NCBI GenBank assembly: GCA_913058575.1
Contig: CAJXRF010000011.1
Location: 20,016-84,015, forward strand
DNA from: an uncultured Bermanella sp.
GTDB taxonomy: Bacteria; Pseudomonadota; Gammaproteobacteria; Pseudomonadales; Oceanobacteraceae
DNA: 64,000 nt
Direction: 5' to 3'
The notes beneath the pieces are model-generated. The model was not told the origin of the DNA. It searched no databases and saw only the letters and a list, made by a program, of their open reading frames with translations. Positions 1 to 64,000 of this stretch are shown here, piece after piece. Within the stretch, counting starts at the first letter, position 1. Each line of letters starts with the position of its first letter. Made by a program: the position numbers and the translations under genes.

Positions 1-1
1 C

Positions 2-187
2 ACCATGGCCAAACAAGCCATTCAAAAATTTAATAGCTATGTGCGAAAGTCTGATATTTCTGATCAAGTTCAGGCCGCACAAATGAGTCGCAAGGTCGAC
101 GGCCTCTACACTATGAATTCAAAGCACACCATTTTGGTCAGCCAAAAAGACACTAAAATTGATGGCGAACACATTCACATGGGCTAA
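2..187 (+). CDS. C-terminal fragment of a T6SS-associated DUF3540-like protein (truncated by window edge)
   Basis: Frame open to the window edge; C-terminus ...HTILVSQKDTKIDGEHIHMG resembles DUF3540 C-termini; directly followed by a DUF4150 PAAR-like gene. Confidence 0.55.
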   Translation, partial: TMAKQAIQKFNSYVRKSDISDQVQAAQMSRKVDGLYTMNSKHTILVSQKDTKIDGEHIHMG

Positions 188-222
188 CGCTGTGGCTTTA
201 ATTAACAAAAAGGAAAGACATT

Positions 223-636
223 ATGTTTGCTAACTGCTCTTTAGGGGGCATGCAATTCGCCATGCCTGATGTATGCCTGACGCCCATTCCATCACCGGCA
301 GGCCCTATACCTACCCCTATTCCTTATCCGAATACCGCTATGCTACCCATGGCTCTTCCACCGACTTGTTCCATGAAGCACTTTATCTCCATGATGCCTG
401 CTCATAATATGGCCACCACAGTCCCCATGAGCATGGGGGATAATGCCGGCGCCATTGGAGGGGTGATGTCCGGTATGATGATGGGCCCGGCACGCAGCAT
501 GATGGGCAGTATTAAAGTGTTTACCGGTGGCTTACCGTCCACAAAAATGCTGTCGCCAGCGATACAAAACATGACTAATGCCCCCACTGGCATGACCCTC
601 GCACCCTCACAAGTCAAAGTATTAATCATGTCATAA
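223..636 (+). CDS. DUF4150 / PAAR-like domain protein (T6SS spike-tip type)
   Basis: 137 aa; MFANCSLGGMQFAMPDVCLTPIPSPAGPIPTPIPYPNTA...GPARSMMGSIKVFTGGLPSTKM typical of DUF4150 PAAR-like proteins. Confidence 0.8.
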   Translation: MFANCSLGGMQFAMPDVCLTPIPSPAGPIPTPIPYPNTAMLPMALPPTCSMKHFISMMPAHNMATTVPMSMGDNAGAIGGVMSGMMMGPARSMMGSIKVFTGGLPSTKMLSPAIQNMTNAPTGMTLAPSQVKVLIMS

Positions 637-662
637 CAAAAAACATAGTAATTGGAATATAT

Positions 663-923
663 ATGAGCCAGCAAGAAGACAATAAAAAAATTAGTGCCTA
701 TGTTTCACCGGACTTAGAATATTGCTATCGCGATATTTCAAATATTTTTGTGGGGTCTAATGAAGTCACATTCGAATTTGGAAATCACCACAAGTCAGCA
801 CCGGGTAATGCGATCATTAATAATCGTATTGTCATGTCATTGGGTAATGCATATGATCTGCAACAACGCTTACAGCAAGCATTAATGCAAGCTCAACAAG
901 CAATGATGACTCAAGAAGAATAG
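663..923 (+). CDS. small DUF3467-like protein
   Basis: 86 aa; pattern YRDISNIFVGSNEVTFEFGNHH...NNRIVMSLGNAYDLQQRLQQAL resembles DUF3467. Confidence 0.5.
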   Translation: MSQQEDNKKISAYVSPDLEYCYRDISNIFVGSNEVTFEFGNHHKSAPGNAIINNRIVMSLGNAYDLQQRLQQALMQAQQAMMTQEE

Positions 924-951
924 ACAAAACTAATTATAAATAATACAAATT

Positions 952-980
952 AAAACGATCCTCACGTGAGGGTCGTTTTT
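952..980 (+). terminator. Rho-independent terminator
   Basis: aacgatcctcac/gtgagggtcgtt stem (one G-T wobble) followed by ttttt, after the 663..923 gene. Confidence 0.85.
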
Positions 981-1223
981 CTATTGATAGGTTTCAGCCT
1001 GAAGTCTGGCTTAAATTCTCCATATCAAAGAAGGCTCAATTAAAATATCTTCAATATTCGCCGCCCCACGCTGCTTTTGCTCTGAGTATTACAAGCCACG
1101 CCATTAGATTTGGAGCTATAGTAATCCATAAATCGTCACCAATTTTAAAAAGGTCTAGACACGTTTTAGTTATTGCTTTTATTAATACTTTAGATTTTAT
1201 AATTCTTGCAGGTAGAAATTACA

Positions 1224-1244
1224 ATGGGGCCGTAATGGCCCCAT
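1224..1244 (-). terminator. hairpin downstream of MBL-fold gene, probable terminator
   Basis: atggggcc-gtaat-ggccccat 8-bp perfect stem. Confidence 0.5.
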
Positions 1245-1292
1245 CGGTACTTATTCACTTTTCTTATTTAACAAAATTATAAATAAGTATTT

Positions 1293-2192
1293 TTATTCAT
1301 AAGCGTGTTTAGGGCGCCATGGGTAAGGACCCATCCACATGTCTAACATCACACGATAAACGTTCATGTGCAGCCATTCGTTATAGCCTACCCAATGCTT
1401 GTATTTATCCAGTTTAATGTTGCCAGCTATTTCTAAGAACTGTGTGCCCTTTTTAAACTCGGCCATAATGGCTCCCTGCAAGTCTTCGATGTATTCACGA
1501 GTGAGAATCACATCCTGCATAGTCCCTATGGGTGTTTTTGCATGAGAATGAGAATAACCGGCTTTATTGAAATCCATTTTCTCCAGTACTTTTAAAGCAC
1601 GTACCCACTCTTTAATATTGAAGTCAGGCACTATGGTAAACATCACGCGATTAGGGGTCACTAGGTCGGCAATGAAGGCCACTTTTTCTTTAGGCAGCAA
1701 AGACACTGTCATTCCTAAACCATGGCTCATGCCCATGTAATGCAGCTCAATGGTTTTACCGCCTAACACCAAGTCTTTACGCTTGCCAGACCAAGTCTCA
1801 TCTGGAAGCGACAAATCGTAGTGTGGATTTTCCTTCATCCAAGCATAAGCTTCTTCATGGGCAATCACTTTAGCCCCTTGGTCTTGAAACACTTTACTGC
1901 CCCCCGCATGGTCCCAGTGATTATGGCTTTGCACCACATAGCGCACCGGTTGATCGGTTAAGGTTTTAATGGCCTTTAGCAAACCTTTAGCATGCTGACT
2001 ATTGGCCGTGTCCATTACCACCACCCCTTCGTCTGTAATGACAAACATGGAGTTGAAGCCCTGACCTGGGCCGTACATATATACGCCGTCAGCCGCTTGC
2101 CATACATTTTTTTGAGCCTGTACTGTTGCACTCATTAGAAGTGTAAGCAGTAACCCTCCTAACACGGTAAATATTTTATTTTGCAGTAACAT
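1293..2192 (-). CDS. MBL-fold metallo-hydrolase, exported
   Basis: Signal peptide; SHNHWDHAGG motif. Confidence 0.85.
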   Translation of the reverse strand: MLLQNKIFTVLGGLLLTLLMSATVQAQKNVWQAADGVYMYGPGQGFNSMFVITDEGVVVMDTANSQHAKGLLKAIKTLTDQPVRYVVQSHNHWDHAGGSKVFQDQGAKVIAHEEAYAWMKENPHYDLSLPDETWSGKRKDLVLGGKTIELHYMGMSHGLGMTVSLLPKEKVAFIADLVTPNRVMFTIVPDFNIKEWVRALKVLEKMDFNKAGYSHSHAKTPIGTMQDVILTREYIEDLQGAIMAEFKKGTQFLEIAGNIKLDKYKHWVGYNEWLHMNVYRVMLDMWMGPYPWRPKHAYE

Positions 2193-2269
2193 TTGAATCT
2201 CCTTAGCACATTAAATGCTATTAGTGTGTACCGCCTAAAGGCGGTGTGTTTAATCTTTTAAATATGTGC

Positions 2270-3487
2270 TTATTTTTCTTTTAGTAAAGAAAACTGTTTA
2301 TGACGAGACCTTAGTCGAAGAATATTCAAGAAGGTAAACGCCACTCCTATTAATAAAATGCTTTGAGTAAAGTAGGCGATGGCCAACACCACTACCGCCA
2401 ATACAATGAGCTCATAGCGAGCTGGGCCTTTTTTCTCCATCAAAAAGTCATGACATAACCAAACGGATATCAAGTACCCCACAATGGCCACCGACAAAGC
2501 CAGCACGGCATGAAATTCACTTACCCTGGCAGAGTCCGTCATCACATCAGCATTTACGCTAATCATCACACCTACAGCAGTGGCAAAGGCAAATACGAAG
2601 TAATGTCCATAGGCCCAAATGAAGGCTTTTTTCTGATTCCCTAAATGTTCCTCAACAAAGTCATCAAAATATAACCACCACATGGAAAATAAAATTAACA
2701 CCGCCCCCACCGCTAAACTCATAATGTCAGCGGTTAAATTGCTCACAGCTTTTTCAAAGGTATACACCACCGCCAAGATGGATTCGCCCAATACAATAAT
2801 AGTAAGCAGTCCCATACGCTCTTCTATGTGCGCAAAGTGGTAGTGGGTATTTTTACCCTTGTCTTTTGTGCTTTCGGCTAAATAAGGCACCAACATTTCC
2901 AATACGATCAAACCGATAAATATGGCCCATGAAGAGAAATACAAAATAGAGATTGTCCAAATAATTTGAACCCCTGCCACCCCAATGGCATACCTAAAAG
3001 CCACGGATCGATAATTTTCATCATCATGGGCCACCTTCAACCACATTAAAATATAAGGCACCCGCATGATCACGTAGCCGATCATCATCACTAAAAAATC
3101 ATTTTCTAAAAAAGCAGCTTTAATGCCCACCGCGATAAACACCACACCAATCATTTGAGCAAAAGAAGCCAAGCGAAACTGGGCATCATCTGTATCAAAA
3201 CCCGACGCGAACCAGGTATAACTATTCCAAGGCCACCAAACCAAGAATAGAATAAAAAAGTACATACCTATGGCATGGATTACATGATGGGCTGCCGAAA
3301 TGGCATGATGAAGTTCCGCGGCAAGGCTTGCGATGGCCAACACGTATATAAGGTCATAAAACAGCTCAAGAGGTGTGGCGGCTCTATGGGGCTCACTGAC
3401 ATCTCTTGCAATAAGAGGGTTAATGAGAACCGATTTTGATGATGTATTTTGGCTCATATTTTTCACCTTTAACTTTAATTCGGACAT
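2270..3487 (-). CDS. low temperature requirement protein A (LtrA) family membrane protein
   Basis: Multi-TM; TPLELFYDLIYVLAIASLAAELH and EERMGLLTIIVLGESILAV motifs. Confidence 0.85.
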   Translation of the reverse strand: MSELKLKVKNMSQNTSSKSVLINPLIARDVSEPHRAATPLELFYDLIYVLAIASLAAELHHAISAAHHVIHAIGMYFFILFLVWWPWNSYTWFASGFDTDDAQFRLASFAQMIGVVFIAVGIKAAFLENDFLVMMIGYVIMRVPYILMWLKVAHDDENYRSVAFRYAIGVAGVQIIWTISILYFSSWAIFIGLIVLEMLVPYLAESTKDKGKNTHYHFAHIEERMGLLTIIVLGESILAVVYTFEKAVSNLTADIMSLAVGAVLILFSMWWLYFDDFVEEHLGNQKKAFIWAYGHYFVFAFATAVGVMISVNADVMTDSARVSEFHAVLALSVAIVGYLISVWLCHDFLMEKKGPARYELIVLAVVVLAIAYFTQSILLIGVAFTFLNILRLRSRHKQFSLLKEK

Positions 3488-3551
3488 GTTTATTTAAAAC
3501 AAAACCGAAAAAACAGCCTGTAAAATTTTCACGTAAACCAGCCAGTATTGG

Positions 3552-4586
3552 CTAGTTCAGCTCCAGTAACATGCTCTCGTCGTATTCAACAAGGGGAGAT
3601 TGAGTTCTCACTTTTTCAATGTAATCTGGGTTGGCAATCATGGGGCGCCCAATTGCAATTAAATCGGCATCACCTCGTGATACGGCTTTGCTTGCCGCAT
3701 CTGGTGAGTAACTTCCGTTCGCAATCACGGTGCCGTGATAATGACGGCGAATGTATTGAGTCACCGTGCCGTCTAAATAATCCACATGCTGGTCTTCAAA
3801 AATCCCAGTGTGCACATAGCTAAGCTCTAGAAAGTTTAGTTTAGATAAGAGGTAATCAAACACAGCCACATCACGGGGGTCATGATTCATATTAAAATAG
3901 GCCGCCGGTGATAAACGCACCCCAACATTTTGAATCTCCTGCTTAACGGCGGCAATTATTTCAAGTAATAAACGCGACATATTTTCCGGCGTTCTTCCCC
4001 ACTCATCTTCTCGCTGATTAGCGTTAAAATGTAAAAACTGATCCAACAAATAACCATTGGCCCCATGAATTTCAACCCCATCAAAGCCAGCCTTTTTGGC
4101 ATTTCTAGCCGCTTGAGCGAAGTCAGAGACGACCTTTTCAAAGTCTTTATTATTCATTGATCGCGGTTCGCCATACTCAAGCTCGCGCATGTGCGGCACA
4201 GTGCCTTCAATGCCAATGGCAGACGGCGCAATAGGTTGCTCACCATGGAAGTACGAATGGGAAACTCGACCGGTATGCCACAATTGGGCAAATATTTTCC
4301 CGCCACTGTTGTGTACTTTAGTGGTGATGTTTTTCCAGCCAACCACTTGTTCTTGAGTAAATAACCCAGGGGAGTTGGGATAGCCTTGGGCTTCCTTTGA
4401 AATAAGAGCGGCCTCTGAAATTATCAAACCCGCCTGCGCACGGAGCGCATAATAGTTGGCCATGTCATCAGTGGGCACCAATTGATTATCGGCCATCTGG
4501 CGGCTCATGGGCGCCATGATAAAGCGATTATTTAGGCTTAGGCCGGCCCCTAGATCGACTTTGCTAAAAAGGTGTTCGTGGCTCAT
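3552..4586 (-). CDS. alkene reductase / Old Yellow Enzyme family (NADH:flavin oxidoreductase)
   Basis: NRFIMAPMSR, AQLWHTGRVSH, GFDGVEIHGANGYLLDQFLH, AIGRPMIANPD motifs. Confidence 0.93.
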   Translation of the reverse strand: MSHEHLFSKVDLGAGLSLNNRFIMAPMSRQMADNQLVPTDDMANYYALRAQAGLIISEAALISKEAQGYPNSPGLFTQEQVVGWKNITTKVHNSGGKIFAQLWHTGRVSHSYFHGEQPIAPSAIGIEGTVPHMRELEYGEPRSMNNKDFEKVVSDFAQAARNAKKAGFDGVEIHGANGYLLDQFLHFNANQREDEWGRTPENMSRLLLEIIAAVKQEIQNVGVRLSPAAYFNMNHDPRDVAVFDYLLSKLNFLELSYVHTGIFEDQHVDYLDGTVTQYIRRHYHGTVIANGSYSPDAASKAVSRGDADLIAIGRPMIANPDYIEKVRTQSPLVEYDESMLLELN

Positions 4587-4715
4587 GTTTATCTCCTAGA
4601 CCTGCCCGATGACATAAACCCATTCTAATCGTAGCCATAATCTTTACTAGATAGCTAAATTGAACAATACTGTCCACTAAATCAGAACAGTTAGCTTAGT
4701 GATAGGAGTGAGCCC

Positions 4716-5630
4716 ATGGATGAATTAAAGCGGGTGGGTGTCTTTACGAAGGTGGTGGCAGCCGGCAGTTTCTCTGAAGCAGCGCGAAAACTGGGGGTGG
4801 CCAAATCGGCTGTTAGCAAGCAAATTAGCCTATTGGAAGAAGAAGTAGGAGTGCGGCTATTAAACCGCACCACTCGCAAATTAAGTCTTACCGAAGCGGG
4901 CAGTATTTATTACCGCCATTGTGAGCACATTGTTAGCCGCGCCGAAATCGCCCTAAATGAATTACGCCAATACCAAAACCAGCCCACCGGAACCCTTAGG
5001 GTTTCAAGCCCTATTTCATTTGGGCGCGCATTATTGATACCTGTCATTAAAGAATTGCGTAGTTTATACCCACTTTTGAAAATTGATTTACAGCTAAGCG
5101 ATGAGGTGATTGATATGGTTGAAAACAGCATCGATCTCACGGTACGCATCGGCCAACTTCAAGACTCTAATTTAATTGCTAAAAAGTTATGTGACACGCC
5201 CGTGGTTATTTTTGCGTCTCCTGAATACCTCGCCAATTATGGAGCCCCTAAAACTCCCAGCGATTTAATTGACCATCAATGGATTAGTTTATCCATCTTG
5301 TCATCCCCTATTGTGGGCACCTTCCACCATAAAATCACCCAAGAACCTGCCGAGCACCAAATTAGCAGTAACCTTAAAATTAATTCGGTGGATGCCATCA
5401 TAGATGCAGCCTTGCAAGGTCTAGGCATATCAGCCTTAGTAAAAACCACCGTTCACGAAGAATTACGTAATGGTAAGTTGATTCCGGTACTGGAAGATTA
5501 TGAGCTCACCCCTAGAGGCATTTACGCTTTGTATCCTCATCGTGAGCACCTGCCGCCTAAGGTGCGAATATTTATGGACTTTTTAGAGAAGCATTGCCAA
5601 AAGGCAAACTGGGCACTGCCTGTTTTATAA
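4716..5630 (+). CDS. LysR-family transcriptional regulator
   Basis: N-terminal HTH (SFSEAARKLGVAKSAVSKQISLLEEEVGVRLLNRTTRKLSLTEAG); divergent from the OYE gene. Confidence 0.93.
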   Translation: MDELKRVGVFTKVVAAGSFSEAARKLGVAKSAVSKQISLLEEEVGVRLLNRTTRKLSLTEAGSIYYRHCEHIVSRAEIALNELRQYQNQPTGTLRVSSPISFGRALLIPVIKELRSLYPLLKIDLQLSDEVIDMVENSIDLTVRIGQLQDSNLIAKKLCDTPVVIFASPEYLANYGAPKTPSDLIDHQWISLSILSSPIVGTFHHKITQEPAEHQISSNLKINSVDAIIDAALQGLGISALVKTTVHEELRNGKLIPVLEDYELTPRGIYALYPHREHLPPKVRIFMDFLEKHCQKANWALPVL

Positions 5631-5671
5631 CCCTGATACGCTTTACTCACCGCAACAATAATCTTCACGTA

Positions 5672-5709
5672 AAAACCTATCCACTGCCAAATGGCAGTGG
5701 ATAGGTTTT
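5672..5709. terminator. strong inverted repeat, likely bidirectional terminator
   Basis: 18-bp perfect arms aaaacctatccactgcca / tggcagtggataggtttt with 2-nt centre. Confidence 0.7.
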
Positions 5710-5819
5710 ACTGTTTCTAATAACTTCATACCGTACCGGCACCCTATTTAGGAAAACCGAGTTTTCGCAGGATGCGTTGTCTTTTCAAGTTTTAACCACA
5801 AGACAAAGCGTTAACAAGG

Positions 5820-6338
5820 ATGGTTATGCAAAATAATACACCAAAGAGACCCACCATCAGTCGGCAAGCAGTGCTCATTGCCGCTAGACAAACCGCCGCC
5901 AGCGTGATCAATACCACCAGCCACTGTAATTTGGATTTAAACCATCTATCAGAAACCATCGTCCGGCATTGGCGAAATGGAATGGACGCTTATGAACTGG
6001 CGAAAAAACTCGAAGCCTACAGCCGTTACCGGCCCGACATGGAAATGCTCAACGCTTTAGAAAAAATGAATCGCAATGTCGATATACTTTACCGCGATCA
6101 ATTGGAGAATTGGATAAATACACAGGATATCAAACCGCCTTTTCCAATTGGCACAGAGATTAAAGAAGGCATTATCAAGCGCGTTGATCCATATGGCATT
6201 GCACGCTATATGATAAGGGTCCGTGATTGCAAAGAACCAAGCTCTTATCTGCTAAAAAATTTCGAGGATGCAGTATGGGTGAGTGCTCCAGAGGCTAAAT
6301 TTTTACAATCCAATAGTATTAAGTGCCTCAACGCCTGA
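5820..6338 (+). CDS. hypothetical protein (start may be 5826)
   Basis: 172-aa ORF with purine-rich sequence upstream and a terminator-like hairpin downstream; no family recognised. Confidence 0.6.
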   Translation: MVMQNNTPKRPTISRQAVLIAARQTAASVINTTSHCNLDLNHLSETIVRHWRNGMDAYELAKKLEAYSRYRPDMEMLNALEKMNRNVDILYRDQLENWINTQDIKPPFPIGTEIKEGIIKRVDPYGIARYMIRVRDCKEPSSYLLKNFEDAVWVSAPEAKFLQSNSIKCLNA

Positions 6339-6405
6339 CCCAGTAACCTTTCTATCCATCAGTGACAGCCTTAGTCACATGTAAAAAAGTGCTAACCATA
6401 AAATA

Positions 6406-6436
6406 AAAAGCCCCTATTTTTCAATAGAGGCTTTTC
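6406..6436. terminator. hairpin terminator between convergent genes
   Basis: aaaagcccctatt-tttc-aatagaggctttt. Confidence 0.7.
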
Positions 6437-6456
6437 GTTATTTAAAGCATAAAAAA

Positions 6457-7734
6457 TTAATGAAACAAAAGCTTACCGGTACGAATACGTTGCGGGTGAT
6501 CCCCCACAGGAAAGCTCGCCACTTCTTTGGCATCATCAAACGAAATAACCGATACCCTGTCTTGTTCGCTCACCGACACATAACAATATTTACCGTCGGC
6601 ACTTTCTGTGGACCAGTAAGGCTTGGCCCCTAATGGTGTTTCGGATAGTTGGATGGTTTTATATTCAAACGTCTCACGATCCACTATAGCCGCGTAGCCT
6701 GACATGGTCGCCGCCACACACAATTTAGTACCCTCACTGTTCATGGCCAAACCATGGTGAGCCGAGTTAAGCTGGTAATCACGTAGACTCATTTGTGCTA
6801 TTTCCTCAGGAATAGGCAGCTCTAGCTTACGGGTAATTTTCTGTTGCTCTACGTCGTATTCAAAGAAGCCATGATAAAAAGAGATTTGCATGTATACAAA
6901 TTTACCATCAGGTGCCACAGCCATGGGACGCACAGCACTGTCTACCCAAGGGGTACCAAACTCTTCTAGTTTTTCGGCCATGTCCACACGCTGTAGTATT
7001 TCGTAGGTTTTGGCATCAACGATTTGAAAATAACGATCGCCTTTTATCCAATCTAACCATGAACTGGTAAAAGGCACATACACTTTGCCTATGCTGGCGT
7101 GGTAAATAAGCTTGCCATCTTTAGAGTAAGTGTTTTCATGGGGCTGATCGCCCGATTCAAACTCGGCAATGATTTTACCGGTGGCCGTGTCAATGGCTTG
7201 CACTTTAGCCGCGGTAGAGGCCGAGACTAAAAAGACTTTACCATCAGGGGAAATGGCTGAATGATCAGAGCGCGAACCTTCCACCTGGGTGCGCCAAGTA
7301 ATTTTTCCTGTGTTCACATCTAACGCCACTACGTCGGCAAAACTTGGGCGGGAAATAAACAAGTGGCGGCCATCGTTTGAAGGGAACATGTCATCTACCA
7401 TTTGGTGATGCCCTTCGCCAATCACTTCCTTAATGAAAGTAGAAGTAATACGGCGCTTAATGGAGCTGGTGAGCTCTTCTAACCTTGCTTCCTTATCTGG
7501 TACTGCATTTAGTTTTTTAATACGCTCATGGGTGTGTGGGTCGTATATATCTATGGTGCCATCCCAATTATTGCCCACCACAATCACATCACGCAGAGCG
7601 TTAGTGTGTTGTGAGTCTACCTGGGTGACGGAATCGGTGATTTGGCCGTTTACGGTTGCCGGGGAACTGGCCCACAGGCTATGAGCCCCTACGGTAAGCA
7701 AGATGCCCAATGCCGATGTTTTTAACGCTATCAT
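6457..7734 (-). CDS. exported YncE/YVTN-type beta-propeller protein
   Basis: Signal peptide; repeated propeller segments ([39 protein letters not shown]). Confidence 0.75.
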
Positions 7735-7901
7735 GTTAGTGCCTTATGATGATTTTTCTGTCACGCATAAAAGAAATGGTAAAAGTACAAATGCATGCCA
7801 GTCATTAGGCTTTACAGTAACAAGCTCAGCTCATTCATTCATTGGCGTACCGAGTCCAGCCAGTTGACCTTGCTGGCCAGCGCAGAGTTTTTAGAGCCCA
7901 C

Positions 7902-7925
7902 AAAAAAGCCCCTAATATAGGGGCT
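7902..7925 (-). terminator. Rho-independent terminator
   Basis: agcccct-aatat-aggggct with T-run on the minus strand, after the DUF3127 gene. Confidence 0.85.
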
Positions 7926-7963
7926 AGATTAAATTACCTTACAAAAGCAGTCTTTGGTGACCT

Positions 7964-8371
7964 CTAAAACGGCACTTCATCATCAAAATTATTGGCAGGA
8001 GCCGAATAAGACATACCGTCAAAGTCACCACCACCATGAGCGGGTGCCATGGAGGGGGCTTGCCCAGCTTGAGCGCCTTCTACACGCCATGCCTGTAAAC
8101 TGGTGAAGCACTTTTCAGGTTTACCCGCTGCACTCCAAAGACGACCAGACAGGTTAAAATGGGCAATGACTTCTTGGCCAATTTGGTATTGGTCCATCAA
8201 TGCACATTTGTCTTTAATCAGCTCAAGGGCCACGTAGTTTGGGTAATCAGGGTTTTCCCCTTCACCACTTAACTTAATAACGAATTCACGCTTTGTGAAA
8301 CCATTCTGACCATAAGCGGTGGTTTCCCCTAAAGAGTGAATCACTCCTTGTACTTCAAAACTTTTGGACAT
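7964..8371 (-). CDS. DUF3127 (OB-fold-like) protein with SSB-type acidic C-terminal tip
   Basis: Start taken at MSKSFEVQGVIHSLGE; DUF3127-like core; C-terminus ...NNFDDEVPF resembles the SSB tip DDDIPF. Confidence 0.75.
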   Translation of the reverse strand: MSKSFEVQGVIHSLGETTAYGQNGFTKREFVIKLSGEGENPDYPNYVALELIKDKCALMDQYQIGQEVIAHFNLSGRLWSAAGKPEKCFTSLQAWRVEGAQAGQAPSMAPAHGGGDFDGMSYSAPANNFDDEVPF

Positions 8372-8431
8372 GTTTATCACCTTTATAATTTGCGAAGAAT
8401 AATACCACTGATCATTACAAAATGGAGGCAC

Positions 8432-8458
8432 AAAAAAGGCAGGTTAATATTACCTGCC
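8432..8458 (-). terminator. Rho-independent terminator
   Basis: ggcaggt-taatatt-acctgcc with T-run on minus strand. Confidence 0.8.
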
Positions 8459-8485
8459 CTCATAAAGTCCATTTCTTAACCACAA

Positions 8486-8896
8486 CTAGTCTTCGTACAT
8501 ACTCTGTATCAACTTAATACCTGGGTTTAAAACCTCCCGCCACACGGTATCTAGTTCGTCATTAAACTCTGGGTCAAATGCGTTTAGGGTTTCCACTAAA
8601 GCGTCTAGCCACTGGCCATATAAACTGGGGTGGATGTTCATCTGCTTTTTACTGTGGCTCTCACCCAGAGCGCGTATTTTAGTGTCCGACATGCCCCGGG
8701 CATGCATCACCAGCCACATGACACCGCCACGCAATAAGCCCCTTTGTGCTGACATATCGGTATCCACAAACATGGAGCGGATTTCATCGGATTTACCCAT
8801 GAAATTGCTGTAAAAAACTTCGAAAAATCTTGGATCGTTACAGGCGCGGCCGTAACTTTGAAATACCCACTCGGCGGGATCAAGGTGACTACTCAT
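8486..8896 (-). CDS. globin-family protein
   Basis: 136 aa; FFEVFYSNFMGKSDEIRSMF, MNIHPSLYGQWLDALVETL pattern of bacterial globins. Confidence 0.75.
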   Translation of the reverse strand: MSSHLDPAEWVFQSYGRACNDPRFFEVFYSNFMGKSDEIRSMFVDTDMSAQRGLLRGGVMWLVMHARGMSDTKIRALGESHSKKQMNIHPSLYGQWLDALVETLNAFDPEFNDELDTVWREVLNPGIKLIQSMYED

Positions 8897-9082
8897 GATA
8901 TGACTACATTACAGTGTTCAAAAAGGCCGCGAACTTTACGGGGTTGAATCATTGATTGCAATCCTTAATCGTGACTACTTTCACAAAGCCTTTAAAGAGG
9001 TGTTTACACTTCAATTCTCAAGCCATTATCTGGGTAACCATTAGCCAGATAATGGCTGCCCATTGCTTTTATCTTTTAAGAA

Positions 9083-9114
9083 ACTAAAATGTTAGTACAT
9101 ACCCTTTAGTTACC
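9083..9114. promoter_or_regulatory. candidate HxlR operator, copy 1
   Basis: actaaaatgttagtacataccctttagttacc; same 32-bp register as the copies at 10393 and 12936. Confidence 0.7.
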
Positions 9115-9122
9115 ATAAGGCC

Positions 9123-9518
9123 ATGCGCATGTATCAATTACCCAGCGATATATCCAAAGCTACCCCCAACGTTTTCAACGCCACTTGCCCTGCCCGGTAT
9201 TTACTGAGTACCTTAACCGGTAAATGGAACCTATTGGTCGTGGACGCCCTTTCCGCGGGTCGCTGGCGAAATGGTGAACTGTTGCGAAAAATAGACGGTA
9301 TTTCACAAAAAATGTTAACTCAAACTTTACGGGGCCTAGAAGATTTAAATTTAGTCAAGCGCATGGACATGGGCACAGTGCCTCCTCATGTGGAATATGA
9401 GCTAACCGAAATAGGCAAAGAGTTAAGGAAAAAAATATGTTCGTTTGATCGCTGGGTAGAAAAGAATATGCTTGAGCTCATTGAAAACAGTGAAGATGTG
9501 AATATTGAATACATTTAA
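9123..9518 (+). CDS. HxlR-family winged-helix transcriptional regulator
   Basis: LLSTLTGKWNLLVVDALSAGRWRNGELLRKIDGISQKMLTQTLRGLEDLNLVKR. Confidence 0.92.
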   Translation: MRMYQLPSDISKATPNVFNATCPARYLLSTLTGKWNLLVVDALSAGRWRNGELLRKIDGISQKMLTQTLRGLEDLNLVKRMDMGTVPPHVEYELTEIGKELRKKICSFDRWVEKNMLELIENSEDVNIEYI

Positions 9519-9557
9519 GCTTCTCGATTCCCTTTTCTAGACACCCTGTTCTAAATA

Positions 9558-9590
9558 AGAGCCCATCAATATTAACAGGGCTTTTTATTA
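9558..9590 (+). terminator. hairpin terminator after HxlR gene
   Basis: agagccc...gggctttttatt. Confidence 0.65.
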
Positions 9591-9595
9591 ACCCA

Positions 9596-9637
9596 CAAAA
9601 AATCGGCTGGGGTATTCATGAAATACACCAGCCGATT
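9596..9637 (-). terminator. Rho-independent terminator of the peroxiredoxin-like gene
   Basis: aatcggctgg / ccagccgatt 10-bp perfect arms with T-run on minus strand. Confidence 0.8.
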
Positions 9638-9679
9638 CAATACATGGTTTATAACGAGTGGCCCAGCTAAGCCTAGCTC

Positions 9680-10324
9680 TTATAAACTTTTTAAAACGTC
9701 TAAAATGGCAGAAGGTTCAGAACGTTTTGTGTAATCGCCATCAGCAAATAGGTAAACGATTTCACGGTTTGGCTTAACAATGATGGTAGTAGGAATAGGC
9801 AACTCAAATTTTGATTCGCCATTGTGTTTTTCAACATCAATATCAAATTTCAGATAAATTTCCTGAAGTACTTTAGGCAGTGTAAACACCAAACCTAGCT
9901 CTTTGGCATAGTGGCTGCCTTCATCTGAGTAAACACCAAATGTCACGCCATTTTTTTCTTTGGTTTCTTTCACATTAGCCACTGACTCAGGTGTCATGGC
10001 GATAATGTTTGCACCCAGTGCTTGAATCTCGCTGGATACTTCTTCAAGACCTTTTAATTCTAAAACACAGTAAGGGCACCAGCCACCACGGTAAAAACTA
10101 ATCACCAATGGCTTACCATCGATCAGCTGATCAATATTCACCAATTCATTATTAACGTCTTTTAAGTTTCCGCTAGGGAGCTTTTCACCCACTTTAATGG
10201 CATCTGCCACGATATCAGAGGCAATCAGTTTTTCAGTTTCTTGGTTCATGATAGCCAATGCATCATCAGGCACATTAGCAGTAAATTCTTTTTTTAATGT
10301 GTCTAGTCGACTTTGTAAGCCCAT
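9680..10324 (-). CDS. AhpC/TSA-family peroxiredoxin-like protein
   Basis: VISFYRGGWCPYCVLELKGLEE active-site motif. Confidence 0.9.
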   Translation of the reverse strand: MGLQSRLDTLKKEFTANVPDDALAIMNQETEKLIASDIVADAIKVGEKLPSGNLKDVNNELVNIDQLIDGKPLVISFYRGGWCPYCVLELKGLEEVSSEIQALGANIIAMTPESVANVKETKEKNGVTFGVYSDEGSHYAKELGLVFTLPKVLQEIYLKFDIDVEKHNGESKFELPIPTTIIVKPNREIVYLFADGDYTKRSEPSAILDVLKSL

Positions 10325-10392
10325 AATATGACCCCTTGAAAATTAAGTTAATGGTATGCGTTCAACACAAGATTAATTGTATTTTCAAAGGT

Positions 10393-10424
10393 ACTAAAAT
10401 AATAGTACGCACCTTTTAGTAACC
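10393..10424. promoter_or_regulatory. candidate HxlR operator, copy 2
   Basis: actaaaataatagtacgcaccttttagtaacc. Confidence 0.7.
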
Positions 10425-10636
10425 ATTAAAGAAAACTGAAACAATGAATTCCATAGTCTAGATAGGGAAACCCCTATTTAACTTTGTCATTCATTATCAC
10501 AACGCAGCAACGCCTATGCTCTGGGTACGGCCTAAATTAACAGTTAAAAAGTGACGGGGTGCAAGATTGGGAGATTTTAATAACCTTTGCAATTAAATGC
10601 TGGATGCACAGGCTATTAAATAAATTTGAGCGTTGG

Positions 10637-11353
10637 TTAGATATCGTTACTTAATATTTTTAAAGAAATGTCTCTAATATCACGACATGCAATAATGAGC
10701 TTAGGGGTGAGCTTAGACTTATTCTCACTTTCTAAAAAGAATGCGATTTTTTCAGTTAATACACTGTCAGAATCATGGTTCAAATGGCTATTGTGAAATT
10801 CCTCGTAAAACTCATCTTTAGACTTATGATCTGTGGTATGACGCAACTCTAAAATAACGTCATAACAATCTTTACTAATGGAGTCGAAGGTTTCAATATA
10901 ACTGTTATAAATACTGCCCACCCCAGGCATGGCCTTAATAATGGCCAACTTAATGCCTATGCGCCTAAGTTTTCCGGCATTTGCACAGTAGTTACGTATA
11001 ATATCTTTTAGCAGTTCGTATTCTTCAGAATGATATAAACTATCCTTTGAGGCATTTTTCATACTTAATAGGTTTAATTTTAAATCATTAATGTTGGTAT
11101 TAATGACTTCGGACACTTTCACCGCTTCACTGTCAGAAATAAACTGCACGGCTTCCATTTCAATCTGGTGTTGATAGTTTTTTTTAAAATCATTTCTAAA
11201 AATAAAGGCAGCCGCCACAAGACCTAACGTACTTAATGCCGTAATCGCTGCCCAAATATTAAAATCCACCACTTCCACACCCTGCCCCATGGCAAACCCC
11301 ATCACTAAAAAGCCTACAGCTGTTAAACAAAATTCAATTAGCCCCATGAACAC
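10637..11353 (-). CDS. hypothetical membrane-anchored protein
   Basis: 238 aa; two N-terminal hydrophobic helices, charged helical remainder. Confidence 0.6.
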   Translation of the reverse strand: MFMGLIEFCLTAVGFLVMGFAMGQGVEVVDFNIWAAITALSTLGLVAAAFIFRNDFKKNYQHQIEMEAVQFISDSEAVKVSEVINTNINDLKLNLLSMKNASKDSLYHSEEYELLKDIIRNYCANAGKLRRIGIKLAIIKAMPGVGSIYNSYIETFDSISKDCYDVILELRHTTDHKSKDEFYEEFHNSHLNHDSDSVLTEKIAFFLESENKSKLTPKLIIACRDIRDISLKILSNDI

Positions 11354-11484
11354 CTCTGGGTTAACAAGACCGTTAAGATCTTATGCCTATTTATAAGATA
11401 AAAAGCCGACTATTTTACCATATAGAATGAGTGTAGGTGGGATTTGGGTGAGTAAAACTCTAAACTTAGTTTTCAGAATAAAGA

Positions 11485-11507
11485 AAACAGCGCTCATGGC
11501 GCTGTTT
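11485..11507. terminator. hairpin, probable terminator
   Basis: aaacagcgc-tcatg-gcgctgttt. Confidence 0.6.
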
Positions 11508-11615
11508 ATTGACTTACAATAGCTGTGCCACTAGAAAAAGACTCACTGAAGAGCGTCTGACGGCTCTTTTATAGGCCTAATTATCTCGAATACTGAACAG
11601 CATTTAACCAAGTTA

Positions 11616-11909
11616 TTAAATGGCGAAAGAGTCGAAGTAACGGATACTAGGCTCGTAGGATAACAAGGCTGCAAGGGCTTCCAAGTCGCCCCTTTCAGCT
11701 CGCCAAGCCAAATATTTTTCATAGTGTTCACGGGTAGACCAGGTTTCCAGCAATACCAAGTTCAAAGGGTTATCTTGGTTTGACATAACCGTCACTCCCT
11801 TGCAGCCATTAAAACTACGAGTATCGGGTAATATTTCCTCTAAGGTGTTTTTTAACGCCTCTAAGCAATCTGGCTTTGCGGTCACTTCTAAAATCACACT
11901 TACACTCAT
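11616..11909 (-). CDS. antibiotic biosynthesis monooxygenase (ABM / YgiN-like) domain protein
   Basis: 97 aa; VTAKPDCLEALKNTLEEILPDTRSFNGCKGVTVMSNQDNPLNLVLLETWSTREHYEKYLAWR. Confidence 0.9.
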   Translation of the reverse strand: MSVSVILEVTAKPDCLEALKNTLEEILPDTRSFNGCKGVTVMSNQDNPLNLVLLETWSTREHYEKYLAWRAERGDLEALAALLSYEPSIRYFDSFAI

Positions 11910-11940
11910 GAATTTTTCCTTATAATGTATAAATATTAGG

Positions 11941-12885
11941 TTAAGGTTTTATTTCTAAACCTTGAAAAATAAAGCTGATCCAACTGGCTTCATTAATAAA
12001 ACCCGCCCCCCATGCCTGCCACTTTTTATCAAGGCCAATGGTTTGAATTTTCTCAAGTAATAAACCTTTGTCTTTCATGGTTTTTACTTCAAGAATGGTC
12101 TGCTCTAACATGGTTTGGAATTCAGATAAGCCTTGCTTATTGGTTATGGCACCATGACCTGGAATCACCACCGTTTTCTCATTAATACGTGCATTAATCT
12201 TTTTAATACTGTTTAAAAAACTAATGGCATTTCCACCATTATGTACATCAATAAACGGAAAATGGGGGAAGAACAATAGGTCACCCATGTGCACCAAGTT
12301 AGCCTTTTTAAAAAATATCACGGTATCGCCGTCGGTATGACTATTAGGAAAGTGTTCTAACTGTAATTCGTCGTTATTAAAGTGAACTTTCATTGCATCT
12401 GGGTAGGTTAAGGTGGGCAGTGCATGCTCTGGGTGCGCGCCAGACTCGTATTTAAAAAAGGGAATTTTTGCGGGGTTTTTTAATCGCTCTCGAACAGTGT
12501 CGTGAGCAATAATCGTGGCATTCTTGCCCAGCTTTTCATTGGCTCCGGTATGATCAAAGTGCCAGTGAGTATTTATGATGTATTTCAATTGGGCTTTATG
12601 GCTCGTTTGGTTAAGGGTGCTAGCCAGATTATCTGCCAGATCACTATAGCCATTATCAATAATCAGCAAGCCGTCCTTACCCTCACTAACAATAATATTT
12701 CCTCCCTTACTGCTTAGCATAGAAAGGGATTCACTAATTTGAGTTTTTAAATATACAGGGCTCTGGGCCATATGGTTTTTATGTGCCCAACAAGCATTAA
12801 AAACCAATAATAAAACTGCAAGCAACAAGCTGTGAGATAACGTCACAATGATTCCTCTTAAAATTCTAAATTTTTTGCTATACAA
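11941..12885 (-). CDS. MBL-fold metallo-hydrolase, exported
   Basis: INTHWHFDHTGANEKLG motif; 31-nt gap to the ABM gene suggests an operon. Confidence 0.88.
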   Translation of the reverse strand: MYSKKFRILRGIIVTLSHSLLLAVLLLVFNACWAHKNHMAQSPVYLKTQISESLSMLSSKGGNIIVSEGKDGLLIIDNGYSDLADNLASTLNQTSHKAQLKYIINTHWHFDHTGANEKLGKNATIIAHDTVRERLKNPAKIPFFKYESGAHPEHALPTLTYPDAMKVHFNNDELQLEHFPNSHTDGDTVIFFKKANLVHMGDLLFFPHFPFIDVHNGGNAISFLNSIKKINARINEKTVVIPGHGAITNKQGLSEFQTMLEQTILEVKTMKDKGLLLEKIQTIGLDKKWQAWGAGFINEASWISFIFQGLEIKP

Positions 12886-12935
12886 AAAATTAAATACAAA
12901 TTCGTAAATGTATTGTGAATTTTATGGCAAAGAGA

Positions 12936-12967
12936 ACCAAAATATAAGTACACACCTTTTAGTAACT
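12936..12967. promoter_or_regulatory. candidate HxlR operator, copy 3
   Basis: accaaaatataagtacacaccttttagtaact. Confidence 0.7.
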
Positions 12968-13144
12968 ATTAAATATTGCATAGACCCACAAGAGCCGAGT
13001 ATTGCCAGCGAACCGAATACCTAAAAGATGTGATTATTGGATAAGATAACCGAGCGTACTGACCGATAGTGAGGGAGTGCTTACAAACAGAAACTAGAGC
13101 CAGTTCACTCTAATGGTTTAAAAGCTGGGATACAGTAGACTCAT

Positions 13145-13219
13145 CACAGACATCATTCATCGCGTCTGTGGCAGCGCCTCATACTTATTATACCGCCTGT
13201 ATAGCCTAAGTATGAGGCG
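13145..13219. other. two consecutive intergenic stem-loops
   Basis: cacagac/gtctgtg (13145-13170) and cgcctcatactta/taagtatgaggcg (13175-13219), both perfect arms. Confidence 0.6.
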
Positions 13220-13418
13220 TCCTTTTCTAAGGTAAGCTTAGCAGTCCCTGGTGGTATAGCGGTTATATTAATCTCAACCGCCATGACCGATTTCACCATC
13301 ACCAGTGCATTCAGCTAACCACCTTTTATGTGGCTAAAGCCACGCCACCCACTGAAATTTCTATTATTGAAACCATCACCTCACTTTTGTTCACTATTTG
13401 AATCTTATTTTCATTTTT

Positions 13419-13448
13419 ATATATACATACGTGATTGTATGTATATAT
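13419..13448. promoter_or_regulatory. AcrR/TtgR-like TetR-family operator
   Basis: Perfect inverted repeat atatatacatac-gtgatt-gtatgtatatat upstream of the sterol desaturase. Confidence 0.7.
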
Positions 13449-13483
13449 GATAACCCAATCCCATCACAATAAGGGTCAAAATC

Positions 13484-14359
13484 ATGTTGCAAGAGTGGAC
13501 TATATGGCAACCAGTTTTTGAACAACTGCGGTTAATAGCAGGTAGCGCAGTGATACTGGCCATACTGGGCGAACTGTTTTACCAATGGAAAACAGGGAGA
13601 ACCTTGTATACCTGGTGGGACACCAAAGGAAACCTAGCGGTTATTCCTTTTTATATATTGGTGGCCCTTGTATGGGGGCCCGTGGTGTATTGGTGGTATG
13701 ACTTGGCCTTTCAAGCACGCATTATTGATTGGAGCCAGGCTTGGTTTGAATCAAACACAGGTCTATTCTTGTGTTATTGGCTATTGCTGTTCTTATTGGA
13801 GGATTTAACCTTTTACCTGTTTCACCGCTCAAGCCACAAGGTACGGTTATTATGGGCATCCCATGTGGTACATCACTCGTCCAAGCAGTTTAATTTTACC
13901 GTAGCGTGGCGTGAATCATGGCTGCCATTTTTTGTATTTTGGTTTTGGATGCCCCTGCCCTTATTAGGGTTTCACCCTTTATCGGTTTTACTGATGCAAA
14001 TGATTAGCTTGTATTTTCAAGTGTTTATTCATACTCAATCCATTAAAACCTTAGGGCCTTTAGAGTGGATATTTAACACGCCCAGTCATCACCGAGTGCA
14101 CCATGCCTGCAATGAGGCTTACATTGATAAAAATTTCGGTGGCGTATTAATTATTTGGGACCGGTTATTTAGTACCTATCAAAAAGCTGGTAATGATAAA
14201 ATTCGCTTTGGCATTACCCAACCCTTAAACAGTAACCGCCCTTTGGCTATTCAGTTTCATGAGTATCAGTTACTCATTAAAGACATTCTTAAAGCCAATA
14301 CTTTTTCTGAAAAAGTGAAATTAGCCTTTAAAAGACCTGGCTTCAAAGCAGACTCTTAA
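13484..14359 (+). CDS. sterol desaturase / fatty acid hydroxylase superfamily protein
   Basis: His boxes HRSSH, HVVHH, HHRVHH; multi-TM. Confidence 0.92.
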   Translation: MLQEWTIWQPVFEQLRLIAGSAVILAILGELFYQWKTGRTLYTWWDTKGNLAVIPFYILVALVWGPVVYWWYDLAFQARIIDWSQAWFESNTGLFLCYWLLLFLLEDLTFYLFHRSSHKVRLLWASHVVHHSSKQFNFTVAWRESWLPFFVFWFWMPLPLLGFHPLSVLLMQMISLYFQVFIHTQSIKTLGPLEWIFNTPSHHRVHHACNEAYIDKNFGGVLIIWDRLFSTYQKAGNDKIRFGITQPLNSNRPLAIQFHEYQLLIKDILKANTFSEKVKLAFKRPGFKADS

Positions 14360-14416
14360 AATAAAACAGCTAGAATATTAATTAAAGGACCGTTTGCTAA
14401 AATGCAGGTTAAAAAC

Positions 14417-15763
14417 ATGAAAACCCTTACGCTCATCAGTCAACTTTTAACCCTTAGCCTAATAAGCTTTAGCACTTGGGCAAAAGTGCCCGACGCCCAA
14501 GTAGCCAAATTAGGAACCCTACTCACACCTATGGGCGCTGAAATGGCCGGCAATAAAAATGGCAGAATTCCAAAATACAGTGGTGGCTTAAAACAAGATA
14601 TCAATGCCAACCCCATGACAGATGTGTTTGCCCATGAAAAACCTTTATTTGTGATTACCCATGCCAACATGCAGCAGCACCAAGCACACTTAACACCTGG
14701 GCAAATGGCCTTATTTAATAAATACCCAAAAACATACGAGATGCCTATATACAAAACCCACCGAACCGCTTCATACCCACAAAGTATTTACGACAAGGCC
14801 TTAAAGAATGCCAGCCAAACGCAATTAGTAGATGGCGGTAATGGCATGGTTAATTTTGATGAATCAGTCCCCTTTGCCATTCCCCAAAGTGGGTTAGAGG
14901 TTATTTGGAATCATGTGAGTCGCTTTCGTGGCGGTTCGGTTGAACGTAATCTTGCCTTGCTGCCAGTTCAGGCAAACGGACAATATAATGCGGTAAAAGC
15001 TCGTGCTCAATTAACCGCGCCGCAATACCTAATAGAAAAATTTGACGCAAAAAAAGATGACAATATTTTGTTTTATTACACCTCTTCTATTAAGTCCCCT
15101 GCGCGCTTAACCGGTAATGTATTGCTGGTTCATGAGACGATTGATCAAGTGAACCAGCCCCGCAAGGCATGGGCTTATAATGCAGGGCAACGCCGGGTAC
15201 GACGCTCTCCCCAGGTTGCCTATGATGCGCCATCACAGGCAAGCGATGGGCTGCGTACCTCAGATCAAATTGATATTTATAATGGCGCACCTAATAAATA
15301 TCATTGGAAGCTTATGGGTAAAAAAGAAATATATATTCCATATAATGCCTATAAGCTTGCGGATGAAAACCTTAAATACGCCAACATCATTCAACCAGGT
15401 CACATGAACCAAGATGTGAGCCGTTATGAACTTCACCGTGTCTGGCATGTGGAAGCCACCTTAAAAGAAGGTGAGCGTCATATTTACGCTAAGCGCAGTT
15501 ATTATATAGATGAAGACAGTTGGCAGATTGCCAGCGCCGATCACTATGATAACCACAACATACTGTGGCGCGTATCGGAAGGCCATGCCATGCAATTTGT
15601 CAATGCCAATACCCTTTGGTACATCGCGTCTAGCAATTACGATTTATTATCAGGGCGCTATTTATTAGAGTTAAACAACGAAGAAAGAAACCCATTTAAC
15701 TTTGGCAACAAAATGAAACGCAAACAATTTACCGCCGGTGCCCTGCGCCGTTCTGGGCGCTAA
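14417..15763 (+). CDS. DUF1329 domain outer-membrane/periplasmic protein
   Basis: Signal peptide; GRIPKYSGG..., KAWAYNAGQRRVRRSPQVAYDAP, ...YIDEDSWQIASADHYD; start taken at MKTLTLIS. Confidence 0.88.
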   Translation: MKTLTLISQLLTLSLISFSTWAKVPDAQVAKLGTLLTPMGAEMAGNKNGRIPKYSGGLKQDINANPMTDVFAHEKPLFVITHANMQQHQAHLTPGQMALFNKYPKTYEMPIYKTHRTASYPQSIYDKALKNASQTQLVDGGNGMVNFDESVPFAIPQSGLEVIWNHVSRFRGGSVERNLALLPVQANGQYNAVKARAQLTAPQYLIEKFDAKKDDNILFYYTSSIKSPARLTGNVLLVHETIDQVNQPRKAWAYNAGQRRVRRSPQVAYDAPSQASDGLRTSDQIDIYNGAPNKYHWKLMGKKEIYIPYNAYKLADENLKYANIIQPGHMNQDVSRYELHRVWHVEATLKEGERHIYAKRSYYIDEDSWQIASADHYDNHNILWRVSEGHAMQFVNANTLWYIASSNYDLLSGRYLLELNNEERNPFNFGNKMKRKQFTAGALRRSGR

Positions 15764-15770
15764 TGCTTTT

Positions 15771-15808
15771 TGCCATTTATACATATGGCTATGTATGTAT
15801 AATTGGCA
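15771..15808. promoter_or_regulatory. palindromic operator upstream of tetR-type gene
   Basis: tgcca-t-ttatacata-N8-tatgtataa-t-tggca, symmetric about 15789.5. Confidence 0.65.
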
Positions 15809-15826
15809 AAAAAATGGATACTTAAT

Positions 15827-16438
15827 ATGGCTAGGCGCACCAAAGAAGACGCAGAGAAAACCAGAAAGACCATATTGGTAGCCGCCTTGGATATTATTTC
15901 AACAAAAGGGCTGGCCAATACCAGCCTAGATCAAATTGCCCATCAGGCAGGGGTGACTCGTGGAGCCATATATTGGCACTTTAAAAATAAAACCGAATTA
16001 TTTTCTGTCATATTAGATGAGTGGTTAAAACCCACTTATGAGTTAAGCCAGAAATGGTTGGAACAAGAAGATCCTAGCCTTAACAATTTAAAAACGTATA
16101 TGGTTAAGTGGTTATCTCAAATAGAAAAGCAACCTGAGCTTACCAAACTGTTTGATATATTGTTTTTTAAAGTAGAACTCATAGGCGACATTAAAACGCT
16201 CATTGACCAAGCCAATGATAAAGCCGACCAAGATGTGCTTGCCCTGACAATGTACCTTGGTACATTAAAATCGCAAAAGGTGTTTCATACTGATACTGAT
16301 ATCACTTTATTAGCAGTCAGTTTATCGTCCTTTTTAATGGGGCTTGCTCAAAATTGGCTAGCAAGACCCAATGCATACTCCTTAGAAAAAAATGCCCAAA
16401 CCCTTGTTGAGCAATTTTTTAAAGGTTATCTGCCCTAA
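15827..16438 (+). CDS. TetR/AcrR-family transcriptional regulator (TtgR/AcrR-like)
   Basis: MARRTKEDAEKTRKTILVAALDIISTKGLANTSLDQIAHQAGVTRGAIYWHFKNKTELF. Confidence 0.93.
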   Translation: MARRTKEDAEKTRKTILVAALDIISTKGLANTSLDQIAHQAGVTRGAIYWHFKNKTELFSVILDEWLKPTYELSQKWLEQEDPSLNNLKTYMVKWLSQIEKQPELTKLFDILFFKVELIGDIKTLIDQANDKADQDVLALTMYLGTLKSQKVFHTDTDITLLAVSLSSFLMGLAQNWLARPNAYSLEKNAQTLVEQFFKGYLP

Positions 16439-16456
16439 CTCCCTCCCTTACTCTGG

Positions 16457-17926
16457 TTATTGGCAATGGGTGTTCTGATACGGCTTAGTATTAGGCGACA
16501 TAAAAATACTGGTGGAATAGGTTTGCATACCAAAATTTAAGGTAAACATGTTAGCTCGATAACCGCTAGTAGGAGCGGAAAGATCTTGGGTAAATGAAAA
16601 ATACATTTCTTCCTCGCCGTCTTCGTCTGGGTCAAGCCAATGTATTTTCATATCAAAGATACTCACAAAAGAACTGCTCCATGCTTCGTCTCCTGTGGTT
16701 TGTAGACGAAAATCTAGTTTATCATTTTCGCTTGCCCAGTAATTGACCAGCAATGGCAATTTAGAGCTGTAAACCGTTAAGGTGTTCGCTTCACGATCTT
16801 CCTGCCAGAAAATATCGGGTGCTGGGTTATCGCCTTTTTCATCTATGACTTTACTGGCAAAGCCAAAGCCAGTTAGCAGCGCTTCCACTGGTAAGTCATG
16901 GGCCGCATTGGGTACAAAACGAATATTTTTAGGCCCCGCTACATTGTTCCAATAACCTTGGCTATTGGTATTGGCGAAAAAAGGATCGGACGTGCCATTT
17001 AACAAAAGTTTCGGAATGCCCACTAAGCGGTCTTGGTAAGAGATAGGATCGACAATGTCCAGTAAAGCTTGGCCCTGTGGCGTTTTAAAACGACACGGCA
17101 AGTCTTTGCCAGAATAGGTCTCTAAAATAGAGTAGTAGTCGCCAAAAGATTCAAATTGATTTTCCATGGACTCTTCTACATCTAGTACGTCAATCACCGT
17201 GGGCACAATGCCTATCACGCGTTTATCCACTGCTGCGGTTAACCATGTGGTCCAACCTCTTTTTGACGCCCCCACCACTGAAAAGTGTTCGATATTTAGA
17301 TGTAATTCTTGTGCTAAAAACTCCTGGCTGGCATCCATGGCTTTCACTACCGATTTCACCATGGGCAAATAGATAGGCCACTCTTCATTGCCGGTATCTA
17401 GGTATAGCTCAAACGAGCGTGAGACTAAATCATCTTCTTTATAATCTTGAGGAGTGTCATCGGCCTTAAAATACCAAGGCTGGTTGGGAACTTGTCGCAC
17501 TTCGATAATAATTTTATTGTAAAACCAAGCACCCATGCCAATGGTGTCATCGAATTTCGAATCACTTTCATGGCTGCCGCCATCTACGAACATAATTGCA
17601 CTGTCCGCTTCATTGGTAAGCGTTCCACCCGGGTTAGAAATAAGGCGTTTAGGCATGTATATCATCACATCATGCTGCCAAAGAGGGCGACTGGTTTCTT
17701 TATCTGTTAACCACTTTTGAGAAGTTAAAAAGACTTCATAACCGCTATATAAAAATTCCTCTTGTACCCTTACTAGTTGCCATTTGTATTGACCGTCCTC
17801 TTTTTTAATGTAGCGATCTAAAGCTGTGTCTAGCGTATTATTTAAGCTAGGGTCACTATGACTTAAAAAAGAAAACACCATAAAAATAGCCAATACCGCA
17901 GGCCTAAGTAATGTCATTGTTTCCAT
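16457..17926 (-). CDS. PhoPQ-activated pathogenicity-related (PqaA-like) protein
   Basis: FSVVGASKRGWTTWLTAAVDKRVIGIVPTVIDVLD; PKLLLNGTSDPFF. Confidence 0.85.
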   Translation of the reverse strand: METMTLLRPAVLAIFMVFSFLSHSDPSLNNTLDTALDRYIKKEDGQYKWQLVRVQEEFLYSGYEVFLTSQKWLTDKETSRPLWQHDVMIYMPKRLISNPGGTLTNEADSAIMFVDGGSHESDSKFDDTIGMGAWFYNKIIIEVRQVPNQPWYFKADDTPQDYKEDDLVSRSFELYLDTGNEEWPIYLPMVKSVVKAMDASQEFLAQELHLNIEHFSVVGASKRGWTTWLTAAVDKRVIGIVPTVIDVLDVEESMENQFESFGDYYSILETYSGKDLPCRFKTPQGQALLDIVDPISYQDRLVGIPKLLLNGTSDPFFANTNSQGYWNNVAGPKNIRFVPNAAHDLPVEALLTGFGFASKVIDEKGDNPAPDIFWQEDREANTLTVYSSKLPLLVNYWASENDKLDFRLQTTGDEAWSSSFVSIFDMKIHWLDPDEDGEEEMYFSFTQDLSAPTSGYRANMFTLNFGMQTYSTSIFMSPNTKPYQNTHCQ

Positions 17927-18298
17927 GATAATCCTTTATATATTTATTCTTACTTATCCAATTCTGCTATTTATGATTAGATAAGCAGCCAGAAAACTCA
18001 TTGCGCCACTTTATAAACTTTATTTAGAAAAATTGCCCGATTTTTTATTTAAAAAACAAAAATTTAAGTACATTGTTAAAGATAAGAATGAGGCACTGCA
18101 GAAGGCAGAAAACTGAAATCGATTAATTTACAATCAAAAAAAGAAAAAGCCACGAGGTCAGTCGCAGCCTTTCAATACGCGTACCAAATAAATTAGTAGG
18201 TCAAATCCTAATGAGCATTTGCCCTTCTGGTACATGAACATACAAGCAGTCACAGCTCATAAAGCCTCATTGATAGACAGCTTGCTAGTTTTAAATTG

Positions 18299-19897
18299 TT
18301 ATTGAGTTGATATGAAAATAGCATTTGAGTAAAACCATAAATCCTTCCAAGCCATGGCTTCTACACTGGGTTCTTGTTTTTCAAGATCAATTATGGGATT
18401 GCCTTGTTCATCCACATAGCCTGGTGTGCCCTTAGCGTTATTACTGCCTCGCAGGCGAATATACATGTCACCATGGTCTTGTGGTAACGACATTTCTATG
18501 CGTATTTTTCCATCCTGAATATTCCAGCCTTCATCACCTTCGCTGAAGGACGCTAAAATTCGGGTACTGTCACTAAACGGTTTATTAAAATCACTGTCTT
18601 GCTCGTCCTTGTAAGCGGTTACCTCTCCCACAATCACATCCACAAAAGCTAATTGGGGGGTATCACCATTATGATTTAATTCAGACTGGGTGATCTCTAT
18701 GCTTACTTTAATATTGTCACCTAGGGGCACTGCCAAAGTTTCACCCATGGTGGCAGCTGCATCATGTGATGAAACATTAAAGGTAAGAGCGCTAATTAAA
18801 TCACCATGAGTGACAAATATATTACCTTTTTTAAGTGCATTAATAACCCCTTCCCGGCTTTCGGTTTCAAGTAACATATGAGTTTTAGCATATTGATTAG
18901 GCCAAAAATCTTTGGTTTGACTGTGAAAATCACTTTGACTGATAATTGAAAAATGCCGTCCTTCACTTAATAACGCATCCCATACACCGCCCAAGCGCGC
19001 GGTCATGTAATCAAAGCCTCCATAGGTTTGTCCAAAATAGGCAATGCCGTAGTCTTGGTATTCATCCATGATAATGGGGTCTGTTTCATCATATGAGCCA
19101 CGACTTTCTTCATTACGCTGATGCCCTGGCGCGCCTTCCATTCCGATAAAAGCCGTGGGCGCAGCATTATGAAACTGGCGAATATCTTCGATCTTTACTT
19201 TGTGACTGCGAGACGGATGATTAAAGGCAAAAATAGCCTTGCCATTATGATTGTGCTCTAGCTCTTTAACCGCATTTAGGTTGTCCTCAAGCTCTTTGGA
19301 GTTGCCATTCCCTTTTGCATATTGTTGGTGAAACGCAGCTAATGAGTCCAAATTTCCATCATCTAAAATAAGTAACGTTGCGTGTTCCTTGGTATAAGGA
19401 ATCGTCCACTCCATGCCTTGCAAAAGATACTGGCTGGTATTTAACCTTTGGCGATACTGATTCACATGACCATAAAGGGTGTTTATTAACTCAGAACGTT
19501 CCACCTCGGCCTTATCATCTGGGTAATTTTCTTTGGCGTAGTCATGGCTATGCACTTCTTCTTCGGGGGCAGGGTTAAGGATAAGCTGCCCATCTACCGT
19601 GGTACGTACTAACGCATCATTAATTTTATAGGCATTAAAGCCACTATGATCAGTACTGGTAATGTAGCTTGCCCCATAGTCGTTGAAGGCTTTATCTAAA
19701 ACGGTGGTCATTAAATTATGTCCATCAGAGGCGGTTGAATGAACATGCATGTCACCGTATATCCAGCGCCCTATTGGATCACTTTGCGACTTAGATTGAA
19801 TGTCATTATTCTCGCCCGAACCACTGTCTAATCCACACCCAGTCAATAACCCGGTTAATAGCAAGGCTAAGTAAGTTTTGTCTTTCTGCATTGTCAC
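18299..19897 (-). CDS. PHP-type metallohydrolase lipoprotein (CehA/McbA / DUF3604-like)
   Basis: Lipobox LLTGC; GDMHVHSTASDGHNLMTTVLDKAF, ITSTDHSGFNAY, FNHPSRSH. Confidence 0.75.
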   Translation of the reverse strand: MTMQKDKTYLALLLTGLLTGCGLDSGSGENNDIQSKSQSDPIGRWIYGDMHVHSTASDGHNLMTTVLDKAFNDYGASYITSTDHSGFNAYKINDALVRTTVDGQLILNPAPEEEVHSHDYAKENYPDDKAEVERSELINTLYGHVNQYRQRLNTSQYLLQGMEWTIPYTKEHATLLILDDGNLDSLAAFHQQYAKGNGNSKELEDNLNAVKELEHNHNGKAIFAFNHPSRSHKVKIEDIRQFHNAAPTAFIGMEGAPGHQRNEESRGSYDETDPIIMDEYQDYGIAYFGQTYGGFDYMTARLGGVWDALLSEGRHFSIISQSDFHSQTKDFWPNQYAKTHMLLETESREGVINALKKGNIFVTHGDLISALTFNVSSHDAAATMGETLAVPLGDNIKVSIEITQSELNHNGDTPQLAFVDVIVGEVTAYKDEQDSDFNKPFSDSTRILASFSEGDEGWNIQDGKIRIEMSLPQDHGDMYIRLRGSNNAKGTPGYVDEQGNPIIDLEKQEPSVEAMAWKDLWFYSNAIFISTQ

Positions 19898-20452
19898 AAC
19901 ACTTTAATGTTAGAAATTGAAAGGCGAACGTACGCAGCGAATATGACTTCAGGATGACAAACGCTAGTAATAAGTGAATATTTTCACCCATTTAAAATTA
20001 ATCAATTGCTACAGCTAAAAACGAAGAAAATGGCACGTTTTCATAATAATCATTTTAGTATTAAAGGTTAAAGTAATGGGTTAACTGACAGTAACCCATG
20101 CTTTCAGCTCTTTTCATTTTACAATTGAGAAGTATATAGAAGAAATATCTATCCTGAATCATCATTTTCAAAGCCTTCAAAATTAAGCAATAAAAGCACA
20201 CTTTTAATTAATGATTCATAAGTTAATTACCCATACGTACCTTTAAGATTACATGAAGTCAATTACACCAAGGCCTTGAGTATTGAGAATGAAGATAAGC
20301 TGAAAGCCCTTTACTGATCCATTTTAGTAACCCCCCTCTAATCAGCGCTATAGCCTATCCACTCCCCTACCCTTTACATGCAAATGAAACGCTGAGCAAT
20401 ATTTGCTATATTCACTGTTATTTAAAAATAATGCATATCAGGGAGTGGATAT

Positions 20453-21562
20453 ATGTTTGATCGAATATTTAGAGCAGATACATTGCGAGTAGGTGAAGGG
20501 CTGGTAAGTGGTTACATTGCTTGTTTCTTGGCCATATTAAGCTTTCTAGGGGTCGTTGCGTTTCATTTTCCAGAATATTTAACCACACCTGAATTAAGAG
20601 CCAATTATGATGTAGCCACTCTTAGAACAGTTTTATTTTCCGCATTGGTCATTGCAGGCAGTTTAGGCTTGTTAAATTTTGTGAGAAATAAAAATAAACG
20701 CCTAGGGACCGTAGCTTGGGTCTTTGTAATATTGTCTATCGCATTAGGTGGACATAGGGTTCCGGTAGGGGATTTTCCCGATAATACGCCCTATGTCGGT
20801 TTAGATTGGTTTATTTTAGATTTACTGGGATCTACTCTTATATTCATATTCATTGAGAAATTATTTCCTCATAAAAAACAAGCTATCTTTCGCCCACAGT
20901 GGAAAACCGATTTTAATCACTTTTTTATCAATCACTTACTAATTGGTTTTGCTCTTTTAGTGGCCAACCAATTTGTGAACAAAACGTTTGGATGGGCTGT
21001 GAACAGTGATACTCAGCAATTGGTCTCTTCCCTTTGGTTTCCGCTGCAACTGGCGCTAATTCTATTGGTGGCCGACCTTTTTCAATATGCTTTTCATCGC
21101 TTTTACCATGAAGTACCACTGCTTTGGCGTTTGCATGCTGTACATCATAGTGTGAAGCATATGGATTGGTTAGCAGGTTCTCGAATACATATTCTAGAAT
21201 TATTAATAACACGCTCAGCCGTTTTAGCGCCGATATTTTTCTTTGGGTTTGATAAATCAGTCATTGATGCCTATGTGATCATAGTGGGCTTTCAGGCGGT
21301 ATTTAATCATGCCAATGTGCGTATTAATATTGGATGGTTGCGATACATATTTGTCACACCACAGTTTCACCACTGGCACCATGCATCAGACGAAGCCGCC
21401 ATAGACAGAAACTATGCTGCGCATTTTTCATTTATTGATTATTTATTTGGCACAGCGGTTAAAGGACAAAAAGAATGGCCTGATCAATATGGCGTGAAAG
21501 GGGATTACGTGCCGGATGGCATGCTTAAGCAGCAAATTTTTCCTTTCATTTACAAAGAATAG
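20453..21562 (+). CDS. sterol desaturase family protein
   Basis: HRFYHEVPLLWRLHAVHHSVKHMDWLAGSRIH, FHHWHHASDEAAIDRNYA. Confidence 0.92.
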   Translation: MFDRIFRADTLRVGEGLVSGYIACFLAILSFLGVVAFHFPEYLTTPELRANYDVATLRTVLFSALVIAGSLGLLNFVRNKNKRLGTVAWVFVILSIALGGHRVPVGDFPDNTPYVGLDWFILDLLGSTLIFIFIEKLFPHKKQAIFRPQWKTDFNHFFINHLLIGFALLVANQFVNKTFGWAVNSDTQQLVSSLWFPLQLALILLVADLFQYAFHRFYHEVPLLWRLHAVHHSVKHMDWLAGSRIHILELLITRSAVLAPIFFFGFDKSVIDAYVIIVGFQAVFNHANVRINIGWLRYIFVTPQFHHWHHASDEAAIDRNYAAHFSFIDYLFGTAVKGQKEWPDQYGVKGDYVPDGMLKQQIFPFIYKE

Positions 21563-21835
21563 CGAATTTGTTAAATGGCTAATTCTTGGGTTGAACACAC
21601 AGGAAGAATTTAAAATAAACCTATCACCCCTTAGCGAAAAACCAAAGGTAATCGCTAGCAGATCAAAATTTAAAATCAAAGGCACCTGCAGGAGTTGCCT
21701 TTGAGTATAACGCGATAACACTTCCAATTTTGAGGCTCTATTGGAGCACCATTGAAATTTGGATATTACTTTAGAAATTAATCTCTAGCATAAGCCCTTA
21801 AATATCTTTCTTTATGGGGCGAAACTAGATTAGAG

Positions 21836-22720
21836 CTATTTTTCTGCCCCTAGCATAAGAGCATCTAGAAAAAAGGTATATCCGTCTTTATCTTCAACGG
21901 TTTCAAAACGACCAAGAATGCCCGCTTCCATGATTCGACCATCTGTTAGTGTAAATTCACCACTGAGGCTGACCTCACACTGATCACCGGTGAATTTGGC
22001 GTTATGATAAATAGAAAAGTCATTAGCATCATTATCTGTGTAGACGATTTCAGGGTCGGTTGTAACAATATATTTCTCTTCCCAACTAGTGCTAATTGTA
22101 AATGCTTGCTCACACGTGAGGGTTCCTGCGTATTCATTTTCTGACAGAACTATTGAAGTAGAACTGTTCACTGCCTCATTGACAGAATTAATCACTTTAA
22201 TGAAAGGTGATACAGAGGTGACGACCACATCATCTAGATCACCTTCAGATGGCCTAGTACTGTAATCATAATCAGGAAAAGTAAGCTTAACTTTCATATC
22301 AGAAAACAAATCAGGATTATTTTCTGCGCCCCCTCCATTGATTAAAATCTGTGAGGCAATTTCATAACAATCACCCGATGGAGACGAACTAATATCAAAG
22401 GAGGTAGCGGCTTTATGCCTATCTGTGGAGACTGATAATGTTAATGGGTACCAGTCATAATATTTTTCAGTTGAATTCCAGGTTTTAGTGGAGCTTGAAC
22501 TGCCACTAAAGCGGTTATATGGAAATCCATTATTTGCCAGTAACCGGCTGCCTATAATGCCACATCCCTGCTTTTCTTCCACTATCGTGTTCTCGCGGTT
22601 ATCAGAGCTGCTGCCACAGGCTGTAAGAACAATACTCAACGATATTACGGAAAGGCCAAAAGCGCCTTTGGTAGTCGGTTTCTTTTCTTGGCTATTGAAA
22701 CCTAAATCCATTTTATTCAT
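21836..22720 (-). CDS. hypothetical lipoprotein
   Basis: SIVLTACGSSSDN lipobox; no known domain recognised. Confidence 0.6.
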   Translation of the reverse strand: MNKMDLGFNSQEKKPTTKGAFGLSVISLSIVLTACGSSSDNRENTIVEEKQGCGIIGSRLLANNGFPYNRFSGSSSSTKTWNSTEKYYDWYPLTLSVSTDRHKAATSFDISSSPSGDCYEIASQILINGGGAENNPDLFSDMKVKLTFPDYDYSTRPSEGDLDDVVVTSVSPFIKVINSVNEAVNSSTSIVLSENEYAGTLTCEQAFTISTSWEEKYIVTTDPEIVYTDNDANDFSIYHNAKFTGDQCEVSLSGEFTLTDGRIMEAGILGRFETVEDKDGYTFFLDALMLGAEK

Positions 22721-22987
22721 GATAAAAAAATCTATTCCATTAAATGACTTGATACTTATTTTTTACTAATTAGCAAAACTTATAAAAACAATTTTAAATT
22801 GCATAAATTATAAAGGCAATTAAAAACATGTATGCACAAGATAGCCTGTACATTTTGTAACATAATCTGGGTAAATCAATTTATAGTTTATACACGGGTG
22901 CTTTTAGTATTTTATTTAAACTTATATAAAACCTGCAATCCAAACAGTTTTATCAATTCTGGATATTTTTACTTAGCCCCATATACG

Positions 22988-23021
22988 AAAAAGCCCGAGC
23001 ACCTTAAATGCACGGGTTTTT
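22988..23021 (-). terminator. Rho-independent terminator
   Basis: aaaaagcccg ... cgggttttt. Confidence 0.6.
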
Positions 23022-23075
23022 ATTTATAAGGTAGGTGTTAGCTAACCGCCAATTAAAGAGACATTAAACAACCTG

Positions 23076-23858
23076 TTAATTAATCAAGGTAGTGCCTCCA
23101 TCTACCGCTATAATTTGACCTGTGATAAAACCACCGGCACGGCTAGCCAGCATTAAAGCCACACCCGCAATGTCCTCTGGTTCGCCCCAACGATGCATAG
23201 GAATGCCTTTGCATTCTTCCTCAAAGGCTGCCTTATCTTGGCTTAGAAATTCTGTCATTTTTGAATAAAAGCGCCCCGGTGCAATGGCATTAACACGAAT
23301 ATGATCTTCGGCAAGTTCGGTAGCCATCACTCGGGTTAACTGATGTACCGCAGATTTAGACGCCGCATAACTGAAGTTATCTAAAGCACTGCCCACCATG
23401 CCAGCAATTGAACCGATATTGATCACCACCGAAGTCGATTCAGCACTGGCCTTTTTCTTAAGCATAGGAGCCAATGCTTGAATCAAGAAAAAGGGCGTTT
23501 TCGCATTTATATCCATTACTTTATCCCAGCCCTTTTCTGGCACTTGTCCAAATGGTGCTCCCCAGCCTGCTCCTGCATTATTCACCAACACGTCAAGGTG
23601 CTCTTCACGTGCTTGTAAGTTGCTGACTAAATGGCTCAAGCCTTGTGTGGTAGAAACATCAGCCGGTATGGCAATGCATTCACCGTATTGACTCAGTTCT
23701 TTCGCTGCTACCATACAAGCATCTGCCTTACGGGCAGTAATATAGACCTTGGCCGCGCCCGCTTCTAAAAAGGCTTGTGCCATAAAAGAACCCAGACCTC
23801 TTGAGCCACCGGTTACTAAACAGATTTTACCTTCTAAAGAAAATAACTTATCAATCAT
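23076..23858 (-). CDS. SDR-family oxidoreductase
   Basis: CLVTGGSRGLGSFMA; NNAGAG; SYAASKSAVHQL; start taken at MIDKLFSLEGKICLVTGG. Confidence 0.92.
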   Translation of the reverse strand: MIDKLFSLEGKICLVTGGSRGLGSFMAQAFLEAGAAKVYITARKADACMVAAKELSQYGECIAIPADVSTTQGLSHLVSNLQAREEHLDVLVNNAGAGWGAPFGQVPEKGWDKVMDINAKTPFFLIQALAPMLKKKASAESTSVVINIGSIAGMVGSALDNFSYAASKSAVHQLTRVMATELAEDHIRVNAIAPGRFYSKMTEFLSQDKAAFEEECKGIPMHRWGEPEDIAGVALMLASRAGGFITGQIIAVDGGTTLIN

Positions 23859-24238
23859 ACCCAGCTCCTGATTCTTCTTTGCTATTGCGGTCAATTCACC
23901 ACAGAAATATAGACACCATACATTAATGCAATTTTTTCCGAACGATACCATGACCTCTTTAATCAACTGGATTTCAATAGGATGAATTATTCATTTTAAA
24001 ATTTAGTTATATCAACCAACAGCCAGTTATTCATAAACAACTATTAACCAGATCAATATTGAATTGACAAAAAATTACATTCCGTCAACAAATTATTCAA
24101 ATGCCAAATTAAGACAGTGTTTCTCACAATTTAATGGAATACGAACAAGTCCCCTCTAGCGGTATTGCGTAAAACAGGTATATATTGACCACTTAAAGTT
24201 AATAAACGTTTCAATAAACACACCGTGAGTTTTAAAAG

Positions 24239-25360
24239 ATGACCCTATCCAAACAATTGTTCACTCATATTTCTTCAAAGGGACAGCTAGAAGTTTCTTT
24301 ACAAGAAATTGAAATCCCTGAACCTAGTTCAAATCAAGTGCTGGTGCGCATTGACGCCGCGCCCATTAACCCTTCTGACATGTGGCCCATGTTTGGCCCG
24401 GCTAATTTAGCCAATGCTGAGTTGAATGTCGAAAAAAATCTATTGATTGCTCCGGTTCATGAACAGATATTGCCACGTATAAAATCCCGTTTGGATCAAA
24501 CCCTACCCATAGGTAATGAAGGGGCTGGTGTGGTGGTCGCAGCTGGTAACAGTGAAGCCGCCCAAGCGCTAATAGGTAAAACCGTTGGGGTATTAACGGG
24601 CAGCATGTATGCACAATATTGTTTGGTGCCGGCACAAGCTTGCTTACCACACAAAGATGGGGTGACACCTCGTCAAGCGGCCTCATCTTTTGTCAATCCG
24701 CTCACCGCGTTAAGCATGGTTGAAAATATGCGCATGGAAGGCCATACAGCACTCGTGCATACCGCAGCGGCATCCAGCTTAGGGCAAATGCTAAACCGTA
24801 TTTGTATCGCCCAAGATATTGCTTTAGTAAACATTGTGCGTAACCAAGAGCAAGCCGGCATATTAAAGGAAATGGGCGCTACTATTATTTGCGACTCATC
24901 CAGTGCCACATTTCATAAAGACCTCTATCAAGCCATTGAAAAAACCGGTGCCACATTAGCGTTCGATGCTATTGGTGGTGGTCAATTGGCCAGTGATATA
25001 TTAACCGCCATGGAAGCGGTGGGCACAAAAGATATTGAGGGTTTTAATACCTATGGCTCTGAACTTAATAAACAAATTTATGTTTACGGTGGTTTAGACA
25101 TGGGTCCCACCACATTAAACCGAGCATACGGCATGACATGGAGCATCAGCGGTTGGTTGTTAAACCGTTTCTTAGCCCGTTTAACACCTGAGCGCATGGG
25201 CCAACTTCGCAAACAAGTGGCCGATGAAATTAACACCACATTCGCTTCAGACTTTACGGATGAAATTAGCCTACAACAAGCGTTAGAGCCGGCCACTATT
25301 CTGAAATACAATGCGAAAAAAACCGGTGAGAAATTCTTGATTAACCCAAGTAAAAAATAA
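24239..25360 (+). CDS. zinc-binding-type (MDR) alcohol dehydrogenase/quinone reductase
   Basis: APINPSDMWP, GNEGAGVVVAAG, HTAAASSLGQMLNRI, AFDAIGGG. Confidence 0.9.
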   Translation: MTLSKQLFTHISSKGQLEVSLQEIEIPEPSSNQVLVRIDAAPINPSDMWPMFGPANLANAELNVEKNLLIAPVHEQILPRIKSRLDQTLPIGNEGAGVVVAAGNSEAAQALIGKTVGVLTGSMYAQYCLVPAQACLPHKDGVTPRQAASSFVNPLTALSMVENMRMEGHTALVHTAAASSLGQMLNRICIAQDIALVNIVRNQEQAGILKEMGATIICDSSSATFHKDLYQAIEKTGATLAFDAIGGGQLASDILTAMEAVGTKDIEGFNTYGSELNKQIYVYGGLDMGPTTLNRAYGMTWSISGWLLNRFLARLTPERMGQLRKQVADEINTTFASDFTDEISLQQALEPATILKYNAKKTGEKFLINPSKK

Positions 25361-25389
25361 TAGAAACCGGAAAGATATTTATTACGGTA

Positions 25390-25423
25390 AGCTGCCAATA
25401 TATTCGTGTATTGGCAGTTTTCT
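25390..25423 (+). terminator. Rho-independent terminator
   Basis: ctgccaata-N8-tattggcag followed by ttttctt. Confidence 0.75.
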
Positions 25424-25529
25424 TATCTAGCACCTTAATTCAACATAACCCCATAACTCGAACCAATTAGCCCCCTCCCAGCGACCAATGCTCTGTACGA
25501 CCTTAATAAAGCTAATTCCGTAACATTAT

Positions 25530-26333
25530 TCACAACCATGGATTAGGTGGGCTAGGCTTGGGTTTTTCCACCTTACCTGAAAGGCGATCTTCATCATCAG
25601 GGTGATGGCGGGCTTTAATGTAAGTTAATTGCTCAGGTGTTACACCAATAAATTTTTCATCCATAAAACACCTTACCCGCCACCAGGGTTTATTACAGCG
25701 CGCACTCAGTGCATCGTATTGTTGCTGGCTTATTTTTATGCCTGGCACTTCTATCCAATTTAAAGGTGTGCTTTTGGGTCTCAATTTCTTTTTTAGCACA
25801 CGATAATAAAGTGTATTTCTTTTCCCCCATGAGTAATATTTATAGCCGCTAGGGGCAGTTCGAATATGCCGTGCATCGGGCTTTTGTAATTCTGATAAAC
25901 CTTCCTGACCTAAATACATGGGCCCAAAAGAAAGATAAGCATAATAAGACCAGTCACTCCAAAAATAGCGGTTGTCTGCTACCACACCTTGATTTGGTAG
26001 TGATCTGACATAATAAAACTCTCTCTGACCATTTTCCAATGTCACATGCCACAGGGCGACTATTTCCTCGCCAGAAAGATTGCCTTTTTTATAAAACTCC
26101 ATTGGCCCAGCAAACTGGTTATGAAATCCTATAACGCCATAAGGCCCAAAATATGAATCATAGTAGTTTGCATCGTGATACTTTAATTCATAATGCTCTG
26201 ACTCATAATAATTCTGTACAGCATCGTGGTAATACGAGCCCGATATGGCATTAAAATCAAACAACCCTCGATGGGAGCACCCCGTTATAGCAAGCTCTAT
26301 GATGACGATGATTAGTACTTTTTTAATATTCAT
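25530..26333 (-). CDS. lipoprotein adjacent to T6SS-type effector; candidate immunity protein
   Basis: ELAITGCSHRG lipobox; immediately downstream (5 nt) of the DUF2235 gene. Confidence 0.6.
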   Translation of the reverse strand: MNIKKVLIIVIIELAITGCSHRGLFDFNAISGSYYHDAVQNYYESEHYELKYHDANYYDSYFGPYGVIGFHNQFAGPMEFYKKGNLSGEEIVALWHVTLENGQREFYYVRSLPNQGVVADNRYFWSDWSYYAYLSFGPMYLGQEGLSELQKPDARHIRTAPSGYKYYSWGKRNTLYYRVLKKKLRPKSTPLNWIEVPGIKISQQQYDALSARCNKPWWRVRCFMDEKFIGVTPEQLTYIKARHHPDDEDRLSGKVEKPKPSPPNPWL

Positions 26334-26338
26334 CTTTA

Positions 26339-28516
26339 TTACTCAAATGGCTCCGCTACTATTAAATCAAATTCATCTATGTCTACTTTTTTAATCTTGC
26401 CTCGAACATGTCGTATGCGATCTAATTCATCATTACGCTGATTAAAATCCACTGCTTCTTTAAAAAATATAGTGCGACGATAATAATTAATGTCTTTATC
26501 ATCTTCTTCCTCTTGTGGACCCATGCCCACAGGTCCATTAAATGGACTATGGGATTCATGAATATAGTATTCATCCAGTATTTTAAAGCTGTCTATAAAA
26601 CGAGCAACCTCGCTGGCACTGCCCAAGTGATTTTGCATGCTGTATTCCAGTTTATCCATGGCCTGTCTAACATTCCCGTTAAAACCCTTCAGCCTGCTTA
26701 ACCTTCTGGTCTCATGCCTATCTGGCGTCCTATTGAACTTAATATCCCTATCTATTCTAGCCTGCAACTTTTGTATTTTGCGCTCATAAGTATGAGCCTG
26801 TGCATTATAGCCACACCACTTCATCCATAGAGTTCTGAATGACATGTCTGCTCGAAGGCGCGTCATGACATATTCATAATTTTTAGATAATTGTTTCTCT
26901 ATAGTGGCCAATTTTAATTTCGTCAAGGGTACGCCTGATGCCAATGCGTATTTATGCATTTCCTGTAACGGCATAACAGATAATTGCGTGGGATTGGAAA
27001 CTTCGTTCTTCACCCCCTGCTGATTAGGCTCATATCCTCCCCCAACATCAGAGTGAGCGCCAATAAAGCCTAGCTCTACCAAATGATCGCATATCACATC
27101 CCTAGGGTAATGGCGGTCTTGATTGCCAAGCAGAGTTTGTAAGTCAAAATTGGCTCGGTATTCATTTAGGGCAATAAAATGGCAGACTCTCCCCCCTTCC
27201 TTTAACCATTGCGGGCGAATATGAAAATTATAACCATAATCATCATTATCTCCTGCTAAGCCATAAGACCCCACCGAATCAAATAAACCCGCAAAGCTAA
27301 TCTCGAACTGACTTGGAGTGATAAATTCCTGAATATGCTCATCTTTAAACCCGTAAAACCCTTGCTTCACCACATTAATAAAGTGCCGCGCCGTGGTGGC
27401 TCCCCGACTAAACCCAAACACATCAAAATAAATTCGATTGGGCAAAATGTTATATTCATTAGTATAAGCAATGATGGCAGCCTCTATGGTATCCAGCATG
27501 CCGGCTATTCTGCTAAACGCCCCAATACCCGCAGCGCTTCCCAATATCCCTTCTATGAAATTATCACCTTTACTGCCCACACCACGTACATAACCATGTG
27601 TAAACGATACGCCCATGTTTTTGACTTGCCGCTCATAAGCATCACTTAATAATTTCACATTGGACCATGCCGTATCTTTATGAGCATCATTTCCCGTGCC
27701 ATCAAAAAATATTCCCATTCGTAAAGGTGGGTTAATTTTTAATTCCACAGTATGCAAAAGTACTCCATCAGACATAGTTTCGGTTTTAGTTACCGTCAAA
27801 ACCGAGATTCGATTATTCTTTTGTGATTCATCAAGATTTTTATTTTTGTTAAGGTCTTTTTTTACATCAATTAAGTCATCTGTGATGGCGTATATTTTAA
27901 AAAAATCCCCTTTTTCAGCTGTAAATACTTTACTGAAATTATCCGCTACCACATTCTTAATTTGCCGCACAGGCAAGGACTTCTGCGTATCGTTCACTAC
28001 CACCAGTGAAACGGTATAGGCCGAGGGTAGTGAATGACCCTGTTCTGGTTGAAGATTCAACACGATTTTATGTTTTTCCCGCGGATTTTTTTTAGGCTGA
28101 ACTGAACTTGAATTGGTTTGTGTGGGCTCCGTTCTGGTCACTCCATGAATTTGAGGGATATGAATTTGATGTAACACAGCATCCAAAGCATTCATAAACA
28201 TCAGGTTTTGACCTGAGTTAATCTCCCATACGCCAGAGTTATCAGGAGCAATCCCCACATGAGCGAATACCGGATGACGGGTATTGTTATTAATTAAAAA
28301 TACTTGACCATCTTCCAGCTGATGATTAATGCACCCATAAGCATCAGCTGCCTTTAAGCGGCTAGTGGGCAAACTAAACTTGGCGGCATTGCCGATTGGC
28401 TCAGTGCCTGTCCTGCCATTATTGTTAGACATCAGCGTATTTTTAGCGTTTGAGGGTACTTCTATAAACTTCAACTCACTCCAAAGCAATTCACTGCCCT
28501 TTTTAAGTATTAGCAT
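26339..28516 (-). CDS. DUF2235 / Tle1-like phospholipase (T6SS effector type)
   Basis: RMGIFFDGTGNDAHKD, FDVFGFSRGATTARHFINVV, AGLFDSVGSYG, LGFIGAHSDVGGGY motifs. Confidence 0.85.
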   Translation of the reverse strand: MLILKKGSELLWSELKFIEVPSNAKNTLMSNNNGRTGTEPIGNAAKFSLPTSRLKAADAYGCINHQLEDGQVFLINNNTRHPVFAHVGIAPDNSGVWEINSGQNLMFMNALDAVLHQIHIPQIHGVTRTEPTQTNSSSVQPKKNPREKHKIVLNLQPEQGHSLPSAYTVSLVVVNDTQKSLPVRQIKNVVADNFSKVFTAEKGDFFKIYAITDDLIDVKKDLNKNKNLDESQKNNRISVLTVTKTETMSDGVLLHTVELKINPPLRMGIFFDGTGNDAHKDTAWSNVKLLSDAYERQVKNMGVSFTHGYVRGVGSKGDNFIEGILGSAAGIGAFSRIAGMLDTIEAAIIAYTNEYNILPNRIYFDVFGFSRGATTARHFINVVKQGFYGFKDEHIQEFITPSQFEISFAGLFDSVGSYGLAGDNDDYGYNFHIRPQWLKEGGRVCHFIALNEYRANFDLQTLLGNQDRHYPRDVICDHLVELGFIGAHSDVGGGYEPNQQGVKNEVSNPTQLSVMPLQEMHKYALASGVPLTKLKLATIEKQLSKNYEYVMTRLRADMSFRTLWMKWCGYNAQAHTYERKIQKLQARIDRDIKFNRTPDRHETRRLSRLKGFNGNVRQAMDKLEYSMQNHLGSASEVARFIDSFKILDEYYIHESHSPFNGPVGMGPQEEEDDKDINYYRRTIFFKEAVDFNQRNDELDRIRHVRGKIKKVDIDEFDLIVAEPFE

Positions 28517-28528
28517 AATTCCTTTTAA

Positions 28529-28792
28529 GCCCTTAGCGACGGATTATTAGAAGAGGAAATTAAGTTCACGTATCAAGACTATTTAGTCAATCTAGAAGGC
28601 CACATAAAAAATAAATATATTTTAAATACGCCGCCAGCATTAGACCTATTACAGAACCCAAGCTACCTGCAGATTGTGCGTTTTCTATCTGGCTTTATTA
28701 CCCCCTACTTCGAGGTAAATCAATCACGTAAATTAAGCAAATTTATGCGCAATAAGATCAGCAATATTTATGCGAGGTTCATTATGGGGTGA
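28529..28792 (+). pseudogene. 5'-truncated coding remnant without start codon
   Basis: About 87 open codons ...LLEEEIKFTYQDYLVNLEGHIKNKYILNTPPALDLLQNPSYLQIVRFLSGFITPYFEVNQSRKLSKFMRNKISNIYARFIMG*; no ATG/GTG/TTG at the 5' end. Confidence 0.45.
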
Positions 28793-28842
28793 GCGTTGCG
28801 CTTATTACTTGAACTAAGGCCCCGAATAATGTTAATTATCAT

Positions 28843-29727
28843 TTACAACTTTAAATCTGAAAGCGCTTCTTTTAATACTCGTATCTTTGATGATAAGTGT
28901 TTGCTTTGTGGGTAAACCAACGAAACAGGCCCTCTATCCAGTGCGTACTCGGTAAGAATTGGAACCACTTGTTTATTCTTTAAAGCCTGTGCTGCTATCA
29001 CTTGCTGAGTTTGCACTATGCCATGCCCTTGAATCGCTAAATCCATTAATCCCTCGCCAATATCTAACACCATGTCTCCCGTTACGGCTAGCTTTCTCTC
29101 TTGGGCACCTTGCTTAAAAAGCCACTGGTATAACCGACCAGTACGTGGATACCTAAGATTAAGACAATTATGCTCCTTCAAATCATCCGGTGAAGAAGGT
29201 GTTCCGAATTTATCTAGGTAACTGGCAGAGGCAACCGTCACCAGTTTGATATTACCTAATTGTCTTGCCACCACTCTAGAGTCTGGAATCTCACCAATTC
29301 GAATAGCGGCATCAAAGCCTTCCGCGGTTAAATCCACTAGGCGATCTGTCATTGCCACTTCCATGGTCAGGCCAGGGTTATCTTTGGATAATTGGGCAAG
29401 AATAGGCATAAGGACGGTCCGTCCAAATCCTAAAGGCGCTGAAACTTTTAACACTCCTGACGGGCGCTCTCTCTGAGAGGTAAGTTGTTGCTGCGCATCT
29501 TCAAATTCCAGCAGCAATGCTGAGCAGCGCTCACAAAAAGCTTGCCCATCTGGCGTTAAACTTAAACTTCGCGTTGTACGATTTAAAAGCTTCACTTCCA
29601 AATCGGATTCTAAGCGACTAATGGCCCTAGAGACCCCAGACTGGGTCATATTCAAAGCAGCTGCCGCACCTGTAAAGCTCATTAGCTCTGATGTTTTAAC
29701 GAATATTTTTACAGCGTTTAAATCCAT
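28843..29727 (-). CDS. LysR-family transcriptional regulator
   Basis: SFTGAAAALNMTQSGVSRAISRLESDLEVKLLNRTTRSLSLTPDG. Confidence 0.93.
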   Translation of the reverse strand: MDLNAVKIFVKTSELMSFTGAAAALNMTQSGVSRAISRLESDLEVKLLNRTTRSLSLTPDGQAFCERCSALLLEFEDAQQQLTSQRERPSGVLKVSAPLGFGRTVLMPILAQLSKDNPGLTMEVAMTDRLVDLTAEGFDAAIRIGEIPDSRVVARQLGNIKLVTVASASYLDKFGTPSSPDDLKEHNCLNLRYPRTGRLYQWLFKQGAQERKLAVTGDMVLDIGEGLMDLAIQGHGIVQTQQVIAAQALKNKQVVPILTEYALDRGPVSLVYPQSKHLSSKIRVLKEALSDLKL

Positions 29728-29737
29728 TCCAGCACCA

Positions 29738-29759
29738 ATATATGAATATAATCATATAT
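29738..29759. promoter_or_regulatory. LysR-type dyad in divergent promoter
   Basis: atatatga-atataa-tcatatat perfect 8-bp arms. Confidence 0.5.
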
Positions 29760-29844
29760 ATAATGACTTAAACCATATTTATCTTCAAATAATCATTAAT
29801 TAAACTGCTTTCATCCTATATAACCAAAGAAGGCAGACAACAAA

Positions 29845-30717
29845 ATGAAAACTATATTCGTTACAGGTGGCACCGGAAACAATGGAAAGCCCATCTTAGA
29901 GACACTCGCACAAACCGACTTTTCAGTAAAAGCGCTATTACGAGATCCGTCGAAAGCCGTGGTTCAAGCCGCAAATATTCGCTACATTCAAGGGGATATG
30001 GATGATGTCGCTTCACTGGAAAAAGCACTTGAAGACGTTCATAGCGCTTTCTTAGTGACCGCCTATTCTGAAAGCTTTCCGCTGCAGCATAAACGCTTTA
30101 TAGAGGCTGCTAAAAAAGTAGGTGTTAAGCATATCGTTCAGTTATCAGGCATAGGTGCCGACCCAAAGGCTGAAATACTCACTGCCAAGTGGTTAGGCGA
30201 AGCCGAGCAACACTTAATGTCTTCTGGGCTTCACTGGACTATTTTAAGAGCGGGTTCATTTACTAATAATTTTTTCGCCAATGCTGAATCCATTGCCAAA
30301 GAAGGCATTATTGCTGCGCCTTATGGCCCTTCGGGGGAGGCGCCATTAAGCATTATCGATAACCGAGATATTGGCGCAGTGGCCGCAAAAATACTCACTG
30401 AAGCTGAAGATCACAAAGGTAAAATTTACCATTTAACCGGTAATACGCATCTAAACTACAAACAAATAGCGGGCCTATTTACTAAAGTATTAAACAAGAC
30501 AATAACCTATCAATCGGTTACCGATTTAGAGGCAAAAAATGAGTTACTGCAGTGGCAGGTGCCTGAATTAGTGGCTGATTCATTGATAGAGTTATGGGCT
30601 TCAATACGAAACAGTAAAACGCCACCACCTATCACTAATGATGTTGAACGGATACTGGGTCGCAAACCCAAAACATTTGAACAATTTATCCGTGATCATT
30701 CAAAAACATTCTCCTAA
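29845..30717 (+). CDS. NmrA-like / NAD(P)H-binding SDR protein
   Basis: IFVTGGTGNNGKPILETLAQTDFSVKALLRDPSKA; WTILRAGSFTNNF. Confidence 0.92.
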   Translation: MKTIFVTGGTGNNGKPILETLAQTDFSVKALLRDPSKAVVQAANIRYIQGDMDDVASLEKALEDVHSAFLVTAYSESFPLQHKRFIEAAKKVGVKHIVQLSGIGADPKAEILTAKWLGEAEQHLMSSGLHWTILRAGSFTNNFFANAESIAKEGIIAAPYGPSGEAPLSIIDNRDIGAVAAKILTEAEDHKGKIYHLTGNTHLNYKQIAGLFTKVLNKTITYQSVTDLEAKNELLQWQVPELVADSLIELWASIRNSKTPPPITNDVERILGRKPKTFEQFIRDHSKTFS

Positions 30718-30759
30718 ACCTAAAAACAAATAAATATCCTTGGGGTAAGCCCTAGTACT

Positions 30760-30785
30760 CCCCCCGCTCACTTGGTGAGCGGGGG
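30760..30785. terminator. GC-rich hairpin terminator
   Basis: cccccgctcac-ttg-gtgagcggggg. Confidence 0.65.
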
Positions 30786-31239
30786 TTCATTAAAACGTTG
30801 CTAGCGGATAATCACGGTGAGACTTCCCATAATGATTGCCTTGGTTTTTAACATGAAGGCATGTCTTTTTTCTCGAGGGCTTAGACTTTTGGTCATCGTA
30901 ACCAACTTTGAAACACAATACGGCAGCACCAACAGAACTAAAAAGCACATATGAACTTCTATTGACTCGGTATCTAAAAACTTAATTTCATAGGATCTTT
31001 CAATCAGTAGGTAAATAAGTGTTAGTGCCTTATCAACCCCAGCATCAGGAACCGCTAGACTATACGATTCAGGAAAAACTAAGTGATAAAGTTATGCTGT
31101 CATATTATGACTTTTATGGATAATTCAGCTGTTTTACGTGGCAAGCAGCGGAGAAGAAAACTCGAGAGATTAAAGCGAAAAGAAAAATTGAAAGAACAGG
31201 TCTTGCACTCATTATTTAAATGCAAGACCCAAAGACTGC

Positions 31240-31911
31240 TTAGAAGCGCTTACGTATGCCCACTAAGAATAGTGCCTCATCATCTTCTTGATTATCATCT
31301 ATTTGAGGAGTGTCATCGCTGATGTATGTGACTGCACCAAACAAATCAATGTGGTGAAACTCTGGGAAATCACGGGCCAATTCAGCACGGAAAGTGATTG
31401 CGCTATCTGCATCATCAAAGCTCCATAAACCAGCGGATAAATCTAAATACAAACGGTGAGGTAGGAACTTTTCGTAATTCACTTCCGGATACCAATACTT
31501 GGCTTTGATTTCACGGTTAAGCGCCACTTCCAAACCTTTCAAAAGAGTGCTAGCAACACGGAATTCGGTTAAATCACGAGTATTATCATGCAGGTAGTTA
31601 TAGGTGGTGACACTTGTATCTAAATTGAAGCCATCAAATTTATTGTTGTAACCAAACGACACATCCATTTCCACCGGCATGCCTTCAGCACCGGTACCAT
31701 CGTCCACATTAGATAACCAAACACTGGCATAAGCATCGCCATTACTGTAGTCAGAACCGGCCTGTAAGGCAGCGTTGTTATCGGTTTGTGATAAGCCACG
31801 CCATACATAATCTGTTACAAAGGCAGCATTTTTAGTAAACTTTTCGGCGCTGGCACTCATGGCCGTGATCGCTAACAGCGAACCCGCTGTCAGTGTAATT
31901 AGTTTATTCAT
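31240..31911 (-). CDS. TorF-family putative porin
   Basis: Signal peptide; NAAFVTDYVWRGLSQTDNNAALQAGSDYS...; C-terminal ...FLVGIRKRF; start taken at MNKLITLTAG. Confidence 0.82.
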   Translation of the reverse strand: MNKLITLTAGSLLAITAMSASAEKFTKNAAFVTDYVWRGLSQTDNNAALQAGSDYSNGDAYASVWLSNVDDGTGAEGMPVEMDVSFGYNNKFDGFNLDTSVTTYNYLHDNTRDLTEFRVASTLLKGLEVALNREIKAKYWYPEVNYEKFLPHRLYLDLSAGLWSFDDADSAITFRAELARDFPEFHHIDLFGAVTYISDDTPQIDDNQEDDEALFLVGIRKRF

Positions 31912-32246
31912 GTAAATTCCCTTAGGTATACGTTTTTTATAAGTAAACTTACTATTGTAAGTAAGACGCAATGGTGCCACAGGGCAGACCATCAAACTAG
32001 GCGTAAGATAAAATTAAGCCTAATGAGATGATACGCTATGACGCCAGTGCACCTAACACCTGCACCCAAAGAGATGACACTAAATTCATCGCTCCCGGTA
32101 ATTTTTACAGTGCATTTTAGAGGGAGCAAAAATACTCATGCCTAATTGATAGGAGGCAGCCACGTCGCCAGTCAGTATTTCCTACTTAATTTACCAGAAC
32201 ATATTATAAAAAGAAGGCTCTATTATGGCGGTAAATACATGCTAAT

Positions 32247-34094
32247 TTACCTCAAGGCATTGGCCTTTCGGTAATGACCTTGATAATCAAAAAGCCTATC
32301 TTTAATACGCCAATAATATTTTTGTTTTCTGGCGATTACAAAGTCAGGGCAAGGGAATACCCCCACTAGCTTCAAGGCTGTTTGCAGATCACTCACTTCA
32401 AAAACATTTGTACTGGCATTCTTTATTGCAACTGTCTTTGCAATATTAACAGCCAAACGTTTTGAAAATATTTCATTAAAGATTTTTACTTGGTTCGGTT
32501 TAGAAAAATCAAAAGATTCACTTAGCTGCGCCCCTTCTTCATCATGGTAGATAATTTTTAACTTACTCTCACTCTTACTCTTACTATCATCACTGCCCCC
32601 TTCTAAACTTACCCCAGCACAGCGAATCACTTTGGAATCTTTAAGGCTAAGTGCTTTTTTAAGCATATCATCCGGGTCTACCAGTACCTCTTTGCACGTG
32701 GTGCAAGTGCGAGCCGCAATGTCATTTTCATGGCCGCAATGGGGGCACTCTTTAAATACAAAACGATACTCACATTGTCTTTGTGTATCAGTATCGTCAA
32801 GATCATCCACGAGCCCTTGGCAGCGCCGACCGTAATGCTCCACTAGATCACCATCTTCATCACAAATACCCCAAAATATATTGGGAAATTCACAACTGGG
32901 ACACGGCACTTGCACCGGCTGGCTTTGTTCATTGGGCTTTTTCTCGCCCACTTCAGGCTGGTACAGGTCAAAATCATTACCGGTATAGTCAATCACCAAG
33001 CAGTCTTTTTTATTATCATTTAAACGCAGGCCACGACCGATAATTTGCTGATACAAACTCACCGACTGGGTGGGGCGTAATATGGCAATCATATCCACGT
33101 GAGGGGCATCAAACCCCGTGGTTAATACCGACACATTCACCAAGTACTTAATGTGTTTTTGCTTGAATGATTTAATTAAACTGTCGCGATCAGTACTGTC
33201 GGTGGCACCGGTTATTAGTGCACTGTGCAAAGCGGGTAAGTAACCGTAAATTTCCTTGGCATGATCCACCGTGGCTGCAAATATCATAATGCCTTGTCGA
33301 GTCTCGCCCAACTCTATTACTTGTTCAATAATACCTTTAGTGACTCGGTGATGTTTGCCTAACAAGGCATTAACCTCAGTAGAATTGTATTCACCAGAGG
33401 CATTTTCACGAAGACTACCAAAGTCATAGTGCTCAATGGTGGCATCCACTAATCTGGGCTCGGTTAGGTATTTCTTTTTAATTAAATAGCGCAGTGGCAA
33501 TTCATAAATACAATGTTCGAACGGGCGTTTTTGTTCACTGCGCACTATGCCACGGTAATGCTTTTTATAAATCCAACCCATGCCTAAACGATAAGGCGTA
33601 GCGGTTAACCCCAGCAATTTCACCTTTGGGTTAGATTGCTTTAGTTTGGCAATCACCTGCTGATACTGATTACTTGAAGATTCGTCTTTATCGTCACCTT
33701 CACCTTTTTCTGAGTTGGCTAAATTAACGCGATGACACTCGTCAATAATAATCAGTGAATAAGCTTCATTAAAGTCTTGTAGATTACGAGCCGCCGATTG
33801 AATGCTGGCAAACGTCACCTGATGATGAGTGACTTTTTGTTTTAAGCCAGCGGAGTATATGCCCGCGCTTAACCCTAAACTTTGATATTTTTGATGGTTT
33901 TGTTCCACCAATTCTTTCACATGGGTTAACACCAGAATTTTTCGATTGGCTAAACGGGCCAATTCGGCGATTACCAAGCTTTTTCCCGAACCGGTGGGCA
34001 ATACAATCACCGCCGATTCATTGGTTTTCCGAAAGTGCTTAAGGGTCGCAGCCACGGCGTCTTGTTGGTAATCTCTAAGTTGAAAACTTGCCAC
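32247..34094 (-). CDS. radD: DEAD/DEAH helicase, RadD-like
   Basis: LRDYQQDAV, VLPTGSGKSLV, IIDECHR, LGLTATPYR, QIIGRGLRLNDNKKDCLVIDYTGN; C-terminal Cys4 zinc-binding motifs. Confidence 0.8.
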   Translation of the reverse strand: MASFQLRDYQQDAVAATLKHFRKTNESAVIVLPTGSGKSLVIAELARLANRKILVLTHVKELVEQNHQKYQSLGLSAGIYSAGLKQKVTHHQVTFASIQSAARNLQDFNEAYSLIIIDECHRVNLANSEKGEGDDKDESSSNQYQQVIAKLKQSNPKVKLLGLTATPYRLGMGWIYKKHYRGIVRSEQKRPFEHCIYELPLRYLIKKKYLTEPRLVDATIEHYDFGSLRENASGEYNSTEVNALLGKHHRVTKGIIEQVIELGETRQGIMIFAATVDHAKEIYGYLPALHSALITGATDSTDRDSLIKSFKQKHIKYLVNVSVLTTGFDAPHVDMIAILRPTQSVSLYQQIIGRGLRLNDNKKDCLVIDYTGNDFDLYQPEVGEKKPNEQSQPVQVPCPSCEFPNIFWGICDEDGDLVEHYGRRCQGLVDDLDDTDTQRQCEYRFVFKECPHCGHENDIAARTCTTCKEVLVDPDDMLKKALSLKDSKVIRCAGVSLEGGSDDSKSKSESKLKIIYHDEEGAQLSESFDFSKPNQVKIFNEIFSKRLAVNIAKTVAIKNASTNVFEVSDLQTALKLVGVFPCPDFVIARKQKYYWRIKDRLFDYQGHYRKANALR

Positions 34095-34273
34095 GCAGTG
34101 AGGTGCCTGTAGTGATGGGAGCTGGCTATAATAACAAAAATCAGAATGAACCTATAATTTAAAAGCAATGAATTTAGTCTTCATGAATTTGCAGTAGGGC
34201 AAGCCACTCCACTTGCAAGCCTCGCCTTAGAGTAAGGGCCACTATAGACTGGTGATTCTTGAATCAAGCTGCT

Positions 34274-35158
34274 TTATGTTATCCCTCTATACCATGTTAG
34301 CAGCCCCTTACCTATTTCATGGGGGTAATCTTCTTGAACATAGTGTGTGCCCTTGCCCAAATCAATCATGGTAATATTTGGCAAGTTTTCTTTTATCCAA
34401 GGCACATCCTCAATGGGAATTAACATGCCAGGGTCGGCGTAAAAGCATAACTTAGGCAGTTGTGTTTGGGTTAACCACTGATGATAATCGCCAACGGCTT
34501 TCGCAGTATGAACAGGTTTGCCATCTACCGGCACATCCCGTGGGAATACCCAAACCGGCTTACGACTTTTTAGAGTTTTAAACGGTTCAGAATAAACCGC
34601 CATTTCTGGTTTAGATAAGCTGCGCTCAACATATTCGGGTAACATGTATTTCACAAACTGGTTCGCCACCCCTAACATTAACCAACTCAGCGCTTTAGTC
34701 TGAATTAATTTCATCGCTAACTGCTTAGCCTTTGGCATGTCTTTTAACAGAGTTGGTTTATACATGGCTTCCATAAAAGCCAAGCCCTTAATGTTGTCGC
34801 GGTTTAAATTGGCATAATGAAAACCCAAACCCGAGCCCCAATCCTGCACCACTAGGGTAATATTTATAAGGCCCATTTTCTTAATAAAACCCTCTAAATA
34901 GCCATAAGTATCGGTAAAGCCATAATCAATGTCGGGTTTACCCGATTGGCCAAAACCGATTAAATCCACCGCTATACAGCGTGCATCAGAACTAAGATGA
35001 GGAATAATATTACGCCAAATATAAGAAGAGGTGGGATTGCCATGGATAAACAATATCGGATCCCCTAGACCTTCTTCTACATAATGAATTTCACTGCCAT
35101 TGACCGTTAGGTACTTAGACTCATATGGAAACTCTGCTGATATGGTTGATGCGTTCAT
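34274..35158 (-). CDS. haloalkane dehalogenase (HLD-II-like)
   Basis: FIHGNPTSSYIWRNIIPHL, VVQDWGSGLGFHYA, GTHYVQED. Confidence 0.88.
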   Translation of the reverse strand: MNASTISAEFPYESKYLTVNGSEIHYVEEGLGDPILFIHGNPTSSYIWRNIIPHLSSDARCIAVDLIGFGQSGKPDIDYGFTDTYGYLEGFIKKMGLINITLVVQDWGSGLGFHYANLNRDNIKGLAFMEAMYKPTLLKDMPKAKQLAMKLIQTKALSWLMLGVANQFVKYMLPEYVERSLSKPEMAVYSEPFKTLKSRKPVWVFPRDVPVDGKPVHTAKAVGDYHQWLTQTQLPKLCFYADPGMLIPIEDVPWIKENLPNITMIDLGKGTHYVQEDYPHEIGKGLLTWYRGIT

Positions 35159-35190
35159 ATCCCCACCTCTATTCGTGATAGCCTGCGAAT

Positions 35191-35505
35191 TTAATCGATG
35201 GCAATTGAAAAATTAGACGAAACCATGTCGGTTCTTAAATGTTTAATCGCCAAATACTCAGCCGAATTCAAACAATCTTTTAACTGTTGCATAGACGGGA
35301 ATGTCACCAAGGATAATTTGGCATCTTGATTTGGCCACTCACCTTCCTGTAAATCGATGGATTGCTCAGAGTTTCCTATTACCAAAACTTGTGCTTGGTA
35401 TTTCATAAAAATAGGGTGGGCCGCCTGGCCATATTCCATTAACGAGCCATGGGCTGCTGGTAAAATAAGCGATGAAATAAGATACGCGGGTTTAGGCTGT
35501 GACAT
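35191..35505 (-). CDS. DUF1330-like small protein
   Basis: Start taken at MSQPKPAYLISSLILPAAHG; YGQAAHPIFMKYQAQVLVIGN; NSAEYLAIKHLRT. Confidence 0.7.
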   Translation of the reverse strand: MSQPKPAYLISSLILPAAHGSLMEYGQAAHPIFMKYQAQVLVIGNSEQSIDLQEGEWPNQDAKLSLVTFPSMQQLKDCLNSAEYLAIKHLRTDMVSSNFSIAID

Positions 35506-36106
35506 AAGCTTCTCCCATAGCATCAAAAACTTTACCATTGGCTTCACCCATAATACTGGCACGGTAATAAGTGGCCACATCACTGGCAGCAATACCCGAG
35601 CGGCTATCTATGCCCCACTGTTCCATGGTTTCTTTCACCATACTTGGGCTTACTGCATTTATTTTTTTACCCTCCGTTAGTTCTAGCGCGGCCGTGGCGA
35701 CAAAGGCATTCACCGCAGCGACTCCCATGGCAATGGCGGCTGTGCCTGGCATAGGATGGTTTGAAGCTTGTCCCGAGGTTAGGGTAATTGAACCCCCTTC
35801 ATTTAAATATTCTAGGCCAATGCGCACTAGGTTCACCTGCCCCATTAATTTATTATTCAGTACCGTGGCATAACCGGCGTCCGGCATTTCTTGCAGGCTG
35901 CCCATTTCACCATTGCCCGCCATGCTCACGATGGCATCGACCTTTCCTGCTTTTTTATATAGCGCCAGAATCGATTCTTTGCTCTCAATGTCTACGATAA
36001 AGTCGCCATGACTGTGACCCACAGCAATGACCTCGTTGTCTTTTTGTAAATTTTCTACCATGGCTTTACCGATAATGCCGTTGGCACCGATTGCTAAAAT
36101 TTTCAT
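35492..36106 (-). CDS. short-chain dehydrogenase-like protein with degenerate YxxxK
   Basis: MKILAIGANGIIGKAMVENL; TLTSGQASNHPMPGTAAIAMGVAAVNAFVATAALEL; 14-nt overlap with the DUF1330-like gene. Confidence 0.82.
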   Translation of the reverse strand: MKILAIGANGIIGKAMVENLQKDNEVIAVGHSHGDFIVDIESKESILALYKKAGKVDAIVSMAGNGEMGSLQEMPDAGYATVLNNKLMGQVNLVRIGLEYLNEGGSITLTSGQASNHPMPGTAAIAMGVAAVNAFVATAALELTEGKKINAVSPSMVKETMEQWGIDSRSGIAASDVATYYRASIMGEANGKVFDAMGEAYVTA

Positions 36107-36120
36107 AAATAATTCCTTAA

Positions 36121-37107
36121 TTAAAATTGTGTTATTTGTAACCAATCAAGCATCGTGTTGGCGAGCTGATCGGATTGATCTTCTTGTAAAAAGTGCGAAG
36201 CATTTTCGATCGTAATATGAGGCTGGTGTTTTGCCCCACTAAAATTCTGCTGAATTTTTTTGTCGTAATCACGCTCTGCCAAGAACGGATCTCTATCACT
36301 AAACATGGTTAATACCGGATGCGGCCATTGCTTAAGTTTTTGCCAGTCAGCATTTACGCCATCTAAATCAGAGGCAACAATTTCGGGCATCTTACGGGGC
36401 CCCGCATAATATTCTGGGTTTGGAAAAGGCGCGTTATACGCTTGCATCTCAGCAGGGCTTAATTGGCGAGTGGTGAGTAATTGTAAAATCTGGCCAAGAT
36501 CCAATTGTTTTGCGTGGCGGAAATATCCAGCCCAGTTGCCATAATTAATCTTGTTGGCAAAACTTTCGATACTGGCTTTACCCGCCATGGCCGCTAATAC
36601 TTTAAGCACCTTAGGCACCATAAATTTTTCTAAGCCTTTCATTTCGGCCAGCGCGGTATTCGAAACCACCACACGATCTAACCACTGAGGCTGCTGCGCT
36701 AAAACTCGCAAACCTATCATGCCGCCCCAATCCTGAAAGAACGCCGCCCCGTGGTTAATTCCCAACTGCTGTACAAAACTGTGCATCCATTTCACATGGT
36801 TAGAGTAAGTGTGGCTGTCTGCACTAATGGGTTTATCTGACTTACCAAAGCCCATTAAATCTGGGGCAATGACCCGATAACCTGCTGCTACTAAGGTGGG
36901 AATCATATGGCGATACAAATAGCTCCAAGACGGCTGACCGTGAAATAGAAAGATGACCTTTTGCTGTGCATTATCAGCTGCTCGACCTTCATCAAGATAA
37001 TGCAGACGCATGCCATCAACCTGCATGTAATGGGGCTTAAACGGATAATCACTAAGGTTTTCAAACGCTTCATCCGGTGTTCTTAAGGTATTGGCTTTAA
37101 TCTTCAT
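36121..37107 (-). CDS. haloalkane dehalogenase-like alpha/beta hydrolase (HLD-I-like)
   Basis: FLFHGQPSWSYLYRHMIPTL, APDLMGFGKSDKP, FFQDWGGMIGL, ASHFLQED. Confidence 0.82.
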   Translation of the reverse strand: MKIKANTLRTPDEAFENLSDYPFKPHYMQVDGMRLHYLDEGRAADNAQQKVIFLFHGQPSWSYLYRHMIPTLVAAGYRVIAPDLMGFGKSDKPISADSHTYSNHVKWMHSFVQQLGINHGAAFFQDWGGMIGLRVLAQQPQWLDRVVVSNTALAEMKGLEKFMVPKVLKVLAAMAGKASIESFANKINYGNWAGYFRHAKQLDLGQILQLLTTRQLSPAEMQAYNAPFPNPEYYAGPRKMPEIVASDLDGVNADWQKLKQWPHPVLTMFSDRDPFLAERDYDKKIQQNFSGAKHQPHITIENASHFLQEDQSDQLANTMLDWLQITQF

Positions 37108-37225
37108 ATGGCGACCCTCACTTCTGGCGTTTGATGGCTGTACTCATTGCATAGAGCTACTTTAGGCCAAGTAATGGTCAGTAAAAAGCATAGCTTTTTG
37201 TACATCTACGTCATATTATTTGACC

Positions 37226-38077
37226 ATGACGAATCTAGAGCACTTCCACGTAATTGAAGCCATCTGCACCGAAGGCAGCTTTCAGAAAGCCAGCGAGAAA
37301 CTGCATAAGGTACGCTCTGCGGTGTCTTATTCGGTAAAGCAGGTAGAGGATTACTATGGCCTACAGATATTCAACCGCCAAACCTACCGGCCCGAGCTAA
37401 CCGCAGAAGGTAAGGTATTAATTACCCAAATACGCCGCCTGTTGAGGCAAGCCAATGAATTCGAAAGCTTTGTCAGTGAAATGAAAGGTGATAATGAAAC
37501 GGAAATAAGACTCGGCGTCAGCTCAATTTTTCCCATCGAAAAAATCACCGACTTATTGATTACACTTAAAAAAGAATTTCCTCGCACCACCGTTCATTTA
37601 GAAATAGAAGTGGCCTCGGGAGAAAGAATGTTATTAGAAGAGAAAGTAGACATCGGTATTTATGGCACACCCAGCCGCCATAAGCTTATTGATCACAAAC
37701 AAATCGACACGCTCAATATCCCTTTAGTGATATCCGATAAGCTGCCACTAAAAAACAGCGCACACGTCACCGAGGCTGACCTAGCCAGCTACCCGCAAAT
37801 TATTATCAAATCCACCGACCGACAATCACCAGATACCAATATAGTCGATGATGCGGCCAAGTGGTATGTTACCGACCAATACACCAAAAAGAGCTTAATT
37901 ACTTCCGGCCTTGGCTGGGGCAGAATGCCCATCCACCTTGTTGAAAAAGAATTAAAAGATAAAAGCTTAATTTCGCTGGATACTCAGGGAGAGCTAAATC
38001 TTCCCATTTATATCGCCAAGTTAAAAAATAAAGTGCAAGGGCCCGTAGCCCAAAGAATATGGAGTCACTTCCTATAA
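37226..38077 (+). CDS. LysR-family transcriptional regulator
   Basis: SFQKASEKLHKVRSAVSYSVKQVEDYYGLQIFNRQTYRPELTAEG. Confidence 0.92.
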   Translation: MTNLEHFHVIEAICTEGSFQKASEKLHKVRSAVSYSVKQVEDYYGLQIFNRQTYRPELTAEGKVLITQIRRLLRQANEFESFVSEMKGDNETEIRLGVSSIFPIEKITDLLITLKKEFPRTTVHLEIEVASGERMLLEEKVDIGIYGTPSRHKLIDHKQIDTLNIPLVISDKLPLKNSAHVTEADLASYPQIIIKSTDRQSPDTNIVDDAAKWYVTDQYTKKSLITSGLGWGRMPIHLVEKELKDKSLISLDTQGELNLPIYIAKLKNKVQGPVAQRIWSHFL

Positions 38078-38199
38078 ACACCCATAACTAATATTTAAAA
38101 ACAGACCGGGTATTTGCAAAGGAAATAACAAGATAGCAGCAGTGTGAAATTAATTAAGCTATATCACAATGTTTTGTAGCCGAGCCCAATATACTCTGA

Positions 38200-38221
38200 A
38201 TAGGCGGATTCCTCCGCCTAT
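38200..38221. other. hairpin between convergent genes
   Basis: ataggcgga-ttcc-tccgcctat, perfect 9-bp stem, no T-run on either side. Confidence 0.6.
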
Positions 38222-38253
38222 GAGCAGTGCCTTTTGAAATCGAATTCAGCTGA

Positions 38254-39831
38254 TTATTCTTGCTCACCCTCCCCTTTACGCAATAACACCCGTCCCCTGG
38301 GTTCGTTGCCTTCATGCAGCACTACATCGGAATGCAAAAACTGCGCAGCCTCGGCCGAGCCTTTCACTTTTGCAGCGCTGCGTTCTAACATTTCTGCTTC
38401 AAACTCGGTTAACACACTTTCCCTAATACCTTCCTTACGCCAATCCGCTAAGGGCCGACAGCCTTTTGTAATCGTCCTGGCCAGTGATATCGCATCTAAC
38501 AAAGCTTGATTGGCCCCCTGCCCTTTGAATGGGCTCATGGGGTGGGCGGCATCGCCGATTAATGTCACTTTATCCCCCATGGCGCTTTTCGATAATAGCT
38601 CGGGTTCGAGCTGTGCACGGTCATACACTGGGTAACCGGAAACCTGTTCGAACTGAGTAGCCATTAAAATTTGCGGGATAGGGTCGTGCCATTGGCAGCG
38701 GCGCATGGCTTCTTTCTTTAGGGCGTGAGGGCCTTTTTCACTTAATGCCCGAGCTTCGTTCTCTGCCATGGGAAAGCTCAATTGCCACATGACCGAATCA
38801 GCGGTAAAGGGCATCATATAAATACGATCATGGCCATTGGCGGTTTGGAATACCGTGGCCGAATCTAATAAGGGATGCAGCAAACTGTCTTGAGCATGGT
38901 TGTGCTGCTCGTCTTTAGGCGCAGAATTCACCTTTAAACCTTTAATGGCTTCTAATGGACAAATCCCCAAGATCACCATGCAATCTAGGTAACGAAGCGG
39001 ACTGGCCTGTTCGCCAATTATTAAGCGCCGCACCGAACTGCGAATGCCATCGGCCCCCACCACAAGATCCGCCTTAGCGTGCTTAATGTACCCGTTAGGA
39101 TTTTTGTCACTTTTCACGTGAAAGGCTAAATCAACCTCTTGCCCTTCTTTTTTAACAAGGCTCACCAATTGATGTCCCCACTGTACCTTTTGGTGGCCGC
39201 CCAATTGCTCAAGCAGCTCTTGGCGCAATGCTTGTCTAGCAATATGCACATTGGTGCGCTTAGGGCGGGATTTCAAAGCTTGTGGCTGTAAGTCTTTAAT
39301 GCCCCAATCGGCAATGATCTTTCCATCTGGCGTGTGTACCACATGGCGGATGGAGGTGACCCCTTCTTTTAACGAGAAGACCCCCAACCCTTCAATGGCA
39401 CGACTGGCTTGTTGCAAGGTAAGGCCATAACCTTGAGAGCGGGTACTAAAGCCAATGTCGCGTTCGTAAAGCGTGAAAGGAATGCCGCGATGCATACAGG
39501 CCACAGCCAAGGCCACGCCTCCAATGCCCGCGCCAATAATCGCAACATGGGGATACGCTTGCAGGGTCGGCTCTTTAACAGGTTCTGTACTAGGTTTTTT
39601 ATCCGTGTCTTGATGAAAAACAGCTTGGCTAGCCGCCACTAAGCCCGAGCCTTTGCAGTGTAAACAATTTTCTAAATGGGGTACCGGGCGCACAGGAGGC
39701 GTGCCTTGGTCATTATTCTTTTCAAATTCGGCCAGTTCCCTTTGATAGCGCAGTTTTACTTTCTTGCGCAACCGCCTACTTTTTTTACCCAAGCCTTTGC
39801 ATTCAAGACAAATGGTCCAGTTATGTTTCAT
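38254..39831 (-). CDS. FAD-dependent monooxygenase with N-terminal DnaJ-type CxxCxGxG pair
   Basis: CLECKGLG and CLHCKGSG; VAIIGAGIGGVALAVACMHRG; GDAAHPMSPFKGQGANQAL. Confidence 0.88.
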   Translation of the reverse strand: MKHNWTICLECKGLGKKSRRLRKKVKLRYQRELAEFEKNNDQGTPPVRPVPHLENCLHCKGSGLVAASQAVFHQDTDKKPSTEPVKEPTLQAYPHVAIIGAGIGGVALAVACMHRGIPFTLYERDIGFSTRSQGYGLTLQQASRAIEGLGVFSLKEGVTSIRHVVHTPDGKIIADWGIKDLQPQALKSRPKRTNVHIARQALRQELLEQLGGHQKVQWGHQLVSLVKKEGQEVDLAFHVKSDKNPNGYIKHAKADLVVGADGIRSSVRRLIIGEQASPLRYLDCMVILGICPLEAIKGLKVNSAPKDEQHNHAQDSLLHPLLDSATVFQTANGHDRIYMMPFTADSVMWQLSFPMAENEARALSEKGPHALKKEAMRRCQWHDPIPQILMATQFEQVSGYPVYDRAQLEPELLSKSAMGDKVTLIGDAAHPMSPFKGQGANQALLDAISLARTITKGCRPLADWRKEGIRESVLTEFEAEMLERSAAKVKGSAEAAQFLHSDVVLHEGNEPRGRVLLRKGEGEQE

Positions 39832-40173
39832 TGCTCACTTTTCCATCTGCCCTAGAATTACCCGCGACTCGTTTCCCTTCAATTATAAACATTATAATTG
39901 ATAGCTGAATATTGAGACTGGCGTTTTGTTGGGATTATAACTTTTATTAATGGCTTGGGCGGTTAGTTTAACAAAAACAGGACATAAAAGATGGAAATTA
40001 GATTTGTACACTAGTCAGTTGAATCAATGGATGTAACCCTTAAAACACTAATTGATTAAGAGGATATTTCGCAGCCTAAAATGCAAATAGCCAAATAGAA
40101 ATCCTTTTCCCTAAACCCTTTCAAAATAATATTCTCTGTGCCCTCTTAATATGGTTTCATGGTGTTTTTAATG

Positions 40174-40944
40174 TCATCTGTCTGCTGCATTGGTGAAGGG
40201 AAGCAAACACATTTGGTCACAAAGATCATGATGTATGGCGTGATACAACATTTTTAACTGGGGGGCTAAGTCCGAAATATAATATTCACTTTGTAAATAA
40301 AACAAAGCCCTTGTGCCATACAGCTGTGTTTCATCGCCCACTTGTATAAAAGGAAAACCAAACTGTTTAAAGCGCGCCATTAGGCTTGGTTCCATCATCA
40401 CCAGTACACCTGAATGATTACATATGTCGGCAAAAGCCGCGGCGGCTAAATACAAGCCCATGGCGATATTAGGGAAACTTCGTTTTTCTTGTTCGCTGTA
40501 AACGGTTTCTGGGTCTTGGTTTGAAAAAACAAACGGCACTTTATCTTCGTCTTTTCGCTGGCGAAACGATGATAAAACCGCCAAGCGGGAAACTTCGCCA
40601 AAGCTGCCCCTAGGCAATGCATCTGTATCTAAAACATCTTTACGAAGACAGTGGGCACTGTTTTTTTCAAAAGGCAGTTTGAAATTAGGATTATCGGTGG
40701 GTGGAATAACCAAACGAATGCAACCGGCAAACACTCCACTGCGCTTGTGTTGCAGTAAACAGTGGTAGGCGCAATCATCAAACTCATCGATTTCCATCTG
40801 ATGCTCGTTGGTAGGCAACCAAGCCATTTCTTCACAATAAACGCTATGGCGAATTCTAAAGGCCTCTTGCCTTAATGCCTTGGTATCGGCAAAACAGATT
40901 TTAAAGTGCTGGCTGAAATTATCGGTAATGGAATACTGGCTCAT
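40174..40944 (-). CDS. PEP-CTERM/exosortase-associated acyltransferase-like (GNAT fold)
   Basis: FKICFADTKALRQEAFRIRHSVYCEEMAWLP...EIDEFDDCAYHCLL...GCIRLVIP...GEVSRLAV; start taken at MSQYSITDNF. Confidence 0.8.
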   Translation of the reverse strand: MSQYSITDNFSQHFKICFADTKALRQEAFRIRHSVYCEEMAWLPTNEHQMEIDEFDDCAYHCLLQHKRSGVFAGCIRLVIPPTDNPNFKLPFEKNSAHCLRKDVLDTDALPRGSFGEVSRLAVLSSFRQRKDEDKVPFVFSNQDPETVYSEQEKRSFPNIAMGLYLAAAAFADICNHSGVLVMMEPSLMARFKQFGFPFIQVGDETQLYGTRALFYLQSEYYISDLAPQLKMLYHAIHHDLCDQMCLLPFTNAADR

Positions 40945-41521
40945 GTTTATTCCTTGATGCGGTTCACAAGAATTCGATCTTTGCTTAAAGCATAAATTAG
41001 AATTTAATTTCAGCTGCCTCTTTTTGTTAGTTTTATGTTCACTTGGTAAGCAAAAGTACAAAAATTATTACCGAGGGTAAAGATCCTGATTCAGTTGAGT
41101 CATTTGAGGTGTTTCAAGAATTGAGCCGCCCTTGGTGTCGATCTAGTTCCTTCCCAATTAAACCGCCCATAATCCCTTTTTAAACTTTTTCAATGCTTTC
41201 AGGCATGGCTAACAGATGGCATATTTCAAATAAGTAAAACGCTCTCATTTATTGGGGTGGGAAGCATGGTAAACACTAGAGCCAGTACCGCCTTATGTAA
41301 GCTCTTAATTGCGAAAGAATAACGAATAAATAGAGTGTTAGTAAAAGACAAAAGCCTCAAGCCCGTCACACTTTCCTGACCCTAGCCCATTAACCCTGAA
41401 GCATTTACCCAGAGAAGGCGAAAAAAGACTGAATTATTGCCGCCAAAGTGGCTCTTTTTGGTTATAATTGCGCCGAAATTTAAGCGCCACCCATTTATAG
41501 TTAGTTTATACAGGTAAACGA

Positions 41522-42481
41522 ATGGCTTTTTTTGATCTAGAAACACCCGAAAACAACGAAACAGACAAGCTAGTGTGGTTAGGCCACCTTAGCCCAGATA
41601 GCGATACCATTGGTTCTGCTATTGGCGCTGCCGAGTTATTTGGTGGTGAAGCAAGACGTGCCGGTGAATTGAACAAAGAAACTGCCTTTGTAGTAGATTA
41701 CTGTGGTGTTGAAGTGCCTAAGATGATTTCTAAGGTCGAAGGCCAGAAAGTAGGCTTGGTAGATTTCAACCAGAAGACCCAGCTACACAAAGACGTCGAT
41801 AACAAAGACATTGTGGCCATCATTGATCACCATGCCATTCAAGATCAGCCCATTACCTTCAATACGGCCATGTCAGTAGACATTCGCCCTTGGGGCAGTG
41901 CAGCCACTATTTTGGCAGATCGTTTTGAAAAAATGGGCAAAGACATGACCCCAACCACGGCTTGCATGTTATTGGCTGGCATTTTATCTGATACGCTAAT
42001 TTTTGAATCCCCTACTACTTGCCCGTTCGACAAGCCTTTCGCTGAAAAGCTGGCTAAAATTGCAGGCATTGAAGATTTATACGATTTTGGCCAAAAAATG
42101 ATGGAAGCCAAATCAGACCTTGCCGACGTTAGCACTTACGATGTGTTAAAGGGCGACTTTAAGCACTACGAAATCAACGGCAAAAAAGTGGGGTTTGGTG
42201 TGGCAGAAACTTTATTGCCAGAACAGCTACTAGACCGTAAAGCAGACTTGTTAGCGGAAATGAAAGGTGAAAAAGCCAAGCAAGGTTTAGATTTTATCTT
42301 CTTCGCCATTGTGGATACCAAGACTAAAAATTCGCACCTAGTGATTTATTCAGATGCAGAAGCCGAACTGGCCGCTAAAGCCTATGGCGAAGCCACTGCC
42401 GAGCAGTTAATGTACTTACCGGGCATGATGTCTCGTAAGAGCCAATTAATGCCAGCGGTACAAGCGACACTTTCTGCTTAA
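41522..42481 (+). CDS. ppaC: manganese-dependent inorganic pyrophosphatase
   Basis: WLGHLSPDSDTIGSAIGAAEL; VDFNQ; AIIDHHAI; SDTLIFESPT; SRKSQLMPA. Confidence 0.95.
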   Translation: MAFFDLETPENNETDKLVWLGHLSPDSDTIGSAIGAAELFGGEARRAGELNKETAFVVDYCGVEVPKMISKVEGQKVGLVDFNQKTQLHKDVDNKDIVAIIDHHAIQDQPITFNTAMSVDIRPWGSAATILADRFEKMGKDMTPTTACMLLAGILSDTLIFESPTTCPFDKPFAEKLAKIAGIEDLYDFGQKMMEAKSDLADVSTYDVLKGDFKHYEINGKKVGFGVAETLLPEQLLDRKADLLAEMKGEKAKQGLDFIFFAIVDTKTKNSHLVIYSDAEAELAAKAYGEATAEQLMYLPGMMSRKSQLMPAVQATLSA

Positions 42482-42532
42482 TTAAGAATACTTAAAGTAT
42501 TCGACTACAGAGTGTTTGTTTAAAGACTCTGC

Positions 42533-42564
42533 AAAAAAGGTGAAGCAATTGCTTCACCTTTTTT
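42533..42564 (+). terminator. Rho-independent terminator after ppaC
   Basis: aaaaaaggtgaagcaattgcttcacctttttt, perfect palindrome. Confidence 0.9.
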
Positions 42565-43033
42565 GTGCTTACAATTAAAAATCAACATTCCTTCCCCCTG
42601 AATTCCAAAGCTAAATCGATGAATTCTTTTGCAGTAATTCAATAAAGCCCTTCATATAACCAAGTAAAGATTATGGCAAGGTAACAACAGCTCAAGATCG
42701 CTTTGACCAAACCGCATTAATGGTTGTGTGACAGTTTCAACTTAATTCAGCCTCGGCTCAGCACCCACCTTGTTCTTAGTGAACAAAATCACTCACTGAA
42801 GGTTCCTGCGACGGAATTTATTAGAAGCCTAGTGTGTATTGCTTGCCATCGTTATTATGGGTGTCGTTAGACATAACAACGCAAAAGCCAGATTTGTACT
42901 TTAAAGTATCTGATAGGTGCCTCATGCCAACTTTTGATTCATTCTTTTTATTCATTGGCGAGGCAGGAAAAGAGAGATTGAATTTACACTCATTAAAAAG
43001 TAAGGGCCTCATTGGGCCCATGAGCACTTCGCG

Positions 43034-45283
43034 TTAGGCGATTATTTTCTTACGAGTAAAAATACCAAAGCCCACCAGCATTAAAATTAATAATTCATAA
43101 AAACCCATAGCGCCAATACCGCTTGAGCCAGAAGAACCACTGCCAGAATCGGATTCAGCGGCGGCATTTTCTTCGGCGGTTAAAGCCCGTTGCTCGGCTA
43201 TCGCCAAGGCATCGGTTGCGGCTTGCGCTTCTGCTTGAGCCTGAGTTAATGCAAGTGCGTCTGCCACAGCTTGTGCTTGCGCCAGCGTCAAGGCATCTTG
43301 CGTAGCGGTAACATTGGCCTGAGCTGCTGCCAGTTCTTCTGCGCTTAGCGTCGCTTCGGATTGAACCAGCGCTAACGCCGTGGTCGCTGCCTGTACGTCG
43401 GCCTCGCTCTGAGTGACGGCATCATTAGCCGTTTGTAATTCAGCTTGCGCCAGTGCCAATGCTTGTGCGCTGCTTAATGCTTCAGCTTGTGCGGTGGCCA
43501 GCGCTTCGTTGGCGGCCAATAGTTCAGCCTGCACTTCTGTCAATTCATCGGCTAGGTTTTCAGCCTCCACTAGCGCATCGGCTAAGGCTGGGCTCACATA
43601 TTGATAAAAATTCCAGCTATCGATGTTGTTGGAATCTTGCAGGTATAGAGAATCGTTTACGCTAAATAACTTGGCGCCGCTTGAGGCAAGTGCCAGTTCA
43701 AAGTTAATGAAGTCTGTGGTTACAAAGGTAAAATTGGCCGAAAAATTATTACTGGCACTCACCTTCGCTGATCCATATGTTTTACCGTTATGGTTTATAA
43801 GCGAACTCACGGTGTAGCTGTGGCCATCGGTATCAACCGCGTCGGCTAGATTAAGTGCCGAGGAAACAAGAGCACCATTATTCCAAGTGAGGCCATTGTC
43901 ACTACTAAAATAAACGCGCTCGCCACCGGTAACCGTAATTTGATTCATGGCCAACGAGGTTAAATCAATCAGGCTCATTAAATCATCTTCTAGGGTGCTG
44001 ATGGTGCTCCAGTTCCAAGTAGTCAGATCGTCAGAATAGCCCACCTGCATTTTTATGTAGGTGCTGGTATCCACATCGTATTCTTTTAATAAAACATAGA
44101 AGCGATCATTAGCCAAAATTATATCTTTTACAAAATAGCGATTATCAGCACTTGGGTATTGCGTGAAATCAGCCCAATCACCTTCTGCAGTTCTAAACAT
44201 GAGTGAAGCCACAGTGGAAGAGTTGCTCATTACCGCACGGCCATCACGACTAAATACCACACGATTATTTTGATAACTGCCCACTGTGTTGTGGGTCCAG
44301 TTTTCTAAATCTGGGCTCGTGTAATAGCCTTTTGTTTCACCGCCAATACTGCCTGAGTTAAGTGCCACATAAAGACTGTTTTTTTCATCGTAAGCCAAAG
44401 TCGAAGCATAGTAACCAATAATGGCGGCGCTTTTAGCATCAGACCAGGTGATCATGTCGGCAGAGTAACGAATTTCTGATGTGCCTGTATCGCTATCAGA
44501 AATGTAGGCCACAAAAAGATCATTTAACAAATAAATTTGGCTATTTTCAGGTACCTCTCGCACATCAAAATTGCCATTAAGATCACTCGAGAAGGCTTTA
44601 CGAGATCCTATAAAGTAGCTTAAGCCGTTGTGCTGGATTACAGTGTAATGGTCATTAGCGGGATCGAAGTCGGCCTGTGAGAAAGTCGCGTCTAATTTTC
44701 TAAAATGAGAATCTACGCGATGGTTTTTAATCACATAATGAGAAGCCATTTGGTTGTAATAATAATTAATTGTGCGAGGCCCAGTACCGCCCTCTTCAAA
44801 GCCCAATGTGGTGAATACCCTGCCTGAATCTGAACTAGGGTTAAGTGTATATTTGATCTTGCCACGGTCGGCATAAATCACTTCATAGGTGTCTTCATCT
44901 TCAAGATAGGCATAGTCGCGTGCGGTATCGATATAACAATACCAGGCATAACCCTCCATTTCGTGTAAGGCATTAATGGCCGTTTCGCCCGCTGTGAAGC
45001 GGCTAGGATTAACGTTGAAATCTTGGGTGGCCCCCTCTACCTGCGCAGTACCGGTTATTTCAACCAAATCGGGCTCTGGCCAAGCACTTGGTAAGGCAAT
45101 GCAACTGGCGGCGGTATCGGTCGCGCTGTCGGTGGCACTCATGTTTCGCTCAACCACCACTGTGCTGGCGTCTTTCATGTCTAGGGTGCGCTCGCCTAAG
45201 TCATATTGACAGGCCACGACGGCGGTGAGTGACAACACAAGCAAGGCTCTTTTTAAAAACATGCTGGTTAATGAATCGCGCAT
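43034..45283 (-). CDS. large lipoprotein with Ala-rich coiled coil and GlyGly-CTERM-like tail
   Basis: LTAVVACQ lipobox; sialidase/BNR-like central region (YYTSPDLENW, YSDDLTTWNW, YFSSDNGLTWNNG); AQAEAL-rich helix; GSGSSGSSGIGAMGFYELLILMLVGFGIFTRKK. Confidence 0.75.
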   Translation of the reverse strand: MRDSLTSMFLKRALLVLSLTAVVACQYDLGERTLDMKDASTVVVERNMSATDSATDTAASCIALPSAWPEPDLVEITGTAQVEGATQDFNVNPSRFTAGETAINALHEMEGYAWYCYIDTARDYAYLEDEDTYEVIYADRGKIKYTLNPSSDSGRVFTTLGFEEGGTGPRTINYYYNQMASHYVIKNHRVDSHFRKLDATFSQADFDPANDHYTVIQHNGLSYFIGSRKAFSSDLNGNFDVREVPENSQIYLLNDLFVAYISDSDTGTSEIRYSADMITWSDAKSAAIIGYYASTLAYDEKNSLYVALNSGSIGGETKGYYTSPDLENWTHNTVGSYQNNRVVFSRDGRAVMSNSSTVASLMFRTAEGDWADFTQYPSADNRYFVKDIILANDRFYVLLKEYDVDTSTYIKMQVGYSDDLTTWNWSTISTLEDDLMSLIDLTSLAMNQITVTGGERVYFSSDNGLTWNNGALVSSALNLADAVDTDGHSYTVSSLINHNGKTYGSAKVSASNNFSANFTFVTTDFINFELALASSGAKLFSVNDSLYLQDSNNIDSWNFYQYVSPALADALVEAENLADELTEVQAELLAANEALATAQAEALSSAQALALAQAELQTANDAVTQSEADVQAATTALALVQSEATLSAEELAAAQANVTATQDALTLAQAQAVADALALTQAQAEAQAATDALAIAEQRALTAEENAAAESDSGSGSSGSSGIGAMGFYELLILMLVGFGIFTRKKIIA

Positions 45284-45814
45284 ATTGGCTTTATCTCTAC
45301 TGACAACTAAGACTATGAAATGACTTAGGATTAAAAATCAGCCAATTATACATAGTTATATATATGAAAAACCTACTTTTTAAGAGCCTTTTGCTATAAG
45401 CCAGAAAGAGCCACCCACTGACAAGGTGCGTATAAAGGGTACTTAAAGAGGCTTCTAGTTAAAGTAATTTAAGAGGTGCTTGAAAAAGTGCTAGACCAAT
45501 ACAACCCTAACACGTTAGCAAAGAGGCTCTGATCAAAAAAAACATCGTGCTAATTTGGCTATGCTTTGCGTTACACATGCACACCAAAGGCTGAACTTTA
45601 GATAGCAGCTGTGTCCGATGGGCGTATAAAATTACCAGAGGGAAAATAAGTGTTTACTTTTTAATCTCCCAACCGTATTATCAGGGCGTTAATTATTCCC
45701 ATCTAGTTTATTTAACTTATTATCAAGTGGTGTTACCCACGTGATAATCAGTGCCTTGCCTTTCCCCATTACAGTTAGACAGCACATCAGAATCAGAGCT
45801 AATTTATTGCCCCC

Positions 45815-45835
45815 ATTTTCGAAAGTTTCGAAAAT
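45815..45835. promoter_or_regulatory. perfect palindrome upstream of small ORF
   Basis: attttcgaaa-g-tttcgaaaat. Confidence 0.5.
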
Positions 45836-45933
45836 TGCTGTTGTTGTTATTTTTAAAAAATTAAGCAAACAATCAATAATCCAGCTCTTACTTAAGTTTG
45901 CGCATTAGCGCACATTAAATAAAAGAGTTTATT

Positions 45934-46110
45934 ATGCCTTATACATATAAAGGTCAACATTATTCCGTAGATTCAATCGTATCGCCGATTATCTCTATTG
46001 CCATCAACAAATTAAACATTGTTGTGACAGATCAATCCGGCCCGCAGTTATTTGAATTTACCAAACGAAGCGATTCTAAAGAATTTCTAAACTTGTTGTA
46101 TCAAGCTTAA
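45934..46110 (+). CDS. 58-aa small protein
   Basis: MPYTYKGQHYSVDSIVSPIISIAINKLNIVVTDQSGPQLFEFTKRSDSKEFLNLLYQA*; below the track cutoff; followed by a terminator. Confidence 0.55.
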   Translation: MPYTYKGQHYSVDSIVSPIISIAINKLNIVVTDQSGPQLFEFTKRSDSKEFLNLLYQA

Positions 46111-46128
46111 ATTTTAGGTTATCGCAGT

Positions 46129-46169
46129 AAAAAACCACCCTTGCCTTCACAGGCTTGGGTGGTTTTTTT
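46129..46169 (+). terminator. Rho-independent terminator
   Basis: aaaaaaccaccc...gggtggttttttt. Confidence 0.85.
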
Positions 46170-46218
46170 ATGGGTGCCATAACTGAGCTGACACGTTTGG
46201 CTGTATTTTAAAGGCGCC

Positions 46219-46242
46219 TAAAAAGCCTATAAAAGTAGGCTT
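46219..46242 (-). terminator. Rho-independent terminator
   Basis: aagccta-taaaag-taggctt with T-run on minus strand, at the stop of MYG1. Confidence 0.65.
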
Positions 46243-47110
46243 AAGCTTCCAGCGCCATGGCCGCCATTTTCATGGTGCTTTCAAAAGAGTTACAACCTGC
46301 GATAAATAAACCGTTGTGGCAGAACATAGCATCGTTAATGCCGGTGGCATCTTGAAGCTCTTTATCGGATAAGCCGGCCCATGGTTTAGGTAGAGACTTT
46401 CTGTCTTCGAACGAACCCAGTTCCACCGGTACGGTTTGAATGCGCCATTGGCCAGTTTCTGATGGGTACACCACATACAAGGCCTCTTGAGATAGGGTAT
46501 GCACCGTTCGTTTCCAAGGTGTGTATTGCTCTAATACTATCACTCTTGGGTCCTGTGCGTTTTCAATGGCTTTGGCTACTATGTCTTTGGCATTGATGCC
46601 GCCACTGGCGGTGGCTATGTACCGGGCCAGTATACGGGCAGCAAAAGTAACCGCTTCGTCAAAGCAGGCATCAAAGTGGCTGTCTTCCTGCCAAGTGGGG
46701 TTAAACATGGAAATAGTGTGGCTGAGGCTAATGCCTTCAGAGACCCCTTTAACATAACCGCAGTCGATGGCATCAATCACCGATACCAAGCCAGTATCAA
46801 CCGACTTAGCCACGTCTGGGTGACCATCACAGATCTGTAAGCCGTATTTTTTCCAAATTAAACCAAATGAAGAATAAGGAATGCCATTTTCACGCTCCCC
46901 TGCTCCGCCACGCTGGTGATGGTCAAAACGGCCAGCGTCGGCATCGTAAATGCCGCCCACATCCAACACAATATCGGCCTTCTCGATAAGCCCTAAATCA
47001 CGGGTGCGTATTAAATTAAACGTTGGAAAAATACACTTAAGTGCTGCGACACTGAAAACATCATCTGCGTGAAAATTACCATTGTGTGTTGCGATTGTTA
47101 TATCAGTCAT
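46241..47110 (-). CDS. MYG1-family (UPF0160) protein
   Basis: IATHNGNFHADDVFSVAALKCIFP; DVGGIYDADAGRFDHHQRGG; SSFGLIWKKYG. Confidence 0.92.
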   Translation of the reverse strand: MTDITIATHNGNFHADDVFSVAALKCIFPTFNLIRTRDLGLIEKADIVLDVGGIYDADAGRFDHHQRGGAGERENGIPYSSFGLIWKKYGLQICDGHPDVAKSVDTGLVSVIDAIDCGYVKGVSEGISLSHTISMFNPTWQEDSHFDACFDEAVTFAARILARYIATASGGINAKDIVAKAIENAQDPRVIVLEQYTPWKRTVHTLSQEALYVVYPSETGQWRIQTVPVELGSFEDRKSLPKPWAGLSDKELQDATGINDAMFCHNGLFIAGCNSFESTMKMAAMALEA

Positions 47111-47608
47111 TTAACTCGTGTCGTATTAGAAAAGGCTAGGAAGCTAACGCTACAAAACGTCAGCATTTTGAAGGGGTTGATCATTCAATTTATTGGGGGA
47201 TTCTATACGATGGGGACTAACAAAAATAGCCAATTGAAAATACCCAAATGAATATGGGCTTTGTAATTTAAACGAAAAACTCGCTTAAATCCCGACCTCC
47301 AAAAACAATGACAAATAACCGCTATCAAAAAGCAGTAACTGTGTGAAACATCAATAATATCAGCAGGATTAAGAAAGCCTTTAGCCCACTAGCCTCAAGG
47401 CTAATCATACAGGATTCCCTTAAAAGACACGCTGTCGGGTTTCTAATGGTAAAACCCAATGCCAGTCACTCATTCTCATTCCCTTAAATAGACCAAAACA
47501 AACAGCATAGTCTACGCTTAATAGGTATTTTACTTGTAAAAATACAGCTAATCAGGACAAGACACAGGTATCTAGGCCAGTGAATTTTCCACGGATAGGA
47601 AGAGTATT

Positions 47609-48760
47609 ATGAATCGTCTTATTTTTACGTTTAGTTTATGGCTGCTTGCCTATGGGGCCTGTGCTGCCCCTTGGGTAATTGGGTTAGATGCCGACCTATC
47701 CAGTGTTTCAAAGGCTGGGGGCATTGCCATATCCCAAGGGGCAGAGCTGGCCATCACTGAGATAAATGCCAAGGGTGGGATTTTAGGGCAGCAGGTGGCC
47801 CTAGTGACGAAAGATCACCGTGGAAACCCTGCCAGGGGCATTGCTAACATAAAGTCACTTTCAAAGAACCCAAAACTGCTAGGCGTCATTGGTGGCGTGC
47901 ATACCCCGGTGGCTTTGGCAGAACTTGCGCTCATTCATGAAAAATCCATTATTTACTTAGACCCATGGGCGGCCGGTACCCCGGTTATCCGTAATGGTTA
48001 CCAACCCAATTTTGCTTTTCGTCTATCGGTTAGGGATGAATGGGCAGCGGGTACTATCTTAAGCAAAGCCAAAAATGAAGGATGCCCAAGTGTTACCTTA
48101 TTTTTAGAGCAAACCGGCTGGGGGCGTTCTAATGAAAAATCCATGACCAAGGCCAGCATTGCGCTAGATTTGCCCATCAAGGGCATTGAATGGTTTCACT
48201 GGAACTCAAAAATACTCCACAAACTGATCACCAAAACAGTTAATGATGGCACGCAATGCATTGCATTGGTTGCCAATACCCCAGAAGGCACACAAATAAT
48301 CAATGCCGTTGCTAATGTGGACAAAAGCAAACGCCCAAAGGTGTTTTCTCACTGGGGCATTGTGGGGGGGGATTTCACCCAGAAAGTTAAACTGGCGCAA
48401 TTAGTAAAAGTTGATTTATATTTTTTAAATACCCTTACCTTTCATACCCCCAAAACCACCATGGGCACATTGTTAAAAAAATCATTTGAGAAAAAATTTG
48501 GCACACAGCCAGCCCACGAAGCTTTCAATGGGGTCGCCCATGCATATGATTTAGTGCATTTACTGGCGTTAGCCATTGAACAAGCTGGCAGTGCTGATTC
48601 AGCTAAGGTGCGCAGCGCGTTGGAAACACTTGGGACATATAAGGGGGCCATGAAAACTTACAAGAAGCCTTTTACAGCTGACCAGCATGAAGCACTCGAT
48701 GCATCCGATTACATTATGCTGAAATTTAATAAACAAGGTTTTAGTGAAATTTCAAAATGA
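47609..48760 (+). CDS. Leu/Ile/Val-type periplasmic substrate-binding protein
   Basis: Signal peptide; GGIAISQGAELAITEINAKGGILGQQVALVTKDHRGNPARGIANIKSL. Confidence 0.9.
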   Translation: MNRLIFTFSLWLLAYGACAAPWVIGLDADLSSVSKAGGIAISQGAELAITEINAKGGILGQQVALVTKDHRGNPARGIANIKSLSKNPKLLGVIGGVHTPVALAELALIHEKSIIYLDPWAAGTPVIRNGYQPNFAFRLSVRDEWAAGTILSKAKNEGCPSVTLFLEQTGWGRSNEKSMTKASIALDLPIKGIEWFHWNSKILHKLITKTVNDGTQCIALVANTPEGTQIINAVANVDKSKRPKVFSHWGIVGGDFTQKVKLAQLVKVDLYFLNTLTFHTPKTTMGTLLKKSFEKKFGTQPAHEAFNGVAHAYDLVHLLALAIEQAGSADSAKVRSALETLGTYKGAMKTYKKPFTADQHEALDASDYIMLKFNKQGFSEISK

Positions 48761-51700
48761 CGTTTAGGCCACTTTGGCTATACCTAACACTTAAGGTCAT
48801 TCCCTTAGCCTTAGTGATCTTCGTTATAAGTTCGCTGGCCCAGTTTTTTATGGCTAGCCAACTTGAAAGCACCATTGCGGTTTCACGTTTGCAGCAAGAT
48901 GGCAAGGTTTACGCCCAAAGTGTGGAGCATCATTTTGACGCACTGGTAAGACAAGTTGAATCCATCGGTAAAAATTCAATTATCACTAACGCCCTCATTG
49001 ACTTTCAGGGCCGACAAAACTACTTACCACTCTATCTTGAATCAGTAGGCATCTTTGACCGAACTGATATTGCTATACAACTGGTTGATTTTTCAGGTGA
49101 GGTTATTGATGGTAATTATTATGCAAAAACCAGCACCTTACCAGCGTCTGAGCTATGGGCTTCCCAAGTACTCGAAGAAGGCTTGCAATGGGTCAAGCTC
49201 GATCAAAATGGACTTTTCATAGCGCAACCCATTTTAAACCAAGGATTACCCGAAGGTGCAATATTAGTTAATATTGATTTAAACATTTTAAAACTAGGAC
49301 TTGATAACATTCATTCAGGCTTTAACCGTTTATTAGTATCCGACAATGAAGAGGTTATATTTGCATCTTCTGCACTGAACTATAAAGGGGACACTGCCGC
49401 TTTAGAAGGTACCGACCTATGGATTAAAAGTAATGTAGAAACTATTGGCAGCTATAATTTAACGGCAAAAATTTATTTAGCCAAAGAAGACATCGCCATT
49501 TCCGGAAGTTTGTTTCTTCCCATTATCACTTTGTCACTTATTCTATTTTCTATTAGCATATCGTTAATTATTTTCTTGGGGGTTACCCAACTAAAACGAG
49601 TGGTATCCAGCTTATCTTTAGCCATTGAAAAGACCATTTTATCTAAAGACTTAACGGCCCGAGTTGAAAATGAAGGCAGCCCCAGAGAGCTTGCAAAACT
49701 AGGCTCTCAATTTAATCAAATGATGAGCCAGTTACAGAAAACCACTTCAACATTAGATGAAATTGACGCCATCCTACATTCAATGAGGGAACTGGTGGTT
49801 GTGTGTGACAGCCACCTGCAGGTTTTACTCAGCAACAAAATTGTTAATAAAAGCGAAACACAAAATACAACCTTGGCCCAAGTAGTGGACCTCCCCACTT
49901 CTCACTCATTTTGTCAAAATAACTCAGAAAATATTGAATACGAACAAAAAATAAATAATAAAATAATACTATGGCGAAAAACACAACTGATATTACAGGG
50001 TGAAGTGAGCGGCTGGGTCATTACAGGTTCAGACATCAGTGACATCAAACAAGCACAGCGCCAAGCGAATATATTAAGCATGGCAATGGACAGTGCCAGT
50101 AATGGCATCATTATCGTAGATGCATCAGAAGCATCTGAGCCCATTGTATTTGTAAATAAGAGTTTCACTGAAATCACAGGTTACACCGAAAAAGAAGTCT
50201 TGGGGTTACGATGTAATTTTTTACAAGGCCCAAAGACAAACCGTGAAACTCGCGGACGATTATCGCAAGCCATAAAGAATTGCCAACCCATTGAAGTTGA
50301 AATTGCCAATTACCGAAAAAATGGAGAAATGTTTTGGAATCATTTAGCCATTGACCCTGTGATAGATGACACCAACTCGGTAACGCATTTTTTAGGGGTT
50401 ATTCGTGATATCAATTCGGTAGTGGCCGCCAGGAATGATTTAAAAATTGCAAAAGAGTCTGCTGAAGCGGCCGCGGTGGCTAAAAGTGAATTTTTAGCCA
50501 CCATGAGTCATGAAATTCGAACCCCTATGAATGGCGTCATAGGCATGCTGGGCTTACTTTTAAATACAGAATTAAACCCAGAACAGACAAGCCGTGCCCG
50601 TATTGCACAAAGCAGTGCCAACTCATTACTGGTGTTAATTAATGACATTCTCGATTTCTCTAAAATTGAAGCGGGCAAGCTCGATTTAGAGTCCATTGAT
50701 TTTAATCTTCGCAACATGCTGGGAGAATTTGCAGAAGGCATTGCCTATCAGGCACACGATAAGGGCTTAGAGTTAATTATGGATGTGTCGGGCATTACAG
50801 CATCAATGGTCCGCGGCGACCCTGGGCGAGTTAGGCAAATCTTAAATAATTTAGTGAGCAATGCCATTAAGTTTACAAGTCATGGTGAAGTTTTTGTTCA
50901 ATTGCGTTTAATTGAAGAAGATGGGCGCTGGCGAATAAAGGGACAGGTTAAAGATTCTGGCATTGGCATACCCCAAGATAAGGTAAACCACTTGTTTGAA
51001 GCCTTTACTCAAGTAGATGCCTCCACAACGCGGCGTTACGGGGGTACCGGATTAGGATTGGTCATCGTTCGGCGACTTTGTCAGGTGATGGGGGGCGATA
51101 TTCATGTGTCCAGCAAGCTTGGCAAAGGCAGTACATTTGAGTTTGACTTTTTAATAGACCATTCGAACAGTTCACAATTGGTGCGCCCAAGCATAGACAT
51201 ATCAAAATTGAATGTATTAATTGTGGATGACAATGAAACTAATTTATACGTATTACGCAGCCAGCTTAAAATTTGGGGGGCAAACGTCACCGAAGCCTGC
51301 GATGGCCAACAGGCACTTCTAATTTGCCAACAGCGCTTAGATTCCCCTGACACACCTTTATTCGACATTGCTATCTTAGACATGCAAATGCCCAATATGG
51401 ATGGTATTGAACTTGGCAGGCTCATCAAAAATAATGAAAAGTTAGCCAGTATAAAATTAGTCATGATGACCTCCATGACGTATCAAGGAGACATAGAACA
51501 ATTGGCAAAGATAGGCTTTAGCGCCTACTTTCCCAAGCCGGCAACCACCTCTGATTTGTACGATGCACTTAATGTGATGGCTGAGGATGGCATTGCGTTA
51601 GCTTCAGCCAAGACTCTAGTAACAGGTGAATACCTAGATTCCCTTCAACAGCCCACACATTCTGAGCAAGAAATTAGCATTCCAAGTAACACTCGAATTC

Positions 51701-52092
51701 TTTTAGTGGATGATAACCCCATCAATTTATTGGTGGCTGAAGGCATATTGGAAGACTTCGACATTAACGTTACCTGTGCCTGTAATGGTAAAGAAGCACT
51801 GGCTTGTTTAGCAGGCAATGATCAAGACGAAGCATTTTCATTGGTGGTGATGGATTGTCAAATGCCCGAAATGGATGGTTTTGAAGCGACCCGCCAAATC
51901 AGAGCAGGGTCAGCTGGTATCCAAAACACAGAGATACCAATTATTGCCATGACCGCTAATGCCATGCAGGGAGACCGTGACAAATGCATAGCCGCGGGAA
52001 TGACCGATTATCTAGCAAAACCCATTGTGGCCCAGCAATTTATAGAAAAATTAGCCAGCTGGTTAAGTTTTAGGCTTAACGCCGATAAATAA
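48757..52092 (+). CDS. hybrid sensor histidine kinase (periplasmic sensor, HAMP, PAS/PAC, HisKA, HATPase, two REC)
   Basis: FLATMSHEIRTPMNGVIGML H-box; GGTGLGLVIVRRL; AILDMQMPNMDG and VVMDCQMPEMDG; ATGA overlap with the SBP gene. Confidence 0.93.
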   Translation: MTFRPLWLYLTLKVIPLALVIFVISSLAQFFMASQLESTIAVSRLQQDGKVYAQSVEHHFDALVRQVESIGKNSIITNALIDFQGRQNYLPLYLESVGIFDRTDIAIQLVDFSGEVIDGNYYAKTSTLPASELWASQVLEEGLQWVKLDQNGLFIAQPILNQGLPEGAILVNIDLNILKLGLDNIHSGFNRLLVSDNEEVIFASSALNYKGDTAALEGTDLWIKSNVETIGSYNLTAKIYLAKEDIAISGSLFLPIITLSLILFSISISLIIFLGVTQLKRVVSSLSLAIEKTILSKDLTARVENEGSPRELAKLGSQFNQMMSQLQKTTSTLDEIDAILHSMRELVVVCDSHLQVLLSNKIVNKSETQNTTLAQVVDLPTSHSFCQNNSENIEYEQKINNKIILWRKTQLILQGEVSGWVITGSDISDIKQAQRQANILSMAMDSASNGIIIVDASEASEPIVFVNKSFTEITGYTEKEVLGLRCNFLQGPKTNRETRGRLSQAIKNCQPIEVEIANYRKNGEMFWNHLAIDPVIDDTNSVTHFLGVIRDINSVVAARNDLKIAKESAEAAAVAKSEFLATMSHEIRTPMNGVIGMLGLLLNTELNPEQTSRARIAQSSANSLLVLINDILDFSKIEAGKLDLESIDFNLRNMLGEFAEGIAYQAHDKGLELIMDVSGITASMVRGDPGRVRQILNNLVSNAIKFTSHGEVFVQLRLIEEDGRWRIKGQVKDSGIGIPQDKVNHLFEAFTQVDASTTRRYGGTGLGLVIVRRLCQVMGGDIHVSSKLGKGSTFEFDFLIDHSNSSQLVRPSIDISKLNVLIVDDNETNLYVLRSQLKIWGANVTEACDGQQALLICQQRLDSPDTPLFDIAILDMQMPNMDGIELGRLIKNNEKLASIKLVMMTSMTYQGDIEQLAKIGFSAYFPKPATTSDLYDALNVMAEDGIALASAKTLVTGEYLDSLQQPTHSEQEISIPSNTRILLVDDNPINLLVAEGILEDFDINVTCACNGKEALACLAGNDQDEAFSLVVMDCQMPEMDGFEATRQIRAGSAGIQNTEIPIIAMTANAMQGDRDKCIAAGMTDYLAKPIVAQQFIEKLASWLSFRLNADK

Positions 52093-52166
52093 ATAATACC
52101 GCCTCCCTACAATACTATAACTCGCAATATTCTCTGATTTAATTAAAGTGAGCTTCAAGTGAATTT

Positions 52167-54218
52167 TTACAGGTTACTGGCCACTACGTGCTGGTAAGTT
52201 TCATACCTTTGCTTAATGGCTCGCACATAATTAACCGGCTCTTTACCGCGTACATATCCGTAGCGGGCTTTGGCGGCATATTTTCGCTGCGACAGTAACA
52301 ACATGGCTTTTTCAACATTGTCGAACCAAATATCGTCACGCCAGCCTTTTTGCTTGGCTAAGCGCATGGCATCACGCACGTGTCCCGTGCCCGCGTTATA
52401 ACAGGCCAATGTAAACCAAAGCAGTTGATCTGCTTGAATGGTGTGTTTTTGCATGCGCTCTCGCACCCAATCCATATAACGAATGCCAGCCTGAATGCCT
52501 AACTTGGGGTTATTTAAATCTTCAATGCCTAACTCTTTGGCTGTTCTGGGCATCACTTGAAACAACCCTTTGGCACCGGCCATGGATTTTGCTTTAGGGT
52601 TAAAACGGCTTTCCTGATGCATTTGCGCAATCATTAAGCGCCAGTCAAAATTATATTGATTGGCGTATTTTTTTACGGTTGTGTCATAGGGCGATAACGT
52701 ACCGGTACTTTTTTGGTCGCTATAATCTGTGTAGTGCTTATCTAGGCGGCGCTTATTTTTAAAGTATTTATTGTAAATAACATTATAAAATAAACCTCGA
52801 TAATGCTTTTTAATAAACTTATTCGATTGTGTTAGTAATTTTTCGTGGCCTTTTTTTACAGCCCAACTCTGCGGCTTGGGCTCACCCAAGGACATTAAAG
52901 ATTGAATGTCATCACGAAAGGTAAGCTCCATATCGACAATATGACTGTCGGCGATGGTAAGGTCATAAACACCCTTGGCAATGTTTTCTATGATGGTTTC
53001 GGTTTCAATGGTTTCTGCTACCGCTTTCAGTTTTAAACCGTTCACGGTTTTTTGAAGTTGTTGAGCGGTTTCCCAGTAAGAACTAGAAGGTCGTACATGA
53101 ATGGTTTGGCCCGCTAAATCATTGGGGCTTTTAATATCATCAACACTTTCTTGAGCAATCACCAGTTCAGAGGCGTAATGGTAAGGGCGCGAAAAATCGA
53201 TGCCTTTTTGTCGCCTTTGTTGTGTGGGGGTTAGATAACCCAAGGCAATGTCTGCTTTGTCTTCAAGCAGGTAATCAAGCATAGATACATTATCTGGCGC
53301 CACAATAATCTCGTAACGTAACTTATGCTCCTTTGCAAATTGCTTGGCTAGCTCGTAATTAAAGCCTAACAATTCACCGCGCCAAATATAATAAGATGAC
53401 AAATTGTTACGTAACACAAAGCGCACAGTATTATTTTCTTTAATTTTTTGCCATTGATTCTTAGCTTGGCTTTTAGCGGCTTTTTGAGGTGCTTGTGTGA
53501 TATTTTGTTGCTGTAAAAAGCTGTTAAGTGCGTTTAGTAATTTTTTATTTTTAGGCGCCACTGCCCATGCAATGTCGCGCCGACCACTGGCTTGTAAACT
53601 AATTTTAATATCGTCACGATATTCAAGCGCTGAATTAAGTAAATTTTTATCCTGTAGACTAAGGTCATACTCACCAGAAGCCAAATTATCATACAGCTGC
53701 TCCACACTGATATTGTCGCTAATATATCGAATTTTTAAGCCTGGGTAAGCCTTCTTTAACCCTAATGCGGTTTTGTGATAACTTCTGCTCTTTTGAATCA
53801 CCACTTCTCGGCCATTCAAATCTTTGCCACTGGGTAAATTCTTATTGTTTTTTCCCATTAGTAAATATTCATGGGTTTTAATAAAGGGCTGAGTAAACGC
53901 CAGTTGCTTTTTACGTTGATTAGTAACGGTTAGATTGGCCGAAATCACATCGCCTTTACCAGCCAATAACATAGGAATGAGCTGATCAAAATTTTTCACC
54001 GACACTGATTTCAGTTTTAAATTATTAGCTTGGCAATATCGTTGTAAATATTGCAACTCCAAATCCAATGGATAACCTGCTCGTGGTAAATAGCTTTCAC
54101 CACCACTCCAAGTTAAAACAGTCAGTGTATTTTCCACAGCCTGAGCATGGGTTTGGAGCGACACCAGCATGAAGAGGCCAGCCACAATTAAATGGCGGAT
54201 AAACCTTAAAGATTGCAT
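52167..54218 (-). CDS. tandem SBP_bac_3 domains plus SLT lytic transglycosylase (MltF-like)
   Basis: Two SBP-type domains; MIAQMHQESRFNPKAKSMAGAKGLFQVMPRTAKELG SLT motif. Confidence 0.88.
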   Translation of the reverse strand: MQSLRFIRHLIVAGLFMLVSLQTHAQAVENTLTVLTWSGGESYLPRAGYPLDLELQYLQRYCQANNLKLKSVSVKNFDQLIPMLLAGKGDVISANLTVTNQRKKQLAFTQPFIKTHEYLLMGKNNKNLPSGKDLNGREVVIQKSRSYHKTALGLKKAYPGLKIRYISDNISVEQLYDNLASGEYDLSLQDKNLLNSALEYRDDIKISLQASGRRDIAWAVAPKNKKLLNALNSFLQQQNITQAPQKAAKSQAKNQWQKIKENNTVRFVLRNNLSSYYIWRGELLGFNYELAKQFAKEHKLRYEIIVAPDNVSMLDYLLEDKADIALGYLTPTQQRRQKGIDFSRPYHYASELVIAQESVDDIKSPNDLAGQTIHVRPSSSYWETAQQLQKTVNGLKLKAVAETIETETIIENIAKGVYDLTIADSHIVDMELTFRDDIQSLMSLGEPKPQSWAVKKGHEKLLTQSNKFIKKHYRGLFYNVIYNKYFKNKRRLDKHYTDYSDQKSTGTLSPYDTTVKKYANQYNFDWRLMIAQMHQESRFNPKAKSMAGAKGLFQVMPRTAKELGIEDLNNPKLGIQAGIRYMDWVRERMQKHTIQADQLLWFTLACYNAGTGHVRDAMRLAKQKGWRDDIWFDNVEKAMLLLSQRKYAAKARYGYVRGKEPVNYVRAIKQRYETYQHVVASNL

Positions 54219-54519
54219 ATATTTTCCTAAAAGCTGACCTACATGTAATGGCAGGCTATTTTTATTGGCGCCAGAGTAACATATTTCGTTTTATTTCGGT
54301 TGTGTTACTAAAGGGCCTCCTCTTATTTTGAGTGTTTTTTGAACAGGCACTTAAATAAAGCTTGTGGCCACAAGCCTTACCCTTAAAAAGACCCTTGCCT
54401 TAAAAAAGCTTATAATGACCAATTAACCATCTGAAAATACTCAATAGCCCTATGATAATTAGCACCAGCACATAAATAAGACGTGAAAATAAAACGACAG
54501 GCCTTATTACGGACATTAA

Positions 54520-55086
54520 ATGCGTCAAAACACACAACACATTTTAAAACGCCAAAAACAGTTTGTACTTTGGTTTACCGGTTACAGTGGCGCCGGAAAA
54601 TCCACCATTGCCAATGCTGCGACACAAAGGTTCAGCGAATACAGTGAGCAGGTTCAGTTATTAGATGGCGATGTGCTTAGAAGAGGCTTGTGCAGTGATT
54701 TAACCTATACCGATTCTGATCGTGATGAAAACATAAGACGCGTGGCAGAGGTGGCTAAGCTTACCCTTGATTCTGGGTCTATTGTGTTAGCGGCTTTAAT
54801 TTCCCCCAAACAGGCTCAGCGACAACAGGCCAGAGAGGTATTTAACAAGGGTGAGTTTATAGAGGTGTTTATTGATACGGCTTTTGATGATTGCGAAAAA
54901 AGAGATGTGAAAGGGCTTTATAAAAAAGCACGATTAGGGGAGATTAAAAATTTCACAGGCATAGACTCAAAATACGAAGCCCCAATGCACCCGGAAATTC
55001 ATATTAAAACTGCCCAGCAAACCGTTGAAGAATGCGTGAATCAGGTATTTGATTACCTGTATTCTCAGCAATACCTTACCAAGTAG
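54520..55086 (+). CDS. cysC: adenylyl-sulfate kinase
   Basis: FTGYSGAGKSTIANA; LLDGDVLRRGLCSDLTYTDSDRDENIRRVAEVAKL. Confidence 0.85.
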   Translation: MRQNTQHILKRQKQFVLWFTGYSGAGKSTIANAATQRFSEYSEQVQLLDGDVLRRGLCSDLTYTDSDRDENIRRVAEVAKLTLDSGSIVLAALISPKQAQRQQAREVFNKGEFIEVFIDTAFDDCEKRDVKGLYKKARLGEIKNFTGIDSKYEAPMHPEIHIKTAQQTVEECVNQVFDYLYSQQYLTK

Positions 55087-55120
55087 TGCCATTTTTGGTC
55101 GGGCCGTACATGGCATTTTT

Positions 55121-55543
55121 CTACTCAAGAGCGGCTTCAATCGTTCTAGCGAGGGCCTTTACTTTACTAATTTCGTCTCTCGTAAAATCGGGGTTTTTAC
55201 GCTCATACCCAGAAAAATTTAAAGTACCGATAACCCGACCATCTTTACGCAATGGCTCACCTATATAGGCCTCTAATTGCATTGCAGTATAAACAGGGTG
55301 TCGAATCATCCCTTTAATACTACTCACTTGGGCATACGTGACTGTGTTGTTTGTTTCCAAAACCTGATTGCAATAGGTGTTTTGGATTTCCAAGTGATCA
55401 CCAGGGTTAATGAGGTCAAACTTCGATTCAATAGCGATTACTTCGTAATCTTGGTTAACAATATTACTGATAATGGCGTAATCGGCCTTCAGTAATCGAC
55501 TTAACTCCCTCAATTGACTCGAAAAGTCCCCTGTCAATTTCAT
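55121..55543 (-). CDS. stand-alone GAF-domain protein
   Basis: YCNQVLETNNTVTYAQVSS...QLEAYIGEPLRKDGRVIGTLNFSGYERKNPDFTRDE. Confidence 0.75.
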   Translation of the reverse strand: MKLTGDFSSQLRELSRLLKADYAIISNIVNQDYEVIAIESKFDLINPGDHLEIQNTYCNQVLETNNTVTYAQVSSIKGMIRHPVYTAMQLEAYIGEPLRKDGRVIGTLNFSGYERKNPDFTRDEISKVKALARTIEAALE

Positions 55544-55983
55544 ACCGTTCTCAATTCAAAATCCTGATGTATTTTTTAAGTATAGCTTAGATAAAAGCTA
55601 TACTTAGCTTTTATAGAAGGCTCATGTTACAGGCATACGCAGGGCCGCCCTACCCCCACCACTCTTCTAATATGGCAATATGCAGTCAGAGTTTTATCGT
55701 TACTGGTAAAATAAAAATAACCCTGTGCGTTGTACTGTTGGCACCTTGGTGGAATCAACATCACCTAATTAGCTATTCTAGCTAGCCGTACCTCGCTTAT
55801 TAGATGGTAAGGGTATCTGGCTTCTTATAATTTCAATAAATTCGCAAAGGGCCAAAAACTAAAGACTCTTTATTTAAGAAAAAAAGGCAAAAGGAAAATT
55901 CTGAGCAAGGACCTTTTTTGTCATCAAAAATTAGGCCTGCGCCTTAGAAAATCTCTATTGATAGACCAAGTTCTGCCCTACCA

Positions 55984-57474
55984 TTAGGGTGCTTTGCATA
56001 ATTGCGCTCGCCCCGGTTGGCAAACCAGTAACGTTTCAGCCTGAGGGTTAATCAAGCTTGCATGCCATTTAACTTTTTCGGTTTCCATTTCCTCAGAAAC
56101 AGTGCCAGTAGATAGATCAAGTTTTAGGTAAGCGTATTGGCTTATGCCGTTCACGTAGGCGTTATTTTTTTCTACTTTTAGCTTTGCGGGTTTTGTTGGA
56201 AAGTTACCCGCTAAGGATACTCCGCTGGTGCCCACCACCAATTGATCAGGTAATATATTCTCAGCAAAGTGCGTGCTTTGAAAACGGTGCATGTGCCCTG
56301 AAATTATTAGTTTTATTTCATCGGTTAAGCCAGTTAACGCATTGGCCTGTTGCAAGGTTTGGCTCATAGAGCAATGCTCACCCTTTTGAGGATTACCACA
56401 ACTCCCTACCTTGGCGAGTTTATCTATTCCAAACATGGGGCGATGGGTTTGCAGAATATTAAATCCCGCAGGTAATCTTTGTAGCATTTGTTTACCCAGC
56501 AAAAACTGGTTTTGGTATTGCTCTAAATTAAGTAAACCAGAATCACAGGCATTGGTTGAATCAAGTACCAGAATATTGGCCTTGCCAAGATTAAGCCCAT
56601 AGGGCTGGCTGAATATCATGGGGCTTGAATTATTGGCAGCAGGACAGCTTAATTGTTTTTGGTACTTTCCTAACAAAGGGGAGTTACTATCCAAAAGATA
56701 AAACCAGCCGGGGCCGGCGCGACTGCACAATTCATGGTTGCCTCTGGCAAATACCCAGGGTGCGCTGCTTAATAAATTTTGTGCTGGGTTAAAGAAATCT
56801 TGCTGCCAATGTTTCCAGCTGTCTTTAAATTCACTGCCTTGACTGTTTTGACCATAATAAGGCCCCGGTATTTTACACATGCCTTGAGTGGTATTGTCCC
56901 CTGCATCATAAACTTGCACTTTATCTTTTTGGCCTAAAAGGTGAACACTACCGGGAGTACCGCTGTAGTTATAGTCGCCCATATGAAGCACCACCTCAGG
57001 ACTATCTTTGGCGGCATTGTTAGCAAGGGCGTTGAAAAACCAATTATCAGAATTTAGCGTGCAAGTTTGTTTAGATGATTTACAGCCTGAGTCACCCAAT
57101 ACCGCAATATGCTCAGATTGGTATGAAGGCTTTATTAGTGCCTTATCATTTAAATACAGCTGCGCATCTTTAGGGTAAATGGCTTCACAAACTGTAATGG
57201 GGAAATCAGACGGCGCCGGATTTTGGCGGGCTTGCATAACCACTTTGTTAGTAGAAATATTATCAATTAAAGGAATGGGACAACTCATGTTTAAAGACGG
57301 CTGGATAGTGCGCAATAGGGCTATGGTATCCCCTTCTTGATCTTGCGCATATAACACGTAGCTGGTGATTTGGTTGTTACTGGTAGGCGGCTCATGGTCT
57401 ATAAAGAACGCGACACTTAACAGTGTAATTATTAGTATTATGAGTAAAAGCAGTGCTGTTTTTTTAAATGTCAT
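55984..57474 (-). CDS. metallophosphoesterase family protein
   Basis: HIAVLGDSGCK, VVLHMGDYNYSGTPG, FARGNHELC, IISGHMHRFQ. Confidence 0.88.
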   Translation of the reverse strand: MTFKKTALLLLIILIITLLSVAFFIDHEPPTSNNQITSYVLYAQDQEGDTIALLRTIQPSLNMSCPIPLIDNISTNKVVMQARQNPAPSDFPITVCEAIYPKDAQLYLNDKALIKPSYQSEHIAVLGDSGCKSSKQTCTLNSDNWFFNALANNAAKDSPEVVLHMGDYNYSGTPGSVHLLGQKDKVQVYDAGDNTTQGMCKIPGPYYGQNSQGSEFKDSWKHWQQDFFNPAQNLLSSAPWVFARGNHELCSRAGPGWFYLLDSNSPLLGKYQKQLSCPAANNSSPMIFSQPYGLNLGKANILVLDSTNACDSGLLNLEQYQNQFLLGKQMLQRLPAGFNILQTHRPMFGIDKLAKVGSCGNPQKGEHCSMSQTLQQANALTGLTDEIKLIISGHMHRFQSTHFAENILPDQLVVGTSGVSLAGNFPTKPAKLKVEKNNAYVNGISQYAYLKLDLSTGTVSEEMETEKVKWHASLINPQAETLLVCQPGRAQLCKAP

Positions 57475-57670
57475 AATTCGTCCTTGATACTTTGGTTAAA
57501 GCCATCGGTATTTTTTGGTTTTCCTTTGGAATTAACCATACAACAGATGAGCTTTTGGTTCGCCCCCTAGTAAAGGACCTTACCTCTTATCACTTAAAAA
57601 GTTGTATACGACTGGAAATGAGCGTGAGCTGACGCTAATGCCCCACTGTCATTTAAATAATTGGTATTTG

Positions 57671-57697
57671 AAAAAAGGAAAAAGGAAAAAGGAAAAA
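57671..57697. repeat. short tandem repeat, (ggaaaaa)x3
   Basis: aaaaaaggaaaaaggaaaaaggaaaaa. Confidence 0.8.
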
Positions 57698-57768
57698 TAC
57701 GAATAGCACTGCGTCACCTTAGCCTTAATCAACTATTTATAGACAAACACAGTAATAGCTTTAGATGT

Positions 57769-60012
57769 TTATTGGCTGCCAGCGGGGACAATTTTACTGA
57801 ATGTAATACTTAATTGATGAACGCCAGGCTCACCGGTGACTTTTAAGAAGTCTTTGGCGTGGGGCACCGCTATGGTTTGTGCTATCTCAATGGTATTTTC
57901 CCAGCCAATCAGCGCCATCTCATCAAACGCTACCATTCCATCACCGCTTACCGGAGGGCTGTGACGTAAAAACAGCCTCACCGCTCTGGCATCCAGCTCT
58001 GGATCACCAAATTCATCTGCCGGCATATTAAGGTCACTAACAAAGGGCTGCCAGTCGAAGCTGCCGCCTGTGTGAGTCAATGCAATCTCTTCACCAAATT
58101 GTAAATCCCCTGCGCTGGCGTAATAACGGCTAACAATATTAATGTCTCCCGCATTTTCGCCCTTATAATAACCAAATAATGAAAGGTCTTTGTTGGGGGT
58201 ATTGAGCGCATCTCCCATTACCCTAATTCTGTTTCTAAAGGCCACTACAGAATCATCTGAATTATTTGCCCCCCTAACACTGCATAAACCCGCTGTGCCG
58301 CCATAAGCATGAATCATGCAAATAAAAGACGACTTACCCGAGGTATCCCAAAGGGCTGCTTCGTTATGTTCGGTGTCGGTGTCCCAATCTTCAAAATCAC
58401 CATGCTGTAACAGGTCGCGGCCCATTTGCACGCCAATGACACTGACGGCTTCGAAGGATTTAAATGACTCGCCCCATTGCTGCCATTCTCGTAAATCCAA
58501 TACCGCTATACCGGATTCAGGAATGGTAAAATCAACCGTGATGGTTCGATCAAGCGAGGTGTTATCAGATGCTGAAAGAGAGACCCAGCCGTGCCCGTTA
58601 TAGGGGTACAGTAAACCATTATAATCATGGGAGAATTCGCCGAGCCTGCGTAAAAAATCACTGGCCAGCCGGCCACTAACGAGTTTAGGTACAAATGCTT
58701 CTAAATAAACGGGCAGCAGACGCGCACTGTCAATGGCGTAACCCTCAATGTCCACTCGCCCCATCACCCCCAGCATGGTTTCTAATCGCGCTTGATCAAA
58801 CGCTAAATTGCCTAAACCCAAAAATGCAAAGGTATTATTAAAAACACCCACTCCTTGGGCTACGTGTGGGTGATGCACAACCAGCAATGGCACCTCTTCA
58901 TCCACCGCTAATTGAATTCGCCCTTGAACAAAACTAGAGGGCTCAAACGTATATTCTTTACCAGTATGGTATTGCACAATGGGAATAACATTTTCGCTGT
59001 TGACGTTTTGTATGGCGGCGGTTACGTGCTGGCTAAGGGTTAAATCGGCGGCCCCTGCTTTGTTGTCTTCTGCCACATAACTGCTGGCATGTTCAGCCCC
59101 GGTTACCGACGTCATGGATAGAAAACCATAATCATGATTATTAATGGTTTGGCGTAAAGGTAAAAAAGCTTCGGCTGAGTTTAACCCAGCGCCACTGAAT
59201 AAAATATTCGCATCGTTAAGGTGGTTTATTGTGTCGGTAAGGCCTGCATCTAAATAATCAAATACGTGATTATTTCCCAGCGACACATAATCAACCCCTA
59301 GCCAATCAATGGCAGCAAGGGACTTGGGTAAGGTAAAAAAGACAAAACTTTTTGTAGGATGGGGGGTATTGGGCGCATCGGTCACCGGTGTTTCAAGGTT
59401 AAGCACACCCCAATCGGCCTGCTGATAATAGGGGCGAAGTTGCGACAAAACGTTTCGTGTTCCGGGTTCTGGATCGCTGGCTAATATTAAGGCATCGGGA
59501 TTATCTGCCGGAATTTGATCGCTTGGGGTTACGTCAGTTGGATCTAAAAAGCGCCTTCCTAACGCCACGTCTCCACCAAAAAGCATCCGGCTTGAATTGG
59601 CTTTATGACTATTTAGTATTATCGCGGGCAGCGCCACGCTGGGCAGGTTAGCTGGGTATTGTAAATAAATAGGAATTAATTCACTGCGAAAACCGCTTGC
59701 AGATATTTCCAGAAAAATATTTTCTCGGGTTACTTGCTCAAAAATAAAAAAACCAGCTGCATCACTTGTGGTAATTAAGTTGCTGTCTTTAATGCTAATT
59801 TGGGCGCTGGCAATGGCGGCACCTGTTTTATCTCTCACTTGGCCAGTGACCGATATGGGCAGTTGCTGATACTCAACCAAGAAAGCCTGCTCTTGCTCAA
59901 GGACGCTTAACACTGAGTTCGTTTTCGAATCACTTTCGCTAGACGTATCAATACAACTCGCCACTGACATGAGCACAACAGAAAGTAATAGAAGCGATTT
60001 AAGCATGGTCAT
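57769..60012 (-). CDS. CapA-family lipoprotein with carboxypeptidase-regulatory-like domain
   Basis: Lipobox SVASC; ISVTGQVRDKTGAAIASAQISIKD; MLFGGDVALGRRF; VSLGNNHVFDYLDAGLTDTINHL; HHPHVAQG. Confidence 0.82.
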   Translation of the reverse strand: MTMLKSLLLLSVVLMSVASCIDTSSESDSKTNSVLSVLEQEQAFLVEYQQLPISVTGQVRDKTGAAIASAQISIKDSNLITTSDAAGFFIFEQVTRENIFLEISASGFRSELIPIYLQYPANLPSVALPAIILNSHKANSSRMLFGGDVALGRRFLDPTDVTPSDQIPADNPDALILASDPEPGTRNVLSQLRPYYQQADWGVLNLETPVTDAPNTPHPTKSFVFFTLPKSLAAIDWLGVDYVSLGNNHVFDYLDAGLTDTINHLNDANILFSGAGLNSAEAFLPLRQTINNHDYGFLSMTSVTGAEHASSYVAEDNKAGAADLTLSQHVTAAIQNVNSENVIPIVQYHTGKEYTFEPSSFVQGRIQLAVDEEVPLLVVHHPHVAQGVGVFNNTFAFLGLGNLAFDQARLETMLGVMGRVDIEGYAIDSARLLPVYLEAFVPKLVSGRLASDFLRRLGEFSHDYNGLLYPYNGHGWVSLSASDNTSLDRTITVDFTIPESGIAVLDLREWQQWGESFKSFEAVSVIGVQMGRDLLQHGDFEDWDTDTEHNEAALWDTSGKSSFICMIHAYGGTAGLCSVRGANNSDDSVVAFRNRIRVMGDALNTPNKDLSLFGYYKGENAGDINIVSRYYASAGDLQFGEEIALTHTGGSFDWQPFVSDLNMPADEFGDPELDARAVRLFLRHSPPVSGDGMVAFDEMALIGWENTIEIAQTIAVPHAKDFLKVTGEPGVHQLSITFSKIVPAGSQ

Positions 60013-60322
60013 ATTTAAAGCACCGGGTTAAGCCTAGCCTATTTTTAACAAACTCACCCCAGCCTAAACACAGTTGATTGTTTAGTTCATCCATAACACA
60101 GCTTGGCTTTTTACATATTTGAACACAACGGATAAAGTCCTTAGCCAGCTTTAACAGATAGCTTTGTTTCGCGACCGTAATAAAGCGCTGGAAAAACTGC
60201 TTAAAGGTCTCTAAAAAAAGTGGCCCATTGGCATAAATTAAATAGCTATTATGGCGAGCATTAGCGCCACAGGTAACGTGATAGAAGGCATAGGGGAACG
60301 CTAAGCGCATGGGCCGAGACAT
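59999..60322 (-). pseudogene. REP-associated tyrosine transposase (RAYT/Y1_Tnp) remnant, internally deleted
   Basis: MSRPMRLAFPYAFYHVTCGANARHNSYLIYANGPLFLETFKQFFQRF matches the RAYT N-terminus, then jumps to KQSYLLKLAKDFIRCVQICKKPS; HxH catalytic core missing. Confidence 0.7.
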
Positions 60323-60328
60323 GGCGGC

Positions 60329-60358
60329 AACCTATACTTAGGGGCTTAAGTATAGGTT
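60329..60358. repeat. 12-bp perfect hairpin adjacent to RAYT remnant
   Basis: aacctatactta-ggggct-taagtataggtt. Confidence 0.65.
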
Positions 60359-60427
60359 AGTAGGCAATTTGGAAAAAACAAAAGGCAAGGCTTAACCCTT
60401 ACAAATAGTTCCAATCAATAATACAAA

Positions 60428-61057
60428 TTAGTGTCGCTGGCAAACCATGGCCAGCCAAGGCTGTAGGTGAATGGGCTGGCCCTGAGGGCGGTAGTAATGA
60501 TGCAACACCTCAAAACCGGCTTGCTGCATACAGGCTTTACTTTGTTCATATTCCATATAATTTCCGTAGCGATTCCCCTGCCAACCTTCCCCAGAGCCCC
60601 TAGGGTTTGAAGTAAACAGTATTCCCCCTGGGCGCAGTGCTTGGAAGCACTTGTCTAACACACAAGCCAGCTCTTGGCTGGGCACATGGAACAAAGAGGC
60701 ATTGGCAAATATGCCATCAAACATCCCCTCGCCCAGCTCTAAATCTAAAAATGACATATGTAATACCGGGCACTCACTGTTTTTTTTCGCCAAGGTGCAA
60801 AATTCACCACTGCCATCTAGGCCAACTGGCTTGTGTCCCATTTTTTTAAAAGTGGAGAGATCTCGTCCTGGGCCACAACCAAAATCAAGAATGTCCAGTG
60901 CCTTATCCTTGGGCAAAGCTTGTAAAAAAGCATTTATATTCTGGCTAACATCATGGTCTTTAGTCCCCAACCAAAATGATTCGGCATTGGCATTATAATG
61001 GCCAAGGGTGATGCTTTCTATTTCATCCAGTTGGCTTGATGATTGTATTTTGGTCAT
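60428..61057 (-). CDS. class I SAM-dependent methyltransferase
   Basis: ALDILDFGCGPGRDLSTFKKMGHKPVGLDGSGEFC; FDGIFANASLFHVP. Confidence 0.92.
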   Translation of the reverse strand: MTKIQSSSQLDEIESITLGHYNANAESFWLGTKDHDVSQNINAFLQALPKDKALDILDFGCGPGRDLSTFKKMGHKPVGLDGSGEFCTLAKKNSECPVLHMSFLDLELGEGMFDGIFANASLFHVPSQELACVLDKCFQALRPGGILFTSNPRGSGEGWQGNRYGNYMEYEQSKACMQQAGFEVLHHYYRPQGQPIHLQPWLAMVCQRH

Positions 61058-61179
61058 TGTGATCCATTAATTAGTTGATAGATAACTAGATAGTACTGGG
61101 TATTTATTAAGTTAACAGCCGTGCCGACTTAATGGGAGATAATGACTATTTAAATAACCTGATCCCGCGTCCCTCAGTT

Positions 61180-62586
61180 TCAATAACAACCTATCACCCC
61201 ATCATAGCCAGACGAATAGCCTCGGCTCATTTCATTAAAAGAAATAGAACTTACAAAATCCTCATATTTTACCATCGTTTCTTGTGAGTTGTTTACAATA
61301 TGCGTTTTCACAATTTTCCCGTCTTCGCCGCATGAGTACATATTCGCACCTTTAACAGCCACATCTCTCACTATTCCATCATGAATATCGTAGGTATTCT
61401 CGACTGTAAAAAGCTTCAAGCACACAGATAGAACTTTACCATTCTCACAACCTATATAGGCATATTTACCGGAGACCACACAACACCTCAAGCTGCCATG
61501 GGAAAAATTCGCAGAATAAATACATTCAAGATTTTTACTATTCCAAACTTTAAAGAATCCATCACTGCCTACACTTATTAATGTGCCACTATCTCTTGTA
61601 ACACAGCGCCAACTCCAACCAGCATGGGCTTTAGCCTCATGTTTAAAAATAAGATCAAGATCCCACACCCGAATATAGCCATCGGACCCTGTCGTGATTA
61701 AGGATTGACCGTTAACCGATATACTCAGTGGGCTAGCGTGCATGGAATTCACTTTATTAACCAAAGTCAAATCTGTAGTTAATTTTGAAAAATTCCCATC
61801 CCTAGATACACTATAAATGTGATTAGCTACGCCTTCTAAGGCCAATACTGAGGATTCATGAACTTCGTTTTCAGCTAGTTTAGAAAGCTCGTAATTCCAT
61901 TTCTTTATTTTTTTATCTCTGCCCGCCGAGTAAATAGCGCCTTGATAATCCAGTACATCCCAAATGTAGCCTTTGTGGCAATGATTAACCGAAGCATCAT
62001 CTTCCTTGTTTTTAAAAATAAGGTCGCTTCTTAAAATGTATTTTTCACCCGACTGTACAGTACTGCCTTCATGCCAAATTTCATGATTAAAAATCAATAA
62101 GTCACCTTTCTTTGCCTTGTAAGTGTATGTCGGTATTTTATCGCACTTATTTTTATAAAATTTAGTTTCGCCGCCCTCGTAATTATCATTTAAATAAAGA
62201 AGAAAGGTCATTTTAGATTTTTCATTATCACTTTTATGATAAACACCATCCCGATGAATATTAAAAACTTGGCCCGCACTATATTTACAAAAACGTAACC
62301 TTGAGTTTAAAGAGCAGAAACCCGCTAAAGACTTTGCGGTTTCATTATGGTCATCGCATAACCATGTAGTCTTTTTATATAAGACATCAGCTAATACATC
62401 ATTATCTTCCCAATAACGTTCATTACTCCTGTAGCTATCTGGGTACATATCATTTGCAGATACAAAGCGGCTAAGAATAGGAGATAAAAGCGCTTCACAC
62501 TCTGAATCTTCAAAGGCATTTTTAATAATGAAGCAGCTTCCACCCACTATATTGCTAATATTTTCAATTTTGGCGTTCATGCTCAT
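61180..62586 (-). CDS. 2OG-Fe(II) oxygenase fused to C-terminal WD40 propeller
   Basis: HRD (HxD) ... NHEIWHEGS ... YILRSDL; about seven WD-like repeats; start taken at MSMNAKIENIS giving an ATGA overlap. Confidence 0.82.
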   Translation of the reverse strand: MSMNAKIENISNIVGGSCFIIKNAFEDSECEALLSPILSRFVSANDMYPDSYRSNERYWEDNDVLADVLYKKTTWLCDDHNETAKSLAGFCSLNSRLRFCKYSAGQVFNIHRDGVYHKSDNEKSKMTFLLYLNDNYEGGETKFYKNKCDKIPTYTYKAKKGDLLIFNHEIWHEGSTVQSGEKYILRSDLIFKNKEDDASVNHCHKGYIWDVLDYQGAIYSAGRDKKIKKWNYELSKLAENEVHESSVLALEGVANHIYSVSRDGNFSKLTTDLTLVNKVNSMHASPLSISVNGQSLITTGSDGYIRVWDLDLIFKHEAKAHAGWSWRCVTRDSGTLISVGSDGFFKVWNSKNLECIYSANFSHGSLRCCVVSGKYAYIGCENGKVLSVCLKLFTVENTYDIHDGIVRDVAVKGANMYSCGEDGKIVKTHIVNNSQETMVKYEDFVSSISFNEMSRGYSSGYDGVIGCY

Positions 62587-63221
62587 AATCCCTGTAATTC
62601 CCATTTAATATTCCCTCGGGCTATGTCCTCTTTTTCCTTGCGAAATAAATCTGTATTAAAAATAAATGCTCTTTTCATTAATGAACGTAAAAATTTTTTG
62701 CGCCCACGTCGATAGATAAAATTAGGGATAGGATATTCTTTTCTACAGCCCCTGGCATAAGTTTGATACTGACTTTGGCTTCCAGCCAAAATGCTAAGAT
62801 CAATATCCAAAAACAGAGCCACATCACCATCACCTCTCCCAACGTGATGCTTGGTCATCAATATCAATTCAATAACCTTTGATATAAGTGTTGCAGGTAC
62901 GTCAAGAGCCTCTAGTTCCTTACAAGCCAAACTTGCACTTAAGCCTTCGCTGTCTTTCCCTGCTAGCTGCACAGCATCGTGAAACCAAATGGCAAAATAG
63001 AAGGCTTGCTGGTTGCCAATTACAGTCTGCAATTCACCCGCTAATGCCAACATGTGCTGAATATGGCCAATGCCGTGATAATGTCTGTTAGCTGCCGTAT
63101 ATGATGCCACCAGCCTGTTAAATACCTGCAATCGGGCATCTACACTTGCCCCCCACAGCCCAGACATAGCCAACCATTGCTGCCTTAAGGCATGTAATGG
63201 CTGCGTTTCCCTGCATTTCAT
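62583..63221 (-). CDS. HD-domain predicted metal-dependent phosphohydrolase
   Basis: NRHYHGIGHIQHMLALAGEL, AIWFHDAVQ, TKHH, LDIDLSILAG; start taken at MKCRETQP (63242 also possible). Confidence 0.85.
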   Translation of the reverse strand: MKCRETQPLHALRQQWLAMSGLWGASVDARLQVFNRLVASYTAANRHYHGIGHIQHMLALAGELQTVIGNQQAFYFAIWFHDAVQLAGKDSEGLSASLACKELEALDVPATLISKVIELILMTKHHVGRGDGDVALFLDIDLSILAGSQSQYQTYARGCRKEYPIPNFIYRRGRKKFLRSLMKRAFIFNTDLFRKEKEDIARGNIKWELQGL

Positions 63222-63245
63222 ATTAACGACCTCTCGACCCATTAT

Positions 63246-63261
63246 TTGGTTGGTCAACCAA
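63246..63261. promoter_or_regulatory. candidate TetR operator O1
   Basis: ttggttggtcaaccaa, 7-bp arms. Confidence 0.55.
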
Positions 63262-63300
63262 CTTATAATTAGAATATAGAATCCACTTCCATTCTGTCAA

Positions 63301-63326
63301 GTAATTTGGTCAAATGACCAAATTAC
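63301..63326. promoter_or_regulatory. candidate TetR operator O2
   Basis: gtaatttggtca-aa-tgaccaaattac, 12-bp perfect arms. Confidence 0.75.
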
Positions 63327-63342
63327 TTATTATGGTGACACC

Positions 63343-63939
63343 ATGGGCAGACCTTCCAATAAAGAACAAAGACGTCAACAGATCACCCAAGGGTTAATGG
63401 AGACCATGGCCCACAGTGGTTACGACAAATCGTCTATTCAAGCCATTGCCAAGTCGGCAGGCCTAACACCCGGTTTAATTCACTACCATTTCAAAACCAA
63501 GCAAGAAATATTGGTAGAGTTAATCAATAACCTTAATGGCAAAGCCCAAGCACGATTTCAGGCTCGACTTGATTTGGCCTCCACCGCTACCGACAGGCTA
63601 AATGCCTACATAGATGCAGCACTGGCGCTGGGAGATGGCGCAGATGAGACCGCCGTATCGGCATGGGTAACCATTAGCTCGGAAGCAATTCGCCAGGAAG
63701 AAGTAAGAGAGGTTTATCAAGGTATTGTGGCCGCGAATCTGACCCAGCTAACCACTCTATTATCTGATTACAAAAAGGAGATGACGGGTAAGCTGGATAA
63801 GGCGGCGATTAAAGCATTGGCGAGTATGATTCTGGCGAGCATCGAAGGCTGTTATCAGTTAGCGACAACAGCAGGTGAGTTAATGCCTCGAGATTACGCC
63901 GCAAAAACATTGAAGGCATTAGTACATAGCTACACCTAA
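63343..63939 (+). CDS. TetR/AcrR-family transcriptional regulator (BetI-like)
   Basis: MGRPSNKEQRRQQITQGLMETMAHSGYDKSSIQAIAKSAGLTPGLIHYHFKTKQEILVELI. Confidence 0.93.
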   Translation: MGRPSNKEQRRQQITQGLMETMAHSGYDKSSIQAIAKSAGLTPGLIHYHFKTKQEILVELINNLNGKAQARFQARLDLASTATDRLNAYIDAALALGDGADETAVSAWVTISSEAIRQEEVREVYQGIVAANLTQLTTLLSDYKKEMTGKLDKAAIKALASMILASIEGCYQLATTAGELMPRDYAAKTLKALVHSYT

Positions 63940-64000
63940 GGTAAAAAGAGAGTCGGCTTTCATTGTGCGCCTAGGTAAAAGACAAGCCTGACCCCGCTGC

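Follow-up and report, generated by a model that had tools for sequence, protein, structure and literature searches.

The locus described here raises the question of why a bacterium should join a 2OG-Fe(II) oxygenase to a WD40 propeller in a single polypeptide, and on what kind of substrate such a protein might act. The gene lies on the minus strand at 61180..62586 (468 aa, coordinates including the stop) of the window, i.e. the whole stretch of 64,000 nucleotides of uncultured Bermanella DNA that was analyzed. Its stop codon occupies 61180-61182 and its start is the ATG at 62586; starting instead from an in-frame ATG at 62604 would lengthen the protein by six residues. The former is the better candidate, given that it shares an ATGA with the stop codon of the HD gene upstream, an overlap kept identically in a Colwellia metagenome-assembled genome (MAG) and in the genome G434. 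Searches with Pfam recovered, above the gathering cut-offs, a 2OG-FeII_Oxy_3 domain (PF13640; aa 99-185, E 2.6e-13, 51.2 bits against a cut-off of 27), which was also matched in five homologues, and a WD40 domain (PF00400; E 1.6e-9, 38.3 bits against a cut-off of 27). The sequence-only reading of this open reading frame, namely an N-terminal oxygenase of the prolyl-4-hydroxylase (P4H) type followed by WD40 repeats, is thus borne out by both domain calls and by a match to P4H structures, and the fusion is real, as further indicated by an AlphaFold2 model, Foldseek searches and full-length homologues in 17 further genomes.

The oxygenase domain occupies approximately aa 1-196 (61999..62586, minus strand), with the boundary approximated from the alignment and the model. 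A single-sequence phmmer search with this half gave a weak hit to the solved bacterial P4H (3itq and 5hv0; E 8e-4), and a profile of 47 sequences matched the same structures over aa 8-185 with E 1.5e-16. The iron-site residues are an HxD motif (H111 and D113) and a distal histidine (H172), all already recognized in the sequence-only reading. Together with K182, R186 and D188 they are invariant across 47 aligned relatives, and H111, D113, H172, K182 and R186 are likewise invariant in the 18 fusion proteins. The ligand of the 2OG C5-carboxylate is most likely K182, as it lies ten residues beyond the distal histidine, the spacing seen for the P4H lysine (H..GEKW in the P4H aligns with H172..GEKY in the fusion). 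The earlier choice of R186 as the 2OG-binding arginine is upheld in so far as this residue is invariant, but the ligand role is probably wrong, and R186 may serve another role. In the AlphaFold2 model the strand order and confidence of this half fit a double-stranded beta-helix, while the PDB matches listed by Foldseek were all to the propeller. Judged from its sequence, the catalytic half is of the P4H class, with all catalytic residues kept.

An HxGYxW motif, invariant in the 18 fusions, marks the junction with the WD40 half, which spans approximately aa 204-468 (61183..61977, minus strand; boundary likewise approximate). The AlphaFold2 model of the fusion, built from 47 sequences, has a mean pLDDT of 93.5 and a pTM of 0.87, and its strands from residue 208 onwards form six four-stranded blades and a seventh, three-stranded one. 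As modelled, this half is a seven-bladed propeller; the blade count made by eye therefore stands, while the label "complete" was slightly generous for blade 7. Foldseek matched it to beta-TrCP (E 5e-19) and to the designed seven-bladed propeller v13WRAP-T (TM 0.88 by target length, rmsd 1.8). RACK1 and Utp12 are further PDB matches of the propeller. WD40 proteins are often found on ribosomes, and these last two matches are in keeping with an enzyme that modifies nucleic acids, ribosomes or translation factors and whose propeller binds an RNA-protein particle (compare YcfD, OGFOD1 and PPHD). Such a role would also accord with L16 and EF-Tu being the known prokaryotic protein-hydroxylase targets (PMC4543633). 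Nevertheless, we consider it unlikely: matches of the WD40 half are of a kind expected for the fold in general, a rare TetR-controlled gene (see below) is unlike housekeeping translation machinery, and a translation gene is conserved beside the fusion only by local synteny in one group.

A single scan of 85,462 species genomes retrieved 80 relatives, of which four are full-length fusions, from the Colwellia MAG (79% identity), Hahella sp. HN01 (35%), a Flavobacteriales MAG (34%) and a Deltaproteobacteria MAG (28%). The single-domain relatives that were measured are mostly ~180-200 aa long, in agreement with the earlier statement that bacterial P4H-like enzymes are mostly single-domain. Searching the relatives of these genomes added G434, three genomes closely related to Hahella HN01 and, near the Deltaproteobacteria MAG, nine genomes (there 10 of 192 carry the fusion, including that MAG), the fusion-bearing members of this last group probably belonging to Myxococcota. 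In a second Flavobacteriales genome the fusion gene is split over contig ends. Full-length fusions are thereby known from 18 genomes, distributed over Gammaproteobacteria, the relatives of the Deltaproteobacteria MAG and Flavobacteriales, and several of the homologues sit on long or single-contig assemblies. Full-length copies were absent from 58 relatives of the window genome, from 369 genomes of its class and from 148 relatives of the Colwellia MAG. A fusion that is common and already characterized, which the sequence-only reading had named as speaking against it, is not what emerges; neither the fusion nor the module described below is reported in the open-access literature that we searched. 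All 18 fusions group together in a single clade when a tree is built from the oxygenase half (bootstrap 100, SH-aLRT 99), implying that the fusion arose once in the sample studied, and the single-domain PF13640 proteins of Chitinophaga, Flavobacterium, Variovorax and others fall outside this clade.

Single-domain 2OG relatives were also encountered on a plasmid and in a phage. On the Nostoc plasmid pCC7120alpha such a relative is split into two open frames (L023 3932-4570). Among deposited phages the sole match is likewise to a single-domain 2OG relative, which is encoded by the 595-kb phage LR756511 (L026 2995-3531) near genes that by eye resemble Sir2 and HNH genes.

Comparison of the window gene with its 79%-identical Colwellia homologue gave dN/dS values of 0.126 for the 2OG half and 0.162 for the WD40 half (~0.15 overall), and hence both halves are under purifying selection. 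This bears on whether the gene might have lost its catalytic function, be decaying or have arisen through misassembly. A decayed remnant with an internal deletion, a stop and an adjoining transposase gene is indeed known from a related genus; but 18 open full-length homologues, several of them on long or single-contig assemblies, invariant catalytic residues and a dN/dS of 0.15 leave this explanation with a vanishingly small probability and refute it for the window copy. The remnant itself lies in G020, a member of a sister genus in the same family (L002 1440-2080; G020:C1 about 2885383-2886100). Its matches, to aa 4-53 and to aa 215-344, lie in separate open frames; the oxygenase domain is mostly deleted, and the 3' end of the remnant is directly adjoined by the transposase gene, apparently of the IS256 type.

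The gene neighborhood provides further clues. The fusion is the second gene of an operon whose first gene encodes an HD-superfamily-like protein of 212 aa (62583..63221, minus strand; ATG at 63221, alternative ATG at 63242). Divergent from this operon is a gene for a TetR/BetI-type regulator of 198 aa (63343..63939, plus strand), with a TetR_N domain (44.6 bits against the Pfam cut-off of 24) and a TetR_C_6 domain. Nine other genomes have a TetR homologue next to the fusion (G434, four genomes of the Hahella group, G428, G769, G896 and G891). With the window TetR alone as the query, in the six searched genomes with a linked copy this copy scores 113-206 bits and the next best TetR at most 39 bits; in two Hahella relatives without the fusion the best TetR reaches at most 36 bits. 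Among the 369 genomes of the class no further TetR passes E 1e-15, so that the subfamily of the window TetR has no other member there. Seven other genomes have an HD homologue next to the fusion or its TetR, namely G434, two Flavobacteriales, G769, G896, G891 and the Colwellia MAG, where it is visible only as its last residues (ARGNIMWELQGL, followed by the stop) at the contig edge. The HD gene is not adjacent to the fusion in Hahella, G428 and six other genomes, suggesting that it is not always needed locally.

The order of these genes differs between lineages: in the window and G434 the TetR gene is divergent from HD-fusion, in G769, G896 and G891 the fusion is divergent from TetR-HD, and in G428 the order is fusion-TetR. 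The genes that are coupled by overlaps, usually ATGA where HD is involved, vary accordingly, being HD and fusion in the window, Colwellia and G434, TetR and HD in G769, G896 and G891, and fusion and TetR in G428 (TGATG). As the partners stay together while their order changes, shared synteny alone is an unlikely explanation of the association. The search for the same architecture and its neighborhood that the sequence-only reading had suggested thus yielded, beyond the 17 further genomes, a linkage to TetR, HD and an operator. These were not named in that reading, yet its notion of a "dedicated" system fits the fusion by virtue of the regulator, the operator and the coupled HD gene. The Flavobacteriales loci are without both TetR and operator; in one of them (G427) a cyclic-nucleotide-binding, Crp/Fnr-like regulator replaces TetR directly upstream of HD-fusion (L130 7694-8308). 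At four other loci (L158, L160, L161 and L164) the fusion lies in a conserved segment between a tyrosyl-tRNA synthetase-like gene plus a gene for a 362-aa hypothetical protein and an FtsJ/RlmE-like methyltransferase gene, all named by eye.

The intergenic region between the TetR and HD genes of the window contains two palindromes, both putative operators. The first, with the core TTGGTTGGTCAACCAA (63246..63261), is directly upstream of the HD-fusion operon, and the second, the 30-bp perfect palindrome AAGTAATTTGGTCAAATGACCAAATTACTT (63299..63328, core 63306-63321), is in front of the TetR gene. Their core pattern, TTGGKY-N4-RACCAA, for which shuffles give an expectation of 0.11 matches per 64 kb, precedes the fusion or the fusion operon at each of the 16 loci outside Flavobacteriales whose sequence extends that far, the Colwellia contig being too short to be counted. 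The genomes G769, G896, G742 and G802 each contain a single copy of it, located at the fusion gene. We infer that this element is the binding site of the fusion-linked TetR. Its placement follows the fusion gene rather than TetR: in G428, where TetR is downstream, it is found before the fusion. Likewise, six genomes in which TetR is not linked (G742, G802, G813, G807, G869 and G908) retain it in front of the fusion and are accordingly predicted to encode an unlinked TetR of the window subfamily. In these six (L158 5309-5324, L159 6251-6266, L160 5524-5539, L161 5844-5859, L163 7137-7152 and L164 5844-5859) the operator extends across the probable initiation codon of the fusion, such that TTGGTCATGCGACCAA reads L-V-M-R-P. 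Elsewhere in the window genome the pattern is matched about as often as a reversed-pattern control, and no further target is therefore claimed; the regulon seems to be confined to the module.

The HD protein matched the PHROG family "phosphohydrolase" (E 7.5e-25) and had no Pfam or NCBIfam match at threshold; its AlphaFold2 model, from two sequences only, is poor (pLDDT 53). H49, H53, the H81-D82 pair, D139 and D141 are invariant, and a metal-dependent phosphohydrolase is a candidate assignment. Diiron oxygenases of the MIOX/PhnZ type display the motif H-HD-H-H-D, with two conserved histidines between the HD and the last aspartate. In the HD protein H126 is the sole conserved histidine in this interval, and then only in the fusion-linked copies; accordingly, assignment to the MIOX/PhnZ type was rejected. 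This is relevant to the idea that the module is a 2OG oxygenase paired with an HD-domain diiron oxygenase, as in PhnY/PhnZ or TmpA/TmpB, which would cleave a C-P or similar bond. The general gene pairing is the same, and the BetI-like nature of the regulator would suit it, TmpA/TmpB acting on a choline-like phosphonate. However, such a pairing is highly improbable given the differing HD ligand pattern, the 2OG half being PF13640/P4H rather than PhyH, to which there are only weak sub-threshold matches in two homologues, and the HD gene not being beside the fusion in about half of the genomes.

Other genes near the fusion in the window were rejected as members of the module, as they have no homologue in the other fusion loci. 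Just downstream on the same strand is a SAM methyltransferase gene (60428-61057), whose weak match to the PADLOC model mad2 (3e-19) is probably generic methyltransferase similarity. Beyond it are a protein with a PGA_cap (capsule synthesis) domain, an N-terminal carboxypeptidase-regulatory-like domain and a large C-terminal part without a Pfam match (57769-60012), and an adjoining metallophosphatase-like protein of 496 aa (55984-57474), both with signal-peptide-like starts. A role in anti-phage defense found no support, since the fusion draws no PADLOC matches beyond generic 2OG and HEAT models, and HD and TetR draw none. No gene for a protein substrate is conserved beside the module.

Taken together, we propose, with a probability of about 0.5, that these genes define a TetR-controlled protein-hydroxylation module. 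The TetR would repress both the HD-fusion operon and its own gene via TTGGKY-N4-RACCAA until an inducer arrives. The propeller face would then dock a specific partner, which the oxygenase would hydroxylate with Fe(II), 2-oxoglutarate and O2, most likely at a prolyl residue, while the HD protein, probably as a metal-dependent phosphohydrolase, would work on a linked step of the same pathway. Recruitment of a protein substrate by the propeller is plausible from what is known of the family, and protein hydroxylation is the activity inferred for the fusion. A protein partner is favored as the catalytic half is closest to P4H, as most protein-acting 2OG oxygenases possess non-catalytic binding domains (PMC4543633), and as the conservation of the propeller is what an interaction surface would require. 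Purifying selection on both halves, the single origin of the fusion and its retention in distant bacteria, and partners kept in changing order also speak for the module. Counting against this reading are the lack of a conserved substrate gene at its side, the genomes in which HD does not neighbor the fusion, and the Flavobacteriales loci with neither TetR nor operator.

Alternatively, the module might act on a small molecule: TetR would sense a metabolite or xenobiotic, the 2OG enzyme would oxidize it, the HD protein would hydrolyze the product and the propeller would be a scaffold or oligomerization surface. Given that TetR-family regulators usually sense small molecules, the regulator would suit a metabolic enzyme too; TetR control with an HD-superfamily partner resembles small catabolic operons, 2OG oxygenase and HD-protein pairs such as PhnY/PhnZ and TmpA/TmpB exist, and a regulon seemingly confined to the module is also compatible with this. 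We regard it as less likely. The solved structures nearest to the 2OG domain are those of P4H, which hydroxylates proteins; the loci read show no conserved neighboring gene for a transporter or another catabolic function; and an enzyme with a purely metabolic role would give little reason for so large a propeller to be conserved by purifying selection.

If the protein-hydroxylation reading is true, the module offers a defined, inducible three-gene unit with its docking domain physically attached, from which the substrate could be fished out directly, as well as a regulator-operator pair open to testing and grounds for seeking hydroxylation-based control in bacteria. More tentatively, it might be a single-origin module shared by distant bacteria, in which a TetR acts through an operator of its own on an HD hydrolase and a prolyl hydroxylase guided by WD40; one specific partner would be hydroxylated in dependence on O2 and 2OG, as a bacterial counterpart of hydroxylation-based signalling. 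To our knowledge few bacterial protein hydroxylases have a known target, and none has a docking propeller or its own repressor. Were the module metabolic instead, the combination of enzyme and propeller would still be a new, conserved architecture whose regulator is known.

Both domains are well known, and it is their fusion and the module that are apparently undescribed. The Bacillus anthracis P4H (3itq, 5hv0) shares with the fusion the 2OG-Fe(II) class and the HxD...H...K spacing, but is a single domain of ~216 aa without a propeller, and we know of no HD gene linked to it. The closest relatives of the oxygenase half are single-domain PF13640 proteins (Chitinophaga, Flavobacterium, Variovorax and others; 30-46% identity over the best segments), which differ in being mostly ~180-200 aa and in having no propeller. 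Non-catalytic domains that guide an oxygenase to its protein target, as proposed for the fusion, are typified by OGFOD1, and also by PHF8 (PMC4543633); in these eukaryotic proteins, however, the guiding domain is a second jelly roll or a PHD finger and not WD40. PPHD of Pseudomonas, the EF-Tu prolyl hydroxylase, is similarly a bacterial P4H/PHD-like protein hydroxylase (PMC4543633), but has no reported propeller and a ubiquitous target, whereas the fusion module is rare and TetR-linked. On the side of the propeller, beta-TrCP and FBXW7 have the same seven-bladed fold, the best Foldseek match, and dock peptides for an attached enzyme machinery; yet the match is generic to the fold at ~20% identity and the machinery is a ubiquitin ligase, not an oxygenase. 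AgtA of Dictyostelium, an enzyme of the Skp1 hydroxyproline pathway, has a Skp1-binding WD40 domain, but is a eukaryotic glycosyltransferase, and the likeness is no more than a lead. Finally, PhnY/PhnZ and TmpA/TmpB resemble the module as pairs of a 2OG oxygenase and an HD-superfamily protein, from which it differs in its P4H-type (PF13640) rather than PhyH-type oxygenase, its HD ligand order and its propeller. The fusion would belong among the 2OG protein hydroxylases, rather than being a categorically new system.
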